From contig NZ_JAGSNF010000021.1 of NCBI RefSeq assembly GCF_018139485.1, positions 62,001-126,000 on the forward strand: a stretch of DNA of 64,000 bases. Reading direction: 5' to 3'. The position numbers and the translations under genes are program-made. The notes under the pieces are model-generated. The model was not told where the DNA came from. It did no database searches and saw only the letters and a list, made by a program, of their open reading frames with translations. The first letter of the stretch is position 1, and each line of letters starts with the position of its first letter. Shown here piece by piece: positions 1 through 64,000 of the stretch. This DNA is from Phycicoccus avicenniae. Lineage in GTDB: Bacteria > Actinomycetota > Actinomycetes > Actinomycetales > Dermatophilaceae.

Positions 1-825
1 GATGTCCCGGTCGGAGCAGATGAAGGTGAGCGTGCAGACCTGCGCGACGTTCGTCGGCACCTCCTGTCCCCCGAGCTGCGTCGGGGTCTCGTCGTCGAGG
101 GCGAAGGCGTCGGCGAGCGGGACGTACCGCGCCCCGGACCCGCCCGCGGCCGCCTCGACGGCCGCGTCGAGGGCGTCGAAACCCTCGGTCGCCGCGTCGA
201 GCTGCGCGGCGCCCTCGCCGAGGTAGCCGGCCGCGAGGAAGGGGTTGTAGTACCCGACGACGAGGACCGGCACGCCGGGCCCGGCCGCCGCGCTGAGCCG
301 CTCGAGGATGGCCGGGAGGTTCTCCTCGACGGTCGCGACCCCGTCGGTGACGCACGGCCCGTCCACGCTGAGCTCCGGGCCCACGCAGCCCAGCAGGTCG
401 TTGCCGCCGATGTCGATCGTCACGAGCGCCACGTCGTCCCGCTCTCGGAGCAGCCGCTCGGCCTGCTCGAGCTGGCTCCCCGCCTCGTAGTCGCACAGCC
501 CTCCGTCGAGCAGGGTCTGCGTCGACTCCCCGCTGCACGACAGGTTCTCGACCTCGAGGTCGGCCCCGTCGAGCAGGTTCGCCGCGAGCGCCGGGTAGGC
601 ACTGTCCCGCAGCTCGGTCCCGCCCGGCTGGTACCCGGCGGCCAGCGAGTCGCCCAGCGCGAGGTAGGTGGGACCACCCGCCTCGGTCTCGGTGGCGGAC
701 GGGCTCGGGCTCGCGGCCGTCGTCGTCGGCGTCGACGGGGCGGCGCTGTCGTCCTCCGCCTCGCCGCTGCACCCCGCGAGGAGGAGCGCGGCGACGGCGG
801 CGGATGCGGTGAGCAGGCGGGTCAC
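1..825 (-). CDS. SGNH/GDSL hydrolase lipoprotein (3' end outside window)
   Basis: The visible 275 residues start at GTG 825, preceded by GGAGGA seven bases upstream. A lipoprotein signal peptide ends in LLLAGC with the lipidation cysteine at residue 19, followed by a Ser/Thr/Pro/Ala-rich linker of about 30 residues. The catalytic domain begins with the GDS block (nucleophile Ser about residue 60, 'LALGDSLAAGY') and has the GGND block III at about residues 140-143. This is the SGNH/GDSL esterase-lipase family, expected to act on the outer face of the membrane. The block containing the catalytic Asp and His lies beyond position 1. The substrate cannot be told from the sequence. Confidence 0.85.
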   Translation of the reverse strand, partial: MTRLLTASAAVAALLLAGCSGEAEDDSAAPSTPTTTAASPSPSATETEAGGPTYLALGDSLAAGYQPGGTELRDSAYPALAANLLDGADLEVENLSCSGESTQTLLDGGLCDYEAGSQLEQAERLLRERDDVALVTIDIGGNDLLGCVGPELSVDGPCVTDGVATVEENLPAILERLSAAAGPGVPVLVVGYYNPFLAAGYLGEGAAQLDAATEGFDALDAAVEAAAGGSGARYVPLADAFALDDETPTQLGGQEVPTNVAQVCTLTFICSDRDI

Positions 826-908
826 GGGGGTCCTCCGGGATGTCGGGCGTCGTCCGACCTCAACGTACGAGGTCCGCGCCGCGTTTCCGGCCCCGGTCCG
901 CGGGGTCG

Positions 909-914
909 TACCGT
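909..914 (+). promoter_or_regulatory. -10 box TACCGT for a leaderless transcript
   Basis: TACCGT lies 7 nt before ATG 922, the TANNNT-7-start spacing repeated at many genes in this window. It favours ATG 922 over the in-frame GTG 913, which overlaps the box. No Shine-Dalgarno sequence is present. Confidence 0.5.
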
Positions 915-921
915 GGCGCCG

Positions 922-1797
922 ATGACCTGCCTCGACCGCGCCACGTGGACCGCCCGGGCGGCCGCCCACGCGGCCCGGGTCGATGCCGCCACGGCCGGGC
1001 ACCGGGAGCGCCGCGCCGACGGGCGTGCCCACCCCGTCGAGGACTTCCTCTTCCGCTACTACCGACACTCCCCCGCCAAGCTGCGGCGGTGGCACCCCGG
1101 CGCCGGGATCGTCCTCGCCGACGCGGCGGGGACCGAGCACGCCGGGTGGCGGCACTACCGGGTCGACGGGGACGAGGTGTCCGTCGACGTCCAGGGCTTC
1201 CTCGCCGAGCGCGGTCCGGCGGTGGCGTTCGTCCGGGAGCTGCTGACCGCGACCCTCTCGCGGCCGCCGCACCTCGGCTGCTTCGGGCTCCACGAGTGGG
1301 CGATGGTGCACCGGCTCCCGCAGGACGACGTCCGCCACCCCGGCTGGCCGCTGCGGCTCGGTCCGGAGGCCACCGACGACGTGCTCGAACGGCACACGGT
1401 CCGCTGCACGCACTTCGACGCCCACCGGTTCTTCACCGACAGCGCGGCCCCGCGCAACACCGTCACCCCCACCCGCGAGCGCCAGACCGCGCTGGAGCAG
1501 CCCGGGTGCCTCCATGCGGGGATGGACGTCTACAAATGGGCGTTCAAGCTCGCCCCTCTCGTCCCGAGCGACCTCACCGCGGACGCCTTCGAGCTCGCCC
1601 ACGAGATCCGGGTGCTCGACATGCGGGCCTCGCCGTACGACCTGCGCGACCTCGGCTACGAGCCGGTCATGGTCGAGACGGCCGAGGGCAAGGCCGAGTA
1701 CCTCGAACGACAGCGCGCCTTCACCGACCGCTCGAACGCCCTCCGGCGCCGGCTCCTCGACGTCCTCGAGGGATCGGTACGCACCTGCGCCCCCTGA
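922..1797 (+). CDS. putative 3-methyladenine DNA glycosylase family protein
   Basis: This 291-residue protein belongs, by remembered similarity, to an actinobacterial family usually labelled 3-methyladenine DNA glycosylase. Recognisable blocks are 'VEDFLFRYY' near the N terminus, 'FGLHEWAMVH' near residue 120, and a C-terminal stretch with 'CLHAGMDVYKWAFKL' and 'RVLDMRASPYDL'. The protein is soluble, with no signal peptide or membrane segment. The enzymatic label is inherited from databases, and I see no helix-hairpin-helix motif typical of AlkA/Tag glycosylases, so base-excision activity is uncertain. ATG 922 is chosen because it follows a TACCGT box by 7 nt. It is divergent from the lipoprotein and is probably transcribed alone. 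Confidence 0.6.
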   Translation: MTCLDRATWTARAAAHAARVDAATAGHRERRADGRAHPVEDFLFRYYRHSPAKLRRWHPGAGIVLADAAGTEHAGWRHYRVDGDEVSVDVQGFLAERGPAVAFVRELLTATLSRPPHLGCFGLHEWAMVHRLPQDDVRHPGWPLRLGPEATDDVLERHTVRCTHFDAHRFFTDSAAPRNTVTPTRERQTALEQPGCLHAGMDVYKWAFKLAPLVPSDLTADAFELAHEIRVLDMRASPYDLRDLGYEPVMVETAEGKAEYLERQRAFTDRSNALRRRLLDVLEGSVRTCAP

Positions 1798-1887
1798 ACG
1801 CCCACGCCGGTGCGAGCGTGGAGGTCATGACCGTGACCGGACACGACACAGCCGAAGGCCCGAGCGTCCCCCCCGACCCCCGAGGAG

Positions 1888-3132
1888 GTGCGCACCGCCC
1901 GCAAGGCGGTCATCGCCTCCTCCGTCGGCAACGCCCTCGAGTGGTTCGACATCATCGTCTACTCGAGCTTCGCCGTCGTCATCAGCGAGCTGTTCTTCCC
2001 CGAGGTGTCGGGGTTCGCCGCCCTGATGTTCACCTTCCTCACGTTCGCGGTGTCCTACCTCGTGCGCCCTCTCGGCGCGGCGGTCATCGGGAACTGGGCC
2101 GACCGGCACGGGCGCAAGCGTGCGCTGTCCTTCACGATCCTCCTCATGACCCTCGGCACCGGTCTCATGGCCGCCGCCCCCACGGCGGCCGTCGTCGGAC
2201 CTGTCGCCGCCGGACTGTGGCTGCTCGGCAGCCGGCTCGTCCAGGGCTTCTCGGCCGGCGGGGAGTTCGGTTCGGCGACGACGTTCCTCATCGAGAGCGC
2301 CCCGGACCGCAAGGCCTTCTACGGCAGCTGGCAGGTCGCCACCCAGGGCGCCGCCCTCGTCCTCGCATCAGCCTTCGGGCTCGGGCTCACGACGACGCTC
2401 TCCCGGGAGGACCTCTACTCGTGGGGCTGGCGCGTCCCGTTCCTCTTCGGGATGCTCATCGGCCCCGTGGGGTGGTACATCCGCCGCCGGATGAGCGAGA
2501 CGCACGACTTCGAGACCGCCGAGAAGGTGTCGTCGCCCATCGGCACGGCCCTCTCGACGCACCTGGTCCGGGTCCTCGCGGCGGCAGGGGCCGTGGCCCT
2601 CGCGTCGCTGTCGGTCTACCTCATCCTCTACATGCCGACCTTCGCCGTCGACAGTCTCGGCCTGCCGGCCTACGCCGGCTTCCTCGGCGGGATCATCGCC
2701 GGGGTCGTGACGCTCGTCGGCACGCCGTTCGTCGGACGCCTCGCCGACCGGGTGGGTCCGGGCCGGGTCATGGTCGTCGCCGCCGTGGCGGCGGCGGTCC
2801 TCGCCTGGCCGCTGTTCCAGCTCGTCGTGGCCGTGCCGACCGTGGCGGTCCTCACCGTCGTCCAGGTCGTGTTCGGTGCGCTCATGGCCGCGTACTTCGG
2901 TCCGCTCCCCGGGCTCTACGCGGACCTCTTCCCCACCAACGTCCGCACCACGGGGATGGCGGTCGGCTACAACCTCGGTGTCCTCGTCTTCGGCGGGTTC
3001 ACCGGTGCGATCTTCACCTTCCTCATCGAGGTGACGGGGTCACCGACCGCCCCGAGCATCTACTTCGTCGGCATCGCGATCGTCTCCCTCGTCACCGTCC
3101 TCCTCGCCCGCAGGAGCTACCGCGTGCGCTGA
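1888..3132 (+). CDS. MFS transporter, metabolite:H+ symporter (MHS) type; 5' end probably frameshifted
   Basis: The 414-residue open frame carries 12 predicted membrane segments and the MHS-type MFS signature: 'NALEWFDIIVYS' at the start, the 'NWADRHGRKRAL' loop between helices 2 and 3, and 'RLVQGFSAGGEFG'. Family members (ProP, ShiA, KgtP, CitA types) import small organic acids or osmolytes with protons; the substrate is not deducible. The annotated GTG 1888 abuts its own GAGGAG and is a poor start. Upstream in the same frame lies a typical N terminus (TPEEVRTARKA) without a start codon, while ATG 1827 opens a fitting N terminus in the neighbouring frame. Removing one C from the 7-C run at 1868-1874 would join them into one protein starting at 1827. 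Confidence 0.75.
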   Translation: MRTARKAVIASSVGNALEWFDIIVYSSFAVVISELFFPEVSGFAALMFTFLTFAVSYLVRPLGAAVIGNWADRHGRKRALSFTILLMTLGTGLMAAAPTAAVVGPVAAGLWLLGSRLVQGFSAGGEFGSATTFLIESAPDRKAFYGSWQVATQGAALVLASAFGLGLTTTLSREDLYSWGWRVPFLFGMLIGPVGWYIRRRMSETHDFETAEKVSSPIGTALSTHLVRVLAAAGAVALASLSVYLILYMPTFAVDSLGLPAYAGFLGGIIAGVVTLVGTPFVGRLADRVGPGRVMVVAAVAAAVLAWPLFQLVVAVPTVAVLTVVQVVFGALMAAYFGPLPGLYADLFPTNVRTTGMAVGYNLGVLVFGGFTGAIFTFLIEVTGSPTAPSIYFVGIAIVSLVTVLLARRSYRVR

Positions 3133-3169
3133 TCCGGCGGCCGGTCCGCCCGTACCCCGTCACGGCCGC

Positions 3170-3175
3170 TAGCGT
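3170..3175 (+). promoter_or_regulatory. -10 box TAGCGT for leaderless HIT gene
   Basis: TAGCGT sits 8 nt before ATG 3184. The sequence between them (cgaggtcc) has only a GAGG too close to the start to act as a normal ribosome binding site, so a leaderless mRNA is the simpler reading. Confidence 0.5.
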
Positions 3176-3183
3176 CGAGGTCC

Positions 3184-3642
3184 ATGGCCGACTGCTTCGT
3201 GTGCACCGAGAACGCCCGCCCCGACCTGCCGCCCCGGGACCGGGTCGTCGTCACCGACCACTGGCGGGTCGCGCACGCCTTCGACACCTCGCTGCCGGGA
3301 TGGCTCGTGCTCGACGCCCGTGAGCACGTCACCGCCCTCGACGAGCTGCCGCCCGCTGCCCACGCCGAGCTCGGTGACCTGCTCGGCCGGCTCACCGCCG
3401 CGCTGCGGGCCCACACCGGCTGCGCGAAGACCTACGTCATGCAGTTCTCCGAGGCCGAGGGCTTCGGGCACCTCCACGTCCACCTCGTGCCACGCCCGGC
3501 CGACCTGCCCGACGACTCCCGCGGTCCCGGCGTCCTCCGGTTCCTCGGGCCGGACGCCGCCGGCGAGCAGGTCCCCGAGGACGAGCGGGACCGCATCGCC
3601 ATGCACCTCGCGGCCCTGCTCCGACCGGGTGCGCTCGCCTGA
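3184..3642 (+). CDS. HIT family protein
   Basis: The 152-residue cytoplasmic protein has the histidine triad 'HLHVHLV' near residue 100 (H-x-H-x-H), which defines HIT nucleotide hydrolases and transferases. These act on AMP-linked substrates such as adenosine phosphoramidates or dinucleoside polyphosphates. The N-terminal 'CFVCTENA' resembles the zinc-binding CxxC start of HINT/Fhit-type proteins. It has its own -10 box and faces the convergent cimA gene 33 bp away. The exact substrate cannot be assigned. Confidence 0.85.
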   Translation: MADCFVCTENARPDLPPRDRVVVTDHWRVAHAFDTSLPGWLVLDAREHVTALDELPPAAHAELGDLLGRLTAALRAHTGCAKTYVMQFSEAEGFGHLHVHLVPRPADLPDDSRGPGVLRFLGPDAAGEQVPEDERDRIAMHLAALLRPGALA

Positions 3643-3675
3643 TGGGCCGGGCCGTCGCCGCGGTCCGGGCTCGGG

Positions 3676-5268
3676 TCAGCGTGGGTCGACGCCCGCCTTG
3701 ACGAGACCGTAGGTCACCGACTCCAGCAGCGCGTCCCAGCTCGCCTCGAGGATGTTCGCCGCGACACCGATCGTCGTCCACGACGTCGTCCCGTCCGAGG
3801 TCTCGATGAGGACCCGGGTCACCGCGTCCGTGCCGTGCGCCGCGTCGAGGATGCGGACCTTGTAGTCGATGAGCTCGAGCCCGGCGACCTCCGGGTACGT
3901 CGTCGCGATGGCGGTCCGCAGGGCGTGGTCGAGGGCGTTGACCGGGCCGTTGCCCTCGCCGGTCTCGACGTGCCGCTCCCCCGCCGCCCGGACCTTCACG
4001 GTCGCCTCGGACAGGGCGTCGGCGTCGCCACGGGCGTCGGTGATGACCCGCCAGGACTCGACCTCGAAGTACGCCGGCAGCGTGCCCTCGATCTCGCGGC
4101 GCAGGAGCAGCTCGAAGCTGGCGTCGGCGGCGTCGAAGGTGTACCCGCGCAGCTCCCGCTCCTTCACCGCCGCCAGCACCCGCTGCAGCGTGGCGGCGTC
4201 GCCCTCGTCGGACGCGTCGAGGCCGAGCCCGAGCTCGCGCGACTTCAGCTCGATGGACGCCCGGCCGGCCATGTCCGAGACGAGCATCCGCATGTCGTTG
4301 CCGACGTGCTTGGGGTCCAGGTGCTGGTAGAGGTCCGGGTCGACCTTGATCGCGCTCGCGTGCAGCCCGGCCTTGTGCGCGAAGGCGCTCGAGCCGACGT
4401 ACGGCTGCCGCGAGTACGCCGGGACGTTCGTCACCTCGGCGATGGCGTGCGCGATCCGGGTCGCGTCCTGGAGGCGGTGCGGGTCGAGCAGGTCGCGGCC
4501 CTGCTTGAGCTGGAGGTTCGCGACGACGGTCAGCAGGTCGGCGTTGCCGGTCCGCTCGCCGTAGCCGTTGATCGTTCCCTGGACGTGGCTGGCCCCCGCC
4601 TCCACCGCCGCCATCGAGTTCGCGACGGCGCACCCGGTGTCGTTGTGGCAGTGGATGCCGACCCGGGCCCCGGTGCTCGAGACGACGTCGTCGACGACGG
4701 CCCCTACCTCGCCGGGCAGCAGCCCGCCGTTCGTGTCGCAGAGGGCCACGACCTCGGCACCGGACTCGACCGCGGCCCGGACCGCCTCGAGGGCGTAGTC
4801 GCGGTCGGTGCGGTATCCGTCGAAGAAGTGCTCGGCGTCGAGGAACACCCGGCGGCCCTCGGCCCGCAGGAACGAGACGGTGTCGCGGATCATCGCCAGG
4901 TTCTCCGCCAGGGTCGTGCGCAGGGCGCGCTCGACGTGGCCGGTGTGCGACTTCGCGACGAGGGTGACGACCTGGGCCTGGCTGTCGAGCAGCGCCCGCA
5001 CGAGGGGGTCGGCGTCGGCGCGGCCCCCGGCGCGGCGGGTCGCGCCGAACGCCGCGAGCGTGGCGTTCCGCAGCCGCAGGTCCCGCGCGGCCCGGGCGAA
5101 GAACTCGGTGTCCTTCGGGTTCGCCCCCGGCCAGCCGCCCTCGATGTAGCCGACGCCCAGCTCGTCGAGGTGGGACGCGATGGCCAGCTTGTCGGCCACC
5201 GAGAGGTTGAGCCCCTCCTGCTGCGCGCCGTCGCGCAGGGTCGTGTCGTACACGTGCAGGTCGGTCAT
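3676..5268 (-). CDS. cimA: citramalate synthase
   Basis: This 530-residue enzyme of the alpha-isopropylmalate/homocitrate synthase family condenses pyruvate with acetyl-CoA to (R)-citramalate, the first step of threonine-independent isoleucine synthesis. The N-terminal catalytic barrel begins 'DTTLRDGAQQEG' (residues 8-19, with the catalytic Arg-Asp). It carries the metal-binding 'IHCHNDTG' near residue 205 and 'GYGERTGNADL' soon after; a C-terminal LeuA-type regulatory domain follows. The long TIM-barrel variant with 'EGGWPGANPKDTEFF' is the CimA rather than the LeuA form. ATG 5268 has GAGGA seven bases upstream. It is preceded by a leader peptide with three consecutive Ile codons and an attenuator, which supports an isoleucine role. 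Confidence 0.9.
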   Translation of the reverse strand: MTDLHVYDTTLRDGAQQEGLNLSVADKLAIASHLDELGVGYIEGGWPGANPKDTEFFARAARDLRLRNATLAAFGATRRAGGRADADPLVRALLDSQAQVVTLVAKSHTGHVERALRTTLAENLAMIRDTVSFLRAEGRRVFLDAEHFFDGYRTDRDYALEAVRAAVESGAEVVALCDTNGGLLPGEVGAVVDDVVSSTGARVGIHCHNDTGCAVANSMAAVEAGASHVQGTINGYGERTGNADLLTVVANLQLKQGRDLLDPHRLQDATRIAHAIAEVTNVPAYSRQPYVGSSAFAHKAGLHASAIKVDPDLYQHLDPKHVGNDMRMLVSDMAGRASIELKSRELGLGLDASDEGDAATLQRVLAAVKERELRGYTFDAADASFELLLRREIEGTLPAYFEVESWRVITDARGDADALSEATVKVRAAGERHVETGEGNGPVNALDHALRTAIATTYPEVAGLELIDYKVRILDAAHGTDAVTRVLIETSDGTTSWTTIGVAANILEASWDALLESVTYGLVKAGVDPR

Positions 5269-5451
5269 CGGTCCATCCTCGGTCGTGCCGGTCACCCGGC
5301 GTCCGGGCCCCGGCCCGTGCGGGCCGGGGCGTCGACGCGTGTCGTTCCGTTCTCCGTCATCGACCGGCGCTGCCCGGGCCGCCCGAGGGGTGGGGGGCGG
5401 CCCGCCGTCGCCGGCCGGTGTCGCCCTCCACGCGTGGTGACGACCCCGACC

Positions 5452-5482
5452 AAACGAAAAGACCCCCCGGGTACGGGAGGTC
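5452..5482 (-). terminator. Rho-independent attenuator terminator of cimA
   Basis: On the minus strand a 9-bp stem (gacctcccg / cgggggguc, one G-U pair, 4-nt loop) is followed directly by UUUUCGUUU. It lies about 185 bp upstream of the cimA start and downstream of the Ile leader peptide, the position of a classical attenuator terminator. Confidence 0.8.
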
Positions 5483-5483
5483 T

Positions 5484-5509
5484 GCGCGACGAGGAAGGTC
5501 TCGTCGCGC
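5484..5509 (-). promoter_or_regulatory. leader stem-loop (pause/competing hairpin) of the cimA attenuator
   Basis: A perfect 10-bp stem (gcgcgacgag ... ctcgtcgcgc, 6-nt loop) starts at the last base of the leader-peptide stop codon and ends one base before the terminator. A ribosome at the stop codon or at the Ile codons would occlude its 5' arm. I could not identify an unambiguous antiterminator pairing. Confidence 0.7.
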
Positions 5510-5553
5510 TAGCCGATAATGATCGCGGTGGTGGCCGCGTCACGGAACGTCAC
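5509..5553 (-). CDS. 14-residue isoleucine leader peptide of cimA
   Basis: GTG 5553 opens a 14-codon frame, MTFRDAATTAIIIG, ending in TAG at 5509-5511. Three consecutive isoleucine codons (atc att atc), including the locally rare att, lie directly before the last Gly codon and the stem-loop. The arrangement leader peptide, stem-loop, U-tailed terminator, biosynthetic gene is that of translation-coupled attenuation: ribosome stalling for want of charged Ile-tRNA should permit read-through into cimA. A GATGCT hexamer at 5560-5565 is 6 nt before GTG, so the leader may be leaderless. It is too short for standard gene callers. Confidence 0.75.
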   Translation of the reverse strand: MTFRDAATTAIIIG

Positions 5554-5633
5554 GGCGTCAGCATCGCACGCCCGGGGCCCCTCCCCGCAGGGTCCGTCCA
5601 CATCGTGACCACGACGAGACGTCGCCGCACGGC

Positions 5634-6758
5634 TCAGGCGGACCCCGCAGGCTGCACCGCGGCCTCCCACCACGCCTCGAGCGGCGGAGGCGCCGAGACG
5701 TCGACCCTGTCACCGACGCGGGGCACGCAGACCTCGACGCCCTGGGTCGCGGCGGCGACGAGCAGCCGCTCCACGGGCTCGGCCCACGGGTGCGGAGCGA
5801 GGACGAACGTGCACCAGTGGATCGGCAGGAGCAGTCCCCCGCCCATCTCACGGACCGCCGCGACGGCCTCCTCCGGGTCGAGGTGGATGTCGCGCCACGA
5901 GTCGTCGTACGCCCCGACGGCCATGAGGGCGACGTCGAAGGGGCCGTGCTCCGCCCCGATCGCGTCGTAGCCCGGGAACCAGCCCGTGTCGCCGCTGAAG
6001 AACACCCGGCCGGCCTCGCCGGCGACGACCCACGAGGCCCACAGGGTGCCGTCGCGCCGCACGCCCCGTCCCGAGAAGTGCTGGGACTCGACGGCCGTGA
6101 CGCGCACCCCGGACACCTCGTGGCCCTCGCCCCAGTCGCACTCGAGCACCCGGTGGGCGGGCACGTCCCACGCCTCGAGGTGAGCCCCGACACCGAGCGG
6201 GACGACGAAGACCGCGTCCGTGGCCGTCGCGAGCGCCTGCACGGTGTCCATGTCGAGGTGGTCGTAGTGGTCGTGCGAGACGACGACGGCGTCGACGGGC
6301 CCGATCCGCTCGAGCGGGACGGGCACGGCGTGCAACCGCCGGGGGCCCACGTGACGGCTGGGTGAGCAGCGCTCGCTCCACACCGGGTCGAGGAGCAGGC
6401 GCACCCCGTCGAGCTCGACGAGTGCGCTCGCGTGCCCGAACCACGTGACGTGCAGGCCGGTGGTCGCCGGCTCGCGCAGGGCGCTGACGACGGGGACGGC
6501 GCCGGGGGGCCGCCGGGTCTCGGCGGTCTCGCGGAAGCGGTCGACGAACTCCCGCTGGCCCGCCGGCATCGCGCGGGCGGACGCGAGCCGGTTGTGGAAG
6601 GCCCCGTCCCGGTAGTGGGGCGAGCGCTGCATCCGCGCGAGCCTCGGGCCGGTCGCCCGGGCCCCGAGGGCTGCGGGCACGCCCCGGCCGGCGACGGCGA
6701 GCGCACCGAGGGCTCCGGCGGCGCCCGCGGCGACCGCGAGCCGGTTGAACGTCGTCAC
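5634..6758 (-). CDS. metallo-beta-lactamase fold hydrolase (UlaG/NAPE-PLD-like)
   Basis: The 374-residue protein has an N-terminal hydrophobic segment (about residues 6-28, membrane anchor or signal) and then the MBL fold. 'VTWFGHASALVEL' is the typical entry of the UlaG/NAPE-PLD branch, 'SHDHYDHLD' is the HxHxDH metal site, 'FSGDTGWF' supplies the metal-bridging Asp, and 'LPIHW' the last His. This branch contains lactonases, phosphodiesterases and N-acyl-phosphatidylethanolamine-type lipases, so the substrate is open. GTG 6758 is preferred because GACAAT lies 6 nt upstream (leaderless pattern); the in-frame ATG 6800 would add 14 residues. It faces away from the gene at 6838. Confidence 0.8.
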   Translation of the reverse strand: MTTFNRLAVAAGAAGALGALAVAGRGVPAALGARATGPRLARMQRSPHYRDGAFHNRLASARAMPAGQREFVDRFRETAETRRPPGAVPVVSALREPATTGLHVTWFGHASALVELDGVRLLLDPVWSERCSPSRHVGPRRLHAVPVPLERIGPVDAVVVSHDHYDHLDMDTVQALATATDAVFVVPLGVGAHLEAWDVPAHRVLECDWGEGHEVSGVRVTAVESQHFSGRGVRRDGTLWASWVVAGEAGRVFFSGDTGWFPGYDAIGAEHGPFDVALMAVGAYDDSWRDIHLDPEEAVAAVREMGGGLLLPIHWCTFVLAPHPWAEPVERLLVAAATQGVEVCVPRVGDRVDVSAPPPLEAWWEAAVQPAGSA

Positions 6759-6764
6759 CTCCCC

Positions 6765-6770
6765 ATTGTC
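6765..6770 (-). promoter_or_regulatory. -10 box GACAAT, leaderless start of the MBL-fold gene
   Basis: GACAAT is 6 nt before GTG 6758 on the minus strand and overlaps no other coding sequence; spacing matches the other leaderless genes here. Confidence 0.4.
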
Positions 6771-6837
6771 ACCCCCGGCGTCGGCCGACCCGAACCCCAT
6801 ATCGTGGAGGGGCACCGCCCCCGACCCGGAGAGGACG

Positions 6838-7710
6838 ATGGACGAGCACGGCGGCGACCTCACCCGCGCACCCCTGGAGTACCCGGGGGTGCCCGTCGCG
6901 GGACCCCGGCTCGTCGTCGGGGACTGCGCCCACACCGTCCGACCGCGGCGGTCCCGCGGGCTCGGCTCGGCCCGCTCCGGCGGCTGTCGTCGCTGCGAGG
7001 TTCCCGTCGGCTCCGGCGCGGACTCCCTGGACCGGACCCTCCACCGGCTCGGGGCGGCCCCGCTCGCCGAGCGCACCCCGCTGCTCGCCGTCGGCTCGAA
7101 CGCCGCCGCGTCCGTCATCCGCCACAAGCTGACCCGCGTCGGTGTCTCCAGCGTCGTCCCGCTCCTCACCGGTGTCGTGCGCAACCTCGCGATCGGCCAC
7201 ACCGCATACGTCTCGCGGGGCGGCTACGTCCCCGCGGCGCCGGTCCACCGCTCGCGGGCGCGCACCCCCGTGGTCCTCCAGCTCGTCGACGACGAGCAGC
7301 TCGCGGCCATCGACGCGACCGAGGGCGGGTACGACCGGGTGGAGCTGCGCGCCGGTCACTACCCGCTCGTCCTCACCGGCGGCGTCCGGCCCACCCGCTT
7401 CCACGTCTACGCCGCGAGCGAGGGCGTCCTCGGGCTGCCCGGGACCGGGCGCCGGTTCCTCCCGCAGCACGAGGTGCTCGGAGCCCTCCACGCGGAGGGG
7501 ATGCCGCACACCGACGAGGTCGAGCCCGCCGCCATCGCCGCGCGGTTCGCGGCCTCCCCCGACCACCGGCTCGAGGTCAAGGGCGCCATCGCGGACCGCG
7601 GGATGGCCGTCGACGCCGGACTCGTCTCCCACCCCGCGGGGGTGCTGCGCTGGCCGGACGTCGTGCGGACCCCGCGCCGGCGGCGACGCGTCGCCCGCGG
7701 CCACCGCTGA
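6838..7710 (+). CDS. gamma-glutamylcyclotransferase-fold protein, hypothetical
   Basis: The 290-residue product has an unusual Arg-rich N-terminal stretch of about 75 residues with three cysteines, one alone (GDC) and two in 'GGCRRCEV', and then a domain beginning 'TPLLAVGSNAAASVI'. That GSN block, the later 'AYVSRGGYVPA' and 'LAAIDATEGGYDRVEL', resembles the gamma-glutamylcyclotransferase/AIG2-like fold, where a conserved Glu cyclises gamma-glutamyl amines. The match is weak and recalled rather than computed. TATCGT at 6800-6805 gives a transcript with a short 5' UTR, and GGAGAGGA lies just before ATG 6838. A large hairpin follows the gene. Confidence 0.6.
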   Translation: MDEHGGDLTRAPLEYPGVPVAGPRLVVGDCAHTVRPRRSRGLGSARSGGCRRCEVPVGSGADSLDRTLHRLGAAPLAERTPLLAVGSNAAASVIRHKLTRVGVSSVVPLLTGVVRNLAIGHTAYVSRGGYVPAAPVHRSRARTPVVLQLVDDEQLAAIDATEGGYDRVELRAGHYPLVLTGGVRPTRFHVYAASEGVLGLPGTGRRFLPQHEVLGALHAEGMPHTDEVEPAAIAARFAASPDHRLEVKGAIADRGMAVDAGLVSHPAGVLRWPDVVRTPRRRRRVARGHR

Positions 7711-7749
7711 CGGCCGCCCGTCCCGAGGCGCACCAGCTGCCCGACACCC

Positions 7750-7811
7750 GTCGAGGTCGGGCAATACGCAGGGCACACGCCGTTCCCGTCTGCGTGTTGC
7801 CCGATCTCGAC
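7750..7811. repeat. 62-nt palindromic element between convergent genes
   Basis: Two 22-nt arms (7750-7771 and 7790-7811) pair over their full length, with 20 Watson-Crick pairs and two positions (7756/7805 and 7765/7796) that become G-U only in the plus-strand RNA; the loop is 18 nt. It lies between the convergent genes ending at 7710 and 7827. There is no U tract on either strand, so it may be a structured (L-shaped) terminator or a REP-like palindrome. The wobble pattern suggests folding of the plus-strand transcript. Confidence 0.75.
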
Positions 7812-7826
7812 GCCTGGGTGACGGCG

Positions 7827-8609
7827 TCAGGGTCCTGCGGCGACCCCTGCGGCACGCCGCTCCCGGGCGGCGCCGACGAGCGCGGCGACGAGCGAGGTGT
7901 CGGTGCCCTCCTCGGTGTGCCACTGGACCGCGAGCCGGAAGGCCGCGCCGGGCCACTCCATCGCCTCGAGGGTGCCGTCGGCGTGCCGGGCGGACGCGCG
8001 CCACCCCGTCCCGTGCAGCCCGTCCTCGAGCACCGCCTGGTGATGATGGGTCGGGACGTCGAGGACACCGTCGCCGACGACCTCCGCGAGCAGCGTCCCC
8101 GGGTCGACGACGACGGGGTGCGTCGCGTAGCGGCCGGGGGTCGGGTTGTGGGCGTCGTGCCCCACCCGGTCCGGCAGGTGCTGCTCGAGGCCGGCGCCGG
8201 CCACGACGGCCATGACCTGCATCCCGCGGCAGATCCCGAGCAGCGGCAGGTCGGCGGCGACCGCCGCGCGCACGAGGGCGGACTCCCAGGCGTCACGCGC
8301 GGGTTCCGGCGGCTCGGTCTCGGGGTGCGCGGCCTCGCCGTACAGCCCCGGGTCGACGTCGACCCCGCCCGCGACGACGAGGGCGTCCAGGCGGGACACG
8401 ACGTCGGCGGCGAGGACGTCGTCGACGTCCTCGCGGGGCGGGAGCAGGGCGGCGACCCCACCCGCGGACTCGACGTGGGCGACGTACCGGTAGGGCAGGG
8501 CCACGCTGTGCTGCCCGACCCACAGCGCCCGGTCGACGCTCGCGACGAGGCAGGTCACCCCGACGAGGGGCGCCGGGCCGTGGGGTCGGGCGCTGCGGAG
8601 GTCGGTCAT
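7827..8609 (-). CDS. class I glutamine amidotransferase-like, gamma-glutamyl-GABA hydrolase family
   Basis: This 260-residue cytoplasmic hydrolase of the PuuD/peptidase C26 family has the nucleophile elbow 'LGICRGMQVM' (catalytic Cys near residue 115) and the His in 'VQWHTEEGT' near residue 230, with the Glu two or three residues later. The N terminus reads 'PLVGVTCLV', with 'VVAGGVDVDPGLYGE' the substrate-pocket segment typical of this family. PuuD cleaves gamma-glutamyl-GABA in putrescine breakdown, but no other putrescine genes are nearby, so the substrate is uncertain. ATG 8609 follows a CATACT box by 7 nt, arguing for a leaderless start. Confidence 0.8.
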   Translation of the reverse strand: MTDLRSARPHGPAPLVGVTCLVASVDRALWVGQHSVALPYRYVAHVESAGGVAALLPPREDVDDVLAADVVSRLDALVVAGGVDVDPGLYGEAAHPETEPPEPARDAWESALVRAAVAADLPLLGICRGMQVMAVVAGAGLEQHLPDRVGHDAHNPTPGRYATHPVVVDPGTLLAEVVGDGVLDVPTHHHQAVLEDGLHGTGWRASARHADGTLEAMEWPGAAFRLAVQWHTEEGTDTSLVAALVGAARERRAAGVAAGP

Positions 8610-8616
8610 GGGCGCG

Positions 8617-8622
8617 AGTATG
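8617..8622 (-). promoter_or_regulatory. -10 box CATACT, leaderless start of the amidotransferase
   Basis: CATACT is 7 nt before ATG 8609 on the minus strand. It selects this ATG over upstream in-frame codons. Confidence 0.5.
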
Positions 8623-8664
8623 CCCGCGGGACGGAGCGCCACGGGCGCCGCTCCCACGCTGCGG

Positions 8665-9168
8665 TCAGCTCCGCGGCGGGCGCTCCTGCGAGGGGTCCTC
8701 GGCCTGGTGCGCACGCTCGCCCTCGAGGGGCCGGGCCCCTCCCTCGACGGGGTCGGGACCGCCGGGCATCGCGATGCGGTTGCCCTGCTCGTCGACGCGG
8801 TGCCCCTCGTCGTCGGTCCGGACGTCCGGGTCGTGGCGGTCGGCCTCGCGCAGCGTCTCCTCGCGCTCCTCGCGCATTCCCCCGGCCGCGGTGGTCCGCT
8901 GCTGCGCCTCGTCCTGCAGCCGCTCGGCCTCGAGGCGCTGCTTCTCGGCCTCCGCGGCAGCCAGCTCGGACTGCGCCCGCGCCTCGGCGGCCTCGGCCTC
9001 CCGCTCGCGCAGCTCCCGGTCGTGGGCGACGGCCTCCTCGCGCAGGTCGGCGGCGGTGTCCCGCTCCGCGGCCTCCTTGCGGGACCCGCCCTGGCGCAGG
9101 ATCACGCCGACGACGACGAGGAGGACGAGTGCGACGACGACGATCGCGACGACGGTTCCGGTACCCAT
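8665..9168 (-). CDS. membrane-anchored coiled-coil protein, hypothetical
   Basis: The 167-residue protein begins with one strongly hydrophobic segment (about residues 5-25), then a basic residue cluster and a long Ala/Glu/Arg-rich stretch (about residues 30-110) with heptad-like spacing consistent with a coiled coil. The C terminus is hydrophilic and Asp/Pro/Gly-rich ('DEQGNRIAMPGG'). I recognise no catalytic motif. An N-in single-pass protein with a cytoplasmic coiled coil, or the reverse, is possible. ATG 9168 has AGGAG five bases upstream. It follows ilvE on the same strand but is separated from it by a strong terminator. Confidence 0.7.
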   Translation of the reverse strand: MGTGTVVAIVVVALVLLVVVGVILRQGGSRKEAAERDTAADLREEAVAHDRELREREAEAAEARAQSELAAAEAEKQRLEAERLQDEAQQRTTAAGGMREEREETLREADRHDPDVRTDDEGHRVDEQGNRIAMPGGPDPVEGGARPLEGERAHQAEDPSQERPPRS

Positions 9169-9251
9169 GGGTGCTCCTGAGGGGCGACGACGACGGGCGA
9201 TCGCCCGTCTGCCCCGTCGGCTACCCGGTCCGGGCCCGCGTCAACCACCGG

Positions 9252-9283
9252 CGAGGCCCCGCACCGGTCGGTGCGGGGCCTCG
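9252..9283 (-). terminator. strong hairpin terminator after ilvE
   Basis: A 15-bp perfect inverted repeat (cgaggccccgcaccg and its complement) with a minimal loop begins 10 bp past the ilvE stop codon. There is no U tract, as is common for actinobacterial terminators. Confidence 0.7.
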
Positions 9284-9293
9284 GTCCGGCTGC

Positions 9294-10388
9294 TCAGGCG
9301 AGCCGGGTCAGCCAGCCGCGGGTGTCCTCGGCGAGGCCGTACTGGACGTCGAGCAGGGCCTTGCGGATGGACCGCGTCACCTCGCCACCCTCGTCCCCGG
9401 CGGTCGAGGGCGCGGAGCCGCCCTCCCAGCGCAGCTCACCGACGGGCGTGACGACCGCGGCCGTCCCGCAGGCGAAGATCTCGCGGATGCTGCCGTCGCG
9501 CACCCCCTGCTTCCACTCCTCGATCTCGATCCGCCGCTCCTCCGGCTCCAGGCCGAGGTCCTTCGCGAGCTCGAGGATGGAGCTGCGGGTCACGCCCTCG
9601 AGGATCGTCCCGGTGAGCTCGGGCGTCAGCAGGCGCCCGTCGTCGGTGACGAAGAAGAGGTTCATCCCGCCGAGCTCCTCGATGGCGGTGTGCGTCGCGG
9701 AGTCGAGGAAGACGGCCTGGTCGCAGCCGTGCTCGATGCCCTCGAGCTGGCCCGCGAGCGAGGAGGCGTAGTTGCCCCCGGTCTTCGCGGCGCCGGTGCC
9801 GCCGCGGCCGGCCCGGGCGTAGCCCTCGGAGATCCACAGCGTGACCGGCTCCAGGCCGCGCGGGAAGTACGCGCCGGCCGGCGAGGCGATGACCGAGTAC
9901 GTCACCTCGTTCGCGGGCCGCACCCCGAGGAAGGGCTCGGAGGCGTACATGAACGGCCGCAGGTACAGGCTCGTCTCGCCGGTCCCGAAGGCGGGGACCC
10001 ACGCGACGTCCGTCTCGACGAGGGCCTTGAGCGAGGCCATGAAGTCGTCGGTCGGCAGCTCGGGCAGGGCGAGGCGGCGGGCGCTGCGCTGCATGCGCTC
10101 GGCGTTGGCCTCGGGCCGGAAGGACCAGACCGAGCCGTCCTCGTGGCGGTAGGCCTTGAGGCCCTCGAAGACCTCCTGGGCGTAGTGCAGGACGGCGGCG
10201 CTCGGCATGAGGCTGATCGGCCCGTACGGCTCGACGACGGCGTCGTGCCAGCCCTCGCCCTTGGTCCACGTCGCAGTGGCCATGTGGTCGCTGAAGTGCT
10301 GACCGAAGCCGGGGTTCGCGAGGATCTCGGCACGTCGCTCGTCGGTCGCCGGGTCGGGGCGGCGGTGGATGTCGAAGGTGAGACTCAT
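9294..10388 (-). CDS. ilvE: branched-chain amino acid aminotransferase
   Basis: The 364-residue PLP enzyme (fold type IV, BCAT2-like length) transfers the amino group from glutamate to 2-keto-isovalerate, 2-keto-methylvalerate and 2-ketoisocaproate, the final step for valine, isoleucine and leucine. 'AQEVFEGLKAYRHEDG' lies near residue 70 and 'KTGGNYASSLAGQ' near residue 210, containing the PLP-binding lysine; 'ELGGMNLFFV' and 'EIFACGTAAVVTPVG' complete the active site. ATG 10388 is preceded by GGAAAGGA at an unusually long 12 nt. The likely 5' UTR folds with GGGACG pairing to CGTCCC just before ATG. It is separated from leuB by 170 bp with its own TACCCT box. Confidence 0.93.
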   Translation of the reverse strand: MSLTFDIHRRPDPATDERRAEILANPGFGQHFSDHMATATWTKGEGWHDAVVEPYGPISLMPSAAVLHYAQEVFEGLKAYRHEDGSVWSFRPEANAERMQRSARRLALPELPTDDFMASLKALVETDVAWVPAFGTGETSLYLRPFMYASEPFLGVRPANEVTYSVIASPAGAYFPRGLEPVTLWISEGYARAGRGGTGAAKTGGNYASSLAGQLEGIEHGCDQAVFLDSATHTAIEELGGMNLFFVTDDGRLLTPELTGTILEGVTRSSILELAKDLGLEPEERRIEIEEWKQGVRDGSIREIFACGTAAVVTPVGELRWEGGSAPSTAGDEGGEVTRSIRKALLDVQYGLAEDTRGWLTRLA

Positions 10389-10558
10389 GGGACGGGTCAG
10401 TCCTTTCCACGGGGAGCGACGGTGCGTCCCGTGAGGGTACCCGCCACGGCACGGGCGTCCCACGGCGCGGCGGAGCGGCACCGTGAGCCGCGTGGTGGCG
10501 GCGAGGAAGGGGGCGGCGGCGGACCGCCGGAGGCGCGCCGGGCGCGCGGAGGAAGGCG

Positions 10559-11632
10559 TCAGAGACGGGCGGCGATGGCGTCGCCGACGGCGCTCGTCGA
10601 GCGCGGGGCACTCCCGCGCTCGGCGAGGTCGGCGGCCACCGCCCGTTCTACTCGCCCGGCGGCGTCGTCGAGGCCGACGTGGGCGAGGAGCATCGCGACC
10701 GACAGCACGGTCGCGGTGGGGTCGGCGAGGCCCTGGCCCGCGATGTCCGGGGCCGAGCCGTGGACCGGCTCGAACATGCTCGGGAACCGCCGCTCGGGGT
10801 TGATGTTGCCGCTCGCGGCGAGACCGATGCCGCCGGCGATGGCGGCCGCGATGTCGGTGATGATGTCGCCGAAGAGGTTGTCGGTGACGACGACGTCGAA
10901 CCGGCCGGGGTCGGTCGTGAGGAAGATCGTCGCGGCGTCGACGTGCTGGTAGGCGGTCTCGACGTCGGGGAACTCGGCGCCGACCTCCTCGACGGTGCGA
11001 CGCCACAGGTGCCCGGCGTGGGTGAGCACGTTGTGCTTGTGGACGAGCGTCAGGTGCTTGCGGGGACGCGCCTGGGCGCGGGCGAAGGCGTCGCGGACGA
11101 CGCGCTCGACGCCGAAGCGGGTGTTGAGGCTCACCTCGGTCGCGATCTCGTGCGGGGTGCCGGTCCGCAGCGTCCCGCCGTTGCCGGCGTACGGCCCCTC
11201 GGTGCCCTCCCGGACGACCACGAAGTCGATCCCCTCGGGGGCGACGCGCTCGACGGCGAGCGGGGACTCGACGCCGGGGTAGAGCTTCGCCGGGCGGAGG
11301 TTGACGTAGTGCTCGAGGGCGAACCGCAGCGGGAGCAGCACCCCGCGCTCGAGGACCCCGCTCGGGACCCCCGGGTCGCCGATGGCACCGAGGAGGATCG
11401 CGTCGTGCTCCGTGACCTCCGCGAGCACCGAGTCCGGCAGCGTCTCGCCGCTGGCGTGCCAGCGGCGGGCGCCGAGGTCGTACTCGGTCGTCGTGACGGA
11501 CGGACCGCCCTCACCGAGCGCGGCCTCGAGGACCTTGAGTCCCTCGCCGACCACCTCGGGGCCGATCCCGTCGCCGGCGATGACGGCGAGGTCGAGGGAG
11601 GTCGGCGCGGCGGTGTGCGAGGCGTCGGTCAT
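10559..11632 (-). CDS. leuB: 3-isopropylmalate dehydrogenase
   Basis: This 357-residue NAD-dependent beta-decarboxylating dehydrogenase oxidises 3-isopropylmalate to 2-ketoisocaproate in leucine synthesis and may also act on methylmalate in the citramalate route to isoleucine. Motifs seen are '[12 protein letters not shown]' at the N terminus, '[13 protein letters not shown]' and '[15 protein letters not shown]' in the substrate region, '[13 protein letters not shown]' with the metal-binding Asp, and '[14 protein letters not shown]' for NAD binding. Length and order match actinobacterial LeuB. ATG 11632 is 6 nt from TACAGT, so it is probably leaderless, which excludes the longer upstream extension. 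leuA and leuCD are not in the window. Confidence 0.93.
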
Positions 11633-11638
11633 GCCGTC

Positions 11639-11644
11639 ACTGTA
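11639..11644 (-). promoter_or_regulatory. -10 box TACAGT of leuB
   Basis: TACAGT lies 6 nt before the leuB ATG. It is one of the closest matches here to the TANNNT leaderless pattern. No convincing -35 was seen at 17 bp. Confidence 0.55.
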
Positions 11645-11667
11645 CGAACGTCGTCCGAGATGCGGAC

Positions 11668-11703
11668 GGGCCGTCCCACACCCTGGAAGGTGCGGGACGG
11701 CCC
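11668..11703 (-). terminator. hairpin terminator upstream of leuB
   Basis: Ten base pairs (gggccgtccc with gggacggccc) plus a further three with one G-U in minus-strand RNA close a 10-nt loop. It follows the 32-codon ORF and precedes the leuB promoter. The mismatch becomes a wobble only in minus-strand RNA, supporting action on that transcript. There is no U tract. Confidence 0.65.
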
Positions 11704-11718
11704 GTACCGTCGGGGGGC

Positions 11719-11817
11719 TCAGTCGGTGTGGCCCTGGTCGCGCAGGTCCATCGACTCCTGGAGCGCCTGGCGCGCCGCCGTCGCCTCGTCGTACTCGGTG
11801 CCGCTGTCCGTGTTCAT
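11719..11817 (-). CDS. 32-residue small protein, hypothetical
   Basis: ATG 11817 opens a 32-codon frame ending in TGA at 11719. Every codon ends in G or C, as in the annotated genes around it, which is good evidence that it is translated. The product is acidic and hydrophilic (begins [11 protein letters not shown], ends DLRDQGHTD) with a possible short amphipathic helix in the middle. No family is recognised. A terminator hairpin begins 16 bp after the stop. The ribosome binding site is weak (GAGG 13 nt upstream). Confidence 0.55.
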
Positions 11818-11909
11818 GCTTGTCTCGCATCCTCGACGGCTCCGCCGTCGGTGGTCCGGTGTGTCCTGGGGGTCGTCGTGCTCGAGCCGGCGGTCGGGCC
11901 GGCGAGCCG

Positions 11910-11993
11910 TCAGCGACGTCGCGGGGTCTCCGCGGCGAGGGTGCTGACCTGTCGGGCCCCGCCGCGGCCGGGAATGAGGAGTACCTGCCGCAT
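11910..11993 (-). CDS. 27-residue leaderless ORF, candidate branched-chain leader peptide
   Basis: ATG 11993 lies 7 nt from a TATCGT box (12001-12006) and opens a 27-codon frame. It starts MRQVLLIPG, with four consecutive branched-chain residues (gta ctc ctc att) at positions 4-7, and ends with an Arg-rich tail. As in the two firm leader peptides in this window, the branched-chain run uses codons rare here (gta, att), while the rest is GC-ending apart from a few Arg codons. It precedes the 32-residue ORF, a terminator and leuB. A role in attenuation is inference; no U-tailed terminator follows it directly. Confidence 0.45.
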
Positions 11994-12000
11994 GCCGTCG

Positions 12001-12018
12001 ACGATACGAGGACGTCCT
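12001..12018 (-). promoter_or_regulatory. -10 box TATCGT with adjoining 10-bp palindrome
   Basis: TATCGT at 12001-12006 is 7 nt before ATG 11993. Just upstream, in the spacer, aggacgtcct (12009-12018) is a perfect 10-bp palindrome, a possible repressor site. No good -35 was found. Confidence 0.4.
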
Positions 12019-12092
12019 AGCATCCGGGAGCGCCCTTCCGCGATGTGGACCGCCTGGACGGAGGATCGCGTGGAGCCGTCCGCGACACGCAG

Positions 12093-12130
12093 GACGGCGG
12101 GCCCCCGGGGGTGGCCGGGGACCCGCCGTC
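12093..12130 (-). terminator. hairpin terminator after serA
   Basis: gacggcggg (12093-12101) pairs with cccgccgtc (12122-12130), with further C/G pairs inside the loop; it starts 12 bp beyond the serA stop codon. Confidence 0.65.
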
Positions 12131-12142
12131 GTGGGCCCTGCG

Positions 12143-13729
12143 TCAGGCCAGGTCGACGACCCGCACGGTCGCGGCCCCGATCTCGGCGCCGATGGCTGCG
12201 ACGACGGAGTCCGGGATCGCGCTGTCGACCGTGAGCGCGACGAGGGCGTCGCCCCCCTCGTCCTGGCGCGAGACCTGCATCGCGGCGATGTTGACGTCGG
12301 CCTCCCCGAGGAGCCGGCCGAGGGCCCCGACGACGCCGGGGCGGTCGGCGTAGCTGAAGAAGGCCATGTGCCGGCTCAGCGGGACCTCCAGGTCGTAGCC
12401 GTTGACGCCGATGACCTTCTGGACCATCTTCGGTCCGGTGAGCGTGCCCGCGACGGACACGACGGTCCCGTCCCCGAGCGTCCCGCGCAGTGTGGTGACG
12501 TTGCGGAACTCCTCGGAGGCGGCGTCGGTGACCAGACGGGACTCCAGGCCGCGCTCCTTCGCGAGCAGCGGCGCGTTGACGTAGGTCACCGGGTCCTCGG
12601 TCACGTCGGTGAAGACGCCCTTGAGGGCGGACAGCTCCCAGATCGACACGTCGTGCTGGGTGATCTCGCCCTTGACCTCGACGTCGAGCTGGACCGGCAC
12701 GGCGCCGGCGACGGCGGAGAACACCCGGCCGAGCTTCTCCACGAGGTCGATGCCGGGGCGGACCTCCTCGGCGACGGCCCCGCCGGAGACGTTCACCGCG
12801 TCGGGCACGAGGTCGCCCCCGAGGGCGAGCCGGACCGACTTCGCGACGGCGACGCCCGCCTTCTCCTGGGCCTCCTCGGTCGAGGCGCCGAGGTGCGGGG
12901 TGACGACGACGGACTCGTGGGCGAACAACGGGCTGTCGGTGCACGGCTCCTTCGCGTAGACGTCGAGTCCGGCCCCCGCGACGCGGCCCTCGGCGATGGC
13001 GGTGGCGAGCGCCTCCTCGTCGAGGACCCCGCCCCGGGCGGCGTTGACGATCCGCACCGACGGCTTGACCTTGGCGAGGGCCTCGGTCCCGATGAGGCCG
13101 AGGGTCTCGGGCGTCTTCGGCAGGTGGATCGTGATGAAGTCGGACTCCGCGAGCAGCTCGTCGAGCGTCACGAGACGCGCGCCGAGCTGACCCGCGCGCT
13201 GGACCGACACGTAGGGGTCGTAGGCGAGGATCTCGACGCCGAACCCCTTGAGCCGCTCGGCGACGAGCTGGCCGATGCGGCCGAAGCCGACGATCCCGAC
13301 CTTCTTCTCGAGCAGCTCCACGCCCCCGTAGCGGCTGCGCGCCCAGGTTCCACCCTTGAGCGCCTCGTTCGCGGGCGCGATGTTGCGGGCGCACGCCAGG
13401 AGCAGGCCGATCGCCAGCTCGGCCGCCGAGGTGATGTTCGACGTCGGCGCGTTGACGACCATGACGCCGGCCTTCGTCGCGGCGTCCACGTCGACGTTGT
13501 CCAGTCCGACACCGGCCCGGGCGATGACCTTGAGGCTCCTCGCGGCCGCGATCGCCTCGGCGTCCATCTTCGTGGCGGAGCGGATGAGGACCGCGTCGAC
13601 GTCCGCGAGGTCGGGGATCAGCCGGGAGCGGTCCGCGCCGTCGGTGGTCCGGACCTCGAAGTCGGGTCCGAGGGCGTCGACGGTCGCGGGCGAGAGCTCC
13701 TCGGCGATGAGCACGACGGGCTTGGTCAC
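12143..13729 (-). CDS. serA: D-3-phosphoglycerate dehydrogenase
   Basis: The 528-residue protein has the long, type-I (mycobacterial-style) architecture. It has a catalytic/NAD-binding 2-hydroxyacid dehydrogenase core (residues 1-310), an allosteric substrate-binding domain (about 315-450) and a C-terminal ACT domain (about 455-528) for serine feedback. Motifs include the Rossmann 'VGIVGFGRIGQLVA' near residue 150, 'NAARGGVLDEEAL' with the catalytic Arg region, and 'TPHLGASTEEAQ' with the catalytic His near residue 280. It makes 3-phosphohydroxypyruvate for serine. GTG 13729 is chosen because homologous N termini begin at 'KPVVLIAEEL'. A TACGAT box about 85 bp upstream probably gives a 5' UTR. 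Confidence 0.93.
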   Translation of the reverse strand: MTKPVVLIAEELSPATVDALGPDFEVRTTDGADRSRLIPDLADVDAVLIRSATKMDAEAIAAARSLKVIARAGVGLDNVDVDAATKAGVMVVNAPTSNITSAAELAIGLLLACARNIAPANEALKGGTWARSRYGGVELLEKKVGIVGFGRIGQLVAERLKGFGVEILAYDPYVSVQRAGQLGARLVTLDELLAESDFITIHLPKTPETLGLIGTEALAKVKPSVRIVNAARGGVLDEEALATAIAEGRVAGAGLDVYAKEPCTDSPLFAHESVVVTPHLGASTEEAQEKAGVAVAKSVRLALGGDLVPDAVNVSGGAVAEEVRPGIDLVEKLGRVFSAVAGAVPVQLDVEVKGEITQHDVSIWELSALKGVFTDVTEDPVTYVNAPLLAKERGLESRLVTDAASEEFRNVTTLRGTLGDGTVVSVAGTLTGPKMVQKVIGVNGYDLEVPLSRHMAFFSYADRPGVVGALGRLLGEADVNIAAMQVSRQDEGGDALVALTVDSAIPDSVVAAIGAEIGAATVRVVDLA

Positions 13730-13864
13730 GTCAGATGCCTGCTTTCGTGTGGGTGGAGGGGGCCCGAGGGGCCGGACGGTGCCGGGGCACGGCGCCGGGC
13801 CCGGGGCGCCCACCATCGTAGGGGCGCGCCACCATGTGGACGGCGGTGACCACGATGCGGTCGG

Positions 13865-14362
13865 TCAGCGGGGATCCGACGCGCTCCGGCGCTCGACCTC
13901 GTCGGGCACCCCCGGCGGCGTGAGGCGCCGGCCGACGATCGTCGCGACCCCCAGGACGCCCACCGCCGCGAGCACCCACCCCCAGGAGAGCCGGCCGAGC
14001 CAGGCGTCGACGACGGCGAGCCCGACCGTCGTGTAGAGGACCGCCCAGAGCAGGCCCCCGAGGACCACCGCGGGGACGAACCGGCGCAGCGGCATGCGCA
14101 GCGCACCGGCGGAGGCGTTGACGGCGGACTGGAGGCCCACGGTGAGGAAGCCGAGGGTCACCGCCGGCGGACCGATCCGGCCGACCCACCGCTCGGCCCG
14201 CCGCACGGCGGGCCGCTCGAGGTGGCGGGACCAGCGCGAACGCGCCCCGCCGGCACGCGCTGCCCGACCGATCGCGTATGTCGCCGAGCCCCGGGCGACG
14301 GCGCCCGCCCAGAAGGCGAGCAGCACGACCCAGAAGGGCCACCCCGAGACCAGGTCCTGCAC
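13865..14362 (-). CDS. small DedA/VTT-like membrane protein
   Basis: The 165-residue protein has four to five predicted membrane segments. The order resembles a short DedA (SNARE-associated/VTT) protein: an N-terminal helix ('FWVVLLAFWAGAVARG'), 'SATYAIGRAARAG', a central 'GFLTVGLQSAVNASAGALRM' loop-helix and C-terminal helices. DedA proteins flip phospholipids or polyprenyl phosphate, but this one lacks an obvious full set of charged residues, so the call is tentative. GTG 14362 is 6 nt from TAGGCT (14369-14374). It stands alone between serA and the SipW/TasA-type operon. Confidence 0.65.
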   Translation of the reverse strand: MQDLVSGWPFWVVLLAFWAGAVARGSATYAIGRAARAGGARSRWSRHLERPAVRRAERWVGRIGPPAVTLGFLTVGLQSAVNASAGALRMPLRRFVPAVVLGGLLWAVLYTTVGLAVVDAWLGRLSWGWVLAAVGVLGVATIVGRRLTPPGVPDEVERRSASDPR

Positions 14363-14368
14363 GCTCCC

Positions 14369-14374
14369 AGCCTA
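14369..14374 (-). promoter_or_regulatory. -10 box TAGGCT, leaderless start of the DedA-like gene
   Basis: TAGGCT is 6 nt upstream of GTG 14362 on the minus strand; no ribosome binding site is present. Confidence 0.5.
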
Positions 14375-14424
14375 CGCCGGGTCCCGAGGGCACCTCGCGC
14401 GGAAGGAGACCCGTCAGCGAGACG

Positions 14425-14856
14425 TCAGCGGCAGCCGCCGAGCAGACCGGTGTTGAACCGGCCCGACGTCGTGGCCGCGGCCGACGTCCACGCCGTGCCC
14501 GCCACGGCCGATCGCACCTCCACCTCGAAGGGGTTGCCGAGGCTGAGGAGCGAGCCGTAGGTCACCGAGGTCTGCCCGGCGGGGAGGAGGGTCGCAGCCT
14601 CGACGACGGTCCGCGGGGTGCCGGTGCGGTAGAGCGTCACGGTGTAGCGGTACCGGGGGTCGACGGCGTCCCACGAGACCGTCGCCGTCGTGAGGGTCGA
14701 GGTGCACCGCGTCGTCGGTGGGGGCGTGAGCACCACCGCGGACGACACGCCGGCCCGGACCCCGGCCACGTCGTCCCAGACGCCGGAGGCGGGCGGCGCG
14801 AGGAGGCCCGCGAGGACGACGCCGCCGAGGACGGCGAGGGCGCGGCGCGTGCTCAT
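14425..14856 (-). CDS. secreted protein of the SipW/TasA-type operon (third substrate-like protein)
   Basis: This 143-residue protein has an N-terminal signal segment ('LAVLGGVVLAGLLAPPASG', about residues 7-25) followed at once by 'VWDDVAGVRAGVSSAVV'. It thus resembles the TasA-type pattern, in which cleavage is followed by a W/Y-x-D motif and a short beta strand. The rest is a Thr/Ser-rich, probably fibronectin type III-like domain ('TVSWDAVDPRYRYTVTLYR', 'GNPFEVEVRS'). Its start overlaps the stop of the upstream gene (ATGA), so translation is coupled. It is the last gene of the operon and ends with GGCR; two cysteines (about 51 and 142) could form a disulfide. Confidence 0.7.
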   Translation of the reverse strand: MSTRRALAVLGGVVLAGLLAPPASGVWDDVAGVRAGVSSAVVLTPPPTTRCTSTLTTATVSWDAVDPRYRYTVTLYRTGTPRTVVEAATLLPAGQTSVTYGSLLSLGNPFEVEVRSAVAGTAWTSAAATTSGRFNTGLLGGCR

Positions 14857-15497
14857 CGGGCGACCTGGCGACCGGTGAGGACCAGCGTCGGGCGCCCCGT
14901 CGTCCCCTGCACCGACGTCGGGGCCGTGGTCGCGAGGGCGACGACGAGGCACAGCGAGCCGGACGTGCCGGGATCGAGGCGGCGGCCGCCTCCCGAGACG
15001 TCGGTGGCCGTGGCCGTGAGCGCCGCCGGGCCGAAGGTCGCCGTCCCGGTGCACGCGCCCTGGCGCATCCCCGTCGCCGGGGCCACGGTGTTCGACGCCG
15101 CGCCTCCGGGGTGAACGGCGACGAGCAGCCACGGGGCGAGGGCACCCCCCGAGGTCCCGGTCGCGGTCCACGCGAAGGGCGCGTCACCGGCGTTCGCGAC
15201 GCTCACCGCGACGGCCACCGACTCCCCCGGGACCGCGCCCGGGTCCAGCGCCGCACCCGCCAGGTCGACCGTGCCGCCCGCCCCGGCGAGCGCACCGTCG
15301 ACGCGCAGGTCGAGAACCCCCGACCCGACGGAGGGGACGACCGACGTGCTCTCCGCCTGCCACCGGGCGTGGGTCGGCGAGGCGGCGAGCAGCAGGACGA
15401 GGGCGAGGACGACCCACGCCGCGACCGTCCCGGCGGGGACGCGGACGCGTGGACGCCGCTCCTCGCCGGACGCCGGGTCGTCCCGGACGGTCGTCAC
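14853..15497 (-). CDS. secreted/anchored TasA-like protein (second substrate-like protein)
   Basis: The 214-residue protein has a cytoplasmic basic start, one hydrophobic helix ('VAAWVVLALVLLLAASPTHA', about 24-43) and then 'RWQAESTSVVPSVGSGVLDLRVDGA'. That matches the mature start of SipW-dependent proteins: aromatic residue, small residues, then a strand with G-x-L-x-L. The remainder is predicted all-beta with 'VSVANAGDAPFAWTATGTSG', reminiscent of camelysin/TasA beta-sandwich domains. GTG 15497 overlaps the stop of the signal peptidase gene (GTGA). Its role (fibre subunit, anchor or accessory) is not deducible. Confidence 0.7.
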   Translation of the reverse strand: MTTVRDDPASGEERRPRVRVPAGTVAAWVVLALVLLLAASPTHARWQAESTSVVPSVGSGVLDLRVDGALAGAGGTVDLAGAALDPGAVPGESVAVAVSVANAGDAPFAWTATGTSGGALAPWLLVAVHPGGAASNTVAPATGMRQGACTGTATFGPAALTATATDVSGGGRRLDPGTSGSLCLVVALATTAPTSVQGTTGRPTLVLTGRQVAR

Positions 15498-16057
15498 GGG
15501 CGGGCCACCCCCTCGCGGTGGCGGCCCCGGCGACGGTGGGCGGCGGTCCGGGCCCCCCGCCGCAGCATGACGGCGGCGTAGCCGAACAGCGCGAGTGCCG
15601 CCGCGACGGTGAGCGCCCGCCGCAGCCCTCGGTCCAGGACCGTCGTCACGTGGCCGACCCACGGCACGACGTACCAGACCTCGCCACGCACCTGGACCTC
15701 GCGTACGACCTCACGGTCGGTGGCGTCGTTCGCGTCCCCCCGGGTCCACAGCGACACCTCGCCGTCGTCCGCGACGCCCTGGCCGACGACGCGGTGCGTC
15801 ACGACCTCGGGTCGCCCGGAGCGCAGCTGGTACGTGACGACGCTGCCGACGCCGAGGTCCTCCGCCGGTGTCGGGCGCACGACGACGACGTCGCCGGGCG
15901 AGATCGCCGGCTCCATCGACCCGGTGAGGACGACGTAGGGCGTCGAGCCCGTCGCCCGGGGGACGGCGACGAGCACGACGAGGACGAGGGCCCCCACCGC
16001 CGTCACGGCCCAGGAGAGCCATGTCGTCACGCGTCGGGGACCCCGGGACGAGGTCAT
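15494..16057 (-). CDS. sipW: signal peptidase I, SipW/ER type (S26B)
   Basis: The 187-residue membrane protease has an N-terminal membrane helix (about residues 14-34) and a C-terminal one (about 148-165). The catalytic Ser is in 'YVVLTGSMEP' (Ser 47), followed by 'PGDVVVVR'. In place of the usual lysine there is 'VVTHRVV' with His 88, and 'TRGDAND' (Asp 108/111) follows. This Ser-His-Asp arrangement marks the archaeal/ER-type S26B family of which Bacillus SipW is the model. SipW matures TasA-family proteins, and genes for such proteins lie on both sides, so they are the likely substrates. The symbol is by analogy. Confidence 0.85.
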   Translation of the reverse strand: MTSSRGPRRVTTWLSWAVTAVGALVLVVLVAVPRATGSTPYVVLTGSMEPAISPGDVVVVRPTPAEDLGVGSVVTYQLRSGRPEVVTHRVVGQGVADDGEVSLWTRGDANDATDREVVREVQVRGEVWYVVPWVGHVTTVLDRGLRRALTVAAALALFGYAAVMLRRGARTAAHRRRGRHREGVARP

Positions 16058-16068
16058 CGAGGAGTCCG

Positions 16069-16584
16069 TCAGGGGGTCGCGTCGGTCTGGGTCGCCGTGA
16101 CGACGACGGCCGACAGGTCGAGCGTCAGACCCTGTGTCGTGTTGTCGACCGTGTCCCCGAACGGGAAGTCGATGTCGACACCGACCTCGAGCGTGCTGCC
16201 GTCGTCGGCGCTGCTGATCGTCGTCACGGGGGTGCCGTCGATCGTCGCGTCGACGTCGGTCGTCACGGCGTCGGCGAGCGTCCCGGACCCGGCGCCGCCG
16301 CTCAGGCCGATCGTCGCCTCGAGGGTGTCCCCCTCGGCGACGACGGTGTACGAGCCCGCGTAACGCAGCTCGTCGCCGGGGACGATGACGACGGTGCCGG
16401 CCGCCGGCGTTCCGTTGAGGGTCCAGGAGCCGCCGCTCGGGTCGGTGAGGGCGAGGCGGCCGCTCGTGACGCTGCCGCCGGGGACCGTCCCCTCTGCGTT
16501 CCAGTAGGCGAGGGAGCCGCCGCCCCCGGCGAGGAGCAGGACCCCCGCGCCGGCCGCGAGGATCCCCTTGGTGGATGCGTTCAT
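16069..16584 (-). CDS. SipW-dependent-type signal peptide protein (TasA/camelysin-like)
   Basis: The 171-residue protein begins with a signal peptide (MNASTKGILAAGAGVLLLAGGG) followed by 'SLAYWNAEGTVPGGSVTSGRLAL', the hallmark of alternate-type, SipW-dependent secreted proteins: AY/W near the cleavage site, then G-x-V-x-S/T-G-x-L. The mature part is Thr/Val/Asp-rich, with no cysteine, and predicted beta sandwich, like TasA fibre subunits. AGGA lies 7 nt before ATG 16584. It is the first gene of a four-gene unit (this gene, signal peptidase, two further exported proteins), which implies a dedicated surface-fibre or matrix system. Confidence 0.8.
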   Translation of the reverse strand: MNASTKGILAAGAGVLLLAGGGGSLAYWNAEGTVPGGSVTSGRLALTDPSGGSWTLNGTPAAGTVVIVPGDELRYAGSYTVVAEGDTLEATIGLSGGAGSGTLADAVTTDVDATIDGTPVTTISSADDGSTLEVGVDIDFPFGDTVDNTTQGLTLDLSAVVVTATQTDATP

Positions 16585-16758
16585 GACTGTTCCTGTCACG
16601 TCGTGGGACGGGTGCCCGCCGTCGCCCCTGCGGCACCCCGGGAGCCCTCTCTGGCCCCTGTGCCGCACACCGTAGGAATGCGCATCCAATTCCGCCCGCG
16701 GAACCCGGGAAAGTCCGCCCGAGCGGTCCTGAGGCCCCTCTCAGCGCACCGGAAAGGC

Positions 16759-16802
16759 GTGACGCCCCGCCACGGACCGTGCGGTCCTCGGCGGGGCGTC
16801 AC
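16759..16802 (-). terminator. strong terminator of the ilvBNC operon
   Basis: gtgacgccccgcc (16759-16771) pairs perfectly with ggcggggcgtcac (16790-16802), and inside it ggaccg pairs with cggtcc. The hairpin lies 36 bp beyond the ilvC stop codon and has no U tract. Confidence 0.75.
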
Positions 16803-16838
16803 CCCTCGTGTCCGGCCACCGTCGTGGTGGCGCACGGG

Positions 16839-18453
<1,615 letters not shown>

Positions 18454-18475
18454 GGGGTGCTCCTGGCTCGTCGGG

Positions 18476-20359
18476 TCAGCGACCGTCGTGGTCGGCGTCG
18501 GTGGGCTGCGGGACCGCCTCGGACTCCTCGCGGTCCCACTGCGGGGCGGTGTCGCGGGCGACCTGGATGAGGTCGTTGCTCACCCCGGCGGGGACCATCG
18601 GCCACACCATCGCGTCCCGCTCGACGACGAAGTCGACGACGACCGGCCGGTCGTCGATGGCCATCGCCTGCCGGATCGTCTCGTCGACGTCCTCGGGCCG
18701 CTCGCAGCGCAGCCCGGCGCAGCCGTAGGCGTCGGCGAGCTTGACGAAATCGGGGACGCGGGAGCCGACGGAGGTGTGCAGGTCGGTGTTGGAGTACCGC
18801 TCGTTGTAGAAGAGGGTCTGCCACTGCCGGACCATGCCGAGGCTGCTGTTGTTGATGACGGCGACCTTGATCGGGATGTTGTTGATGACGCAGGTCGCGA
18901 GCTCCTGGTTCGTCATCTGGAAGCAGCCGTCGCCGTCGATGGCCCACACCGTGCGGTCGGGCTCGCCGACCTTGGCACCCATCGCGGCGGGGACGGAGTA
19001 GCCCATCGTCCCGAGCCCGCCGGAGTTGAGCCAGGAGTTGGGGCGCTCGTACTGCACGAACTGGGCGGCCCACATCTGGTGCTGGCCGACCCCGGCGACG
19101 TAGACCGCCTCGGGCCCGGCGATCGCCCCGAGCCGCTCGATGACGTACTGCGGGGCGAGCGCGCCCTCCTCGGCCGGTTCGGTGTAGCCGACCGGGAAGG
19201 TGCGCTTCCAGCCGGCGACGCGGGAGCGCCACGCCGAGTAGTCGCCGGCGGTGCCGGCGTCCATGTCGTTCTCGACGGCCTCGGCGAGGTCGGTGAGGAC
19301 GGCCTTGCAGTCCCCGACGATCGGGACGTCGGCCTTGCGGTTCTTGCTGATCTCCGCCGGGTCGATGTCGGCGTGGATCACCTTGGCGTCCGGCGCGAAC
19401 GTCGACAGCTGGCCGGTGACGCGGTCGTCGAACCGGGCGCCGAGCGCGATGAGCAGGTCGGACTTCTGGAGGCCGGTGACCGCCGAGACCGACCCGTGCA
19501 TGCCGGGCATGCCGAGGTGCAGCTCGTGGCTGTCCGGCAGGGCGCCGCGGGCCATGAGCGTCGTGACGACCGGGATCTGCGACAGCTCGACGAAGCGGCG
19601 CAGCTCCTCGGACGCCTCGGCGCGGATCACGCCGCCGCCGACGTAGAGGACGGGCCGCTTCGCGGCCGCGATGAGCCGGGCGGCCTCGCGGATCTGCTTG
19701 CCGTGCGGCCGGGTCACCGGGTGGTAGCCGGGGAGGGAGATCCGCGGCGGCCAGGCGAAGGAGGTCCGGGCCTGGAGGGCGTCCTTGGAGATGTCGACGA
19801 GGACCGGGCCGGGCCGGCCGGTGCTCGCGATGTGGAAGGCCTCGGCGATGACCCGCGGGATCTCGGCGGGGTCGGTGACGAGGTAGTTGTGCTTCGTGAC
19901 CGGCATCGTGATGCCCCGGATGTCCGCCTCCTGGAAGGCGTCGGTGCCGATCGCGGACGAGGCGACCTGCCCGGTGATGGCCACGACGGGGACGGAGTCC
20001 ATGTAGGCGTCGGCCAGGGCGGTGACGAGGTTCGTCGCCCCGGGGCCGGAGGTCGCCATGCACACCCCGACCCGACCGGTGGCCGACGCGTAGCCCTCGG
20101 CGGCGTGCCCGGCGCCCTGCTCGTGCCGGACGAGGACGTGCCGGACCTTGACCGAGTCGAGCAGCGGGTCGTACGCCGGCAGGATCGCGCCGCCGGGGAT
20201 GCCGAAGACGGTGTCGACCTCCATCGCCTCGAGCGAGAGGACGAGGCTCTGCGCTCCGGTGACCTCGACGGGGGTGCGGGCGCGCGCCTGCTGCGCGACC
20301 TGCGCCGGGGTGGGGGCCGGGTGCAGGGCTGCCGGGGTCACCGGTCGGGTGTCGCTCAC
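18476..20359 (-). CDS. ilvB: acetolactate synthase large (catalytic) subunit
   Basis: This 627-residue TPP- and FAD-dependent enzyme makes 2-acetolactate from two pyruvates or 2-aceto-2-hydroxybutyrate from pyruvate and 2-ketobutyrate. The TPP-activating Glu is in '[14 protein letters not shown]' near residue 90. The TPP/Mg motif '[15 protein letters not shown]' near 500 ends in 'INNSSLGMV'. An N-terminal extension of about 45 residues (Ala/Pro-rich) precedes the catalytic domain, as in other actinobacteria. GTG 20359 is chosen from the end of the attenuator region and the local AGAGAGA. It is the first structural gene behind an 11-codon leader peptide and terminator. Confidence 0.95.
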
Positions 20360-20407
20360 GATCTCACCGTTCTCTCTCGCCGATGGGGTGGGTCCGGGTC
20401 CGCGCAC

Positions 20408-20445
20408 AAAAAAACCCTCCCGTCCCGCGCGGGGACGTCGGAGGG
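20408..20445 (-). terminator. attenuator terminator of ilvBNC
   Basis: In minus-strand RNA, ccctcc-(ga)-cgtccc pairs with gggacg-ggaggg (12 bp, 2-nt bulge, 5-nt loop) and is followed by seven U residues. It lies about 50 bp upstream of ilvB and right behind the leader peptide and its stem-loop. Confidence 0.9.
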
Positions 20446-20446
20446 A

Positions 20447-20474
20447 GCGCGCCTGGTGGTGCGGTCAGGCGCGC
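20447..20474 (-). promoter_or_regulatory. leader stem-loop of the ilvBNC attenuator
   Basis: gcgcgcc and ggcgcgc (7 bp) enclose a 14-nt loop. The leader-peptide stop codon begins within the 5' arm, so a ribosome terminating there would disrupt the stem. The hairpin ends one base before the terminator. Confidence 0.75.
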
Positions 20475-20500
20475 TGTCGAAGTACGAGGACTCGAGCCAC
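20465..20500 (-). CDS. 11-residue leader peptide of ilvBNC
   Basis: GTG 20500 opens MARVLVLRQRA followed by TGA. Positions 4-7 are Val-Leu-Val-Leu (gtc ctc gta ctt), with two codons (gta, ctt) rare in this genome. The peptide is followed by a stem-loop and a U-tailed terminator before ilvB, the arrangement of branched-chain attenuators known from actinobacterial ilvB operons. The GTG lies 6 nt from the -10 box, so transcription and translation probably start at the same base. It is below usual gene-caller length. Confidence 0.85.
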   Translation of the reverse strand: MARVLVLRQRA

Positions 20501-20506
20501 GCGATC

Positions 20507-20535
20507 ACTGTCTCCCCCGACCGCCCCCGTGTCAA
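20507..20535 (-). promoter_or_regulatory. ilvBNC promoter
   Basis: A perfect -35 hexamer TTGACA (20530-20535) is followed after 17 bp by GACAGT (20507-20512), 6 nt before the leader-peptide GTG. This is the best sigma-70-like promoter in the window. Confidence 0.8.
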
Positions 20536-20698
20536 CCGGCGAGACACCCGGTCCCACGATCCGGGACCGTGCCGTCGGGCACCCCTGGACGCCCGACCGA
20601 CGCCTCGTCCGGGCTCGGCCGGTCGGGCGACTGCGCGGGTCCGCTCCCGGGGTCTAGCCTCGGTGCCGTCCGCACCGGCCCGAGCGGAGGTGGCTCCG

Positions 20699-21787
20699 GT
20701 GACCACCGAGACCGTCGTCTTCCTCGTCGTCGTGGCCGTCCGCTTCCTCCTGCCGCTCGCGATCCCCCGCTACCCGCTGCCGGCGATCCTCGGCTGCCTC
20801 GTCGTCGACGGGGTCGACCAGACGGTCTTCCAGACCTTCGGCTTCGACCCGCCCGGCTACCAGGGCTACGACAAGGCGATGGACGTCTACTACCTCGCCA
20901 TCGCCTTCCTCGCCTCGATGCGCAACTGGACCCGCTCGGCCGCCGCCGACATCGCCCGGTTCCTCTTCCTCTACCGGATGGTCGGCGTCGTCGCCTTCGA
21001 GCTCACCGGATGGCGCCCACTGCTGCTGCTCTTCCCCAACGCGTTCGAGTACTTCTTCATCGTCTACGAGGCGGTCCGGACCCGGTGGGACCCGCAGCGG
21101 CACTCCCCCCGGTGGTGGCTCGCCGCGGCCGCGCTCGTGTGGGTCGTCGTCAAGATCCCGCAGGAGTACTGGATCCACATCGCGCAGCTCGACCTCACGG
21201 ACACGATGCGCGACGTCCCGTGGTTCACCCCGGCCCTCGTCCTGCTCCTCGCGGCGCTGCTCGGCGGGTACCTGCTCCTCGTCCGCCCCCGGCTGACCGC
21301 CCCGGACCACACACTGCGGCTGACGGCGGAGCCGGTCCCCGAGGAGATGGACGAGGCGCACGAGCGCGATTCCTGGATCATCGCCAACCGTCGCGTGCGG
21401 TCCTGGGCGACCGTCGAGCAGGTGCTCCTCGTCGGTCTGCTCTGCGTCATCTACGGCCAGATCCTCCCCGACCTCGACGCCACCCCCCTCGAGGTCCTGC
21501 TCTTCACCGGCTTCTACACCGTCGTGAACACCGCCGTCACCCTCGCCGCGGTCCGGCGGATCGGCAGCCGCGAGGGGGTCGTCGCTGCCTTCGGCGCCCG
21601 GCTCGCCGTCAACGTCGGGCTCGTGCTCCTCGCCCGGATGCTCCTCGGGGCGGGGTCGATCCCGCTGGGGGACGCGTTGTTCTTCCTCACCCTGCTCTCC
21701 CTCCTCGTCACCCTCCACGACCGGTGGGCGCCGGTGGCGGCCGTGCGACGGCTTGCGGACCCGGCCGGCCTGCGGCAGGCCCGCTGA
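20699..21787 (+). CDS. polytopic integral membrane protein, hypothetical
   Basis: The 362-residue protein has about eight hydrophobic segments spread along its length, with charged loops of moderate size. Notable are the absence of signal peptide or known transport motifs, a conserved-looking 'VDGVDQTVFQTFGFDPPGYQGYDKAMD' loop after helix 2 that is rich in Asp and Tyr, and a hydrophilic central loop near residue 220 ('EEMDEAHERDSWIIANRR'). I do not recognise a family. GTG 20699 has GGAGG eight bases upstream. It is divergent from ilvBNC; a TAGCCT box at about 20654-20659 could start a short 5' UTR. Confidence 0.8.
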   Translation: MTTETVVFLVVVAVRFLLPLAIPRYPLPAILGCLVVDGVDQTVFQTFGFDPPGYQGYDKAMDVYYLAIAFLASMRNWTRSAAADIARFLFLYRMVGVVAFELTGWRPLLLLFPNAFEYFFIVYEAVRTRWDPQRHSPRWWLAAAALVWVVVKIPQEYWIHIAQLDLTDTMRDVPWFTPALVLLLAALLGGYLLLVRPRLTAPDHTLRLTAEPVPEEMDEAHERDSWIIANRRVRSWATVEQVLLVGLLCVIYGQILPDLDATPLEVLLFTGFYTVVNTAVTLAAVRRIGSREGVVAAFGARLAVNVGLVLLARMLLGAGSIPLGDALFFLTLLSLLVTLHDRWAPVAAVRRLADPAGLRQAR

Positions 21788-21836
21788 CGGCGACACCGAC
21801 GACGCCGCCTCCGACCGGCCCGGAGGGATCGGCAGG

Positions 21837-23405
21837 TCAGAGCTGGGCGTGCGCGAGGCGTCCGAGCATCTCCGGGGCCCGGTGCTCGAGCCACCGGCCG
21901 CCGAGGACGACGGCGCCGGCGAGCAGGACGAGCCCGTAGAGGACCCCGACCACGAGGACCACCCACTCCCCCGCCGTCCCGCGGGTCAGCACGGCGGGGA
22001 CGAGGACGGGCAGGACGAGGACGGCGGGCCCGACGAAGGACAGCAGCGCGAGCGCGCAGCCCTGGGCGGCTCCGCCGGAGGAGGCTGCGAACGGGTTGCC
22101 CCCGACCCGGGGCGCCGTCCCGGGCAGCACCGCGCCGACGAGGGTCGCGAGCGCGAGGCTGGCGAGGAAGGCCGTCACCGTGACGGTGAGCCACGGCACG
22201 ACCGGGTCGACGAGGCCCAGGACCGCGGACACGCCGAACGTCAGCGCGACGACGGGCCCGAAGACGACGACGGAGGCGACGACGCGGCCGAGCCGGTCGT
22301 CCCGGCCGCGCAGACCGGTGCTCACGTGCAGCCACCAGGCCTCGCCGTCGAATGCGAGGTCGTTCATCAGGGTGAGACCGGCGAACACACCGAGGCTCAC
22401 CACCCCGATCCCCGCGAAGACCCCGAGGTCAGTGACGACGGCCTGGAGGACGAAGAAGACGGGGAGCACGGCGGTGCGCAGGGCGATGCTCACGAGCCGG
22501 CTGTCCCGGTACCAGGCCCTCACCCGGCGGGCCGCGACCGTCCCGACGGGCGAGCGGCCGAGCAGGACCGGCAGCAGCCGCCCCCGGCCGATGCGCTGGC
22601 CGCCGCTCGTCGTGAGCGGGGAGGTGAGCACCCGGGCCAGCCGGGTCGCCCAGACCCACCACAGGCCCGCGACGAGGAGGACGGCGAGGACGAGGTGGGC
22701 GGCCGCCGGCCCCCAGCGGCCCGTCGCGACGTCGAAGGGCAGCGCCCAGGCCCAGCCGACCGGGGTCCAGGAGGCGGCGACCGCGGCACCCCGGGCGTCG
22801 AACGAGGCGAGGTCGGTGACCAGGCCCCCGCGGGACACGACGAGGTTGAGGCCGAGCGGGAGCACCGTGACGAGGGAGACGACGACGGCGCCGAGGAGGC
22901 GGCCGGTCCGTCCGCCCATGACGGCGGCCAGCACCGAGGTCGCCGCCCGTGACCCGAGGACCGCGGTGAGGCAGCCGAGGACCGCGGCGAGCAGGGCGGC
23001 GAGCACCGTCCCCGGACCGCGGGTCCAGGCGACCGTCTGGGCGAGGGCCAGGACGACGAGCATCACGGCGGGGATCCCGGTGAACGACGCGGCGAGCAGG
23101 CTCCGTGACAGGGGCCACGCGCGGACCGGGAGCACGGCGAAGCGCGTGGGGTCGAGGACGTTGTCGACCCCGGCCGCCGCGAGCGCGAGGACGGTCCAGA
23201 ACAGGGTGAGCGAGGCGAAGAGGGGCACCGTGAGGGCCACGACCCGCTCCGGCTGGAGGACGAGGAGGGCGATGGCCGGGCCGAGGACCGCGACGACGGC
23301 GAGGGCGCCGAGCCCGCCGAGCACGGAGGAGGTGAGGTGCAGGGCGCTGCGGGTCATCGCAGAGCGCCACATCGCGAGCCGGAGGCGGACGACGAGGAGG
23401 GTCAC
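21837..23405 (-). CDS. ABC-2-type transporter permease, hypothetical substrate
   Basis: The 522-residue membrane protein contains about 12 hydrophobic segments and lies 1 bp downstream of the ATPase gene, so the two form one transporter. It resembles large ABC-2 permeases of actinobacteria that begin with a cytoplasmic 'RLRLAMWRSAM' helix. No substrate-binding protein is present, so it is more likely an exporter. GTG 23405 is set by coupling to the upstream stop. It is the last gene of the ilvD-ATPase-permease unit. Confidence 0.75.
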   Translation of the reverse strand: MTLLVVRLRLAMWRSAMTRSALHLTSSVLGGLGALAVVAVLGPAIALLVLQPERVVALTVPLFASLTLFWTVLALAAAGVDNVLDPTRFAVLPVRAWPLSRSLLAASFTGIPAVMLVVLALAQTVAWTRGPGTVLAALLAAVLGCLTAVLGSRAATSVLAAVMGGRTGRLLGAVVVSLVTVLPLGLNLVVSRGGLVTDLASFDARGAAVAASWTPVGWAWALPFDVATGRWGPAAAHLVLAVLLVAGLWWVWATRLARVLTSPLTTSGGQRIGRGRLLPVLLGRSPVGTVAARRVRAWYRDSRLVSIALRTAVLPVFFVLQAVVTDLGVFAGIGVVSLGVFAGLTLMNDLAFDGEAWWLHVSTGLRGRDDRLGRVVASVVVFGPVVALTFGVSAVLGLVDPVVPWLTVTVTAFLASLALATLVGAVLPGTAPRVGGNPFAASSGGAAQGCALALLSFVGPAVLVLPVLVPAVLTRGTAGEWVVLVVGVLYGLVLLAGAVVLGGRWLEHRAPEMLGRLAHAQL

Positions 23406-23406
23406 C

Positions 23407-24213
23407 TCACGGCTCCGGCGCCGTGCCGAGCCAGCCGAGACCGTCCCCGACCCCCTCCCGGGCGCCGACGAGCTCGAGGAAGCGCCGGTGCAGGCTGCCG
23501 CCGGCGGTGAGTGCGGCGACGGTGTCGTCGGCGAGGACCCGGCCGTCGGCGACGACCGCGACCCGGTCGCACAGGCCCTCGACGAGCTCCATGACGTGGC
23601 TCGACATGACGACCGTGCCGCCGGTCGCGACGTAGCGGCGCAGGATCGTGCGGACGGTCTCGCTCGAGACGGGGTCGACGGCCTCGAACGGCTCGTCGAG
23701 GACGAGCAGCCGTGGGGCGTGGATGAGCGCCGCGGCGAGCCCGATCTTCTTCACCATCCCGGCGCTGTAGTCGGCGACGACCGTCCGGGCGTCCGTCCTC
23801 AGGTCGAGCACCCCGAGGAGCTCCTCCGCCCGCGCCGCCGTCACCTCGTGCGGCATCCGGCGCAGCCCGCCGACATAGTGGAGCAGCTCGCGGCCGGACA
23901 GCTGCTCGAAGAGCCGCATCCCGTCGGGCGCGACACCCATGACGGCCTTGGCCGCGGCGGGGTCGGCCCAGACGTCGAGCCCGAGGACGCGGGCGACCCC
24001 CGCGGTGGGTCGCAGGAGACCGGTCGCCATCGACAGCGTCGTCGTCTTGCCGGCGCCGTTGGGCCCGACGAGCCCGAAGAGCGACCCCCGCGGCACGGTG
24101 AGCGAGAGCCCGTGGACGACCCGGCGGCCGCGGAACTCCTTGACGAGCCCGTCGAGCTCGAGTGCCGGACCGCCCGTCCCCCCGGACCCGACCGCTCCCC
24201 CGGGGTCAGTCAC
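23407..24213 (-). CDS. ABC transporter ATP-binding protein
   Basis: The 268-residue ATPase has Walker A 'GPNGAGKTT' near residue 50, Q-loop region '[10 protein letters not shown]', Walker B '[13 protein letters not shown]' and the H-loop 'SSHVMELVE'. The signature is '[15 protein letters not shown]' rather than LSGGQ, a variant common in ABC-2 exporters of this type. Its GTG start overlaps the last 8 bp of ilvD and its stop is 1 bp from the permease start, so the three genes are probably co-transcribed. The substrate is unknown. Confidence 0.9.
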
Positions 24214-25906
24214 ACACGGCGCCGATGCTCGCGCTGCGGACCAGCCGCCGGTACTTCGCGAGGACCCCCCGGGTGTACTTCGGCTCGGGGTGGGTGGCCC
24301 CCTCGGCGCGGCGGCGCTCCATCTCGGCCTCGTCGACGAGGAGGTCGAGGGTGCCCTGCGCGACGTCGAGGCGGATCGGGTCGCCGTCGCGGACGAACGC
24401 GATGGGACCCTCGTCGACGGCCTCGGGCGCGACGTGGCCGACGCACAGCCCGGTCGTCCCGCCGGAGAAGCGTCCGTCGGTGAGGAGCAGGACGTCCTTG
24501 CCGAGTCCGGCGCCCTTGATCGCCCCGGTGACGGCGAGCATCTCGCGCATCCCCGGGCCGCCCTTGGGACCCTCGTAGCGGATGACGACGACGTCGCCGG
24601 CCTGCAGCGAGCCGTCGGCGACCGCGTCCATCGCCCCGCGCTCGCCGTCGAAGACCCGGGCGGTGCCCTCGAAGACGTCGGAGTCGAAGCCCGCGGACTT
24701 CACGACGGCACCCTCGGGCGCGAGGCTGCCGTGGAGGATCGTGATGCCGCCGGTGGCGTGGATCGGCTCGCGCATCGCCCGCACGACCTTGCCGTCGACG
24801 TCCGGCGGGGCGATGTCGGCGAGGTTCTCGGCCATCGTGCGGCCGGTGACGGTGAGGCAGTCCCCGTGGAGCAGGCCCGCGTCGAGCAGGGCGCGCATGA
24901 CGACGGGGACGCCGCCGACCCGGTCGACGTCGGTCATGACGTACTCACCGAACGGCTTGACGTCCGCGAGGTGCGGGACGCGGGAGCCGACCCGGCGGAA
25001 GTCCTCGAGGGTGAGGTCGACCTCGGCCTCGTGCGCGATCGCGAGGAGGTGGAGGACGGCGTTCGTCGACCCGCCGAAGGCCATGACGACGGCGATCGCG
25101 TTCTCGAACGCCTCCTTCGTCATGATGTCGCGCGCGGTGATGCCGCGGCGCAGCAGCTCGACGACGGCCTCGCCGGACTTGCGGGCGAACCCGTCGCGAC
25201 GCCGGTCGGTCGCGGGCGGGGCGGCGGAGCCGGGCAGCGACATCCCGATCGCCTCGGCGACCGAGGCCATCGTGTTCGCGGTGTACATCCCGCCGCAGGC
25301 GCCCTCGCCGGGGCAGATCGCCCGCTCGATGGCGTCGACGTCCTCGCGGGACATGAGCCCGCGCGAGCACGCACCGACGGCCTCGAAGGCGTCGATGATC
25401 GTCACCGTCTTCTCGGACCCGTCGGACAGCTTGGCGATGCCGGGCAGGATCGAGCCCGCGTAGAGGAAGACCGAGGACAGGTCGAGCCGGGCTGCGGCCA
25501 TGAGCATCCCGGGCAGCGACTTGTCGCACCCGGCGAGCAGCACCGAGCCGTCGAGCCGCTCGGCGTTCATGACGGTCTCGACCGAGTCGGCGATGACCTC
25601 CCGGCTCACGAGCGAGAAGTGCATCCCCTCGTGGCCCATCGAGATCCCGTCGGACACCGAGATCGTCCCGAACTCCAGCGGGTAGCCGCCGCCGGCGTGC
25701 ACCCCGTCCTTGACGGCCTGGGCGAGCCGGTCGAGCGAGAGGTTGCACGGGGTGATCTCGTTCCACGAGCTCGCGACACCGACCTGCGGCTTGGCGAAGT
25801 CGTCGTCGCCGAGACCGACGGCGCGGAGCATCCCGCGGGCGGCGGTGCGCTCGAGACCGTCCGTAACGTCGCGGCTGCGGGGCTTGATGTCCGGCGTGGA
25901 GGTCAT
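24206..25906 (-). CDS. ilvD: dihydroxy-acid dehydratase
   Basis: The 566-residue iron-sulfur enzyme dehydrates 2,3-dihydroxy-isovalerate and -methylvalerate to the keto acids used by IlvE. Cluster and metal motifs are '[11 protein letters not shown]' near residue 130 and '[14 protein letters not shown]' near 200; '[10 protein letters not shown]' and C-terminal '[20 protein letters not shown]' are typical. Two in-frame ATGs exist; 25915 overlaps the -10 box TAGGAT, whereas 25906 is 7 nt behind it, so 25906 is chosen. It overlaps the downstream ABC ATPase gene by 8 bp. Confidence 0.95.
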
Positions 25907-25913
25907 GGCCGTC

Positions 25914-25919
25914 ATCCTA
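25914..25919 (-). promoter_or_regulatory. ilvD -10 box TAGGAT overlapping the upstream stop codon
   Basis: TAGGAT is 7 nt before the ilvD ATG; its first three bases are the TAG stop codon of the MMPL gene. A leaderless ilvD transcript can therefore start right at the end of the upstream gene. Confidence 0.55.
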
Positions 25920-27992
25920 GGTTCGGGCGTCCGCCTCCTGCGGGACGTCCCGCGGACCGACCGAGGGGCGGACGTCCGGACCGCCGAGCCGCCGCGGCCA
26001 CCAGAACCGGTCGCCGAGGATGACGGCCGCCGCCGGGACGAGGAGGGTCCGCACGACGAGCGTGTCGAGCAGGACGCCGACGCAGATGACGACGCCGAGC
26101 TGGGCGAGGACGACGAGCGGCAGGACCCCGAGGACGGCGAAGACGGCGGCGAGGAGGACGCCCGCGCTCGTGATGACCCCGCCGGTCGCGGCGAGCGCCC
26201 GGAGGACGCCCTCGCGGGAGCCGTGCTCACGGGCCTCCTCGGCCGCGCGGGTCACGAGGAAGATGTTGTAGTCGACGCCGAGCGCGACGAGGAAGACGAA
26301 CGCGAGGAGCGGGACGCTCTCGTCGAGCCGGTCGAAGCCGAGCACCTGGGTGAAGAGCACCCAGCTGATGCCGAGGCTCGCGAGGTAGGTGCCGACGACG
26401 GTCGCGACGAGGACCAGGGGTGCGACGACGCTGCGCAGCAGCCCGCCGAGCGCGACGAGCACCAGCGCGAGGATGAGCGGCAGGATGAGCAGCCGGTCGG
26501 ACGAGGAGGCGTCGGCGGAGTCGACCGCCTCGGCCTCCGTCCCCCCGACGTGGGTGTCCGGCCGGTCCGCGACGGCGGCCCGCAGGTCGCGCACGTTCTG
26601 CCGGACCTCCTCCGAGCCCGGCGCCCCCGCGAGGACGGCGTCGACCTCCGCGACGCCGTCGCCCTCGGCGACGACCCGGGCCGACTCGACGCCGGGGACC
26701 TCCGCGACCGCGGCGGCGAGGTCCTCGCCGTCTCCCCGGGTCATGACGACCGCCGGGTCCACCGACCCGGCGGGGAAGGACTCGGTGTACCGCTCGAGGG
26801 CGGTGATCGACTCGGGGGTGTCGAGGAACTGGTCCTCGGTCGAGAGCCCGGAACGGACCTGGGTGATCCCGCCCGCGGCGACGGCGAGCGCGAGCACGAC
26901 GACGGTGACGACGCCGGCCGGCCGGGCCGCGACCGCGTCACCGACCCGACGCCACGGCGAGCGCGCGTCGGCGAGCCCGGACTGCCCGACCCGCGGCACC
27001 TTCGGCCAGAAGACCCACCGGCCGAAGACGACGAGGGCGGCCGGCAGGACGACGAGGGCGAAGACGGCGGCGACGACGACGCCGACGGCGCACGCGAGGC
27101 CGAGACCGCGCGTCGTCGGGAAGGCCGAGAGCAGGAGGGTGAGCAGCCCGAGGACGACGGTCGAGGCGCTCGAGACGACCGCCTCGGTCGTGCGCCGGAC
27201 GGCGTGGGCCATCGCGGCGCGGCGGTCCTGCGTCGTGCGCAGCTCGTCGCGGTAGCGCGAGATGAGCAGGAGGGCGTAGTCGGTCCCGGCACCGAAGACG
27301 AGGACCGAGAGGATCCCGACCGTCGACTCGTCCCACGTGACGTCGATGGCGGCGAGGGTGCGGATCGCGACGACGGCCGCGAGCTGGTCGGCGACACCGA
27401 CGACGGTGAGCGGGACGAGCCACAGCACGGGACTGCGGTAGGTGACGACGAGCAGCACCGCGACGATCGAGGCCGTCGCGAGGAGGAGCCGGACGTCGGC
27501 CCCGGCGAAGACGTCGGCGAGGTCGGCCTGGATCGCCGCGGGGCCGGTGACCTGGGCGGTGAGGCCGTCCGGCAGGCCGCTCGCGGCGACGTCCCGGATC
27601 TCGGCGACGGTCTCCGCCGTGCGGGTCGAGTCACCGGCCTCGACGGGGACGACGGTGACGGCCGCCGTGCCGTCGTCGCTGCGCTGGGGCGGCATGCCGG
27701 TGGCGCCCGGCAGGGCCCGCACACGCTCCTGCACGGCGGTGACGTCGGCGTCGGTGAGGCCGGCGTCCCGGGTGAAGAGGACGACGGCGGCCGAGCCCTG
27801 GTCGTCGGGCAGCTGCTGGCGCAGCTCCGCCGCGGCGCGGCTGTCGGAGCCGAGCGGGAGCGCGCTCAGCGGGTCGTCGGGCGTCTCCGGCTGGCCGACG
27901 ACGCCGATGACGGCGCCGGCGCCGAGCAGGGCGACGAGGGCGAGGATGCCGGCCACCCACCGGCGGGTGACGAGGTCGGCGACGCGTCCCAC
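25917..27992 (-). CDS. MMPL/RND-family membrane exporter
   Basis: The 691-residue protein has the MmpL/YdfJ layout: helix 1 (residues 13-33), a large exported loop (about 35-170), five to six helices with '[19 protein letters not shown]' in helix 4 and, in the second half, '[14 protein letters not shown]'. The two halves are internal duplicates. The Asp-Tyr pairs in these helices carry the proton relay in this superfamily. Substrates are lipids, surfactants or hydrophobic toxins. GTG 27992 has GGAGG about 8 nt upstream. It is divergent from a MarR gene with an operator between them, suggesting repression by MarR and induction by a toxic ligand. Confidence 0.88.
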
Positions 27993-28023
27993 GAGAGGGC
28001 CTCCGTTGGTAGAGTCGAGACAA

Positions 28024-28038
28024 CAGGTGATTCACCTG
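28024..28038. promoter_or_regulatory. 15-bp palindrome, candidate MarR operator
   Basis: caggtga-t-tcacctg is a perfect odd palindrome in the 46-bp gap between the divergent MMPL and marR starts. It ends at the proposed marR ATG (28039), downstream of a plus-strand TAGAGT box (28010-28015). It also lies upstream of the minus-strand GACTCT at the same place, so binding would block both promoters. Confidence 0.65.
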
Positions 28039-28539
28039 ATGACTAAGTTGGTGAGTGATATTACGGACCGTCAGCACCGTCCCGCAAGCGAGGCCATGGC
28101 TCGCGTCGTCCCCTCGTGGGAGGGGTCGAGCACGCTCGACGCGCTCCAGGAGCTCGTCGAGGTCGCCGGCCGACTGCCCCAGGAGGTCGCCCGGCAGGCC
28201 GGGCTCTCGACCTCCGAGCTGCATGCGCTGCGGCATCTCTCGAGCAGCCCGATGGGGCCCGTCGACCTCGCGAGGGCGCTCGGGGTGACGAGCGCGGCCT
28301 CGTCCGGGGTCGTCGACCGGCTCGCGGGCCGCGGGCACGTCGAGCGCCGGCCGCACCCGCAGGACCGCCGCCGCACCGAGGTCGTCATCACCGACGCGGG
28401 TCGGCTCGAGGTCGCCCGGCGGCTCGCCCCGATGTTCGAGGGGCTGGCCCGCACCGACGCCGCCCTCTCCCCCGCCGAGCGCGAGGTCGTCGAGCGCTTC
28501 CTGCGCGGGGCGACCGCCGCGATGCGGTCCCTCACGTGA
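28039..28539 (+). CDS. MarR family transcriptional regulator
   Basis: The 166-residue protein has a winged-helix domain with 'STSELHALRHLSS', 'GPVDLARALGVTSAASSGVVDRLAGRGHVERRPHPQDRR' (recognition helix and wing, about residues 72-110) and 'TEVVITDAGRLEV', all typical of MarR. It probably represses itself and the divergent MMPL exporter. ATG 28039 directly follows the palindrome, with AGGTG eight to nine nt upstream; ATG 28096 would still leave a complete MarR fold. Its stop overlaps the start of the SDR gene (GTGA), so the two are coupled. Confidence 0.88.
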   Translation: MTKLVSDITDRQHRPASEAMARVVPSWEGSSTLDALQELVEVAGRLPQEVARQAGLSTSELHALRHLSSSPMGPVDLARALGVTSAASSGVVDRLAGRGHVERRPHPQDRRRTEVVITDAGRLEVARRLAPMFEGLARTDAALSPAEREVVERFLRGATAAMRSLT

Positions 28540-29510
28540 CCGGCGGCCCCGCGGCCACGCTCTCCCGGGCCGTCGACGTCGCCCTCGACCGCACCGTCGC
28601 GCCGGGGTTCACCGCCCTCGGGCTCGGGGTCCGGCGCCGCCTGCCCGGCTGGCCCGCCGACCCCCGGCCCGGGGTGCTCGCCGGACGGCACGTCGCCGTC
28701 ACGGGCGCCTCCGGCGGCCTCGGCCGGCGCACCGTCCTCGACCTCGCCGCGCTCGGCGCCACCGTCCACCTCGTCGTGCGCGACATGGCGAAGGGCGAGC
28801 GGGTCGCGAGCGAGGTGCGGGCCGCGGGCAGCGAGGCCCGGGTGTGGCGATGCGACGTCGCCGACCTCGACGCGGTCCGCGCGTTCGCGGACGCGTTCGT
28901 CGCCGACGGGACACCGCTGCGGGCGCTCGTCCACAACGCCGGCGCCCTGCCGCCGACCCGCACGGAGTCACCGCAGGGGCACGAGCTGACCCAGGCGCTC
29001 CACGTCCTCGGACCGGTCCTCATGACCGAGCGGCTGCTGCCGGCCCTGGCCCCGGAGGCCGGTCGCGTCGTGCTCGTGACCTCCGGGGGGATGTACACCC
29101 AGCGGCTCGCCGCCCACGACCCCGAGTACGTCCGTGGCGAGTACAGCGGATCGGTCGCCTACGCACGCAGCAAGCGCGGCCAGGTCGAGCTGCTCCCCAC
29201 CCTCGCCGAGCGCTGGGCGCCGCACGGCGTCACCGTCCACGCGACACATCCCGGGTGGGCCCGCACGGCCGGGCTCGACGCGTCCCTGCCGACGTTCTCC
29301 CGTGCGTTGCGCCCGGTCCTGCGCAGTGACGCCGCCGGGGCCGACACCACGGTGTGGGTCGTCGCGACCGAGCCGACACCACCCGGTGGCCGGCTCTGGC
29401 ACGACCGGCGGCCGCGGCCGACGCACGTCCTCGGGCGGACGCGACCTCGTCCCGTGGACGTCGAGGACCACCTGCGGTGGGTGCTCGGCGCGACCGGTCT
29501 CGACGGCTGA
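28536..29510 (+). CDS. short-chain dehydrogenase/reductase
   Basis: The 324-residue NAD(P)-dependent oxidoreductase has an N-terminal extension of about 45 residues before the Rossmann 'VAVTGASGGLGRRT'. 'LVHNAGALPP' is the NAG block, 'VLVTSGGMY' gives the Ser region and 'YARSKRGQ' the YxxxK catalytic pair near residue 210. The order resembles dehydrogenase/reductase 12-like SDRs. GTG 28536 overlaps the marR stop. Coupling to a MarR-MMPL pair suggests a role in detoxifying or modifying the exported compound, which is inference. Confidence 0.85.
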   Translation: MTGGPAATLSRAVDVALDRTVAPGFTALGLGVRRRLPGWPADPRPGVLAGRHVAVTGASGGLGRRTVLDLAALGATVHLVVRDMAKGERVASEVRAAGSEARVWRCDVADLDAVRAFADAFVADGTPLRALVHNAGALPPTRTESPQGHELTQALHVLGPVLMTERLLPALAPEAGRVVLVTSGGMYTQRLAAHDPEYVRGEYSGSVAYARSKRGQVELLPTLAERWAPHGVTVHATHPGWARTAGLDASLPTFSRALRPVLRSDAAGADTTVWVVATEPTPPGGRLWHDRRPRPTHVLGRTRPRPVDVEDHLRWVLGATGLDG

Positions 29511-29515
29511 GCGAA

Positions 29516-29539
29516 CCGGCCCCTTCCGGTGCGGGCCGG
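29516..29539. terminator. bidirectional hairpin between SDR and SixA genes
   Basis: ccggccc (29516-29522) pairs with gggccgg (29533-29539) around a 10-nt loop, in the 43-bp gap between convergent genes. Confidence 0.6.
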
Positions 29540-29553
29540 CCGTCGCCGTGCGG

Positions 29554-30084
29554 TCAGCCGTCGGCGCGGGCGACGTGGAAGCGCTCGAGCCGGGCGTCCC
29601 CGAACGCCAGCTCGCCCCAGCGGCCCGCGTAGTGCAGGACGGCGAGGCCGCACGTCGGGAAGCCCTCGGCGAGCAACCGGTGCCCCTCGTCGCTGCCCTC
29701 CCCGTCGGCCAGCAGCTCGGTGAGGGCCGGGATGCCCGGGGCGTGGCCGACGACCATGAGGACGTCGGCGTCGTCGTCGGCCTCCCGGATGACGTCGACG
29801 ATGCCCTCGGCCGAGGCGTTGTAGATGCGCCGGTCGTGGTGCACCTCGCCCTCGCTGCAGCCGGCCTCCCACACCGCCTCGCACGTCTGCTTCGCCCGTT
29901 CGGCGGTCGAGCACAGGACCTCGTCGATGCCGATGCCGGTCCGGCACAGCCAGCGGCCCGCCTCCGCGGCGTCGCGGCGGCCGCGGGTCGTCAGCTCGCG
30001 GTCGTGGTCACCCCCCGGGTTCGACTCCTCCGTCTTCGCGTGCCGGAGCAGGACGAGGGTGCGGTCACGGGCTGCGCGGGTCAT
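29554..30084 (-). CDS. histidine phosphatase family protein, SixA-like
   Basis: The 176-residue protein carries the phosphohistidine motif 'VLLRHAKTE' (RHG equivalent, His near residue 15), 'LTTRGRRDAAEAG', 'CSTAERAKQT' and the second catalytic His in 'LMVVGHAPGI' near residue 110. SixA removes phosphate from the HPt domain of histidine kinases, though actinobacterial homologues may act on small metabolites. ATG 30084 is chosen because homologues start just before this motif, and CATCAT lies 5 nt upstream of it together with GGAGG. Confidence 0.85.
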   Translation of the reverse strand: MTRAARDRTLVLLRHAKTEESNPGGDHDRELTTRGRRDAAEAGRWLCRTGIGIDEVLCSTAERAKQTCEAVWEAGCSEGEVHHDRRIYNASAEGIVDVIREADDDADVLMVVGHAPGIPALTELLADGEGSDEGHRLLAEGFPTCGLAVLHYAGRWGELAFGDARLERFHVARADG

Positions 30085-30115
30085 CCTCCATGATGCACCC
30101 CGTCGAGGGATCGCG

Positions 30116-30457
30116 TCAGCCCCTGCGCCGGGTCTCCGCAGCGGACGCGGGCGTCTCGGTGTCCCCGCCATCCGCGTCCCGGTCCGAGTTCGGAGCGACG
30201 AACCGAGCGATGCTCGTGGCTCCACCCGGCGGACCAGCCCGGCCCGACCGGCCAGCGCGCTCACGTCGACCACGAACGTCTCTCGAGACGTTCCGACCGA
30301 TCTCGATGAGGCACAGAACGATCAGCGCCGACCACACGCCTCTGAGAGTGGTGTGAAGAAGCGAGTGCTCATCCCGAAAGAAGTAGAGCGGGTTGGTCAC
30401 CAGAATGATCGTGATGGTCGGCGAGAGGTACGCCGTCAAACGCTCGCGTCCGCCCAT
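30116..30457 (-). CDS. small membrane protein, ORFan of atypical base composition
   Basis: The 113-residue frame starts at ATG 30457 with GATGAGG upstream. It has a first hydrophobic stretch ('YLSPTITIILVTNPLYFF'), a charged segment, a second one ('WSALIVLCLIEIG', about residues 42-55) and then a basic, Arg/Gly/Ser-rich tail. Codon use is unlike the neighbours: many A/T-ending codons, two AGA arginine codons, several cgt and ctt. That suggests recent acquisition or a relaxed non-essential gene. No family is recognised. It lies between sixA and gatB in a region with clearly lower GC than the rest. Confidence 0.6.
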   Translation of the reverse strand: MGGRERLTAYLSPTITIILVTNPLYFFRDEHSLLHTTLRGVWSALIVLCLIEIGRNVSRDVRGRRERAGRSGRAGPPGGATSIARFVAPNSDRDADGGDTETPASAAETRRRG

Positions 30458-30614
30458 CGCCTCATCCCCTCGTCAGAGCGGCCGTACGCCCACGCTGCCC
30501 GACCAATGTTCCCGATCCGGACCCTAGCTGCTGGACCTGCCCGAAGGCGCGAAGAAGCCCACTCCCGCGAGGACGGAGGTGACCGCTCGGCCGTGACCAG
30601 GCAGGCCCGCCTGG
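30458..30614. other. lower-GC intergenic stretch downstream of gatB
   Basis: The 157 bp between the ORFan and gatB share the ORFan's lower GC. No terminator with a U tract, promoter of clear quality, RNA gene or repeat was found. Confidence 0.5.
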
Positions 30615-32141
30615 TCAGCCCTGACCGAGCCGCTCGAGGATGATCTGCCGGGCCGTGGCCGCGTCGGCCTGCCCGCGCATCTCCTTCATCACCTGGCCGA
30701 TGAGCGCGCCGACGGCCTGGACCTTGCCGCCGCGGATCTTCTCCGCGACGTCGGGGTTCGCCGCGATGACGCTGTCGACCGCGGCCTCCAGCGCACCGGT
30801 GTCCTGGACGAGCTCGAGCCCGCGGGCGTCGGCGACCTCGGTCGGGGTGCCCTCGCCGTCGAGGACACCCTCCCAGGCCTGCCGGGCCATCGAGTCGTTG
30901 AGTCGGCCGCCGGTGACGAGTCCTTCAAGCTCGACGACCTGCGCCGGGGTGACCCCGAGGCGGGCGGCGTACGACGGCACGTCCTCGCCCTCGGTGTTCG
31001 CGCGGCGGGCGACCTCGCCGGACCACCACTTGCGGGCGGCCGCGGGCGAGGCCCCTGCGGCGACGGTCTCGCCGATGAGGTCCACGAGGCCCGCGTTCAG
31101 GACGTCGCGCATCTCGAGGTCGCTGTAGCCCCACTCGGCCTGGAGCCGCTTGCGCCGCTCCGCGGGCGGCTCGGGCAGGGTCGCCCGCAGCGCCTCGACG
31201 GTCTCCACCGACGGCGCGACCGGGACGAGGTCGGGCTCGGGGAAGTACCGGTAGTCCTCGGCGTCGGACTTGACCCGCCCGGAGGTCGTGATGCCGGTGT
31301 CCTCGTGCCAGTGTCGGGTCTCCTGGGTGATCGACCCGCCCCCGGACAGGACGGCGGCGTGCCGGCCCACCTCGTAGCGGACCGCCCGCTCGACCGAGCG
31401 CAGCGAGTTGACGTTCTTCGTCTCGGTGCGGGTGCCGAGGGCGCCGCTGCCCGACGGGGCGAGCGAGAGGTTGACGTCGCAGCGCATCGAGCCCTGCTCC
31501 ATCTTCACGTCGGACACCTCGAGCGCCTTGAGCAGGTCGCGCAGGGCCGAGACGTATGCCTTCGCGACCTCGGGGGCCTTCTCGCGGGTGCCGAGGATCG
31601 GCTTCGTGACGATCTCGATGAGCGGGATGCCGGCGCGGTTGTAGTCGACGAGGCTGTGCGTCGCGCCGTGGATGCGACCGGTCGAGCCGCCGACGTGGAG
31701 CGACTTGCCGGTGTCCTCCTCCATGTGCGCCCGCTCGATCTCGACCCGGTGCACGCTGCCGTCCTCGAGCTCGACGTCGAGGTACCCGTCGAACGCGATC
31801 GGCTCGTCGTACTGCGAGGTCTGGAAGTTCTTCGGCATGTCCGGGTAGAAGTAGTTCTTCCGGGCGAACCGGCACCACGACGCGATCGAGCAGTTGAGGG
31901 CCAGACCGATCCGGATCGCCGACTCGACGGCGACGGCGTTGACGACGGGCAGCGCCCCCGGCAGGCCGAGGCACACCGGGCAGACCTGCGTGTTCGGCTC
32001 GGCGCCGAACTCCGTCGGGCAGCCGCAGAACATCTTCGTCGCGGTCCCGAGCTCGACGTGGACCTCGAGGCCCATCGCCGGGTCGTAGGCCGCGAGCGCC
32101 TCGTCGAACCCGAGCGTCCGCTCGCCGGTCGTCGTGCTCAT
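30615..32141 (-). CDS. gatB: aspartyl/glutamyl-tRNA amidotransferase subunit B
   Basis: The 508-residue kinase-like subunit phosphorylates the Glu or Asp of misacylated Glu-tRNAGln/Asp-tRNAAsn before amidation. It shows '[19 protein letters not shown]' near residue 25 and '[19 protein letters not shown]' (zinc cysteines). '[20 protein letters not shown]' near 95 and a C-terminal YqeY-like tail ('[26 protein letters not shown]') that holds the tRNA follow. Its start overlaps the gatA stop (ATGA). It ends the gatC-gatA-gatB unit, so Gln-tRNA is made by the indirect route. Confidence 0.96.
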
Positions 32142-33655
32142 CGGGTCACCTCGTCCATCTCGGGCGCGCGGTCCAGGAGGGGGCCTCCCCAGGCCGCCGT
32201 GAGCCGCGCCTCGAGCGCCGCGCCGACGCTGTAGAGGCGGTCGTCGGCCATCGCCGGGGCGAGGACCTGGAAGCCCGCGGGGAGCCCGTCCTCGTCGGCG
32301 AGACCGCTCGGCAGGGACAGGCCGGGGATGCCGGCGAGGTTCGCGGGGATCGTCGCGATGTCGTTGAGGTACATGGCCATCGGGTCGTCGAGCTTGTCGC
32401 CGAGCCGGAACGCCGTCGTCGGCGCGGTCGGGGTGACGAGGACGTCGGCGGACCCGAAGGCGCGCGTGAAGTCGTCGGCGATGAGCCGGCGGACCTTCTG
32501 CGCCGAGCCGTAGTACGCGTCGTAGTAGCCGCTGGAGAGGGCGTACGTGCCGAGGATGATCCGGCGCTTCACCTCGTCGCCGAAGCCCGCGTCCCGGGTG
32601 GCGGCCATGACCTGCTCGGCGCTCGGGGCGTCGACGCCGTCCGGGCTGACCCGCAGGCCGTACCGCATCGCGTCGAACTTCGCGAGGTTGCTGCTCGCCT
32701 CGCTCGGGAGGATGAGGTAGTACGCGGCGAGGGCGTAGGAGAACGACGGGCAGGAGACCTCGACGACCTCGGCGCCGGCGTCGACGAGGTGCTGGACGGC
32801 CTCGTCGAAGCGGGCCTGCACCCCGGGCTGGAAGCCCTCGCCGGTCAGCTCCTTGACGATGCCGATCCGCATCCCGGAGACGTCGGCCCGGCGGGCGGCC
32901 TCGACGACCGGCGGGACCGGCGCGTCGATCGAGGTCGAGTCCATCGGGTCGTGACCGCCGATGACCTCGTGGAGCAGGGCGGCGTCGAGGACGGTCCGGG
33001 TGCACGGGCCGGCCTGGTCGAGGGAGGAGGCGAGGGCGACGAGCCCGTAGCGGGACACCCCACCGTACGTCGGCTTGGTGCCGACGGTCCCGGTGACGGC
33101 CGCGGGCTGGCGGATCGACCCGCCGGTGTCGGTGCCGATCGCGAGCGGGGCCTGGAACGAGGCGACGACCGAGGACGACCCGCCGCCGGACCCGCCGGGG
33201 ATGCGGTCGAGGTCCCACGGGTTGCGGCTCGGGCCGTAGGCGCTGTGCTCGGTCGAGGAGCCCATCGCAAACTCGTCCATGTTCGTCTTGCCGAGGATCG
33301 GCATGCCGGCCTCGCGCAGCCGGGCCACGAGCGTCGCGTCGTACGGCGGCACCCAGCCCTCGAGGATGCGCGAGCCGCACGTCGTCGGCAGCCCCTGGGT
33401 CGCCATGACGTCCTTGACGGCGATCGGCACCCCGGCGAGGGCGTGCAGCCCCTCCCCCGCGGCGCGGCGACGGTCGACGGCGTCGGCGGCGGCGAGCGCC
33501 CCCTCCTCGTCGACGTGGAGGTAGGAGTGCACGGCGCCGTCGACGGCGGCGGTGCGGTCCAGGAGCGCGCGGGTCACCTCGCGGGAGGACACCGAGCCGG
33601 CGGTCAGCAGGTCGGCGAGCTCGGCGGCGGTGGCGCGGGTCAGGTCGGTCGTCAC
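32138..33655 (-). CDS. gatA: aspartyl/glutamyl-tRNA amidotransferase subunit A
   Basis: The 505-residue amidase supplies ammonia from glutamine. The Ser-cisSer-Lys triad is visible: Lys in '[13 protein letters not shown]' near residue 80, and the Gly/Ser-rich '[13 protein letters not shown]' near 155 followed by '[13 protein letters not shown]' with the nucleophile Ser. Length is normal. It lies 52 bp after gatC and overlaps gatB by 4 bp. Confidence 0.96.
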
Positions 33656-33707
33656 GGGAGGTGTCCTCGGGAGATGCGGGAGCGAGCGGCGGCGGGGGCG
33701 GCCGCGG

Positions 33708-34004
33708 TCACTCTTCGTCCAGGATGCGGGGGACGCTGAAGCGCTGCTGCTCGGCGTCGGGGGCGCCGGCGAGGGCCGCGTCCGGGCTCAGGCTCGGACG
33801 GACGACGTCCGGGCGGGTCACGTTGACGAGGGGCATCGGGTGGCTCATCGGCTCGACGCCGTCGGTCGGGGCCTGCTGCACGGTCGCCACCGACTCGAGG
33901 ATGACCCCGAGCTCGCCGACCATCCGGTCGAGCTCGGCCTCGGAGAGGTCGATGCGGGCGAGCCCGGCGAGGTGGGCGACGTCGTCACGGGTCAGGTCGG
34001 CCAT
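33708..34004 (-). CDS. gatC: aspartyl/glutamyl-tRNA amidotransferase subunit C
   Basis: The 98-residue protein begins '[24 protein letters not shown]', the diagnostic GatC start, and ends with a typical '[11 protein letters not shown]' tail. It wraps round GatA and stabilises the GatAB interface. ATG 34004 is 7 nt from the -10 box TACACT, so the operon mRNA is probably leaderless. Confidence 0.95.
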
Positions 34005-34011
34005 GGCGGCC

Positions 34012-34017
34012 AGTGTA
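34012..34017 (-). promoter_or_regulatory. -10 box TACACT of the gatCAB operon
   Basis: TACACT lies 7 nt before gatC ATG; only about 36 bp separate it from the divergent CATGAT box of the channel gene. Confidence 0.55.
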
Positions 34018-34053
34018 TGGGTGACCGACGGGCGGCCCGGACCGGCGTCCTGC

Positions 34054-34059
34054 CATGAT
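34054..34059 (+). promoter_or_regulatory. -10 box CATGAT, leaderless start of the TRIC-type gene
   Basis: CATGAT is 6 nt before GTG 34066; no ribosome binding site precedes that codon. Confidence 0.45.
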
Positions 34060-34065
34060 CCTCGC

Positions 34066-34734
34066 GTGCTCACCGACACCGCGACGCTGCAGGTCGTCCT
34101 CGACGTGTGCGGGGTCTTCGTCTTCGCGCTGTCCGGGGCGCTCGTCGCGGTGCGGCGGGGTCTCGACCTCTTCGGGATCATGGTCCTCGCGTGGGTCGCG
34201 GGGCTCGGCGGTGGCATCATCCGCGACGTCCTCCTCGGCCTCACTCCCCCGGTCGGGGTGCGCGACTGGCGGCTGCTCGCGGCCGCCCTGCTCGCTGGGA
34301 CGCTCGTCTTCCTCTTCTACGGGCGCTGGTCCGTCATCACCGAGCGCGCCCCGGAGGCCCGGCCACGCCGGCTCGCGACGCGCGCCGTCCGCTGGCTCGA
34401 CGCCGCGGGCCTCGCCCTGTTCGCCGTGAGCGGCGCGATCGTCGCGCTGAACGTCGACGCCGGGCCGCTCGCGGCGACGATCATCGGCGGGATCACCGCG
34501 ACCGGGGGCGGGCTCCTGCGCGACCTGCTCGCCCGGCAGGTGCCGGAGGTGCTCCAGCGCGAGCTCTACGCGCTGCCGGCGCTCGCGGGGGCGGCCTTCG
34601 TCGTCCTGCTCGACCACCTGGACCTGCTGTCGACCGTGACGGTGTGGCTCGCGGTGGCGCTGGTCTTCGGCATCCGGGTGCTCGCCGTGACGCTCGACCT
34701 CAACGCCCCCCGGGCGCTGCGCACCCCGACCTGA
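34066..34734 (+). CDS. trimeric intracellular cation (TRIC) channel family protein
   Basis: The 222-residue membrane protein has seven predicted helices formed from an internal repeat. 'VFVFALSGALVAVRRGLD' with 'AGLGGGIIRDVLLG' in the first half matches 'LFAVSGAIVALNVDAG' with 'GITATGGGLLRDLLA' in the second. The GGG-x-x-RD motifs mark the UPF0126/TRIC family, homotrimeric K+-permeable channels. The physiological role in bacteria is little known. It is divergent from gatC. Confidence 0.88.
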   Translation: MLTDTATLQVVLDVCGVFVFALSGALVAVRRGLDLFGIMVLAWVAGLGGGIIRDVLLGLTPPVGVRDWRLLAAALLAGTLVFLFYGRWSVITERAPEARPRRLATRAVRWLDAAGLALFAVSGAIVALNVDAGPLAATIIGGITATGGGLLRDLLARQVPEVLQRELYALPALAGAAFVVLLDHLDLLSTVTVWLAVALVFGIRVLAVTLDLNAPRALRTPT

Positions 34735-34783
34735 CCGCCGCCACCACGCTTCGCGAGCCGACTCGGCGCGTGCGAGCCTGCAC

Positions 34784-34878
34784 CGCGCTCTCGGGCCGTC
34801 CGTGCGATCGCGGGCCGACACTGCGCTCGCGGGCCGGTCGTGCGCTCGCAGGCCGGTCGTGCGCTCGCGAGCCGTCGG
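34784..34878. repeat. 19-bp tandem repeat, five units
   Basis: Five adjoining 19-bp units start at 34784, 34803, 34822, 34841 and 34860. The consensus is tgcgctcgcgggccggtcg, with units 3 and 4 differing at one base and the outer units more divergent; a further degenerate copy may lie at about 34750-34768. The whole 34735-34956 interval between convergent genes has no supported gene. A 19-bp period is not a codon multiple, which also argues that it is non-coding. Confidence 0.8.
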
Positions 34879-34956
34879 AAGCAGGCTCGTGGGCACGGAG
34901 GCGGCTCGCGGCCGGACCGGGGACACATCCTGGGGGCTGCTCCGGAACGACGGGCA

Positions 34957-35292
34957 TCAGACGAGCCCGGCGATCTCGACGACGACGACGGGGTAGACGA
35001 GCAGCCCGAGGACGACGACCGTCCAGGCACCGCGGCGGACCGCGAGACCGGCCGAGGTCCGACGCTCCGGCGCCGGGGCGCGGAACGGTGCAAGGCCGCG
35101 AGCCCTCGTCATCGCCGTCCAGCGGCCGTCGTCCCGCTGCTCGAAGGCCGCCCAGGCGTCCCCCGCCCGTCGGGCTCGTCGGAGCCCGCCGACGTAGGGG
35201 ACGGCGAACACGAGGAACGCCGCCCCGAAGAGGACGAGCGAGAGCAGATCCGCGACGAGGAGGGCCTTTCCACCCTCGGCGGCGTGCGTCAT
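34957..35292 (-). CDS. two-helix membrane protein, hypothetical
   Basis: The 111-residue protein has hydrophobic segments at about residues 11-35 and 88-108, joined by a basic loop with 'DAWAAFEQRDDGRW' and 'APAPERRTS'. Both ends are probably on the same face of the membrane. ATG 35292 has AAAGGA eight bases upstream. No family is recognised. It follows ligA on the same strand after 53 bp and may be read through from it. Confidence 0.7.
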   Translation of the reverse strand: MTHAAEGGKALLVADLLSLVLFGAAFLVFAVPYVGGLRRARRAGDAWAAFEQRDDGRWTAMTRARGLAPFRAPAPERRTSAGLAVRRGAWTVVVLGLLVYPVVVVEIAGLV

Positions 35293-35345
35293 GGTCGAGT
35301 CCTTTCCCCCGGACGTACCGCCACGACCCCACACAGCGCGGCCGG

Positions 35346-38034
<2,689 letters not shown>

Positions 38035-38040
38035 GCCCCG

Positions 38041-38046
38041 ACGCTA
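38041..38046 (-). promoter_or_regulatory. -10 box TAGCGT overlapping the alpha-galactosidase stop codon
   Basis: TAGCGT is 6 nt before ATG 38034, and its TAG is the stop codon of the upstream alpha-galactosidase gene. The same arrangement occurs at ilvD. Confidence 0.5.
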
Positions 38047-40230
38047 GTCCGCGACCGCCTCGGCGAGGTAGACGACGGCCTGCTCGGGGAACGTCGGCGC
38101 CGCAACCAGCCCGGCGACCGCGAGGGCGCGGCCGGCGAGGACGACACCCGGCGCGTTGCCGTCCGGTCCCGGGTCGCCCCACCAGGCTGGTCGCTTGAGA
38201 CCCGCGGGGTTGGAGGGGTTGACCGGACGGACCCGGTAGCGGCGGTCGGGGTCGAGGCCCGGGAGCCGCAGCCGGCCGAGCGCACCGGTCGTGGGCCGGC
38301 GCACCGTCGCGACGGAGTAGAGGGCCTTGGACCCGTCCGGCGCGACGACCCCGCCGACGACGACGGAGTCGTCCGGGTGGTCGACCCGGACGACGGTGCC
38401 GCCGTGCAGGACGTCGCGGTGCTCCTTGTGCAGCGCGATCCAGGCGGCGAGCTCCTCCCGGTCCTCCGGCGAGGCCTCCCGCAGGTCCCACTCGAGCCCC
38501 AGGTGGCCGAAGACCGCCGTGGCCGCCCGGAAGCCGAGGTCGTGCCGGCGCCCCGTCGTGTGCGAGCGCTCGCTCGCGACGTGGGCGCCGACCATCTCGG
38601 GCGGGACGAGCTGGGTCGTCCACCGTTGGATGACCTGCCGGTCGAGCGGGTCGATGCAGTCCGAGGCCCACACCCGCTCGGTGCGCTGGAGCACCTCGAG
38701 GTCGACCCGTGCACCGCCCGAGGAGCACGACTCGATCTCGACGCCGGGGTGCCGGGCGCGCAGCTCGTCGAGGAGCCGGTAGACCGCGAGGGTCTGCGCG
38801 TGCACTCCCGGCAGCCCGGTGCGCGCGTCCCCGGCCTCGACGAGGTCGCGGTTGTGGTCCCACTTGACGTACGAGACGTCGTACTCGGCGAGGACCGCCG
38901 AGACGGCGTCGCGGACGTACGCGTAGCACTCGGGGATCCCGAGGTCGAGCACCTGCTGGGTGCGCGACTCCTCGGGGAGCCGTCCGGCCGTCGGTGCCAT
39001 GACCCACTCGGGGTGGGCCCGGGCGACGTCGGAGTCGAGGTTGACCATCTCGGGCTCGAACCACAGCCCGAACTGCATCCCGAGCCCGGTCACGTGGTCG
39101 ACGAGCGGGTGCAGCCCGTCCGGCCAGACGTCCGGTGACACGATCCAGTCGCCGAGCCCGGCGGTGTCGTCGCGGCGCCCGCCGAACCAGCCGTCGTCGA
39201 GGACGAAGCGCTCGACCCCGATGGCGGCGGCGACGTCGGCGAGCTCGACGAGCGGCTCGAGCCGGTGGTCGAAGTACACCGCCTCCCACACGTTGAGCGT
39301 GACGGGGCGGACCGACGTCGGGTGCTGCGGCCGCGAGCGCAGCCACGTGTGGAACCGGGAGGCGACGGCGTCGAGCCCGACCCCGTACGCGCCGTAGCTC
39401 CACGGGGTGGCGTACCGCTCCCCCGGCGCGAGGACGACCTCGCCGGGCAGGAGGAGCTCGCCGCCGGAGAGGACCTGCTCGCCGGACGCCGTTCGCTCGG
39501 CGGCGTGGACGTGGTTCCCGCTCCACGCGACGTGCAGGCTCCACACCTCCCCGCGGTCGAAGGAGAAGCCGGGCTCGCCGACGTGCAGGACGGTCGCCGC
39601 GTCGGGCCCGGTGCGGCCCCGGCGGCTCTCCCGCAGGTGCGTCCCGACGGTGAGCGCGCGACGCTGCGGGACCCGCTCCAGGGCCCAGCGGCCGGCGAGG
39701 TCGAGGACCTCGCGCGCCGCCGTCGGCACCGGCAGGGCCGTCGCGAGCCCGTGGACGGCGTAGTCGTCGTCGCCGTGGTTGACGACCTCGGCCGCGACCC
39801 GCAGCAGCCCACCGACGAGGAGCTCGACCCGCAGGAGCAGCCCGAGCCCGGCCTCGACGTCCTGTGCCTCGACCTCGACGAGCGCCGTCCCGGCGTCGGT
39901 GAGCGGCCCGGTGACCTCCGCGCCGTCGACCCGCACCCCGGTCACCTCGAACCGGGGCGACCAGTCCCGCCCGCCCCGGCTGCCGAGCAGGCCGGGACGC
40001 CCCGCCCAGCCCGTCCACGTCTCGGGGACGAGGGCGAGCCGGAGCGCAACGTCGACGGCGTTGTTGAGCACCGGGGAGACCCCGGCCGTGCGCAGGTCCG
40101 CGACGGCGTCGGCGTCGAGCGGGCCGAGGTCGGCGCCCCAGTGCAGGAGCGTCGGCAGGCAGCCGCCGTCGACGTCGAGCACGACGGAGACACCGCCGGA
40201 CCGGAGGTGGACCGAGGTCTGGAGCGGCAC
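38044..40230 (-). CDS. alpha-galactosidase, GH36
   Basis: The 728-residue enzyme has an N-terminal beta-sandwich (to about residue 300), a catalytic barrel and a C-terminal beta domain. 'FVLDDGWFGGRRDD' (near 343) and 'GLWFEPEMVN' are GH36 hallmarks. The nucleophile is Asp 458 in 'YVKWDHNRD' and the acid/base is probably Asp 524 in 'RVWASDCID'. There is no signal peptide, so it acts on imported alpha-galactosides such as melibiose or raffinose fragments, releasing galactose. GTG 40230 lies 4 bp after the upstream permease. It is the last gene of the binding protein-permease-permease-hydrolase operon. Confidence 0.92.
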   Translation of the reverse strand: MPLQTSVHLRSGGVSVVLDVDGGCLPTLLHWGADLGPLDADAVADLRTAGVSPVLNNAVDVALRLALVPETWTGWAGRPGLLGSRGGRDWSPRFEVTGVRVDGAEVTGPLTDAGTALVEVEAQDVEAGLGLLLRVELLVGGLLRVAAEVVNHGDDDYAVHGLATALPVPTAAREVLDLAGRWALERVPQRRALTVGTHLRESRRGRTGPDAATVLHVGEPGFSFDRGEVWSLHVAWSGNHVHAAERTASGEQVLSGGELLLPGEVVLAPGERYATPWSYGAYGVGLDAVASRFHTWLRSRPQHPTSVRPVTLNVWEAVYFDHRLEPLVELADVAAAIGVERFVLDDGWFGGRRDDTAGLGDWIVSPDVWPDGLHPLVDHVTGLGMQFGLWFEPEMVNLDSDVARAHPEWVMAPTAGRLPEESRTQQVLDLGIPECYAYVRDAVSAVLAEYDVSYVKWDHNRDLVEAGDARTGLPGVHAQTLAVYRLLDELRARHPGVEIESCSSGGARVDLEVLQRTERVWASDCIDPLDRQVIQRWTTQLVPPEMVGAHVASERSHTTGRRHDLGFRAATAVFGHLGLEWDLREASPEDREELAAWIALHKEHRDVLHGGTVVRVDHPDDSVVVGGVVAPDGSKALYSVATVRRPTTGALGRLRLPGLDPDRRYRVRPVNPSNPAGLKRPAWWGDPGPDGNAPGVVLAGRALAVAGLVAAPTFPEQAVVYLAEAVAD

Positions 40231-40234
40231 GCGG

Positions 40235-41164
40235 TCAGCCCTTCGTCGAGCCGAGCGTCAGCCCGGACACGAACTGCTTCTGGAGGACGAAGAACACGAT
40301 GATGACCGGCAGCGCGACGATGACCGACCCCGCGGCGACGAGGTTGGTGTCGGCGAAGAACTGCCCGCGCAGGTTGTTGAGCGCGCTCGTCACCGGGAAC
40401 TTGTCGCCCCGCGAGATGAGCACCGTGGCCCAGAAGAACTCGTTGTAGATCCACGTCGTCTGGAGCGTGGCGAGCGCTGCGAGCGCCGGCCGCACGAGCG
40501 GCATCGTCAGCTGCCAGTACTGCCGCCACACGCTCGCGCCGTCGAGCTCTGCCGACTCGTAGATGTCGTGCGGGATCGTCTTCATGTAGTTGCTGAGGAC
40601 GAACGCGCAGAACCCCATCTGGAACGCCGTGTTGACCAGGACGAGGGCCGTGAAGCTGTTGAGCATCGTCCCGGTGTCGCTGAGGAACGACGGCAGCGGG
40701 ATGTCCCGGAACATCCGGAAGACGGGGATGAGCAGCGCCTGCGGCGGCAGGAGGTTCGCGGCGAGGAACACCCCGAGGAGGGTGAGGTTGAAGCGGTACG
40801 AGAAGCGGGCGAGCACGAAGGCCACGAGCGAGGACAGGAACAGCGTGAGCAGCACGGCCGGGACCGTGATGTAGAGCGAGTTGAGCAGGGTTCGGCTGAA
40901 CTGCCCGCGGGTCCAGGCCTCCTCGTAGTTGCCGAGGGTCCACCCGCCGAAGGACAGGTAGCCGTTCGCCTGCGTGTAGGAGTAGTCGCGGAAGGAGTTG
41001 TAGACCGCCCACAGCAGGGGGAAGAGCCAGACGAAGGCCAGCACGGCCATGACGACGGTGGCGATCGTCCCCCGCTTGCGGTTGAGGACCCCCGTCCCGC
41101 CGGCGTGCTTGTTCGTGGGCGGGGTCTCCGGCTCGACCGGGGCGGGGGCGGTGTTCGTGCTCAC
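40235..41164 (-). CDS. carbohydrate ABC transporter permease (MalG-like)
   Basis: The 309-residue permease has a hydrophilic N terminus of about 40 residues and six membrane segments. The EAA-type loop is 'ESAELDGASVWRQYWQLTMPLVRPAL' near residue 220, which docks the ATPase. It ends in 'FVSGLTLGSTKG', the typical C terminus of CUT1 MalG-type permeases. GTG 41164 overlaps the stop of the partner permease. No ATPase gene lies in the island, so a shared MsiK-type ATPase elsewhere is likely, as in other actinobacteria. Confidence 0.9.
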   Translation of the reverse strand: MSTNTAPAPVEPETPPTNKHAGGTGVLNRKRGTIATVVMAVLAFVWLFPLLWAVYNSFRDYSYTQANGYLSFGGWTLGNYEEAWTRGQFSRTLLNSLYITVPAVLLTLFLSSLVAFVLARFSYRFNLTLLGVFLAANLLPPQALLIPVFRMFRDIPLPSFLSDTGTMLNSFTALVLVNTAFQMGFCAFVLSNYMKTIPHDIYESAELDGASVWRQYWQLTMPLVRPALAALATLQTTWIYNEFFWATVLISRGDKFPVTSALNNLRGQFFADTNLVAAGSVIVALPVIIVFFVLQKQFVSGLTLGSTKG

Positions 41165-42093
41165 TTCTCCTCCTGGTCCTGGGTGAAGACGATGCGCAGG
41201 TAGACCGTGATGAACACCGAGGAGATGACCATCATGATGACCGCCAGCGCGGACCCGAAGCCGAAGCGGGTCGCCTCGCCGATGACGTTCTGCGAGACCA
41301 GGGCCGAGATCAGCTCGAGCCCGTTGCGGCCCTTGTTGACGATCCAGACGAGGTCGAAGGCGCGCAGCGACTCGATGACGACGATGACGAGGACGATGAG
41401 GTTGATGGGCCGCATCACCGGGAAGATGATGTTGAAGAAGGTCTTCACCTCGTTCGCCCCGTCGACGGCCGCCGCCTCGCGCAGCGAGCCGTCGACGCCC
41501 TTCAGCCCGGCGAGGTAGATGAGCATGATGTAGCCGGTGTGCCGCCACGCCGTCGCGACGAGCACCGCCCACAGGTTGATGTCCGGGTCCCCGTACCAGT
41601 CGATGCGGGTGCCGAAGACCTCGTTGATGAGGCCCTGGTCGGTCGAGTAGAAGAGCTGCCAGATGAACCCGACGAGGGCGAGCGACAGCACGACCGGCAG
41701 GTAGAACGCCGTCTGGTAGAACCGGCTGCCCCGCATCTCCCGGTCGAGCACGACGGCGAGCAGCATGCCGAGCACGGTCGGGAAGACGAAGAGGAAGACC
41801 AGCCAGATGAGGTTGTGCTGGATGGCCGGCCAGAACGGCGGGTAGATCGTCGTGATGTCCCGGTAGTTCTGGGTGCCGACCCACTCGATGTTCTCCAGGC
41901 GGAAGCCGTTCCACCGGGTGAAGGAGAGGCCGACCGACGCCAGGGCCGGGAGCCAGACGAGCCAGACGACGAGGGCCGTCGGCACCGCGATCATCGTCGC
42001 GATGACGAGCCGGTCCTTCGTGCTGCGCCGGCGCGGCTTCCTCCTCGTCGTCCTGGCGTCGTCCTTCGTGGGCTGTGCGGTGTCGACCGACAC
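41161..42093 (-). CDS. carbohydrate ABC transporter permease (MalF-like)
   Basis: This 310-residue CUT1 permease has six membrane segments and the EAA loop 'REAAAVDGANEVKTFFNIIFPVMRPI' near residue 215. The basic N terminus ('TTRRKPRRRSTKDR') is cytoplasmic. It is 16 bp downstream of the binding-protein gene and overlaps the second permease. With that protein it forms the membrane channel for a galactoside. Confidence 0.92.
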   Translation of the reverse strand: MSVDTAQPTKDDARTTRRKPRRRSTKDRLVIATMIAVPTALVVWLVWLPALASVGLSFTRWNGFRLENIEWVGTQNYRDITTIYPPFWPAIQHNLIWLVFLFVFPTVLGMLLAVVLDREMRGSRFYQTAFYLPVVLSLALVGFIWQLFYSTDQGLINEVFGTRIDWYGDPDINLWAVLVATAWRHTGYIMLIYLAGLKGVDGSLREAAAVDGANEVKTFFNIIFPVMRPINLIVLVIVVIESLRAFDLVWIVNKGRNGLELISALVSQNVIGEATRFGFGSALAVIMMVISSVFITVYLRIVFTQDQEEK

Positions 42094-42109
42094 GGGGGCC
42101 TCCCGGGGG

Positions 42110-43450
42110 TCAGCTCGTGCCGAGGATGGACTGGGCCTGCTGCTGGATCGACGTCGTGATCTCGTCGATCCGGTCCGGGGTCCGGATGAAGTCCTGGAGC
42201 GCGGCCGTGATGACCGTGTTCGCGAGGTCGGCGTTGGTGTCGCGGTCGAGGAACTGGGCGATCGAGGACGCCTGCTGGACGACCTCCGCCGACTTCTTCT
42301 GCAGCGCGCCGTAGGCCTCGGTGCTCGCGTTCGAGTTGGCCGCGATCATCGGGGCGTCGGCCTCGCTGTTCGCGGCGTCGGCGGCCTCGGCGGTGCCGAG
42401 GAACTGGAGGAACGCCTTCGCGGCGGCCTGGTTGTCCGAGCCGGCGGCGACGCAGAAGCCGTCGATGGGGGCGTCGAGCGCGTCGTTGCCGATCGTGTCG
42501 TCCAGGGCCGGGAAGGTGAAGAAGTCGAGGTCGTCCGCGACGTCGGCGACGCCGTCGACGACGAACGTGCCGAGCAGGTACATCCCGCAGTCGCCGTTGG
42601 CCATCGAGGTCGCGGCCTCCTGCCACGTCCGGCCGAGGGCGTTCTGCTGGTGGTAGGGCAGCAGCTGCGCCCACCGCTCGAAGACCTGGCGGACCTCGGG
42701 GCTGTCCCACGCCTGCTCGCCCTTGGTGAGCTGCATGTGGAAGTCGTAGCCGTTGAGCCGCATGTTGAGGATGTCGAAGGTGCCCATCGGCGCCCAGGCG
42801 TCCTTGGCCGCGAACGCGAACGGCGTGATGCCCTTGCCGTCCATGTCCTGGAGCAGGGCGTCGAAGTCGTCGGCGGACTCGGGGGCGGTCCAGCCGTTCT
42901 CCTCGAAGACCGACTTGCGGTAGAAGACGGCCCACGGGTAGTAGCCGGCCGGCATGAAGTACTGGTTGCCGTCGGGCGCCGTCGACGCCTGCTGGAACGC
43001 CTCACCCATGCCGTCGACCGGCCACAGGTCGCTGACGTCGGAGATGAGCCCGTTTTCGGCGAACTGGGACATCCGGTAGCCGGCGAACCACGTGAAGACG
43101 TCGTCCGGGGTGCCCTGGAGGTAGGTGTTGATGCTCTCCTGGAACGTGTTGTGGTCGACGGCGTTGAGGGTCACCTCGACGCCCTGCGCGGCGGCGTAGG
43201 CGTTCGCCATCGCCTCGTTGCGCTGGAAGGCCGGGCCGGAGCCGCGGGCCTCGTTGACCCCGAAGCGGACCGCTCCCGGCTCGGCCGAGGCGCCGGAGCC
43301 GGAGGAGTCGCCACCGCCGCAGCCACCGAGGAGGGCCGCGCCGCCGAGCCCGAGACCCGACGCGATGAGCATGTTCCGCCTGGTCCACCCCCTCGTGGCG
43401 GCGAACGAGGCCGGGATGGTGGTGCTGGGGGTGGGGCGGCTGCCGGACAT
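42110..43450 (-). CDS. sugar ABC transporter substrate-binding lipoprotein
   Basis: The 446-residue extracytoplasmic protein has a twin-arginine-like start ('GWTRRNMLIASG') leading to a lipobox (LLGGC, Cys near residue 44), so it may be a Tat-exported lipoprotein. The mature part is a cluster B sugar-binding protein: 'AVDHNTFQESINTYLQGTPDDVFTWFAGYRM', 'YYPWAVFYRKSVFEENGWT' and 'MYLLGTFVV'. ATG 43450 has GGAGGAG four to six nt upstream. It is the first gene of the operon leading to the alpha-galactosidase and is divergent from the beta-galactosidase. Confidence 0.92.
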   Translation of the reverse strand: MSGSRPTPSTTIPASFAATRGWTRRNMLIASGLGLGGAALLGGCGGGDSSGSGASAEPGAVRFGVNEARGSGPAFQRNEAMANAYAAAQGVEVTLNAVDHNTFQESINTYLQGTPDDVFTWFAGYRMSQFAENGLISDVSDLWPVDGMGEAFQQASTAPDGNQYFMPAGYYPWAVFYRKSVFEENGWTAPESADDFDALLQDMDGKGITPFAFAAKDAWAPMGTFDILNMRLNGYDFHMQLTKGEQAWDSPEVRQVFERWAQLLPYHQQNALGRTWQEAATSMANGDCGMYLLGTFVVDGVADVADDLDFFTFPALDDTIGNDALDAPIDGFCVAAGSDNQAAAKAFLQFLGTAEAADAANSEADAPMIAANSNASTEAYGALQKKSAEVVQQASSIAQFLDRDTNADLANTVITAALQDFIRTPDRIDEITTSIQQQAQSILGTS

Positions 43451-43528
43451 GGGCTCCTCCTGGGTGCGCACGGCGCTGTACGGACGGCCGGTCGTGCGCT
43501 CATCGGACGATCCGTAAAGCAACACAAC

Positions 43529-43566
43529 CGAACAGGTTCGCTCACTATTGGCGATGGACCCGCCAA
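43529..43566. promoter_or_regulatory. two inverted repeats in the galactoside divergent promoter region
   Basis: cgaac-ag-gttcg (43529-43540) and ttggcg-(7)-cgccaa (43548-43566) are perfect inverted repeats, 80 and 98 bp upstream of the binding-protein start. They lie in the lowest-GC part of the island and are candidate sites for the DeoR regulator at 45666 or another repressor. Confidence 0.55.
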
Positions 43567-43646
43567 AATCAAGCCCTGTTCCGCGGCGAATCGATCACGA
43601 ATCCATCACGAGCGCACGCCGTGCCGTTCGAATCCGGTGGTTTCTG

Positions 43647-43676
43647 TTGACTTTTGCCGCCGTCATGGCAAAGGGT
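43647..43676 (+). promoter_or_regulatory. beta-galactosidase promoter with internal operator-like repeat
   Basis: -35 TTGACT (43647-43652), 18-bp spacer and -10 AAGGGT (43671-43676) are followed 7 nt later by ATG 43684, the leaderless layout. cttttgcc (43651-43658) and ggcaaagg (43667-43674), an inverted repeat with one mismatch, occupy the spacer and overlap both boxes, a position for a repressor. Confidence 0.6.
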
Positions 43677-43683
43677 GTCGTCC

Positions 43684-45669
43684 ATGACCTCTCCTCGATG
43701 GCCGCGGATCGGCTACGGCGGCGACTACAACCCCGAGCAGTGGCCCCGTGAGGTCTGGGACGAGGACATCCGTCTCATGACGGAGGCGGGCGTCGACCTC
43801 GTCACCGTCGGCGTCTTCTCCTGGGCCCGGCTCGAGCCCCGCCCCGGTGAGTACGACACCGAGTGGCTGGACGACGTGCTGGACCGGCTGCACGCCGCCG
43901 GCATCTCCGTGGACCTCGCGACGGCGACCGCCTCTCCCCCGCCGTGGCTCTCCCGGGCGCACCCGGAGTCGCTGCCGGTCACCGCCGACGGCACCACGCT
44001 GTGGCCCGGTGGCCGCCAGGCGTACTGCCCCAGCTCCCCCGTCTTCCGCGAGCGGGCCGCCGCGCTCACCCGGATGATGGCCGAGCGTTACGGCTCGCAC
44101 CCCGCCGTCGTCCTGTGGCACGTGAGCAACGAGATCGGCTGCCACAACGCGCTCTGCTACTGCGACGTCTCCGCCGCCGCCTTCCGGGACTGGCTGCGTG
44201 CCCGGTACGGCACCCTCGAGGCGCTCAACGACGCGTGGGGCACCGCGTTCTGGTCCCAGCACTACGCGGAGTGGGACGAGGTGCTGCCGCCGCGCTCGGC
44301 CCCCGCCTTCCCCAACCCGACGCAGCAGCTGGACTTCCGCCGGTTCTCCTCCGACGAGCTGCTCGGGGTCTACCGCAACGAGCGCGCCGTGCTCGACGAG
44401 GTCTGCCCCGACGTGCCGGTGACGACGAACTTCATGGTCATGGCGCACACGAAGGAGATGGACTACTTCTCCTGGGCCGACGACCTCGACGTCGTCTCCA
44501 ACGACCACTACCTCGAGGCGGCCCGGCCGGAGAACCACCGCGAGCTCGCCTTCTCCTCCGACCTGGTACGCGGCGTCGCCAGGGGCGAGCCGTGGATCCT
44601 CATGGAGCAGTCCAGCAGCGCCGTCAACTGGCAGCCGCGCAACGTCGCCAAGCGTCCCGGCGAGCTGCTGCGGGTCAGCCTGTCGCACGTCGCCCGCGGC
44701 GCCGACGCCGTCCTGTTCTTCCAGTGGCGGGCCTCGCGGGCGGGCGCCGAGAAGTACCACTCGGCGCTGCTCCCCCACGCCGGCACCGACTCCCGGCTCT
44801 GGCGCGAGGTCGTCGAGCTGGGCGCCGTGCTGCGCTCGGTCGGCGAGGTCGCGGGCAGCGGGGCGGACAACCGGGTCGCCGTCCTCTACGACTGGAACGC
44901 GTGGTGGGCCTGCGAGCTCGACAGCCACCCGTCCGTCGACGTCCGGTACCGGGCGATGGCCGAGGCCGTCCACGCCGGCCTGTCCGACCTCGGCGTCGGC
45001 ATCGACGTCGTCCACCCCGACCACGACCTCGAGTCCTACGACGTCGTCGTCGTCCCGACGCTCTACCTCGTCGGCGACGGGCTCGCCGAGCGGCTCGAGG
45101 CGCTCGCCCGGCGGGGCGCGCAGGTCCTCGTCACGTACTTCAGCGGCATCGTCGACGAGCACGACCACGTCCGGCTCGGCGGCTACCCCGGTGCCTTCCG
45201 CGACCTCCTCGGCGTCCGCGCGACGGAGTTCACGCCGCTGCTCGAGGCGCAGGAGGTCCGGCTCGGCTCCGGTGCCACCGGCACGGTCTGGGCCGAGGAC
45301 CTCGAGGCGACCGACGCCGAGGTGCTCGACCACTTCACCGACGGCCCCGTCCCCGGCGGCCCGGCGCTCACCCGGCGTGCGGTCGGCGACGGGCACGCCT
45401 GGTACCTCGCGACCTTCCTCGACGCCGACCCGCTGCGCGACCTCCTCGCCCGCGTCGTCGACGCCGCCGGGGTGGCCCGCGCCGAGGAGCCCCACCCGGG
45501 GGTCGAGGTGGTGCGGCGGGTGGCCGAGGACGGCCGCCGCTGGGCCTTCGTCCTCAACCACCGCGACGAGCCGGCGACGGTCGCCGTCTCCGGCCACGAC
45601 CTCGTCACGGGCGCCGACGTCACCGACGTCTCGCTCCCGGCCGGTGGTGTCGCCGTGGTCCGGGAGTGA
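43684..45669 (+). CDS. beta-galactosidase, GH42
   Basis: The 661-residue enzyme starts 'IGYGGDYNPEQWP', the classic GH42 entry. The acid/base is Glu 150 in 'LWHVSNEIGCHN' and the nucleophile Glu 308 in 'ILMEQSSSAVNW'. A cysteine cluster (CHNALCYC plus the Cys near residue 115) may bind the structural zinc of many GH42 enzymes. A trimerisation/flavodoxin-like domain (about 390-590) and a C-terminal beta domain follow. There is no signal peptide, so it is intracellular. It is divergent from the ABC operon and coupled to a DeoR gene (GTGA overlap). Confidence 0.95.
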   Translation: MTSPRWPRIGYGGDYNPEQWPREVWDEDIRLMTEAGVDLVTVGVFSWARLEPRPGEYDTEWLDDVLDRLHAAGISVDLATATASPPPWLSRAHPESLPVTADGTTLWPGGRQAYCPSSPVFRERAAALTRMMAERYGSHPAVVLWHVSNEIGCHNALCYCDVSAAAFRDWLRARYGTLEALNDAWGTAFWSQHYAEWDEVLPPRSAPAFPNPTQQLDFRRFSSDELLGVYRNERAVLDEVCPDVPVTTNFMVMAHTKEMDYFSWADDLDVVSNDHYLEAARPENHRELAFSSDLVRGVARGEPWILMEQSSSAVNWQPRNVAKRPGELLRVSLSHVARGADAVLFFQWRASRAGAEKYHSALLPHAGTDSRLWREVVELGAVLRSVGEVAGSGADNRVAVLYDWNAWWACELDSHPSVDVRYRAMAEAVHAGLSDLGVGIDVVHPDHDLESYDVVVVPTLYLVGDGLAERLEALARRGAQVLVTYFSGIVDEHDHVRLGGYPGAFRDLLGVRATEFTPLLEAQEVRLGSGATGTVWAEDLEATDAEVLDHFTDGPVPGGPALTRRAVGDGHAWYLATFLDADPLRDLLARVVDAAGVARAEEPHPGVEVVRRVAEDGRRWAFVLNHRDEPATVAVSGHDLVTGADVTDVSLPAGGVAVVRE

Positions 45670-46484
45670 CGGTGCTCGCCGCCCAGCGCCAGGCGCTCAT
45701 CGTCGCCGCCCTCGACCGCGACGGCGTCGTGCGGGTCAGCGACCTCGCGGAGGAGCTCGGCGTCTCCGACATGACGGTCCGCCGTGACCTCACGACGCTC
45801 CAGGACGAGGGGATGCTCGTCAAGGTCCACGGTGGGGCGCGGGTGATGAACCAGCTCTCGACCGCCGAGCCGAGCTTCGCCGTGAAGTCGCGCCGCAGCC
45901 TGCCGCAGAAGGAGGCGATCGCCGCCGCGGCCGCCGACCTCGTCCGCCCGGGCGACGCCATCGCGATCTCGGCGGGCACGACGACGCTGGCGCTGGCCCG
46001 TCACCTCACCCAGGTGCCGTACCTCACCGTCGTGACGAACTCGGTGTGGGTCGCCAACGTGCTCGCCGACGACGGCCACGAGTCGACGACCGTCCTCCTC
46101 ACCGGGGGCCAGCGCACCCCCTCGCACGCCCTCGTCGGCCCGCTCGCCGTCGCGGCGCTGCGCTCCTTCCACCTCGACCGCTGCTTCCTCGGCGTCCACG
46201 GGATCCACCCGGAGAAGGGGTTCACGACCCCCAACCTCCTCGAGGCCGAGACGAACCGGACGATGATCGCGGCGGCCGGCGGGCTCGTCGTCGTCACGGA
46301 CTCGAGCAAGTGGGACGTCGTCGGGCTCAGCTCGATGGCCACCCTCGAGCAGGCCGAGACCGTCGTCACCGACTCCGGGCTGCCGGGCGAGGCGCGGGAG
46401 GTCCTCGAGGGGGCTGTCGGCCGGCTGCACGTCGTCGAGACCGGCACCCACACCGTCGACGACTCGGCCGGCGCCGGCGGCTGA
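45666..46484 (+). CDS. DeoR/GlpR family transcriptional regulator
   Basis: The 272-residue repressor has an N-terminal helix-turn-helix ('VRVSDLAEELGVSDMTVRRDLTTLQDEGMLVKVHGGA', residues 22-58) with the DeoR signature. The C-terminal sugar-phosphate sensor domain has 'DAIAISAGTTTLALARHL', 'TVVTNSVWVANVL' and 'LGVHGIHPEKGFTTPN'. It probably controls the beta-galactosidase and the divergent uptake operon in response to a phosphorylated sugar. GTG 45666 overlaps the upstream stop; GTG 45672 is an alternative. A terminator follows 4 bp after the stop codon. Confidence 0.92.
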   Translation: MTVLAAQRQALIVAALDRDGVVRVSDLAEELGVSDMTVRRDLTTLQDEGMLVKVHGGARVMNQLSTAEPSFAVKSRRSLPQKEAIAAAAADLVRPGDAIAISAGTTTLALARHLTQVPYLTVVTNSVWVANVLADDGHESTTVLLTGGQRTPSHALVGPLAVAALRSFHLDRCFLGVHGIHPEKGFTTPNLLEAETNRTMIAAAGGLVVVTDSSKWDVVGLSSMATLEQAETVVTDSGLPGEAREVLEGAVGRLHVVETGTHTVDDSAGAGG

Positions 46485-46487
46485 CCC

Positions 46488-46534
46488 GGGTGCGCCGGGG
46501 GCCGACCGCGGTGACCGCTGGCGGCCCCGCACCC
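46488..46534 (+). terminator. terminator after the DeoR gene
   Basis: gggtgc (46488-46493) with gcaccc (46529-46534) and ggggcc (46498-46503 region) with ggccCC (46523-46528) form a two-part stem separated by a short internal loop. No U tract. Confidence 0.6.
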
Positions 46535-46648
46535 GCGCAGGCGCATCCGTCGCGCGCACGGCCGACGACACCCGCCCCCGGCTCTGGCGTCCCGGCGCCG
46601 GACGGGCGAGGATGGGGGTCCGTCACCGCAGCCGGACAGGAGTCCTCG

Positions 46649-48139
46649 ATGACCAACCTCGCGACGAACCTCACGACCACCGCGACCGAGCAGCCCGAGC
46701 AGGACGCCCTGCGGGTCAGCGGTCAGGGGGTCACGTACGCCCAGCTGCACGGGATGGCCGCCAAGGTCGCCGGCACGCTGCGCGCCGAGGGGGTGCAGCC
46801 GGGTGACCGCGTCGCCGTCATCCTCCCGAACGTCCCGAGCTTCCCCGTCGTCTACTGGGGCATCCTCCTCGCCGGCGGTGTCGTCGTCCCGATGAACCCG
46901 CTGCTCAAGGCCGGCGAGATCGACTACTTCTTCTCCGACTCCGGCGCCAAGATCGCCTTCGTCTGGCCGGACTTCGTCGACGAGGCGACGAAGGGGGCGC
47001 AGAACAGCGGCACCCGGGTCGTGACGACCGGCGCGATGGGCCCGGAGGACTTCGAGGGCGGCGAGCCGATCGCCGACCCGACCTCCCGCGAGGACGACGA
47101 GACGGCGATCATCCTCTACACCTCCGGCACGACGGGCCGCCCCAAGGGTGCGGAGCTCACCCACAGCAACATCCACCTCAACGCGATGCGCTCGGCGCAT
47201 GTCATCCAGCAGATGACCGCCGAGGACGTCGTGATGGGGTGCCTGCCGCTCTTCCACGTCTTCGGGCTCGTCGTCGGCCTCAACGCCGCGACGATCGCCG
47301 GGGCCTCCCTCGCGCTCATCCCCCGCTTCGACCCCGAGGCGGCCGTCGAGGTCATCGAGAAGGAGCGGGTGACGATCATGCAGGGTGTGCCGACGATGTA
47401 CGCCGCGATCCTCAACCACCCGAGCTCGGACGGGATGGACGCCTCGTCGCTGCGCACCTGCGCCTCCGGCGGCTCGGCGATGCCGCTCGAGGTGATGAAG
47501 GCGTTCGAGGAGAAGTTCGGCTGCGTCATCCTCGAGGGCTACGGCCTGTCCGAGACCTCGCCCGTCGCCTCCTTCAACATGCCCGACCGCGAGCGCAAGC
47601 CCGGCACGATCGGCCTGGCCATCCCGGGCTGCGAGATGCGCTGCGTCGACGAGGACGGCGCCGAGGTGCCGGTCGGCGAGGTCGGCGAGATCGCGATCCG
47701 CGGCGACAACGTCATGAAGGGCTACTGGAACAAGCCGGAGGCGACCGCCGAGGCCATCCCGGACGGCTGGTTCCGCACCGGCGACCTCGCGACGATGGAC
47801 GACGAGGGCTACTTCACGATCGTCGACCGCAAGAAGGACATGATCCTGCGCGGTGGGATGAACGTGTACCCCCGGGAGGTCGAGGAGGTCATCTACCAGC
47901 ACCCCGACGTCCTCGAGGTGGCCGTCGTCGGGATGCCGGACGACCTGCTCGGTGAGCAGGTCGGGGCGGCCGTCGCGCTGCGCGAGGGCTCGAGCGCCAC
48001 GCCGGAGGACGTCATCGCGTTCACGAAGGAGCGGATCGCCGCCTACAAGTACCCGCGCAAGGTCTGGGTCGTCGACACGCTGCCCAAGGGCCCGACGGGC
48101 AAGATCCTCCGGCGCGAGGTCAGCGCCCCGACCGGATGA
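46649..48139 (+). CDS. long-chain fatty-acid-CoA ligase family protein
   Basis: This 496-residue adenylate-forming enzyme activates a carboxylic acid to acyl-AMP and then acyl-CoA. It shows the P-loop 'ILYTSGTTGRPKGAEL' near residue 155, 'GYGLSETSPV', 'GWFRTGDLATMD', the hinge 'DRKKDMILRGGMNVYPREVEE' and the C-terminal Lys in 'PTGKILRRE'. The N-terminal region is short compared with FadD, more like medium-length acyl or aryl acid ligases. ATG 46649 has AGGAG seven bases upstream. It overlaps the next membrane protein by 4 bp. etfAB and an enoyl-CoA hydratase lie 8-14 kb away and could be in the same metabolism. Confidence 0.88.
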   Translation: MTNLATNLTTTATEQPEQDALRVSGQGVTYAQLHGMAAKVAGTLRAEGVQPGDRVAVILPNVPSFPVVYWGILLAGGVVVPMNPLLKAGEIDYFFSDSGAKIAFVWPDFVDEATKGAQNSGTRVVTTGAMGPEDFEGGEPIADPTSREDDETAIILYTSGTTGRPKGAELTHSNIHLNAMRSAHVIQQMTAEDVVMGCLPLFHVFGLVVGLNAATIAGASLALIPRFDPEAAVEVIEKERVTIMQGVPTMYAAILNHPSSDGMDASSLRTCASGGSAMPLEVMKAFEEKFGCVILEGYGLSETSPVASFNMPDRERKPGTIGLAIPGCEMRCVDEDGAEVPVGEVGEIAIRGDNVMKGYWNKPEATAEAIPDGWFRTGDLATMDDEGYFTIVDRKKDMILRGGMNVYPREVEEVIYQHPDVLEVAVVGMPDDLLGEQVGAAVALREGSSATPEDVIAFTKERIAAYKYPRKVWVVDTLPKGPTGKILRREVSAPTG

Positions 48140-48663
48140 GCGAGCAGGACCTCCGTCCCCGGCTCGACGCCCGCGCGGCGCGGCAGGTCACCGTCGCCGA
48201 CGTCTGGCGCGCCGTCGGCATCGGTTTCTCGCTCGTGTGGACGACGGTCCTCGCCCTCGTCGTCACGTTCTGGGTCCGGGTCGTCTTCTTCCCCCGGCCG
48301 GGCGACGAGGTCGCGCTGTGGAACGACGTCGTCCTCGCCCCGGTGGCCCTCGTCGCGGCGGTCCTCGCGGGGTGGACGCTCGTCGGGGTCTGGCGCCTGC
48401 TGCTGCGGCGGCCCGGCGGCTTCGACCCGCTCGTCGTGCTGGGCGCCTTCGCCATCGCCGTGGCGCTGCTCGTGTGGGCGCCGGGGCGCTTCATCGACGG
48501 GCTCGACGCGGCGCCGCGCGAGGGCGTCCTCGCCCTCGGCGTGCTCGGCGTCGTCTCGGTGGCGGCCGGGATGCTCGCGCAGCGGTCCTGGCGGCGGGCG
48601 GCGGCGGTCGTGGACCCGGTGCCACCCGACGCGTGGGAGCCGGCCGACGACGACGTCGTCTGA
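48136..48663 (+). CDS. four-helix membrane protein, hypothetical
   Basis: The 175-residue protein has hydrophobic segments at about residues 26-50, 66-90, 98-118 and 128-146 and a C-terminal acidic tail ending DDDVV. Its ATG overlaps the stop of the acyl-CoA ligase gene (ATGA), so translation is coupled. I recognise no family and no catalytic motif. Confidence 0.75.
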   Translation: MSEQDLRPRLDARAARQVTVADVWRAVGIGFSLVWTTVLALVVTFWVRVVFFPRPGDEVALWNDVVLAPVALVAAVLAGWTLVGVWRLLLRRPGGFDPLVVLGAFAIAVALLVWAPGRFIDGLDAAPREGVLALGVLGVVSVAAGMLAQRSWRRAAAVVDPVPPDAWEPADDDVV

Positions 48664-48696
48664 CGGCCCGACGCGGCACCGGGCGTGCGGTGCCGG

Positions 48697-49740
48697 TCAG
48701 GCGTGGGCGTCGTCGGTGAGCCGTCGGGCGGCCTCGACGCTCGCCCGTTGCACGTCCCGCGCGAGGGACGTCCCGGCCCCCGCGAGCCCGCACGCCGGGG
48801 AGACCGCGAGCCCGCGGACCTCGCCGAGCTCCAGCCCGGCCCGACCGAGCGCCTCCCGCACCCGGTCCCGGGCCGCGCCACCGTCCGCCGGACCGTCGGT
48901 CGCGAGGACCCCCGCGACGACGCCGATCCCGGCGTCGAGGGTGGCGGCGACCGACTCCCAGCGGGTCGGTGACGCGTCGACGAGGTCGAGGGCGAGTGCC
49001 GAGGCGCCGACACCCCGCAGGAGCGGGAGCGGGGCCCGCGGGTGACAGCTGTGCAGGACGGTGGGGCCGTCGAGCGCCGCGAGGAGGTCGCGCAGCCCCG
49101 ACGCGACGACCTGCGGGTCGACCGCGCGGACCCGCCCGTACCCGGACGCCGTCGGCAGGCTGCCCTCGAGGACGGCGGGTAGCGAGGGCTCGTCGACCTG
49201 GACGGTGACCTCCGCCCCGGGGACGAGGCGTCGCACGTCCGCGACGTAGGCGAGGACGCCCTCGGCCAGCGAGGCCCGCAGGTCGGCGGTCGCGCCGCGG
49301 TCGGTGACGACCCGCTCGCCGCGGGTCAGCTCGAGGCCGGCCGCGAGGGTCCACGGACCACACACCTGGACCTTGAGGGGGCCGGTGTACCCGTCGTAGG
49401 CCTCCGCGAGCTCGTCGAGGTCCTCGCGGTGCAGGGACGCGGTCCGCCCCGCGTCCCGCCCGGGACGGTCGACGAGCCGCCACCCGGACGGCTGGACGTC
49501 GACCGGGAGGTCGACGAGCATCCCCGCCGCGCGACCGACCATGTCGGCGCCGGGACCGCGGGCGGGCGTCTCCGGCAGGTAGGGCAGGCCGAGGCGGTCG
49601 CCGTCGACGAGGAGGTCCCGGACGGTGCGGACGGCCTCGCGGACCGAGCGTCCCGGCCAGGAGCCGACGCCGGTGGCCCGCACGACGGCGGGCCCGTCGG
49701 CGGGCGCACCGGTGGGGGTGGCGGCGGGGTCGGGGCTCAT
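48697..49740 (-). CDS. cobalamin-independent methionine synthase (MetE) C-terminal-like protein
   Basis: The 347-residue protein resembles the C-terminal half of MetE: 'ATGVGSWPGRSVREAV' near the N terminus, 'LKVQVCGPWTLAAGLEL', 'VTVQVDEPSLPAVLEG', 'VLHSCHP' (metal-binding His-x-Cys) and 'LAVSPACGLAG' with the last zinc cysteine. The N-terminal folate-binding half is missing, as in 'core MetE' proteins that use other methyl donors. In actinobacteria this gene commonly lies between mnmA and ligA. ATG 49740 is chosen because it is the first start after the pirin gene's stop. Confidence 0.82.
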   Translation of the reverse strand: MSPDPAATPTGAPADGPAVVRATGVGSWPGRSVREAVRTVRDLLVDGDRLGLPYLPETPARGPGADMVGRAAGMLVDLPVDVQPSGWRLVDRPGRDAGRTASLHREDLDELAEAYDGYTGPLKVQVCGPWTLAAGLELTRGERVVTDRGATADLRASLAEGVLAYVADVRRLVPGAEVTVQVDEPSLPAVLEGSLPTASGYGRVRAVDPQVVASGLRDLLAALDGPTVLHSCHPRAPLPLLRGVGASALALDLVDASPTRWESVAATLDAGIGVVAGVLATDGPADGGAARDRVREALGRAGLELGEVRGLAVSPACGLAGAGTSLARDVQRASVEAARRLTDDAHA

Positions 49741-49765
49741 CCCGCCATCCTCGCGCACGCCCGGG

Positions 49766-50740
49766 TCAGAGGACGTCGTGCCCCGGGTGCGGCTCGCTCG
49801 GGATGGTGCCGAGGCGACCGGCCTGGAAGTCCTCGAACGCCGTGACGAGCTCGTCGCGGGTGTTCATGACGAAGGGCCCGTAGGCGGCGATGGGCTCGCG
49901 GATGGGGCGCCCGCCGAGGATGTAGAGGTCCAGGCTCGGGCTGCGCGACTCCTGCGACTCGTCCGCACCGACCTCGACGACGTCGCCGCCGCCGAGCACG
50001 GCGAGCTGACCCGTACGGAGCGCCCGCCGGTCGGGACCGACCGTGCCACGTCCGTTGAGCGCGTAGACGAGAGCGTTGTAGCCGGGGTTCCACGGCAGCC
50101 GCACCCGGGCACCGGGCGCCACGGTCACGTGGAGGACGGTGATCGGGGTGTGCGTGATCCCGGGCCCCTCGTGGCCGTCGAGCTCGCCGGCGATGACCCG
50201 CACGAGGGCGCCACCGTCCGGGCTCGAGAGGAGCTGGACGTCGTTGCCACGGATGTCCTGGTACCGCGGCGGGGACATCTTCTGCGCCCGCGGCAGGTTG
50301 ACCCACAGCTGGAGGCCGTGGAAGAGCCCACCGCTCACGACGAGCTCCTCCGGCGGCACCTCGATGTGGAGCAGGCCGGAGCCGGCGGTCATCCACTGGG
50401 TGTCGCCGTTCGTGATCGTGCCGCCACCGCCGTGGCTGTCGCGGTGCTCGAAGGTGCCGTCGATGATGTAGGTGACGGTCTCGAAGCCGCGGTGCGGGTG
50501 CCAGGCGGTGCCCTTCGGCTCGCCCGGGGCGTACTCGACCTCGCCCATCTGGTCCATGTGGATGAACGGGTCGAGGGCCGCGAGGTCGACGCCGGCGAAG
50601 GCGCGACGGACGGGGAAGCCCTCCCCCTCGAAGCCCTGCGGGGCGGTCGTCACGGACCGCACCGGGCGCGGGACCGCGGTGGACAGCGGCTCGGAGACCC
50701 GCGGGAGGGTCAGGACGTTCTCGACGGTGACGGCAGGCAT
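49766..50740 (-). CDS. pirin family protein
   Basis: This 324-residue bicupin has the N-terminal metal site 'HPHRGFETVTYI' and 'HIEVPPEE', preceded by 'PFIHMDQMGEVEYAPG', the pirin signature. The C-terminal cupin carries 'ALVYALNGRGTVG'. Pirins bind Fe(II)/Ni; some have quercetinase activity, others modulate transcription or pyruvate dehydrogenase. ATG 50740 is preferred to GTG 50749 because GAGGAG is 11 nt from the ATG and only 1 nt from the GTG. A MarR-like inverted repeat lies upstream. Confidence 0.9.
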   Translation of the reverse strand: MPAVTVENVLTLPRVSEPLSTAVPRPVRSVTTAPQGFEGEGFPVRRAFAGVDLAALDPFIHMDQMGEVEYAPGEPKGTAWHPHRGFETVTYIIDGTFEHRDSHGGGGTITNGDTQWMTAGSGLLHIEVPPEELVVSGGLFHGLQLWVNLPRAQKMSPPRYQDIRGNDVQLLSSPDGGALVRVIAGELDGHEGPGITHTPITVLHVTVAPGARVRLPWNPGYNALVYALNGRGTVGPDRRALRTGQLAVLGGGDVVEVGADESQESRSPSLDLYILGGRPIREPIAAYGPFVMNTRDELVTAFEDFQAGRLGTIPSEPHPGHDVL

Positions 50741-50791
50741 GGTGCTCACGCTCCTCGGTGGTCGTCCTCCGGGTCGGAGGTACCGGGTCCA

Positions 50792-50811
50792 ACGATAGTT
50801 GACGATTCAAC
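50792..50811 (-). promoter_or_regulatory. pirin promoter -10 TATCGT with adjoining inverted repeat
   Basis: TATCGT (50792-50797) would give a 5' UTR of about 45 nt. Directly upstream gttga-cgat-tcaac (50798-50811) is a perfect 5-bp inverted repeat in the spacer, reminiscent of MarR-type operators (AGTTGA...TCAAC). Confidence 0.4.
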
Positions 50812-50961
50812 ATTCCACGACCGGACGGGTCGATGCGGGCGACCGAGACGGGTCCCGCGCGACGGGTCCGCTCCTCCGGTTGCCGACCGGCCCGACGTCC
50901 CTGAGGGTGTCCCTGTCCGGCTCACCCTGCCGGACGACCAGCACATCGGATGGGAGACCCC

Positions 50962-52479
50962 GTGACAACCCGTGCATCCCGCACCCGCCTCCTCGGCGTC
51001 AGCGCCGTCGCCGCCCTCGCGGCGGCCGGCGTCGCCGGAGGCAGCGCCGCCGCCGCCCCGGCGACCGCCTCGACCGGCAGCTCGGCGACCACCGTCGCCG
51101 ACGGCGAGGGCAGCTTCCTCGTCCTCGCCCCGCAGGGCAAGGGCACCTCGAAGGCCCGCGACCGCGTCGCGGCGGCCGGCGGCACCGTCGTCGCCGACTA
51201 CGCGCGGATCGGCGTCCTCGTCGCCCGCTCCACGGACGCCGGCTTCGCCGAGCGCGTGCGCGGCGCCGGTGTCGAGTCCGTCGCCTCGACCGCCGGTCTC
51301 GGCACCCTCCTCGACGAGGAGTCGACGACGTCCGTCGACGCGGCCGACGTCGCGGCGGCGACCGGCGACCCGACGGGCGAGCCCCTGTACTCACTCCAGT
51401 GGGACATGGACGCGATCGACGTCCCCGAGGCGCACGCCGTGACGACCGGCGACGCGGACGTCACCGTCGGCATCCTCGACAGCGGGATCTCGAGCTCGCA
51501 CCCCGACCTGCGGGACCAGATCGCCTACGACCAGAGCGTCTCGTGCATCGGTGGCGTGCAGGACACCGCCGAGGCCGCGTGGAACCCCACGACCTCCGAC
51601 CACGGCACCCACGTCGCCGGCACCGTCGCGGCGGGCCTGAACGGTGTCGGCGTCACGGGCGTCGCGCCGGGCGTCAAGGTCGCGGCCGTCAAGGTCGTCA
51701 CCGACGAGGGCTACATCTTCCCCGAGGCCGCGGTCTGCGGGTTCATGTGGGCCGCGGAGCACGGCATGGAGGTGACGAACAACAGCTACTACATCGACCC
51801 GTGGCAGTTCAACTGCCGCAACGACGAGCGCCAGCGCCCGGTGTGGCAGGCCGTCCAGCGGGCGATCCGCTACTCCTCCCAGCAGGGCGTCCTCAACGTC
51901 GCGTCCGCCGGCAACGCCAACGTCGACCTCCAGCACACGTTCATCGACTCCGGCAGCCCGAACGACGGCAGCGCCCCGGTCGAGGACCGCACGATCAACG
52001 GCGCGTGCGTCGTCCTGCCGGGCCAGGCCCCCGGCGTCGTGACCGTCTCCGCGACGGGCCCGACCCAGCAGAAGTCGTACTTCTCCTCCTACGGCCAGGG
52101 CCAGGTCGACGTCACCGCCCCCGGCGGCGACGCCCGGTTCCGCTCCGGCGGCGCCACCTCGAACGCCGCCGACGCGATCCTGTCGACGACGTACAACCCC
52201 GCCACCGGCGCGAACGGCTACGGATACAAGCAGGGCACGTCGATGTCGAGCCCGCACGCCGCCGGCGTCGCGGCGCTCGCGATCTCGGCGCACCCGCGGC
52301 TCACCCCGAACGCGCTCGCGTCCTTCCTCGAGCGCACGGCGACGCCGCTGCCGTGCCCGGACGGCGTCTACAACCCGACGCCCGCGCTCGGTGACACCTA
52401 CGAGGCGACGTGCACCGGTGGGGCCCGCAACGGGTTCTACGGTGCCGGTGAGGTCAACGCCCTCGCCGCCGTCGACTGA
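50962..52479 (+). CDS. secreted S8 family serine peptidase (subtilase)
   Basis: The 505-residue subtilase has a Sec signal peptide (residues 1-33, ending around 'SAAAAPATA') and an I9-like propeptide (to about 140). The catalytic triad is Asp 173 in 'VGILDSGISSSHPDL', His 214 in 'DHGTHVAGT' and Ser 427 in 'GTSMSSPHAAG'. Asn of the oxyanion hole is in 'NVASAGNAN'. Six cysteines in the mature part suggest disulfides. GTG 50962 is preferred to ATG 50950 because GGGAG is 5 nt before it. It is an extracellular endopeptidase followed by a terminator. Confidence 0.92.
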   Translation: MTTRASRTRLLGVSAVAALAAAGVAGGSAAAAPATASTGSSATTVADGEGSFLVLAPQGKGTSKARDRVAAAGGTVVADYARIGVLVARSTDAGFAERVRGAGVESVASTAGLGTLLDEESTTSVDAADVAAATGDPTGEPLYSLQWDMDAIDVPEAHAVTTGDADVTVGILDSGISSSHPDLRDQIAYDQSVSCIGGVQDTAEAAWNPTTSDHGTHVAGTVAAGLNGVGVTGVAPGVKVAAVKVVTDEGYIFPEAAVCGFMWAAEHGMEVTNNSYYIDPWQFNCRNDERQRPVWQAVQRAIRYSSQQGVLNVASAGNANVDLQHTFIDSGSPNDGSAPVEDRTINGACVVLPGQAPGVVTVSATGPTQQKSYFSSYGQGQVDVTAPGGDARFRSGGATSNAADAILSTTYNPATGANGYGYKQGTSMSSPHAAGVAALAISAHPRLTPNALASFLERTATPLPCPDGVYNPTPALGDTYEATCTGGARNGFYGAGEVNALAAVD

Positions 52480-52485
52480 GGTCCC

Positions 52486-52534
52486 CACGGCCGAGGCCGG
52501 TCGGTGCCGCGCGCGCCGGCCGGCCCCGGCCGTG
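52486..52534 (+). terminator. terminator after the subtilase gene
   Basis: cacggcc (52486-52492) pairs with ggccgtg (52528-52534) and ggccgg (52495-52500) with ccggcc (52520-52525); the hairpin starts 6 bp after the stop codon. Confidence 0.6.
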
Positions 52535-52542
52535 TCCGCGAC

Positions 52543-52548
52543 TAGGGT
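52543..52548 (+). promoter_or_regulatory. -10 box TAGGGT, leaderless start of the small membrane protein
   Basis: TAGGGT is exactly 6 nt before ATG 52555; the same hexamer precedes glgX. Confidence 0.55.
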
Positions 52549-52554
52549 GAGGCG

Positions 52555-52749
52555 ATGACCCGCACCGTCGCCGTCGTCCTCGGAGTCCTGCTCGTCCTCG
52601 TCGGCCTGCTGTGGACCGGCCAGGGACTCGGCCTCGTCGGGGGCAGCCCGATGACCGGGGTGACCCTCTGGGCCGTCGTCGGGCCGCTCGTCGCGCTCGT
52701 CGGCCTCGGCCTCGCCCTGCGCGGCGGACGGGGGCGCGGGCCCTCCTGA
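52555..52749 (+). CDS. 64-residue two-helix membrane protein
   Basis: The protein has two hydrophobic helices (about residues 4-24 and 36-56) joined by a Gly-rich turn ('GLVGGSPMTG') and ends in a basic tail. It looks like the small 'actinobacterial two-TM' proteins of unknown function. The start follows TAGGGT by 6 nt. It is convergent with the DksA-like gene, only 4 bp away. Confidence 0.7.
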   Translation: MTRTVAVVLGVLLVLVGLLWTGQGLGLVGGSPMTGVTLWAVVGPLVALVGLGLALRGGRGRGPS

Positions 52750-52753
52750 CCGG

Positions 52754-53113
52754 TCAGCGACGCGCGGCGTGCTCGACGCACGTCGTCGCCGTCGGACGGG
52801 CCTCGAGCCGCCCGTCGGGGATCGACCGGCCGCAGACCTCGCACGTCCCGTACCCGCCGTCGACGACCCGGCGCACGGCGGCCCGGACCTCGGCCAGCCG
52901 CTCCTGCGTCTCGGCGGTCACCGCGGCGAGCTGGGAGCGCTCGAACGCGATCGTCTGGCCCTCGGGGTCGTGCTCGTCGTCGGCGTTGTCGCCGCGTGAG
53001 GACTCGACGAGCCGTGCCATCTGCGCCTCGAGGTCGGCGAGGGTCCGGCGCAGCCGTTCCTCCTCGGCCCGCAGCGCGTCGCCCGGGTCCGTCCCGGCAC
53101 CCTCAGGCGGCAC
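52754..53113 (-). CDS. TraR/DksA-like zinc-finger protein
   Basis: The 119-residue protein has an N-terminal coiled-coil-like hairpin ('[19 protein letters not shown]' and '[23 protein letters not shown]') and a C-terminal zinc finger '[20 protein letters not shown]' ... 'TTCVEH'. The fourth ligand is His rather than Cys. DksA-family proteins insert the coiled coil in the RNA polymerase secondary channel. GTG 53113 overlaps the 3' end of mnmA by 11 bp, so it is probably translated from the mnmA mRNA. Confidence 0.82.
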
Positions 53114-54185
53114 GGCCGGCGTCGGTGATCGTCGCGGAGCCGACGACCCGGGGGCCGTCGTACAGCACGACCGACTGTCCCGGGGCGACGCCGCGGACGC
53201 GCGCGTCGAGCCGCACGGTGACGGTGTCGCCGTCAACCGACGCGGTCGCGGGCGTCTCCTCGCCGTGGGCGCGGACCTGGGCCCCGAGCCGTACCTCGCC
53301 GACCGGCGGCGGCCCGCACCAGCGCAGATGGCGCCCCGTGACGAGGTCGACGCCGAGCAGGTCGGCGGTCCCGATGACGACCCGGTTGCGGGGAGCGTCG
53401 ACCTCGACGACGTAGCGGGGCTCGCCGTCGAGGCGCGAGCGGTCGACGCCGAGCCCGCGCCGCTGCCCGACGGTGAAGCCGTAGGCCCCCTCGTGCTCGC
53501 CGACGACCTCGCCGGAGACCGCGTCGACGAGCTCGCCGGGGCGGGTCCCGAGGCGGCGCGCGAGGTACCCGCGGGTGTCGCCGTCGGCGACGAAGCAGAT
53601 GTCGTGGCTGTCGGGCTTCCTCGCGACGGAGAAGCCGCGCTCGGCGGCCTCGGCCCGCACCCCGTCCTTCGGGGTGTCCCCGAGCGGGAAGAAGGACCGG
53701 GCCAGCTGGTCGGCGTCGAGCACCCCGAGCACGTAGGACTGGTCCTTCGCCGGGTCGACGGCGCGGTGCAGCTCGCGGCCGGTCGGGCCGTCGACGACCT
53801 GCGCGTAGTGCCCCGTCGCGACGGCGTCGAACCCGAGGGCCAGCGCCTTGTCGAGCAGCGCCGCGAACTTGATCTTCTCGTTGCACCGCAGGCACGGGTT
53901 CGGGGTGCGCCCCGCCTCGTACTCGGCGACGAAGTCCTCGACGACGTCCCGCTCGAAGCGCTGCGCCATGTCCCAGACGTAGAACGGGATGCCGAGCCGG
54001 TCGGCGACCCGGCGGGCGTCGCCGGCGTCCTCGACGGTGCAGCAGCCGCGGGCGGACTCACGCAGCGTCGCGGCCGAGCGGGACAACGCGAGGTGCACGC
54101 CGACGACCTCGTGCCCGGCGTCGAGCATCCGCCCGGCGGCGACCGCCGAGTCGACCCCGCCGGACATCGCGGCGACGACCCGCAT
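53103..54185 (-). CDS. mnmA: tRNA-specific 2-thiouridylase
   Basis: The 360-residue enzyme adds sulfur to U34 of Lys, Glu and Gln tRNAs. It has the PP-loop 'MSGGVDSAV' (residues 7-15) and the catalytic cysteines in '[14 protein letters not shown]' near 105 and 'DSHDICFV' near 200. The interdomain 'GQRRGLGV' and C-terminal barrel also match. Its ATG overlaps the stop of the cysteine desulfurase (TGATG-type overlap), which supplies the persulfide sulfur. Alternative heads such as Rv-type MnmA have the same length. Confidence 0.95.
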
Positions 54186-55366
54186 CAGGCCACCCCGCCC
54201 GCCCGTCGGGCCCGGTCGACGACACCCGGCAGGGCTGCGAGGACGGCGTCGACGTCGGCGTCGGACGAGGTGTGCCCCAGCGAGAGCCGCAGCGCGCCGC
54301 GGGCCTGCGCCTCGGAGTAGCCCATGGCGAGCAGGACGTGGCTCGGCTGCGGCACGCCGGCCTGGCACGCCGACCCCGTGCTGCACTCGACCCCCGCGGC
54401 GTCGAGCAGGTACAGCAGCGAGTCGCCCTCGCAGCCGGGCACGAGGAGGTGGGCGTTGCCGGGCAGCCTGCCCGCCGCGTCCCCCGCGTGCCAGCACCCG
54501 CTGACCGTGATGCCGAGGCCGAGGCCGAGCGCCCCCTCGACGAGCCGGTCCCGCAGCGCGAGGACCCGCTTGGCCTCGACGTCGCGGTGCTCGACGGTGT
54601 GCTCGAGCGCGACGGCGAAGGCGTGGATGCCGGCGGCGTCGAGGGTGCCGCTGCGCACCTGCCGCTCCTGGCCGCCGCCGTGCAGCTGCGGGACGAGACG
54701 CGCGTCGCGCCGGGCGACGAGCGCGCCGACCCCCACCGGGCCGCCGACCTTGTGGGCGCTGAGCGTCATGAGGTCCGCGCCGCTGTCGTCGAAGCGGACG
54801 GGCAGGTGGCCGAGGGCCTGGACCGCGTCGGTGTGGAAGACGACGCCGTGCTCCCGCGCGACGGCGGCGAGCTCCGCGACCGGCTGCACCGTCCCGACCT
54901 CGTTGTTGGCCCACATGACCGTCGCGAGCGCGACGTCGTCGGACCCGGCGAGCACGCCGCGCAGGTCCTCGACGCCGATGTGGCCACAGCGGTCCGGCTC
55001 GAGCCAGGACACCCGGGCGCCGTCGTGCTCGACGAGGAACTCGACGGGGTCGAGGACCGCGTGGTGCTCGATCCCGCTGGAGACGATCCGTGAGCGGCCG
55101 GGCTCGGAGTCTCGCACCGCGGACCACGCGCCCTTGACGGCGAGGTTGTCGGCCTCGGTGCCGCCGGAGGTGAAGACGACCTCGGAGGGCCGGGCACCGA
55201 TCGCGGCCCCGATCCGCTCGCGCGACTCCTCGACGACCTTGCGTGCGGCACGGCCCGAGGTGTGCAGCGAGGACGGGTTGCCGACGCGCCCGCTCGTCCC
55301 GACGAAGGCCTCGAGCGCCGCGGGCAGCATCGGCGTCGTCGCCGCGTGGTCGAGGTAGTGCGTCAC
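54185..55366 (-). CDS. cysteine desulfurase
   Basis: This 393-residue class V PLP enzyme (NifS/IscS family) has '[13 protein letters not shown]' at the N terminus, His in '[11 protein letters not shown]', the PLP lysine in '[11 protein letters not shown]' near residue 200 and the catalytic Cys loop '[10 protein letters not shown]' near 325. It gives sulfur to MnmA, the next gene. A short loop with 'CSTGSAC' marks the IscS-like group I. The start is GTG at 55366. Confidence 0.93.
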
Positions 55367-55428
55367 GGTGACCGAGTCTACGGTTCGGGGTCCCCCTCTC
55401 CGGCCCGCCGGGTCGGCCCGCGGACGCA

Positions 55429-55458
55429 GAAGGGGCGACCGGGTCCGGTCGCCCCTTC
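55429..55458 (-). terminator. terminator downstream of etfA
   Basis: gaaggggcgacc (55429-55440) pairs perfectly with ggtcgccccttc (55447-55458) round a 6-nt loop, 59 bp past the etfA stop codon and just before the cysteine desulfurase unit. Confidence 0.75.
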
Positions 55459-55517
55459 ATCGTCCGCGCGAGCGCGCGGCACACCGCCTCGTGAGCGGTG
55501 GTCCGTGCGCGGTCGCG

Positions 55518-56474
55518 TCAGCCCTTGCGCTTCTTCACCTCGTCGGTGGCCTGCGGCAGCACCGAGAAGAGGTCGCCGACGACGCCGAAGTCGACGAGCT
55601 CGAAGATCGGCGCCTCCTCGTCCTTGTTGACGGCGACGATCGTCTTCGAGGTCTGCATGCCCGCCCGGTGCTGGATGGCCCCGGAGATGCCCGCCGCGAC
55701 GTAGAGCTGCGGCGAGACCTGCTTGCCGGTCTGGCCGACCTGGTTGCTGTGCGGGTACCACCCGGCGTCGACCGCGGCCCGGCTCGCGCCGACGGCGGCG
55801 CCGAGGGAGTCGGCGAAGGTCTCGACGGGGCCGAAGTCGCCACCGGTCCCGCGACCACCGGAGACGACGATGGCCGCCTCGGTGAGCTCGGGGCGCCCGG
55901 TCGCCTTCTTCGGCTGGCTGTCCGTGACCTTCGCGGCCTTCGCGGCGTCGCTCACGGTCGCCTCGAACGCCTCGACGGCGCCCGCCTCGGGGGCGGCCTC
56001 GATCGTCGCGGAGTTCGGCTTGACGCAGAGGATGGGCGTCCCGGTCGTCACCTGCGCGGTGACGGTGTAAGACCCGGCGAAGACGGACTGGGTCGTCTCG
56101 ATGCCGTTCTCGCCCTGCCGGACGTCGACGGCGTCGGTGATCATCCCGGAGCCGGTCTTGATGGCCAGGCGCGCGGCGATCTCCTTGCCGGCCGCGTTGC
56201 TCGGGACGAGGACCGCGGCGGGCGAGGTCTTCTCCACGAGCTGGGCGAGGATCTCGGCCTGGGGCGCGACGAGGAAGCTCGCGGCGTCCTCGGCGTCGAC
56301 GGAGTACACCTTGTGCGCGCCGTACTTCGCGAGCGTCTTCTGCGCGGTGTCGGCGCCGGGGCCGATGTGCACGGCGGACGGCTCGCCGATGCGGCGGGCG
56401 AGGGTCAGCAGCTCGGCGGTGGCCTTGCGCAGCTTGCCGCCGGCGTGGTCGGTGAGGACGAGGACTTCAGCCAT
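55518..56474 (-). CDS. etfA: electron transfer flavoprotein alpha subunit
   Basis: The 318-residue subunit has the N-terminal ETF domain and the C-terminal FAD domain with '[10 protein letters not shown]' near residue 210, '[18 protein letters not shown]' and '[23 protein letters not shown]', the ETF-alpha signature. With EtfB it carries electrons from acyl-CoA dehydrogenases to the respiratory chain. It lies 33 bp after etfB. Confidence 0.96.
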
Positions 56475-56507
56475 GGGTCTGGTGCTCCTGGTGCTGGGGG
56501 CGGCCGG

Positions 56508-57296
56508 TCAGAGGAACTTCTGGGCGCCGAGGAACTCGGCGAGCCTGCTGCCGCCGTCCCCCTCGTCGGTGACGATCTCGCCCTGCTCGCGCGGAGGACG
56601 CTTGGCGTAGGACACGACGCGGGTCCACGCGGCGTCCAGGCCCACGTCGGAGGCGTCGACCCCGAGGTCGGCGAGGCTCCAGGTCTCGACCGGCTTCTTC
56701 TTCGCCGCCATGATCCCCTTGAACGAGGGGTAGCGCGGCTCGTTGATCTGGTCGGTCACCGACACGAGCGCCGGCAGCGAGGCCTCGACGGTCTCGGACG
56801 CGGTGTCGCCGTCGCGGCGGATCGTCACCGACCCGTCGCCGAGGGTGAGCTCGGAGGCGTACGTGACCTGCGGCAGACCGAGGCGCTCGGCCATCATCGC
56901 GGGCACGACGCCCATGACGCCGTCGGTCGAGGACATCCCGGTGAGCACGAGCTCCGGGCTGCCGTCGGTGGCCTTCTTCACCGCCTCGGCGAGGACGAGC
57001 GAGGTGCCGACGGCGTCGGAGCCGTGGATCGCGTCGTCGAGGACGTGGACGCCCTTGTCGGCGCCCATCTGCAGGGCCTTCTTGATGGCGTCGGCGGCGG
57101 CCTCGGGGCCGACGGTCACGACGGTGACCTCGCCCTCTCCCGCGCCCTCGACGACCTTGAGGGCCTCCTCGACGGCGTACTCGTCGAGCTCGGAGAGCAG
57201 GCCGTCACCGGCGCGGTCGACGGTGCTGTCGGCTTCCTGGAAGGTGCGATCGGACTGTGCGTCCGGCACGTACTTGACGCAGACGACGATGTTCAT
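56508..57296 (-). CDS. etfB: electron transfer flavoprotein beta subunit
   Basis: The 262-residue protein starts 'MNIVVCVKYVPDAQSDRTF', has 'LDEYAVEEALKV', the AMP-site region 'VVTVGPEAAADAIKKALQMGADKGVH' and 'GMSSTDGVMGVVPAMMAERLGLPQVT', and the recognition loop near residue 195. GAGGAGGAG precedes ATG 57296 by about 10 nt. A CAGGAT box (57360-57365) lies downstream of an operator-like repeat. Confidence 0.96.
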   Translation of the reverse strand: MNIVVCVKYVPDAQSDRTFQEADSTVDRAGDGLLSELDEYAVEEALKVVEGAGEGEVTVVTVGPEAAADAIKKALQMGADKGVHVLDDAIHGSDAVGTSLVLAEAVKKATDGSPELVLTGMSSTDGVMGVVPAMMAERLGLPQVTYASELTLGDGSVTIRRDGDTASETVEASLPALVSVTDQINEPRYPSFKGIMAAKKKPVETWSLADLGVDASDVGLDAAWTRVVSYAKRPPREQGEIVTDEGDGGSRLAEFLGAQKFL

Positions 57297-57373
57297 GCGC
57301 GTCCGCTCCTCCTCGTGTCGTGGCGGGCTGCCCGGGCGGTGCCGGGTCCGGGTTCGCCCCCATCCTGTCACTC

Positions 57374-57391
57374 GGTGAGCGCTCGTTCACC
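57374..57391 (-). promoter_or_regulatory. TetR-like operator upstream of etfBA
   Basis: ggtgagcgctcgttcacc is an 18-bp imperfect palindrome (seven of nine pairs) overlapping the -35 region of the CAGGAT promoter and the stop codon of the upstream gene. Its half-sites TGA-x-CG resemble TetR-family operators of acyl-CoA metabolism. Confidence 0.4.
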
Positions 57392-58110
57392 ATCCGGGCG
57401 GCGTGACGGTCGCCACCGTCGAACCCCGGTCCCGGTCCCGGAGGTGGAAGGCGGTGCGGTAGTACGTGAGGGTCCGGGTGACGCGCAGGAGGCCCACGTC
57501 GCCGGTGGCAGGTGTCGCCACCTCGTCGTCGACGACGAGCCGGACCTCGACGGAGGACGTGCCGTCCCGGCAGGGGTACCAGGCCCCCACCCGGCCGGGC
57601 CCGAGGTCGAGGACGACCGGCTCCCCCGGGCGCCCGGGCGTCCGGCGGGAGCGCCGGCAGCCGTTCGGCGACGGCGTCCCCCGGCAGCGGCCGACAGCCG
57701 AGGTCCCTGGCCCCCTCCTCGGTCCGGAGCAGTGCACCGAGCAGGTCGTCCGGTGCGAGGACGACGACGCGCTCGGCGACGACCGTGCACACGTGCGACC
57801 ACGTGTCCCTCCGCTTCCAGCCGTACTCCCCGGCAATGCACCGGTCCTCGACCGTGGAGGAGACCACCGACCCCGCGAGGAGGGTGTCGAGATCGACGTG
57901 CACGCGCTCCCGGGCCGCCGTCCGCGCCTCCCGGGCCGCACGGCCGTCCGGCTCGAAGGGCTCCTCGAACGGGGCGCAGCCGAACGCCGAGCACCACGCG
58001 AGGACGGCCCCGGTGCCGAGACACGCGAGGGACGCGAGGACGACGGTGAGGACCACGGTGCGGGTGGACGCGGCGCCGTGGTCGGCGGGGGCGGCCGGCG
58101 GAGGGGGCAT
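57387..58110 (-). pseudogene. single-pass membrane protein of unknown function, frameshifted
   Basis: ATG 58110 opens a Pro/Ala-rich start and a membrane helix ('TVVLTVVLASLACLGTGAVLAW', about residues 18-39). An extracytoplasmic domain with paired cysteines follows ('CSAFGCAPFEEPFE', 'DRCIAGEYGWKRRDTWSHVCTVV'). After about 165 residues the frame loses sense, and the adjacent frame continues with 'GEPVVLDLGPGRVGAWYPC', 'VEVRLVVDDEVAT' and ends at TGA 57387. Dropping one C from the CCCCC run at 57623-57627 gives an intact protein of about 240 residues. No family is recognised. Confidence 0.7.
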
Positions 58111-58176
58111 GCCGTCGAGCGTGGCGGGCGGGGCCCGCGGCCGCCCGAGCACGCGTACTCAGCCCGCCCGGTCTGA

Positions 58177-58182
58177 CAGGAT
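58177..58182 (+). promoter_or_regulatory. -10 box CAGGAT of the DUF2254 gene
   Basis: CAGGAT is 7 nt before GTG 58190, with no ribosome binding site between. Confidence 0.5.
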
Positions 58183-58189
58183 CGGCCGC

Positions 58190-59479
58190 GTGAGCAGCGA
58201 GGACGCCGTCGGTCCAGGAGCGGTGCGGCGCACCGTCGGCCCCCTCGGGGACCCCGAGACCCTCGGCTGGTGGGACCGGCTGTGGCGCCCCTTCTGGGTG
58301 CTCCCGGTGGCCATCACGGTCGGCGCGGGCGTCCTCGGGGTGCTGCTGCCGGTCCTCGACGCGATGGTCCTGGGCACGGTGCCGGTGCTCTTCGAGGGCA
58401 ACGTCGAGTCCGCCCGGAGCCTGCTCAGCACGATCGCGAGCGCGATGATCTCGGTGACCGGCCTCGTCTTCTCGATCACGATGGTCGTCATGCAGCTGGC
58501 GAGCAGCCAGTTCACCCCGCGGCTCCTCGCGACCTTCCTCGGCAGCCGGGTCGTCCAGGCCACGCTCGGGGTGTTCACCTCCTCCTTCATGTTCGCCCTC
58601 ATCGTGCTGCGGACGATCCGTGGCGGGGAGTCGGTCTTCGTCCCGCAGCTGTCGGTGACCGTCGCCTTCGCCCTCGTCATCGCGAGCGTGGGGCTGTTCT
58701 TCGCCTTCATCCACCACATCACCGACGCCATCCAGGTCGACAAGGTCATCGACCGCGTCGCGGCGGCGACCGTCGCGGCCCTGCGCAGCGGGACCGACGA
58801 GGAATGGGCCGACCGGTCGGCCGCGCCCCCGTCCTGGTCGCAGGGCGACGGGCCGTCGGTGCTCGTCACGACCCGGGACCGGCACGGGGTCGTCCAGCGC
58901 GTCCACTACTCGCACCTCGTCGCGTGCGCCGAGCAGGCCGGCGTCGTCGTCGAGCTGCTGACCCGGCCGGGTGAGGTGCGGCACACGGGGCAGGAGCTCG
59001 CCCGGGTGCACGGGGCCGCGGCCGACGACCCCGTCCTGGACCGGGTCCGGGACTGCGTCGGGCTCGGCCGCGAGCGCACGCTCCAGCAGGACCCGGAGTT
59101 CGGGGTGCGCCAGCTCGTCGACGTCGCCGAGCGCGCCCTCTCCCCCGGCGTCAACGACCCGACGACGGCGGTCCAGGTGCTCGACGAGCTGCACCGGATC
59201 CTCCGGGTCGTCGCGACCCGGCCGGACCGGTCGGCGTACGTCGTCGACGGGGGCGGCACCGTGCGCGTCGTGGACCGTCCGACGACCTTCGCGCGGCTGG
59301 TCGACCTCGCCCTCGACGAGGTCGCGCACTACGGCCGGGACACCCTCCAGGTGCCACGCCGGATCGGCGCGCTGCTCGACGACGTCGAGGCCGCCGCCCG
59401 CCCGGAGCACGCCGCCACCGTCGCGGCCAAGCGGACGGCCCTCGGCAGCCTCCTCGACGGCCCCCGGACCGGCTCGTAG
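58190..59479 (+). CDS. DUF2254 family membrane protein
   Basis: The 429-residue protein has four membrane helices (about residues 36-60, 85-105, 122-142 and 155-178) with the DUF2254 hallmarks 'LLSTIASAMISVTGLVFSITMVVMQLASSQFTPRLL'. It ends in a large cytoplasmic domain containing 'ERALSPGVNDPTTAVQVLDEL', also diagnostic. The function is unknown. It is convergent with the enoyl-CoA hydratase, the stop codons being 1 bp apart. Confidence 0.88.
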   Translation: MSSEDAVGPGAVRRTVGPLGDPETLGWWDRLWRPFWVLPVAITVGAGVLGVLLPVLDAMVLGTVPVLFEGNVESARSLLSTIASAMISVTGLVFSITMVVMQLASSQFTPRLLATFLGSRVVQATLGVFTSSFMFALIVLRTIRGGESVFVPQLSVTVAFALVIASVGLFFAFIHHITDAIQVDKVIDRVAAATVAALRSGTDEEWADRSAAPPSWSQGDGPSVLVTTRDRHGVVQRVHYSHLVACAEQAGVVVELLTRPGEVRHTGQELARVHGAAADDPVLDRVRDCVGLGRERTLQQDPEFGVRQLVDVAERALSPGVNDPTTAVQVLDELHRILRVVATRPDRSAYVVDGGGTVRVVDRPTTFARLVDLALDEVAHYGRDTLQVPRRIGALLDDVEAAARPEHAATVAAKRTALGSLLDGPRTGS

Positions 59480-59480
59480 C

Positions 59481-60260
59481 TCAGGCGCCCTCGAAGGTCG
59501 CCTTGCCGGGGCCGTTCTCGACGAAGCTGCGCATGCCGGTCTTCTGGTCCTTCGTCGCGAAGAGGCCGGCGAAGAGCATCCGCTCGATCTCAAGCCCGGT
59601 CTCGAGGTCGGTCTCGAGACCGCGGTCGATCGCCTCCTTCGCGGCGCGGATCGCGTAGGCGGGCCCGCCGACGTAGCGCTCGACGAGGGAGCGCGCGGTG
59701 TCGTACACCTCCGCGGCGGGGACGACCCGGTCGACGAGCCCGATGGCGAGGGCCTCGTCGGCCCCCACGAACCGGCCGCTGAGGACGAGGTCCTTGGCCT
59801 TCGCCGGACCGACGAGCCGGGCGAGGCGCTGGGTGCCGCCGGCCCCGGGGATGATCCCGAGGAGGATCTCGGGCTGGCCGAGCTTCGCGTCGTCGGCGGC
59901 GACCCGCCAGTCGCAGGCGAGCGCGACCTCGCAGCCACCGCCGAGGGCGTACCCGGTGACGGCGGCGACGGTCGGCTTCGGCAGCCGGGCGAGGGCGCGG
60001 GTGAAGTCCTGGAGCAGCGAGGAGTGGTCGACCATGTCGGTGTACGACATCGTCTCCATCTCCTTGATGTCGGCGCCCGCGGCGAACACCTTCTCGCCGC
60101 CGTGCGCGACGACCGCGGCGACGTCGTCGCGCTCGGCGGCCTCGCGGCAGGCGTCGATGAGCCCGCGCTGGATCTCGGCGTTGAGCGCGTTCATCGGGGG
60201 GCGGTCGAGGCGGATCGTGCCGATCCCGTCCTCGACCTCGAGACGCACGAGGTCGGTCAC
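59481..60260 (-). CDS. enoyl-CoA hydratase/isomerase family protein
   Basis: The 259-residue crotonase-fold enzyme has the oxyanion hole 'FAAGADIKEM' and 'ALGGGCEVALACDWR' with the first catalytic Glu near residue 115. The second Glu is in 'GQPEILLGIIPGAGGTQRL' near 135. Both Glu residues are present, so hydratase activity in beta-oxidation is likely (FadB/EchA type). GTG 60260 overlaps the stop of the YbjN gene. It may work with the etfBA proteins and the acyl-CoA ligase. Confidence 0.92.
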   Translation of the reverse strand: MTDLVRLEVEDGIGTIRLDRPPMNALNAEIQRGLIDACREAAERDDVAAVVAHGGEKVFAAGADIKEMETMSYTDMVDHSSLLQDFTRALARLPKPTVAAVTGYALGGGCEVALACDWRVAADDAKLGQPEILLGIIPGAGGTQRLARLVGPAKAKDLVLSGRFVGADEALAIGLVDRVVPAAEVYDTARSLVERYVGGPAYAIRAAKEAIDRGLETDLETGLEIERMLFAGLFATKDQKTGMRSFVENGPGKATFEGA

Positions 60261-60724
60261 GACTCCTCCTGGGGCTTGCCGGTCGTGGGGTCGATGCCGA
60301 GCATCCGCTGGTGCCAGAGGTGGACGGCGGACAGGACCACCTGGACCGAGATCTGCGTCATCATCGACAGGTCGGCCTCGGGCGTGACGACGTGCTCGCC
60401 GGTGACGACGAGCGTGCTGCCGGCGATCCCCGTCTTGACGTGGTTCATGTGGAGGTTGATCTCGTTGCACGTCTCGTGCAGCCTCAGCCGGTCGCCGAGC
60501 AGGTCGTCCTGGATCTGCCACTGGCCGAAGAGGCGGAGGATCTCGACGTCCCCCTCGGTGCAGCGGACGAAGAGGTTCTGCTCGTTCGCGGTGAAGGCGA
60601 CGTCCCCGTCGCCGTCGAGGTTCGGGTCGAGCCCGAGGTCCTTGAGCACGTCGAGGACGCGACCGCGCAGCGGGTGCTCGTCCGCGGGCGGCGGGAAGTT
60701 GGGCAGCGAGCCGGGATCGGTCAT
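60257..60724 (-). CDS. YbjN domain-containing protein
   Basis: This 155-residue cytoplasmic protein resembles the YbjN/type III secretion chaperone-like family: 'VLDVLKDLGLDPNLDGDGDVAFTANEQNLFVRC', 'WQIQDDLLGDRLRLHETCNEINLH' and C-terminal 'ISVQVVLSAVHLW'. Function unknown, suggested sensory or chaperone role. ATG 60724 is 6 nt from TACGGT. It is translationally coupled to the enoyl-CoA hydratase gene. Confidence 0.8.
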   Translation of the reverse strand: MTDPGSLPNFPPPADEHPLRGRVLDVLKDLGLDPNLDGDGDVAFTANEQNLFVRCTEGDVEILRLFGQWQIQDDLLGDRLRLHETCNEINLHMNHVKTGIAGSTLVVTGEHVVTPEADLSMMTQISVQVVLSAVHLWHQRMLGIDPTTGKPQEES

Positions 60725-60730
60725 CTGCCC

Positions 60731-60751
60731 ACCGTAGCCAGTGACTAGGGT
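60731..60751. promoter_or_regulatory. divergent leaderless promoters of ybjN-type gene and glgX
   Basis: TACGGT on the minus strand (60731-60736) is 6 nt from ATG 60724 and TAGGGT on the plus strand (60746-60751) is 8 nt from ATG 60760. Both start codons are 35 bp apart, so the two -10 regions almost touch and the promoters must overlap. Confidence 0.55.
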
Positions 60752-60759
60752 TCGCTTCC

Positions 60760-62925
60760 ATGTCGCCCTGGTCGCACCCGACGTCCCCGCCGCCGGGTCC
60801 GCTCACCCGCGACCTGCCCCCGCCACCGGGGGTGACCCTCGTCCCGGGCGGGGCCGACGTCTCGGTCTACGCCGGCCACGCCGACGCCGTCGAGGTGTGC
60901 CTCTTCGAGCCCGGCGACGTCTCCGGCGAGAGCGAGCGCCGGGTGCCGCTGCGCGAGCGCGCGCACGGCTGGTGGTTCGGCCTCGTCCCCGACATGGCGC
61001 CGGGGCAGCGGTACGGGCTGCGCGCCGACGGGCCGTGGGACCCCGACGCCGGCCACCTCTTCAACCCCGACAAGCTGCTCCTCGACCCGTACGCGGGCGC
61101 CGTCGAGGGGGCGGTGACCTGGGACCGCGCGCTCTACGGCCACGCCGTCGACGACTCCTGGTCCGGGTCGCTCGAGCACCGGTCCTCGCTCGACAGCCGC
61201 GGTCACGTCCCTCGCGGCGTCGTCGTCGACCACGCCTTCGACTGGGGCGACGACGCCCCGCTCGGCCGCTCCCGCAGCGAGACCGTCGTCTACGAGGCGC
61301 ACGTCCGCGGCCAGACGATGCGCCACCCGGGCGTCCCCGAGCACCTGCGCGGCACGTACGCCGGCCTCGCGCACCCCGCGTCGGTCGAGCACCTCGTCGG
61401 CCTGGGCGTCACCGCGGTCGAGCTGCTGCCGGTCCACGCGTTCACCCACGAGCCGCACCTCGTCCGGCGCGGGCTGACGAACCACTGGGGCTACAACACC
61501 CTCGGCTTCTTCGCCCCGCACGCCGCCTACGCCGCGGCCACGGACCCCCAGGGCGTCGTCGACGAGGTCAAGGGCATGGTCCGCCTCCTCCACGAGGCCG
61601 GGATCGAGGTGATCCTCGACGTCGTCTACAACCACACCGCCGAGCAGTCCCGCGACGGCGCGACCCTGTCCTGGCGGGGCCTGGACCAGCGCGCCTACTA
61701 CCGGCTCGACGAGCGGGGCCGGGACATCGACGTCACCGGGTGCGGCAACACCCTCGACCTGCGCCACCCCGTCGTGTGCCGCATGGTCCTGGACTCCCTG
61801 CGGCACTGGGTGCAGGAGTACCACGTCGACGGGTTCCGCTTCGACCTCGCCGTCGCCCTCGGGCGCGGCCGCGGGGACGACTACGACCCCGACCACCCGT
61901 TCCTCGTCGCGCTGCGCACCGACCCGGTCCTCTCCCGGGTCGCGGTCGTCGCCGAGCCGTGGGACCTCGGGATGCACGGCTGGCGCACGGGGCAGTTCCC
62001 GCCACCGTTCCTGGAGTGGAACGACCGGTTCCGCGACGACGTCCGCCGGTTCTGGGTCGGCGACGTCCGGGCCCGGGCGCACGGCCACGACGGGCACGAC
62101 GCGCGGGACCTCGCCACCCGGCTCACCGGCTCGCGCGACCTCTTCGGCGCCCGCGACCGCGGCCCGACGGCGTCGGTCAACTTCGTCACGGCGCACGACG
62201 GCTTCACCCTCGCCGACCTCGTGTCCTTCGACCACAAGCACAACGAGGCCAACGGCGAGGACAACCGCGACGGCACCGACCACAACACGTCGTGGAACCA
62301 CGGCATCGAGGGCCCGACCGACGACGACACCGTCCTCGCCGCCCGCCGGCGGGCCGCCCGGTCGGTGCTCGGCACCCTCCTGCTCTCCCACGGGGTGCCG
62401 ATGGTCACCGCGGGCGACGAGCTGGGTCGCACCCAGGGCGGGAACAACAACCCGTACTGCCTCGACGACGAGACGTCCTGGGTCGACTGGCGGCTGGAGC
62501 CGTGGCAGGAGGACCTCCTCGCGAGCACCCGGCGGCTCGTCGCCCTGCGCCGGCGCCACCCCGTGCTCCGGGCGCGGTCGTGGGCGCTCGGGCGGCCGAC
62601 CGGCGTCGACGGAGCGCTCGACGTCGAGTGGTTCGGACGGGACGGGGCGCCGATGGGCGAGCGCTGGGACGGGCCGGGCTCCCGCGTGCTCCAGATGCTC
62701 CTCGCGGCCCCGACACCGGACGACGCCGGGGCGCTCGTCGTCGTCAACGGCACCGACGACGACGTCGAGGTCTCCCTCGTCCCGCCCCCGGGCGGGCGCA
62801 CGGCGGCCCTCGCCTGGGACAGCGCCCGGGAGCGCCCCGAGGAGCCGGCCGCCGTCGACGCGGGCGCGACGGTCATGGTGCCGGGCGGCTCCCTCCGCCT
62901 CTACCTCCTCGCGCCGCCCGCCTGA
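60760..62925 (+). CDS. glgX: glycogen debranching protein GlgX
   Basis: The 721-residue isoamylase-type enzyme (GH13) has an N-terminal CBM48 domain (about 25-130) and a barrel with 'DVVYNHTAEQ' (near 287), nucleophile Asp 362 in 'HVDGFRFDLA', acid/base Glu 399 in 'VVAEPWDLG' and Asp 480 in 'FVTAHDGF'. The 'HNEANGEDNRDGTDHNTSWN' stretch is typical of GlgX/TreX. It hydrolyses alpha-1,6 branches of limit glycogen. ATG 60760 follows TAGGGT by 8 nt. Confidence 0.95.
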   Translation: MSPWSHPTSPPPGPLTRDLPPPPGVTLVPGGADVSVYAGHADAVEVCLFEPGDVSGESERRVPLRERAHGWWFGLVPDMAPGQRYGLRADGPWDPDAGHLFNPDKLLLDPYAGAVEGAVTWDRALYGHAVDDSWSGSLEHRSSLDSRGHVPRGVVVDHAFDWGDDAPLGRSRSETVVYEAHVRGQTMRHPGVPEHLRGTYAGLAHPASVEHLVGLGVTAVELLPVHAFTHEPHLVRRGLTNHWGYNTLGFFAPHAAYAAATDPQGVVDEVKGMVRLLHEAGIEVILDVVYNHTAEQSRDGATLSWRGLDQRAYYRLDERGRDIDVTGCGNTLDLRHPVVCRMVLDSLRHWVQEYHVDGFRFDLAVALGRGRGDDYDPDHPFLVALRTDPVLSRVAVVAEPWDLGMHGWRTGQFPPPFLEWNDRFRDDVRRFWVGDVRARAHGHDGHDARDLATRLTGSRDLFGARDRGPTASVNFVTAHDGFTLADLVSFDHKHNEANGEDNRDGTDHNTSWNHGIEGPTDDDTVLAARRRAARSVLGTLLLSHGVPMVTAGDELGRTQGGNNNPYCLDDETSWVDWRLEPWQEDLLASTRRLVALRRRHPVLRARSWALGRPTGVDGALDVEWFGRDGAPMGERWDGPGSRVLQMLLAAPTPDDAGALVVVNGTDDDVEVSLVPPPGGRTAALAWDSARERPEEPAAVDAGATVMVPGGSLRLYLLAPPA

Positions 62926-62953
62926 CCCGGGACCCGTGCGGTAGAACGAGGGG

Positions 62954-64000
62954 ATGGCGGACCTCGGACGGACCATCCAGTCGGCGATCTACCGGGCGGG
63001 CTCCTTCGGCCGACGCCCCGTGGTCCCCACCGACGGCACCCGTCTCGAGGCGGCCGCCGAGAAGGCGATGTCCCGTCGCGGGTTCGCCTACGTCGCGGGG
63101 TCCGCGGGCGGCGAGGCCACGGACCGGGCGAACCGGGCGGCGTTCGATCGGTGGCAGGTCGTCCCGCGGATGCTCTCCGGTGCCCGCACCCGCGACCTCG
63201 GTGTCGACCTCCTCGGGCGCCGGCACGACCTGCCGCTGCTCCTCAGCCCGATCGGGGTCCTGTCCAGCGCCCACCCGAGCGCCGACGTCGGCGCCGCCCG
63301 GGCCGCCGCCGCCGTCGGCGTCACCCCGGTCCTCAGCACGCAGGCGGACCGCCCGATGGAGGAGGTCGCGGCCGCCCTCGCGGGAGCCCCGTTCTGGTAC
63401 CAGCTGTACTGGAGCAACGACGACGACCTCGCGGCGAGCCTCGTCGGGCGCGCCGAGGCGTGCGCCGCCGAGGCGATCGTCGTCACGCTCGACACGACCT
63501 ACCTCGGCTGGCGTCCGCGCGACCTCGACCTCGGCCACCTGCCGTTCGCCCGGGGTGAGGGCATCGCCCAGTACACCTCCGACCCGGTCTTCCGCCGGCT
63601 CGTCGAGGCCCGGGTCGCCACGGCACGGGACGCCGCGGAGGACGGCGCCGACCCCGAACAGCAGCCGCGTCCCACCCCGGCGGCCGTCCGCACCCTCCTC
63701 GCGATGAGCCGCAACCATCCCGGCGCCACCCGCGACAACGTCCGCTCCCCCGTGCCCCGGGCGGCCGTCGAGACCTTCCTCGACGTGTTCTCCAACCCGG
63801 CGCTCACGTGGGAGGACCTGCCGCGACTGCGGGCCATGACCTCGCTGCCGGTCGTCCTCAAGGGGGTGCTCCACCCCGACGACGCACGGCGCGCCGCCGA
63901 CGCGGGCGTCGACGCCGTGTGGGTCTCGAACCACGGCGGACGCCAGGTCGACCGCTCGGTCGCCGCGCTCGACGCGCTCCCCGGGGTCGTCACCGCCCTG
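62954..64000 (+). CDS. FMN-dependent alpha-hydroxy-acid oxidase/dehydrogenase (3' end outside window)
   Basis: The first 349 residues are visible, open to the window edge. The barrel belongs to the lactate monooxygenase/L-lactate dehydrogenase (LldD) family: 'FAYVAGSAGGEATDRANRAAF', 'LLLSPIGVLSSAHPSADVG', 'FWYQLYWSND', 'VVTLDTTYLGWRPRDLDLG' and 'VWVSNHGGRQVDRS' with the catalytic His near residue 320. A long insertion with 'DGADPEQQPRPTPAAVRT' resembles lactate 2-monooxygenases of mycobacteria. ATG 62954 is 6 nt from TAGAAC. Confidence 0.88.
   Translation, partial: MADLGRTIQSAIYRAGSFGRRPVVPTDGTRLEAAAEKAMSRRGFAYVAGSAGGEATDRANRAAFDRWQVVPRMLSGARTRDLGVDLLGRRHDLPLLLSPIGVLSSAHPSADVGAARAAAAVGVTPVLSTQADRPMEEVAAALAGAPFWYQLYWSNDDDLAASLVGRAEACAAEAIVVTLDTTYLGWRPRDLDLGHLPFARGEGIAQYTSDPVFRRLVEARVATARDAAEDGADPEQQPRPTPAAVRTLLAMSRNHPGATRDNVRSPVPRAAVETFLDVFSNPALTWEDLPRLRAMTSLPVVLKGVLHPDDARRAADAGVDAVWVSNHGGRQVDRSVAALDALPGVVTAL

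Follow-up and report, generated by a model that had tools for sequence, protein, structure and literature searches.

cimA, the citramalate synthase gene of the window (by which is meant the whole 64,000-nucleotide stretch of DNA analysed here), lies on the minus strand and is preceded by a short open reading frame (ORF) with isoleucine codons near its end, by a stem that begins at the stop codon of this ORF, and by a terminator hairpin. In the direction of transcription the parts are:

5560..5565, minus strand: -10-like box GATGCT (pattern NANNNT), 6 nt 5' of the leader GTG, read from the sequence
5509..5553, minus strand: leader ORF, VTFRDAATTAIIIG and stop, 14 codons, from GTG at 5553 to TAG at 5509
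5518..5520, minus strand: ATT codon, the proposed sensing codon, 11 nt 5' of the first base of stem arm A
5484..5509, minus strand: stem A:B, the proposed "ON"-state hairpin, perfect 10 bp, GCGCGACGAG/CTCGTCGCGC
5460..5483, minus strand: terminator hairpin C:D, 10 pairs, 7 of them G-C, zero spacer to A:B
5451..5459, minus strand: U-rich tail of C:D, TTTCGTTTG, read from the sequence
3676..5268, minus strand: cimA, citramalate synthase, the proposed regulated gene, ATG at 5268, TIGR00977 match

The preliminary description of this DNA, which named no strand, had listed a 14-codon ORF ending Ala-Ile-Ile-Ile-Gly-stop, a perfect 10-bp stem beginning at the stop codon, a terminator hairpin with a tail after that stem and a citramalate synthase gene downstream; it is right on all of these parts, the ORF being on the minus strand. 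The isoleucine codons of the leader are ATC ATT ATC, the first base of A:B is the G of the leader's UAG stop, and 191 nt separate C:D from the cimA start. The cimA product, whose reaction opens one route to isoleucine, scores 644.8 bits against the TIGR00977 citramalate synthase model (cut-off 450) and is the sole full-length match to it in its own genome, the two others being partial and weak. The segment 5446-5560 is predicted to fold at -57.4 kcal/mol (z -4.53), with none of 200 shuffles as stable, and a 16-base core, ATYATYNNNTAGCGCG, has its single occurrence in the window here (expectation 0.00). At gathering score no Rfam family matches anywhere in the window; with the limit relaxed to E 5, the element draws a single Rfam match, ctRNA_p42d (E 0.53, 16.6 bits vs 50). 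A consensus scan of 5200-5800 found no full sigma-70 promoter, -35 included, so that what backs the leader start is the -10-like box. A second copy of the element in the same genome was looked for and rejected: there are six exact matches to GCGCNGACCTCYCG, of which one is the cimA element and five are, by eye, no elements (the window's ilvB element, described below, is not among the six).

Two other features of this region may be mentioned. A palindrome-like sequence, CACGATGTGGAC, at 5595-5608 (minus strand), ~42-55 nt 5' of the leader start, is kept in the genus and in some relatives, and is a possible candidate for a regulator site. The palindrome CCACNNNGTGG was rejected as such a site: its pattern is present in only 20 of 168 loci (7 from the genus set, 9 family, 3 genome_contigs and 1 class; these sets are introduced below), and the window copy departs from it by one base. 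Between the terminator and cimA, at 5307-5330 (minus strand), there is a second GC-rich hairpin, GCCCCGGCCC/GGGCCGGGGC, that looks alike, by eye, in 12 same-genus loci.

Conservation and covariation at cimA

The survey of relatives took in 272 cimA upstream regions: 12 from the genus (own included), 100 from the family (taken from 111 genomes of the family, genus excluded, that had a match), 80 from the class (hand-picked, one or more per genus, from 158 genomes with cimA), and 80 of the genome_contigs set. Some genomes are in twice (L015/L006 and L016/L126 are examples), identical elements having been removed only for the 168-element analyses, and relatives are not independent in any of the counts that follow (the weighted effective number is 53.6 of 168). 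A parser required two abutting hairpins (0-4 nt apart), a T tract, and a short ORF that contains an isoleucine codon. The hairpin pair with its Ile ORF was parsed in 188 of the 272 real regions, in none of 272 shuffled regions and in one of 272 reverse strands: the combination occurs at cimA beyond chance. By set, 12/12 genus, 95/100 family, 48/80 class and 33/80 genome_contigs regions passed, and all 12 same-genus loci, own included, have an isoleucine-rich leader. A further 16 class loci have the element by eye, seven of them in family f20 and nine elsewhere, which with the 48 parsed loci makes 64 of the 80. In f20, which is probably Streptomyces, all seven sampled cimA loci have it (by eye), with leaders such as MIIGSRRAGPQ-stop.

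cimA lacks the element at 5 of the 100 family loci (four of these are one genus) and at 16 of the 80 class loci (12 of these misses were read whole, and L242, L248, L255 and L276 as tails only); in the genome_contigs set, judged by parser only, 47 of 80 failed, many of them from distant lineages. Genera with the element include Pedococcus, Cellulomonas, Demequina, Nocardioides, Nonomuraea, Amycolatopsis, Pseudonocardia and Kutzneria, of which Nonomuraea, Amycolatopsis, Pseudonocardia and Nocardioides stand outside Micrococcales. Two Acidimicrobiia loci of the genome_contigs set also passed, one (L065) with four isoleucine codons and the other (L073) with two, separated. The preliminary description had proposed a check on whether relatives conserve the isoleucine codons, the stem and the terminator: all three are kept, the stems covary, and conservation extends beyond Micrococcales. 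The bare 16-base core is not specific across 196 class genomes, with 38 matches vs 35 for a reversed control, 18 of the 38 lying just 5' of cimA (among the cimA places listed).

The hairpins abut: in the 197 parsed loci the spacer from A:B to C:D is 0 in 167, 1 in 19 and 2-4 in 11 (the parser allowed 0-4). (A technical note on samples: geometry and folding were examined in 188 of these 197 loci, nine being without a parsed Ile ORF; duplex tests used the first 180; and loop exchange, codons, covariation and -10 boxes used the 168 non-redundant loci of the 188.)

As judged from the alignments, both stems, A:B and C:D, covary. The top pairs by background-corrected mutual information across 168 elements are A:B and C:D pairs; the others among the top 30 fall inside the leader codons or join neighbouring A and B positions. 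The structure-anchored alignment behind these values is better than alignment A1 (below), but comes from a parser that selects paired stems, so that its pairing percentages are high by construction and only changes of pair type count as evidence. In alignment A1 (33 of 39 diverse elements, leaving out L065, L073, L246, L266, L270 and L278), 63 cells are changed on both sides, where shuffles give 24.4 (none of 500 as high); the covariation score reaches 0.330, where shuffles give 0.193 (0/500) and slid controls at most 0.180. Two other counts give no clear excess in A1: pairs changed on both sides (10 vs 9.2 in shuffles, 212/500) and further pair types (29 vs 26.0, 33/500). MAFFT misplaces C:D in several rows of A1, and helix 2 is consequently only 73.5% paired there.

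Leader codons and hairpin geometry

How would such a leader be translated? A NANNNT box lies 6-7 nt 5' of any in-frame ATG or GTG in 154 of 168 leaders vs 74 of 1586 single control start codons, a comparison that is not like for like in that one leader may offer several starts; a strict TANNNT box is present in 18 of the 168. This spacing suggests that the leader is probably translated from a leaderless start.

The choice of isoleucine codon is skewed. ATT accounts for 185 of the 382 isoleucine codons in the 168 non-redundant leaders, 160 of which have at least one. Compared like for like, 57 of the 142 isoleucine codons in 57 leaders are ATT, as against 32 of the 980 isoleucine codons within cimA itself at 56 of these loci (Fisher p 6e-34, uncorrected for phylogeny). 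Position is equally constrained: in 140 of 188 loci the penultimate isoleucine codon stands precisely 11 nt ahead of A, and of the 124 isoleucine codons found 11 nt 5' of stem A in the 168 non-redundant elements, 106 are ATT. Several same-genus leaders depart from this, with ATC ATC ATC. In leucine and valine versions of the leader, CTT, GTA and GTT are found near the hairpin by inspection. A rare wobble codon kept at one distance would suit a sensor of stalling; the preference for ATT could also reflect a demand for A/U-rich, unpaired RNA. The stop codon comes in two layouts: in 153 of 188 loci it begins 1-3 nt short of arm A; in 31 it begins 10-13 nt within the arm, the ORF continuing through A as in LLIIGRRAG-stop; and in 4 it lies elsewhere. 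Given the footprint size of a ribosome, one at the stop codon would sit on A in both layouts.

What pairing might undo the terminator? The preliminary description had been unable to see an antiterminator by eye. None was found here either, and the difficulty appears not to be merely one of seeing it, as masked-ribosome folding, complementarity and covariation all fail to bring one out. When the RNA of 188 loci is folded whole, cut at a ribosome on the penultimate isoleucine codon, or cut at a ribosome on the stop codon, the mean pairing probability of C:D stays at ~0.98 (three loci are below 0.5 in each state). In the first 180 loci, complementarity of A:C, A:D, B:C and B:D is below that of shuffled controls. 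The upstream codons have no supported pairing with B, C or D; their duplex with B is slightly above shuffled (-3.65 vs -2.87 kcal/mol, better in 70%), a weak effect. An antiterminator acting by alternative pairing is thus unsupported by ribosome-cut folding, by cross-complementarity, by the upstream codons and by pairing of the A:B loop with D (considered below), and the antiterminator pairing excluding C:D that is the hallmark of the classical four-segment (trp-type) attenuator was not found in these predicted folds. With C:D at ~0.98 in every state and no rival pairing, thermodynamics alone predicts termination every time. What the alignments point to as conserved, in place of an antiterminator pairing, is the abutment of the two hairpins.

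A proposed attenuation mechanism and its rivals

We think it likely that the element attenuates cimA transcription in response to isoleucine, with the ribosome on the leader as the mediator, and that the preliminary description was very probably right on the regulatory role. The proposed sequence of events runs as follows. With ample charged Ile-tRNA the ribosome would reach the stop codon and cover arm A; A:B would be blocked, C:D would form, and transcription would end before cimA. With charged Ile-tRNA in short supply the ribosome would stall with the rare ATT in its A site; its leading edge, placed from the ribosome's footprint size, would come approximately to the base of A:B, 11 nt away, so that A:B could fold ahead of it. 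A:B is taken as the "ON" state because an ATT-stalled ribosome would leave it free while a terminating ribosome would cover it. The weakest step is the next one: A:B, flush against C, would disable C:D by its abutment, either sterically or by way of RNA polymerase pausing, and allow read-through into cimA. The scheme suggests that actinobacteria would raise their output of citramalate synthase when isoleucine is short.

Must an antiterminator nonetheless be hidden here? A classical attenuator whose antiterminator has been overlooked (because it is short, pseudoknotted or made of invariant bases), formed for example by the A:B loop and the right arm of the terminator, is unlikely in our judgment. 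It has a precedent in Corynebacterium ulcerans ilvB-II, which the consulted part of PMC10272879 describes in this way, and the loop does pair with D better than shuffled loops do (-9.5 vs -7.5 kcal/mol, better in 72%). Exchanging loops between species removes most of that advantage: with D, loops taken from other species do nearly as well (-8.0 vs -8.3 kcal/mol, own better in 53%, where the C:D control gives 99%). Moreover, many of the loops have just 3-8 nt, and the leading covariation is confined to A:B, C:D or the leader codons. Invariant bases cannot covary, which is why this reading keeps its standing as a rival. An improbable reading has the leader act on translation, on mRNA stability or on Rho-dependent termination instead of on intrinsic termination; Rho-dependence has been considered for actinobacterial cysteine leaders that lack a terminator (PMC1262725, in part), but C:D with its U tract is conserved and covaries, and 191 nt lie between it and the cimA start.

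The hairpins might also be no more than a plain intergenic terminator of the upstream gene accompanied by a stop-codon hairpin, with the isoleucine ORF incidental: a same-strand ORF does end near 5634, and C:D is a good terminator. This we hold to be very improbable in view of the conserved isoleucine codons with their rare-codon preference and fixed distance to A, the promoter-like box that follows the upstream gene and precedes the hairpins, and the related elements that precede cimA, ilvB, ilvA, leuS and leuA. Scarcely credible is a leader that serves as a small protein with its own function in trans, as reported for a trp leader peptide of Sinorhizobium (PMC7298713, in the part consulted): only the isoleucine end is conserved, the N-terminal parts being variable and the choice of start uncertain, and the shortest leaders have 8 residues (MHTAIIIP), the longest 16 (such as VLSFAMIIGSRRAGPQ).

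How does the proposed cimA attenuator compare with known ones? The trp, his and ilv attenuators of E. coli combine leader codons for the end product, a stop near the first hairpin and an intrinsic terminator. The cimA element has the same three things, but no alternative 2:3 pairing was found and its start is probably leaderless.

The closer likeness is to actinobacterial ilvB and leuS (the papers are cited here for the parts consulted). The leader ORF of C. glutamicum ilvBNC has branched-chain codons and starts one nucleotide from the 5' end (PMC11857589); Corynebacterium ilvB has a hairpin immediately ahead of its intrinsic terminator (PMC11857589, PMC10272879), its antiterminator overlapping the terminator by a GCC trinucleotide in C. 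glutamicum (PMC11857589), while in the C. ulcerans ilvB-II motif the P1 loop pairs with a terminator arm (PMC10272879). The cimA element likewise has a leader ORF and a hairpin directly before the terminator, but its hairpins abut without shared bases and it would sense mainly isoleucine, often with leucine or valine alongside; with no rival pairing found, these published models do not transfer base for base. In Streptomyces the leaders of ilvB and leuS (Seliverstov 2005; the reannotation of S. lividans TK24) likewise have a short branched-chain ORF, hairpins and a U tract in the parts of those sources consulted. The element at cimA has the traits of the ilvB/leuS type (a run of end-product codons, an intrinsic terminator before the gene, an upstream hairpin abutting the terminator) and is best read as an extension of the ilvB-type design of actinobacteria to a new gene. 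The LEU element of actinobacterial leuA, also a leader peptide before a related synthase gene, is described as a pseudoknot that takes in the Shine-Dalgarno box and lacks a terminator (PMC1262725); the cimA element, unlike it, has C:D. Several observations count against our reading: termination predicted in every state, the cimA loci that lack the element, the incomplete promoter consensus, and the S. coelicolor ilvB leader, in which mutations of candidate codons were without effect on regulation (cited in PMC1262725).

The consulted part of PMC1262725 covers trp, cys, ilvB, leuS, leuA and ileS, reports no conserved structures for other pathways, and does not name cimA; cimA is absent from the eight S. 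lividans leaders in the part of PMC8079986 consulted, and the word citramalate is absent from the consulted parts of PMC2965389 and PMC4833913. In the titles and abstract openings searched, no leader peptide of an actinobacterial cimA or ilvA was named; the search took in little of the subscription literature, and an earlier description is possible. What the present comparison would add is the class-wide spread, the rare-codon sensor, the probable leaderless start, the design common to other branched-chain genes and evidence against a textbook antiterminator.

If the scheme is true, isoleucine synthesis by way of citramalate is under an end-product RNA switch in a large part of the class Actinomycetes, Streptomyces probably among them, and the short ORFs before cimA, likely missed by gene callers, are accounted for. 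The elements would then offer a natural series for testing attenuation without an evident antiterminator, ATT would be a codon-level readout of Ile-tRNA supply, and the cimA element would be a point of intervention for making isoleucine and citramalate in actinobacterial hosts.

Related elements at other genes

The preliminary description had read the locus as an isoleucine attenuator of cimA. That reading is supported by conservation and covariation, but cimA appears not to be the sole target, since ilvB, ilvA, leuS and leuA are preceded by such elements too. A covariance model, R1, was built from the 33 cimA elements of alignment A1 (with L065 and L073 left out there, it includes no Acidimicrobiia element) and has matches in 143 of 196 class genomes. 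Among the 150 matches listed, 96 lie within 420 nt 5' of cimA (these 96 genomes are out of 150 class genomes with a cimA place listed, and at least 17 of them gave model sequences), 42 have another position in a genome whose cimA is listed, and 12 come from genomes with no cimA listed. One match lies in the window itself:

20465..20500, minus strand: ilvB leader, VARVLVLRQRA and stop, with valine and leucine codons, by eye
20408..20488, minus strand: ilvB attenuator, abutting hairpins of the same kind; R1 31.8 bits, E 3.9e-8, not in the training set
18572-20260: ilvB, TIGR00118 match, 760.5 bits

The leader ORF follows a promoter-like TTGACA-17-GACAGT (by eye).

Forty other or second R1 matches, hand-picked from the 150 listed, were assigned to genes by tblastn to six reference proteins, five of which were scanned with NCBIfam (the ilvA reference, at 294.6 bits, falls short of the 378.75 that its family requires): 19 lie before ilvB, 9 before ilvA, 5 before leuS, 3 before cimA, 2 before leuA and 2 before a small ACT-domain-like protein. 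The parser finds the hairpin pair, 0-6 nt apart, in 32 of the 40; the loci in which it finds no pair are L303, L314, L325-L329 and L331. The five leuS elements have CTC CTT leader codons and hairpins 0-1 nt apart. In family f14, leuA is preceded by CTG CTC CTT codons and abutting hairpins (L298, L308), and none of the three f14 genomes with R1 matches had a cimA match at E 1e-100.

The nine ilvA cases (L304, L312-L319) are all from one family, f19, and have leaders such as VPQHLMVIT-stop before a threonine ammonia-lyase-like gene. Thirteen f19 genomes have an R1 match; all six cimA regions examined in this family are without an element, and two of these six genomes, G198 and G280, have the R1 match at ilvA. 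With no element at six cimA loci and an element at ilvA, the isoleucine switch appears, from these sequences, to have moved in f19 from the citramalate to the threonine route. One can think of all these elements as one actinobacteria-wide class of branched-chain attenuators, in which a ribosome-gated hairpin, instead of competing with the terminator for bases, switches it off by flush contact (sterically or through pausing), rare wobble codons at a fixed distance (ATT, and by inspection CTT, GTA and GTT) serve as the sensor, and the isoleucine sensor is on cimA in most sampled lineages and on ilvA in one family; this generalisation is tentative, and we would give it somewhat less than an even chance.

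The two elements before the small protein (L293 and L294, two genomes of one genus) are of the isoleucine type, with an L293 leader that reads MFALVIIM-stop; the ACT-domain match of the protein has 19.7 bits, below the Pfam cut-off of 27.
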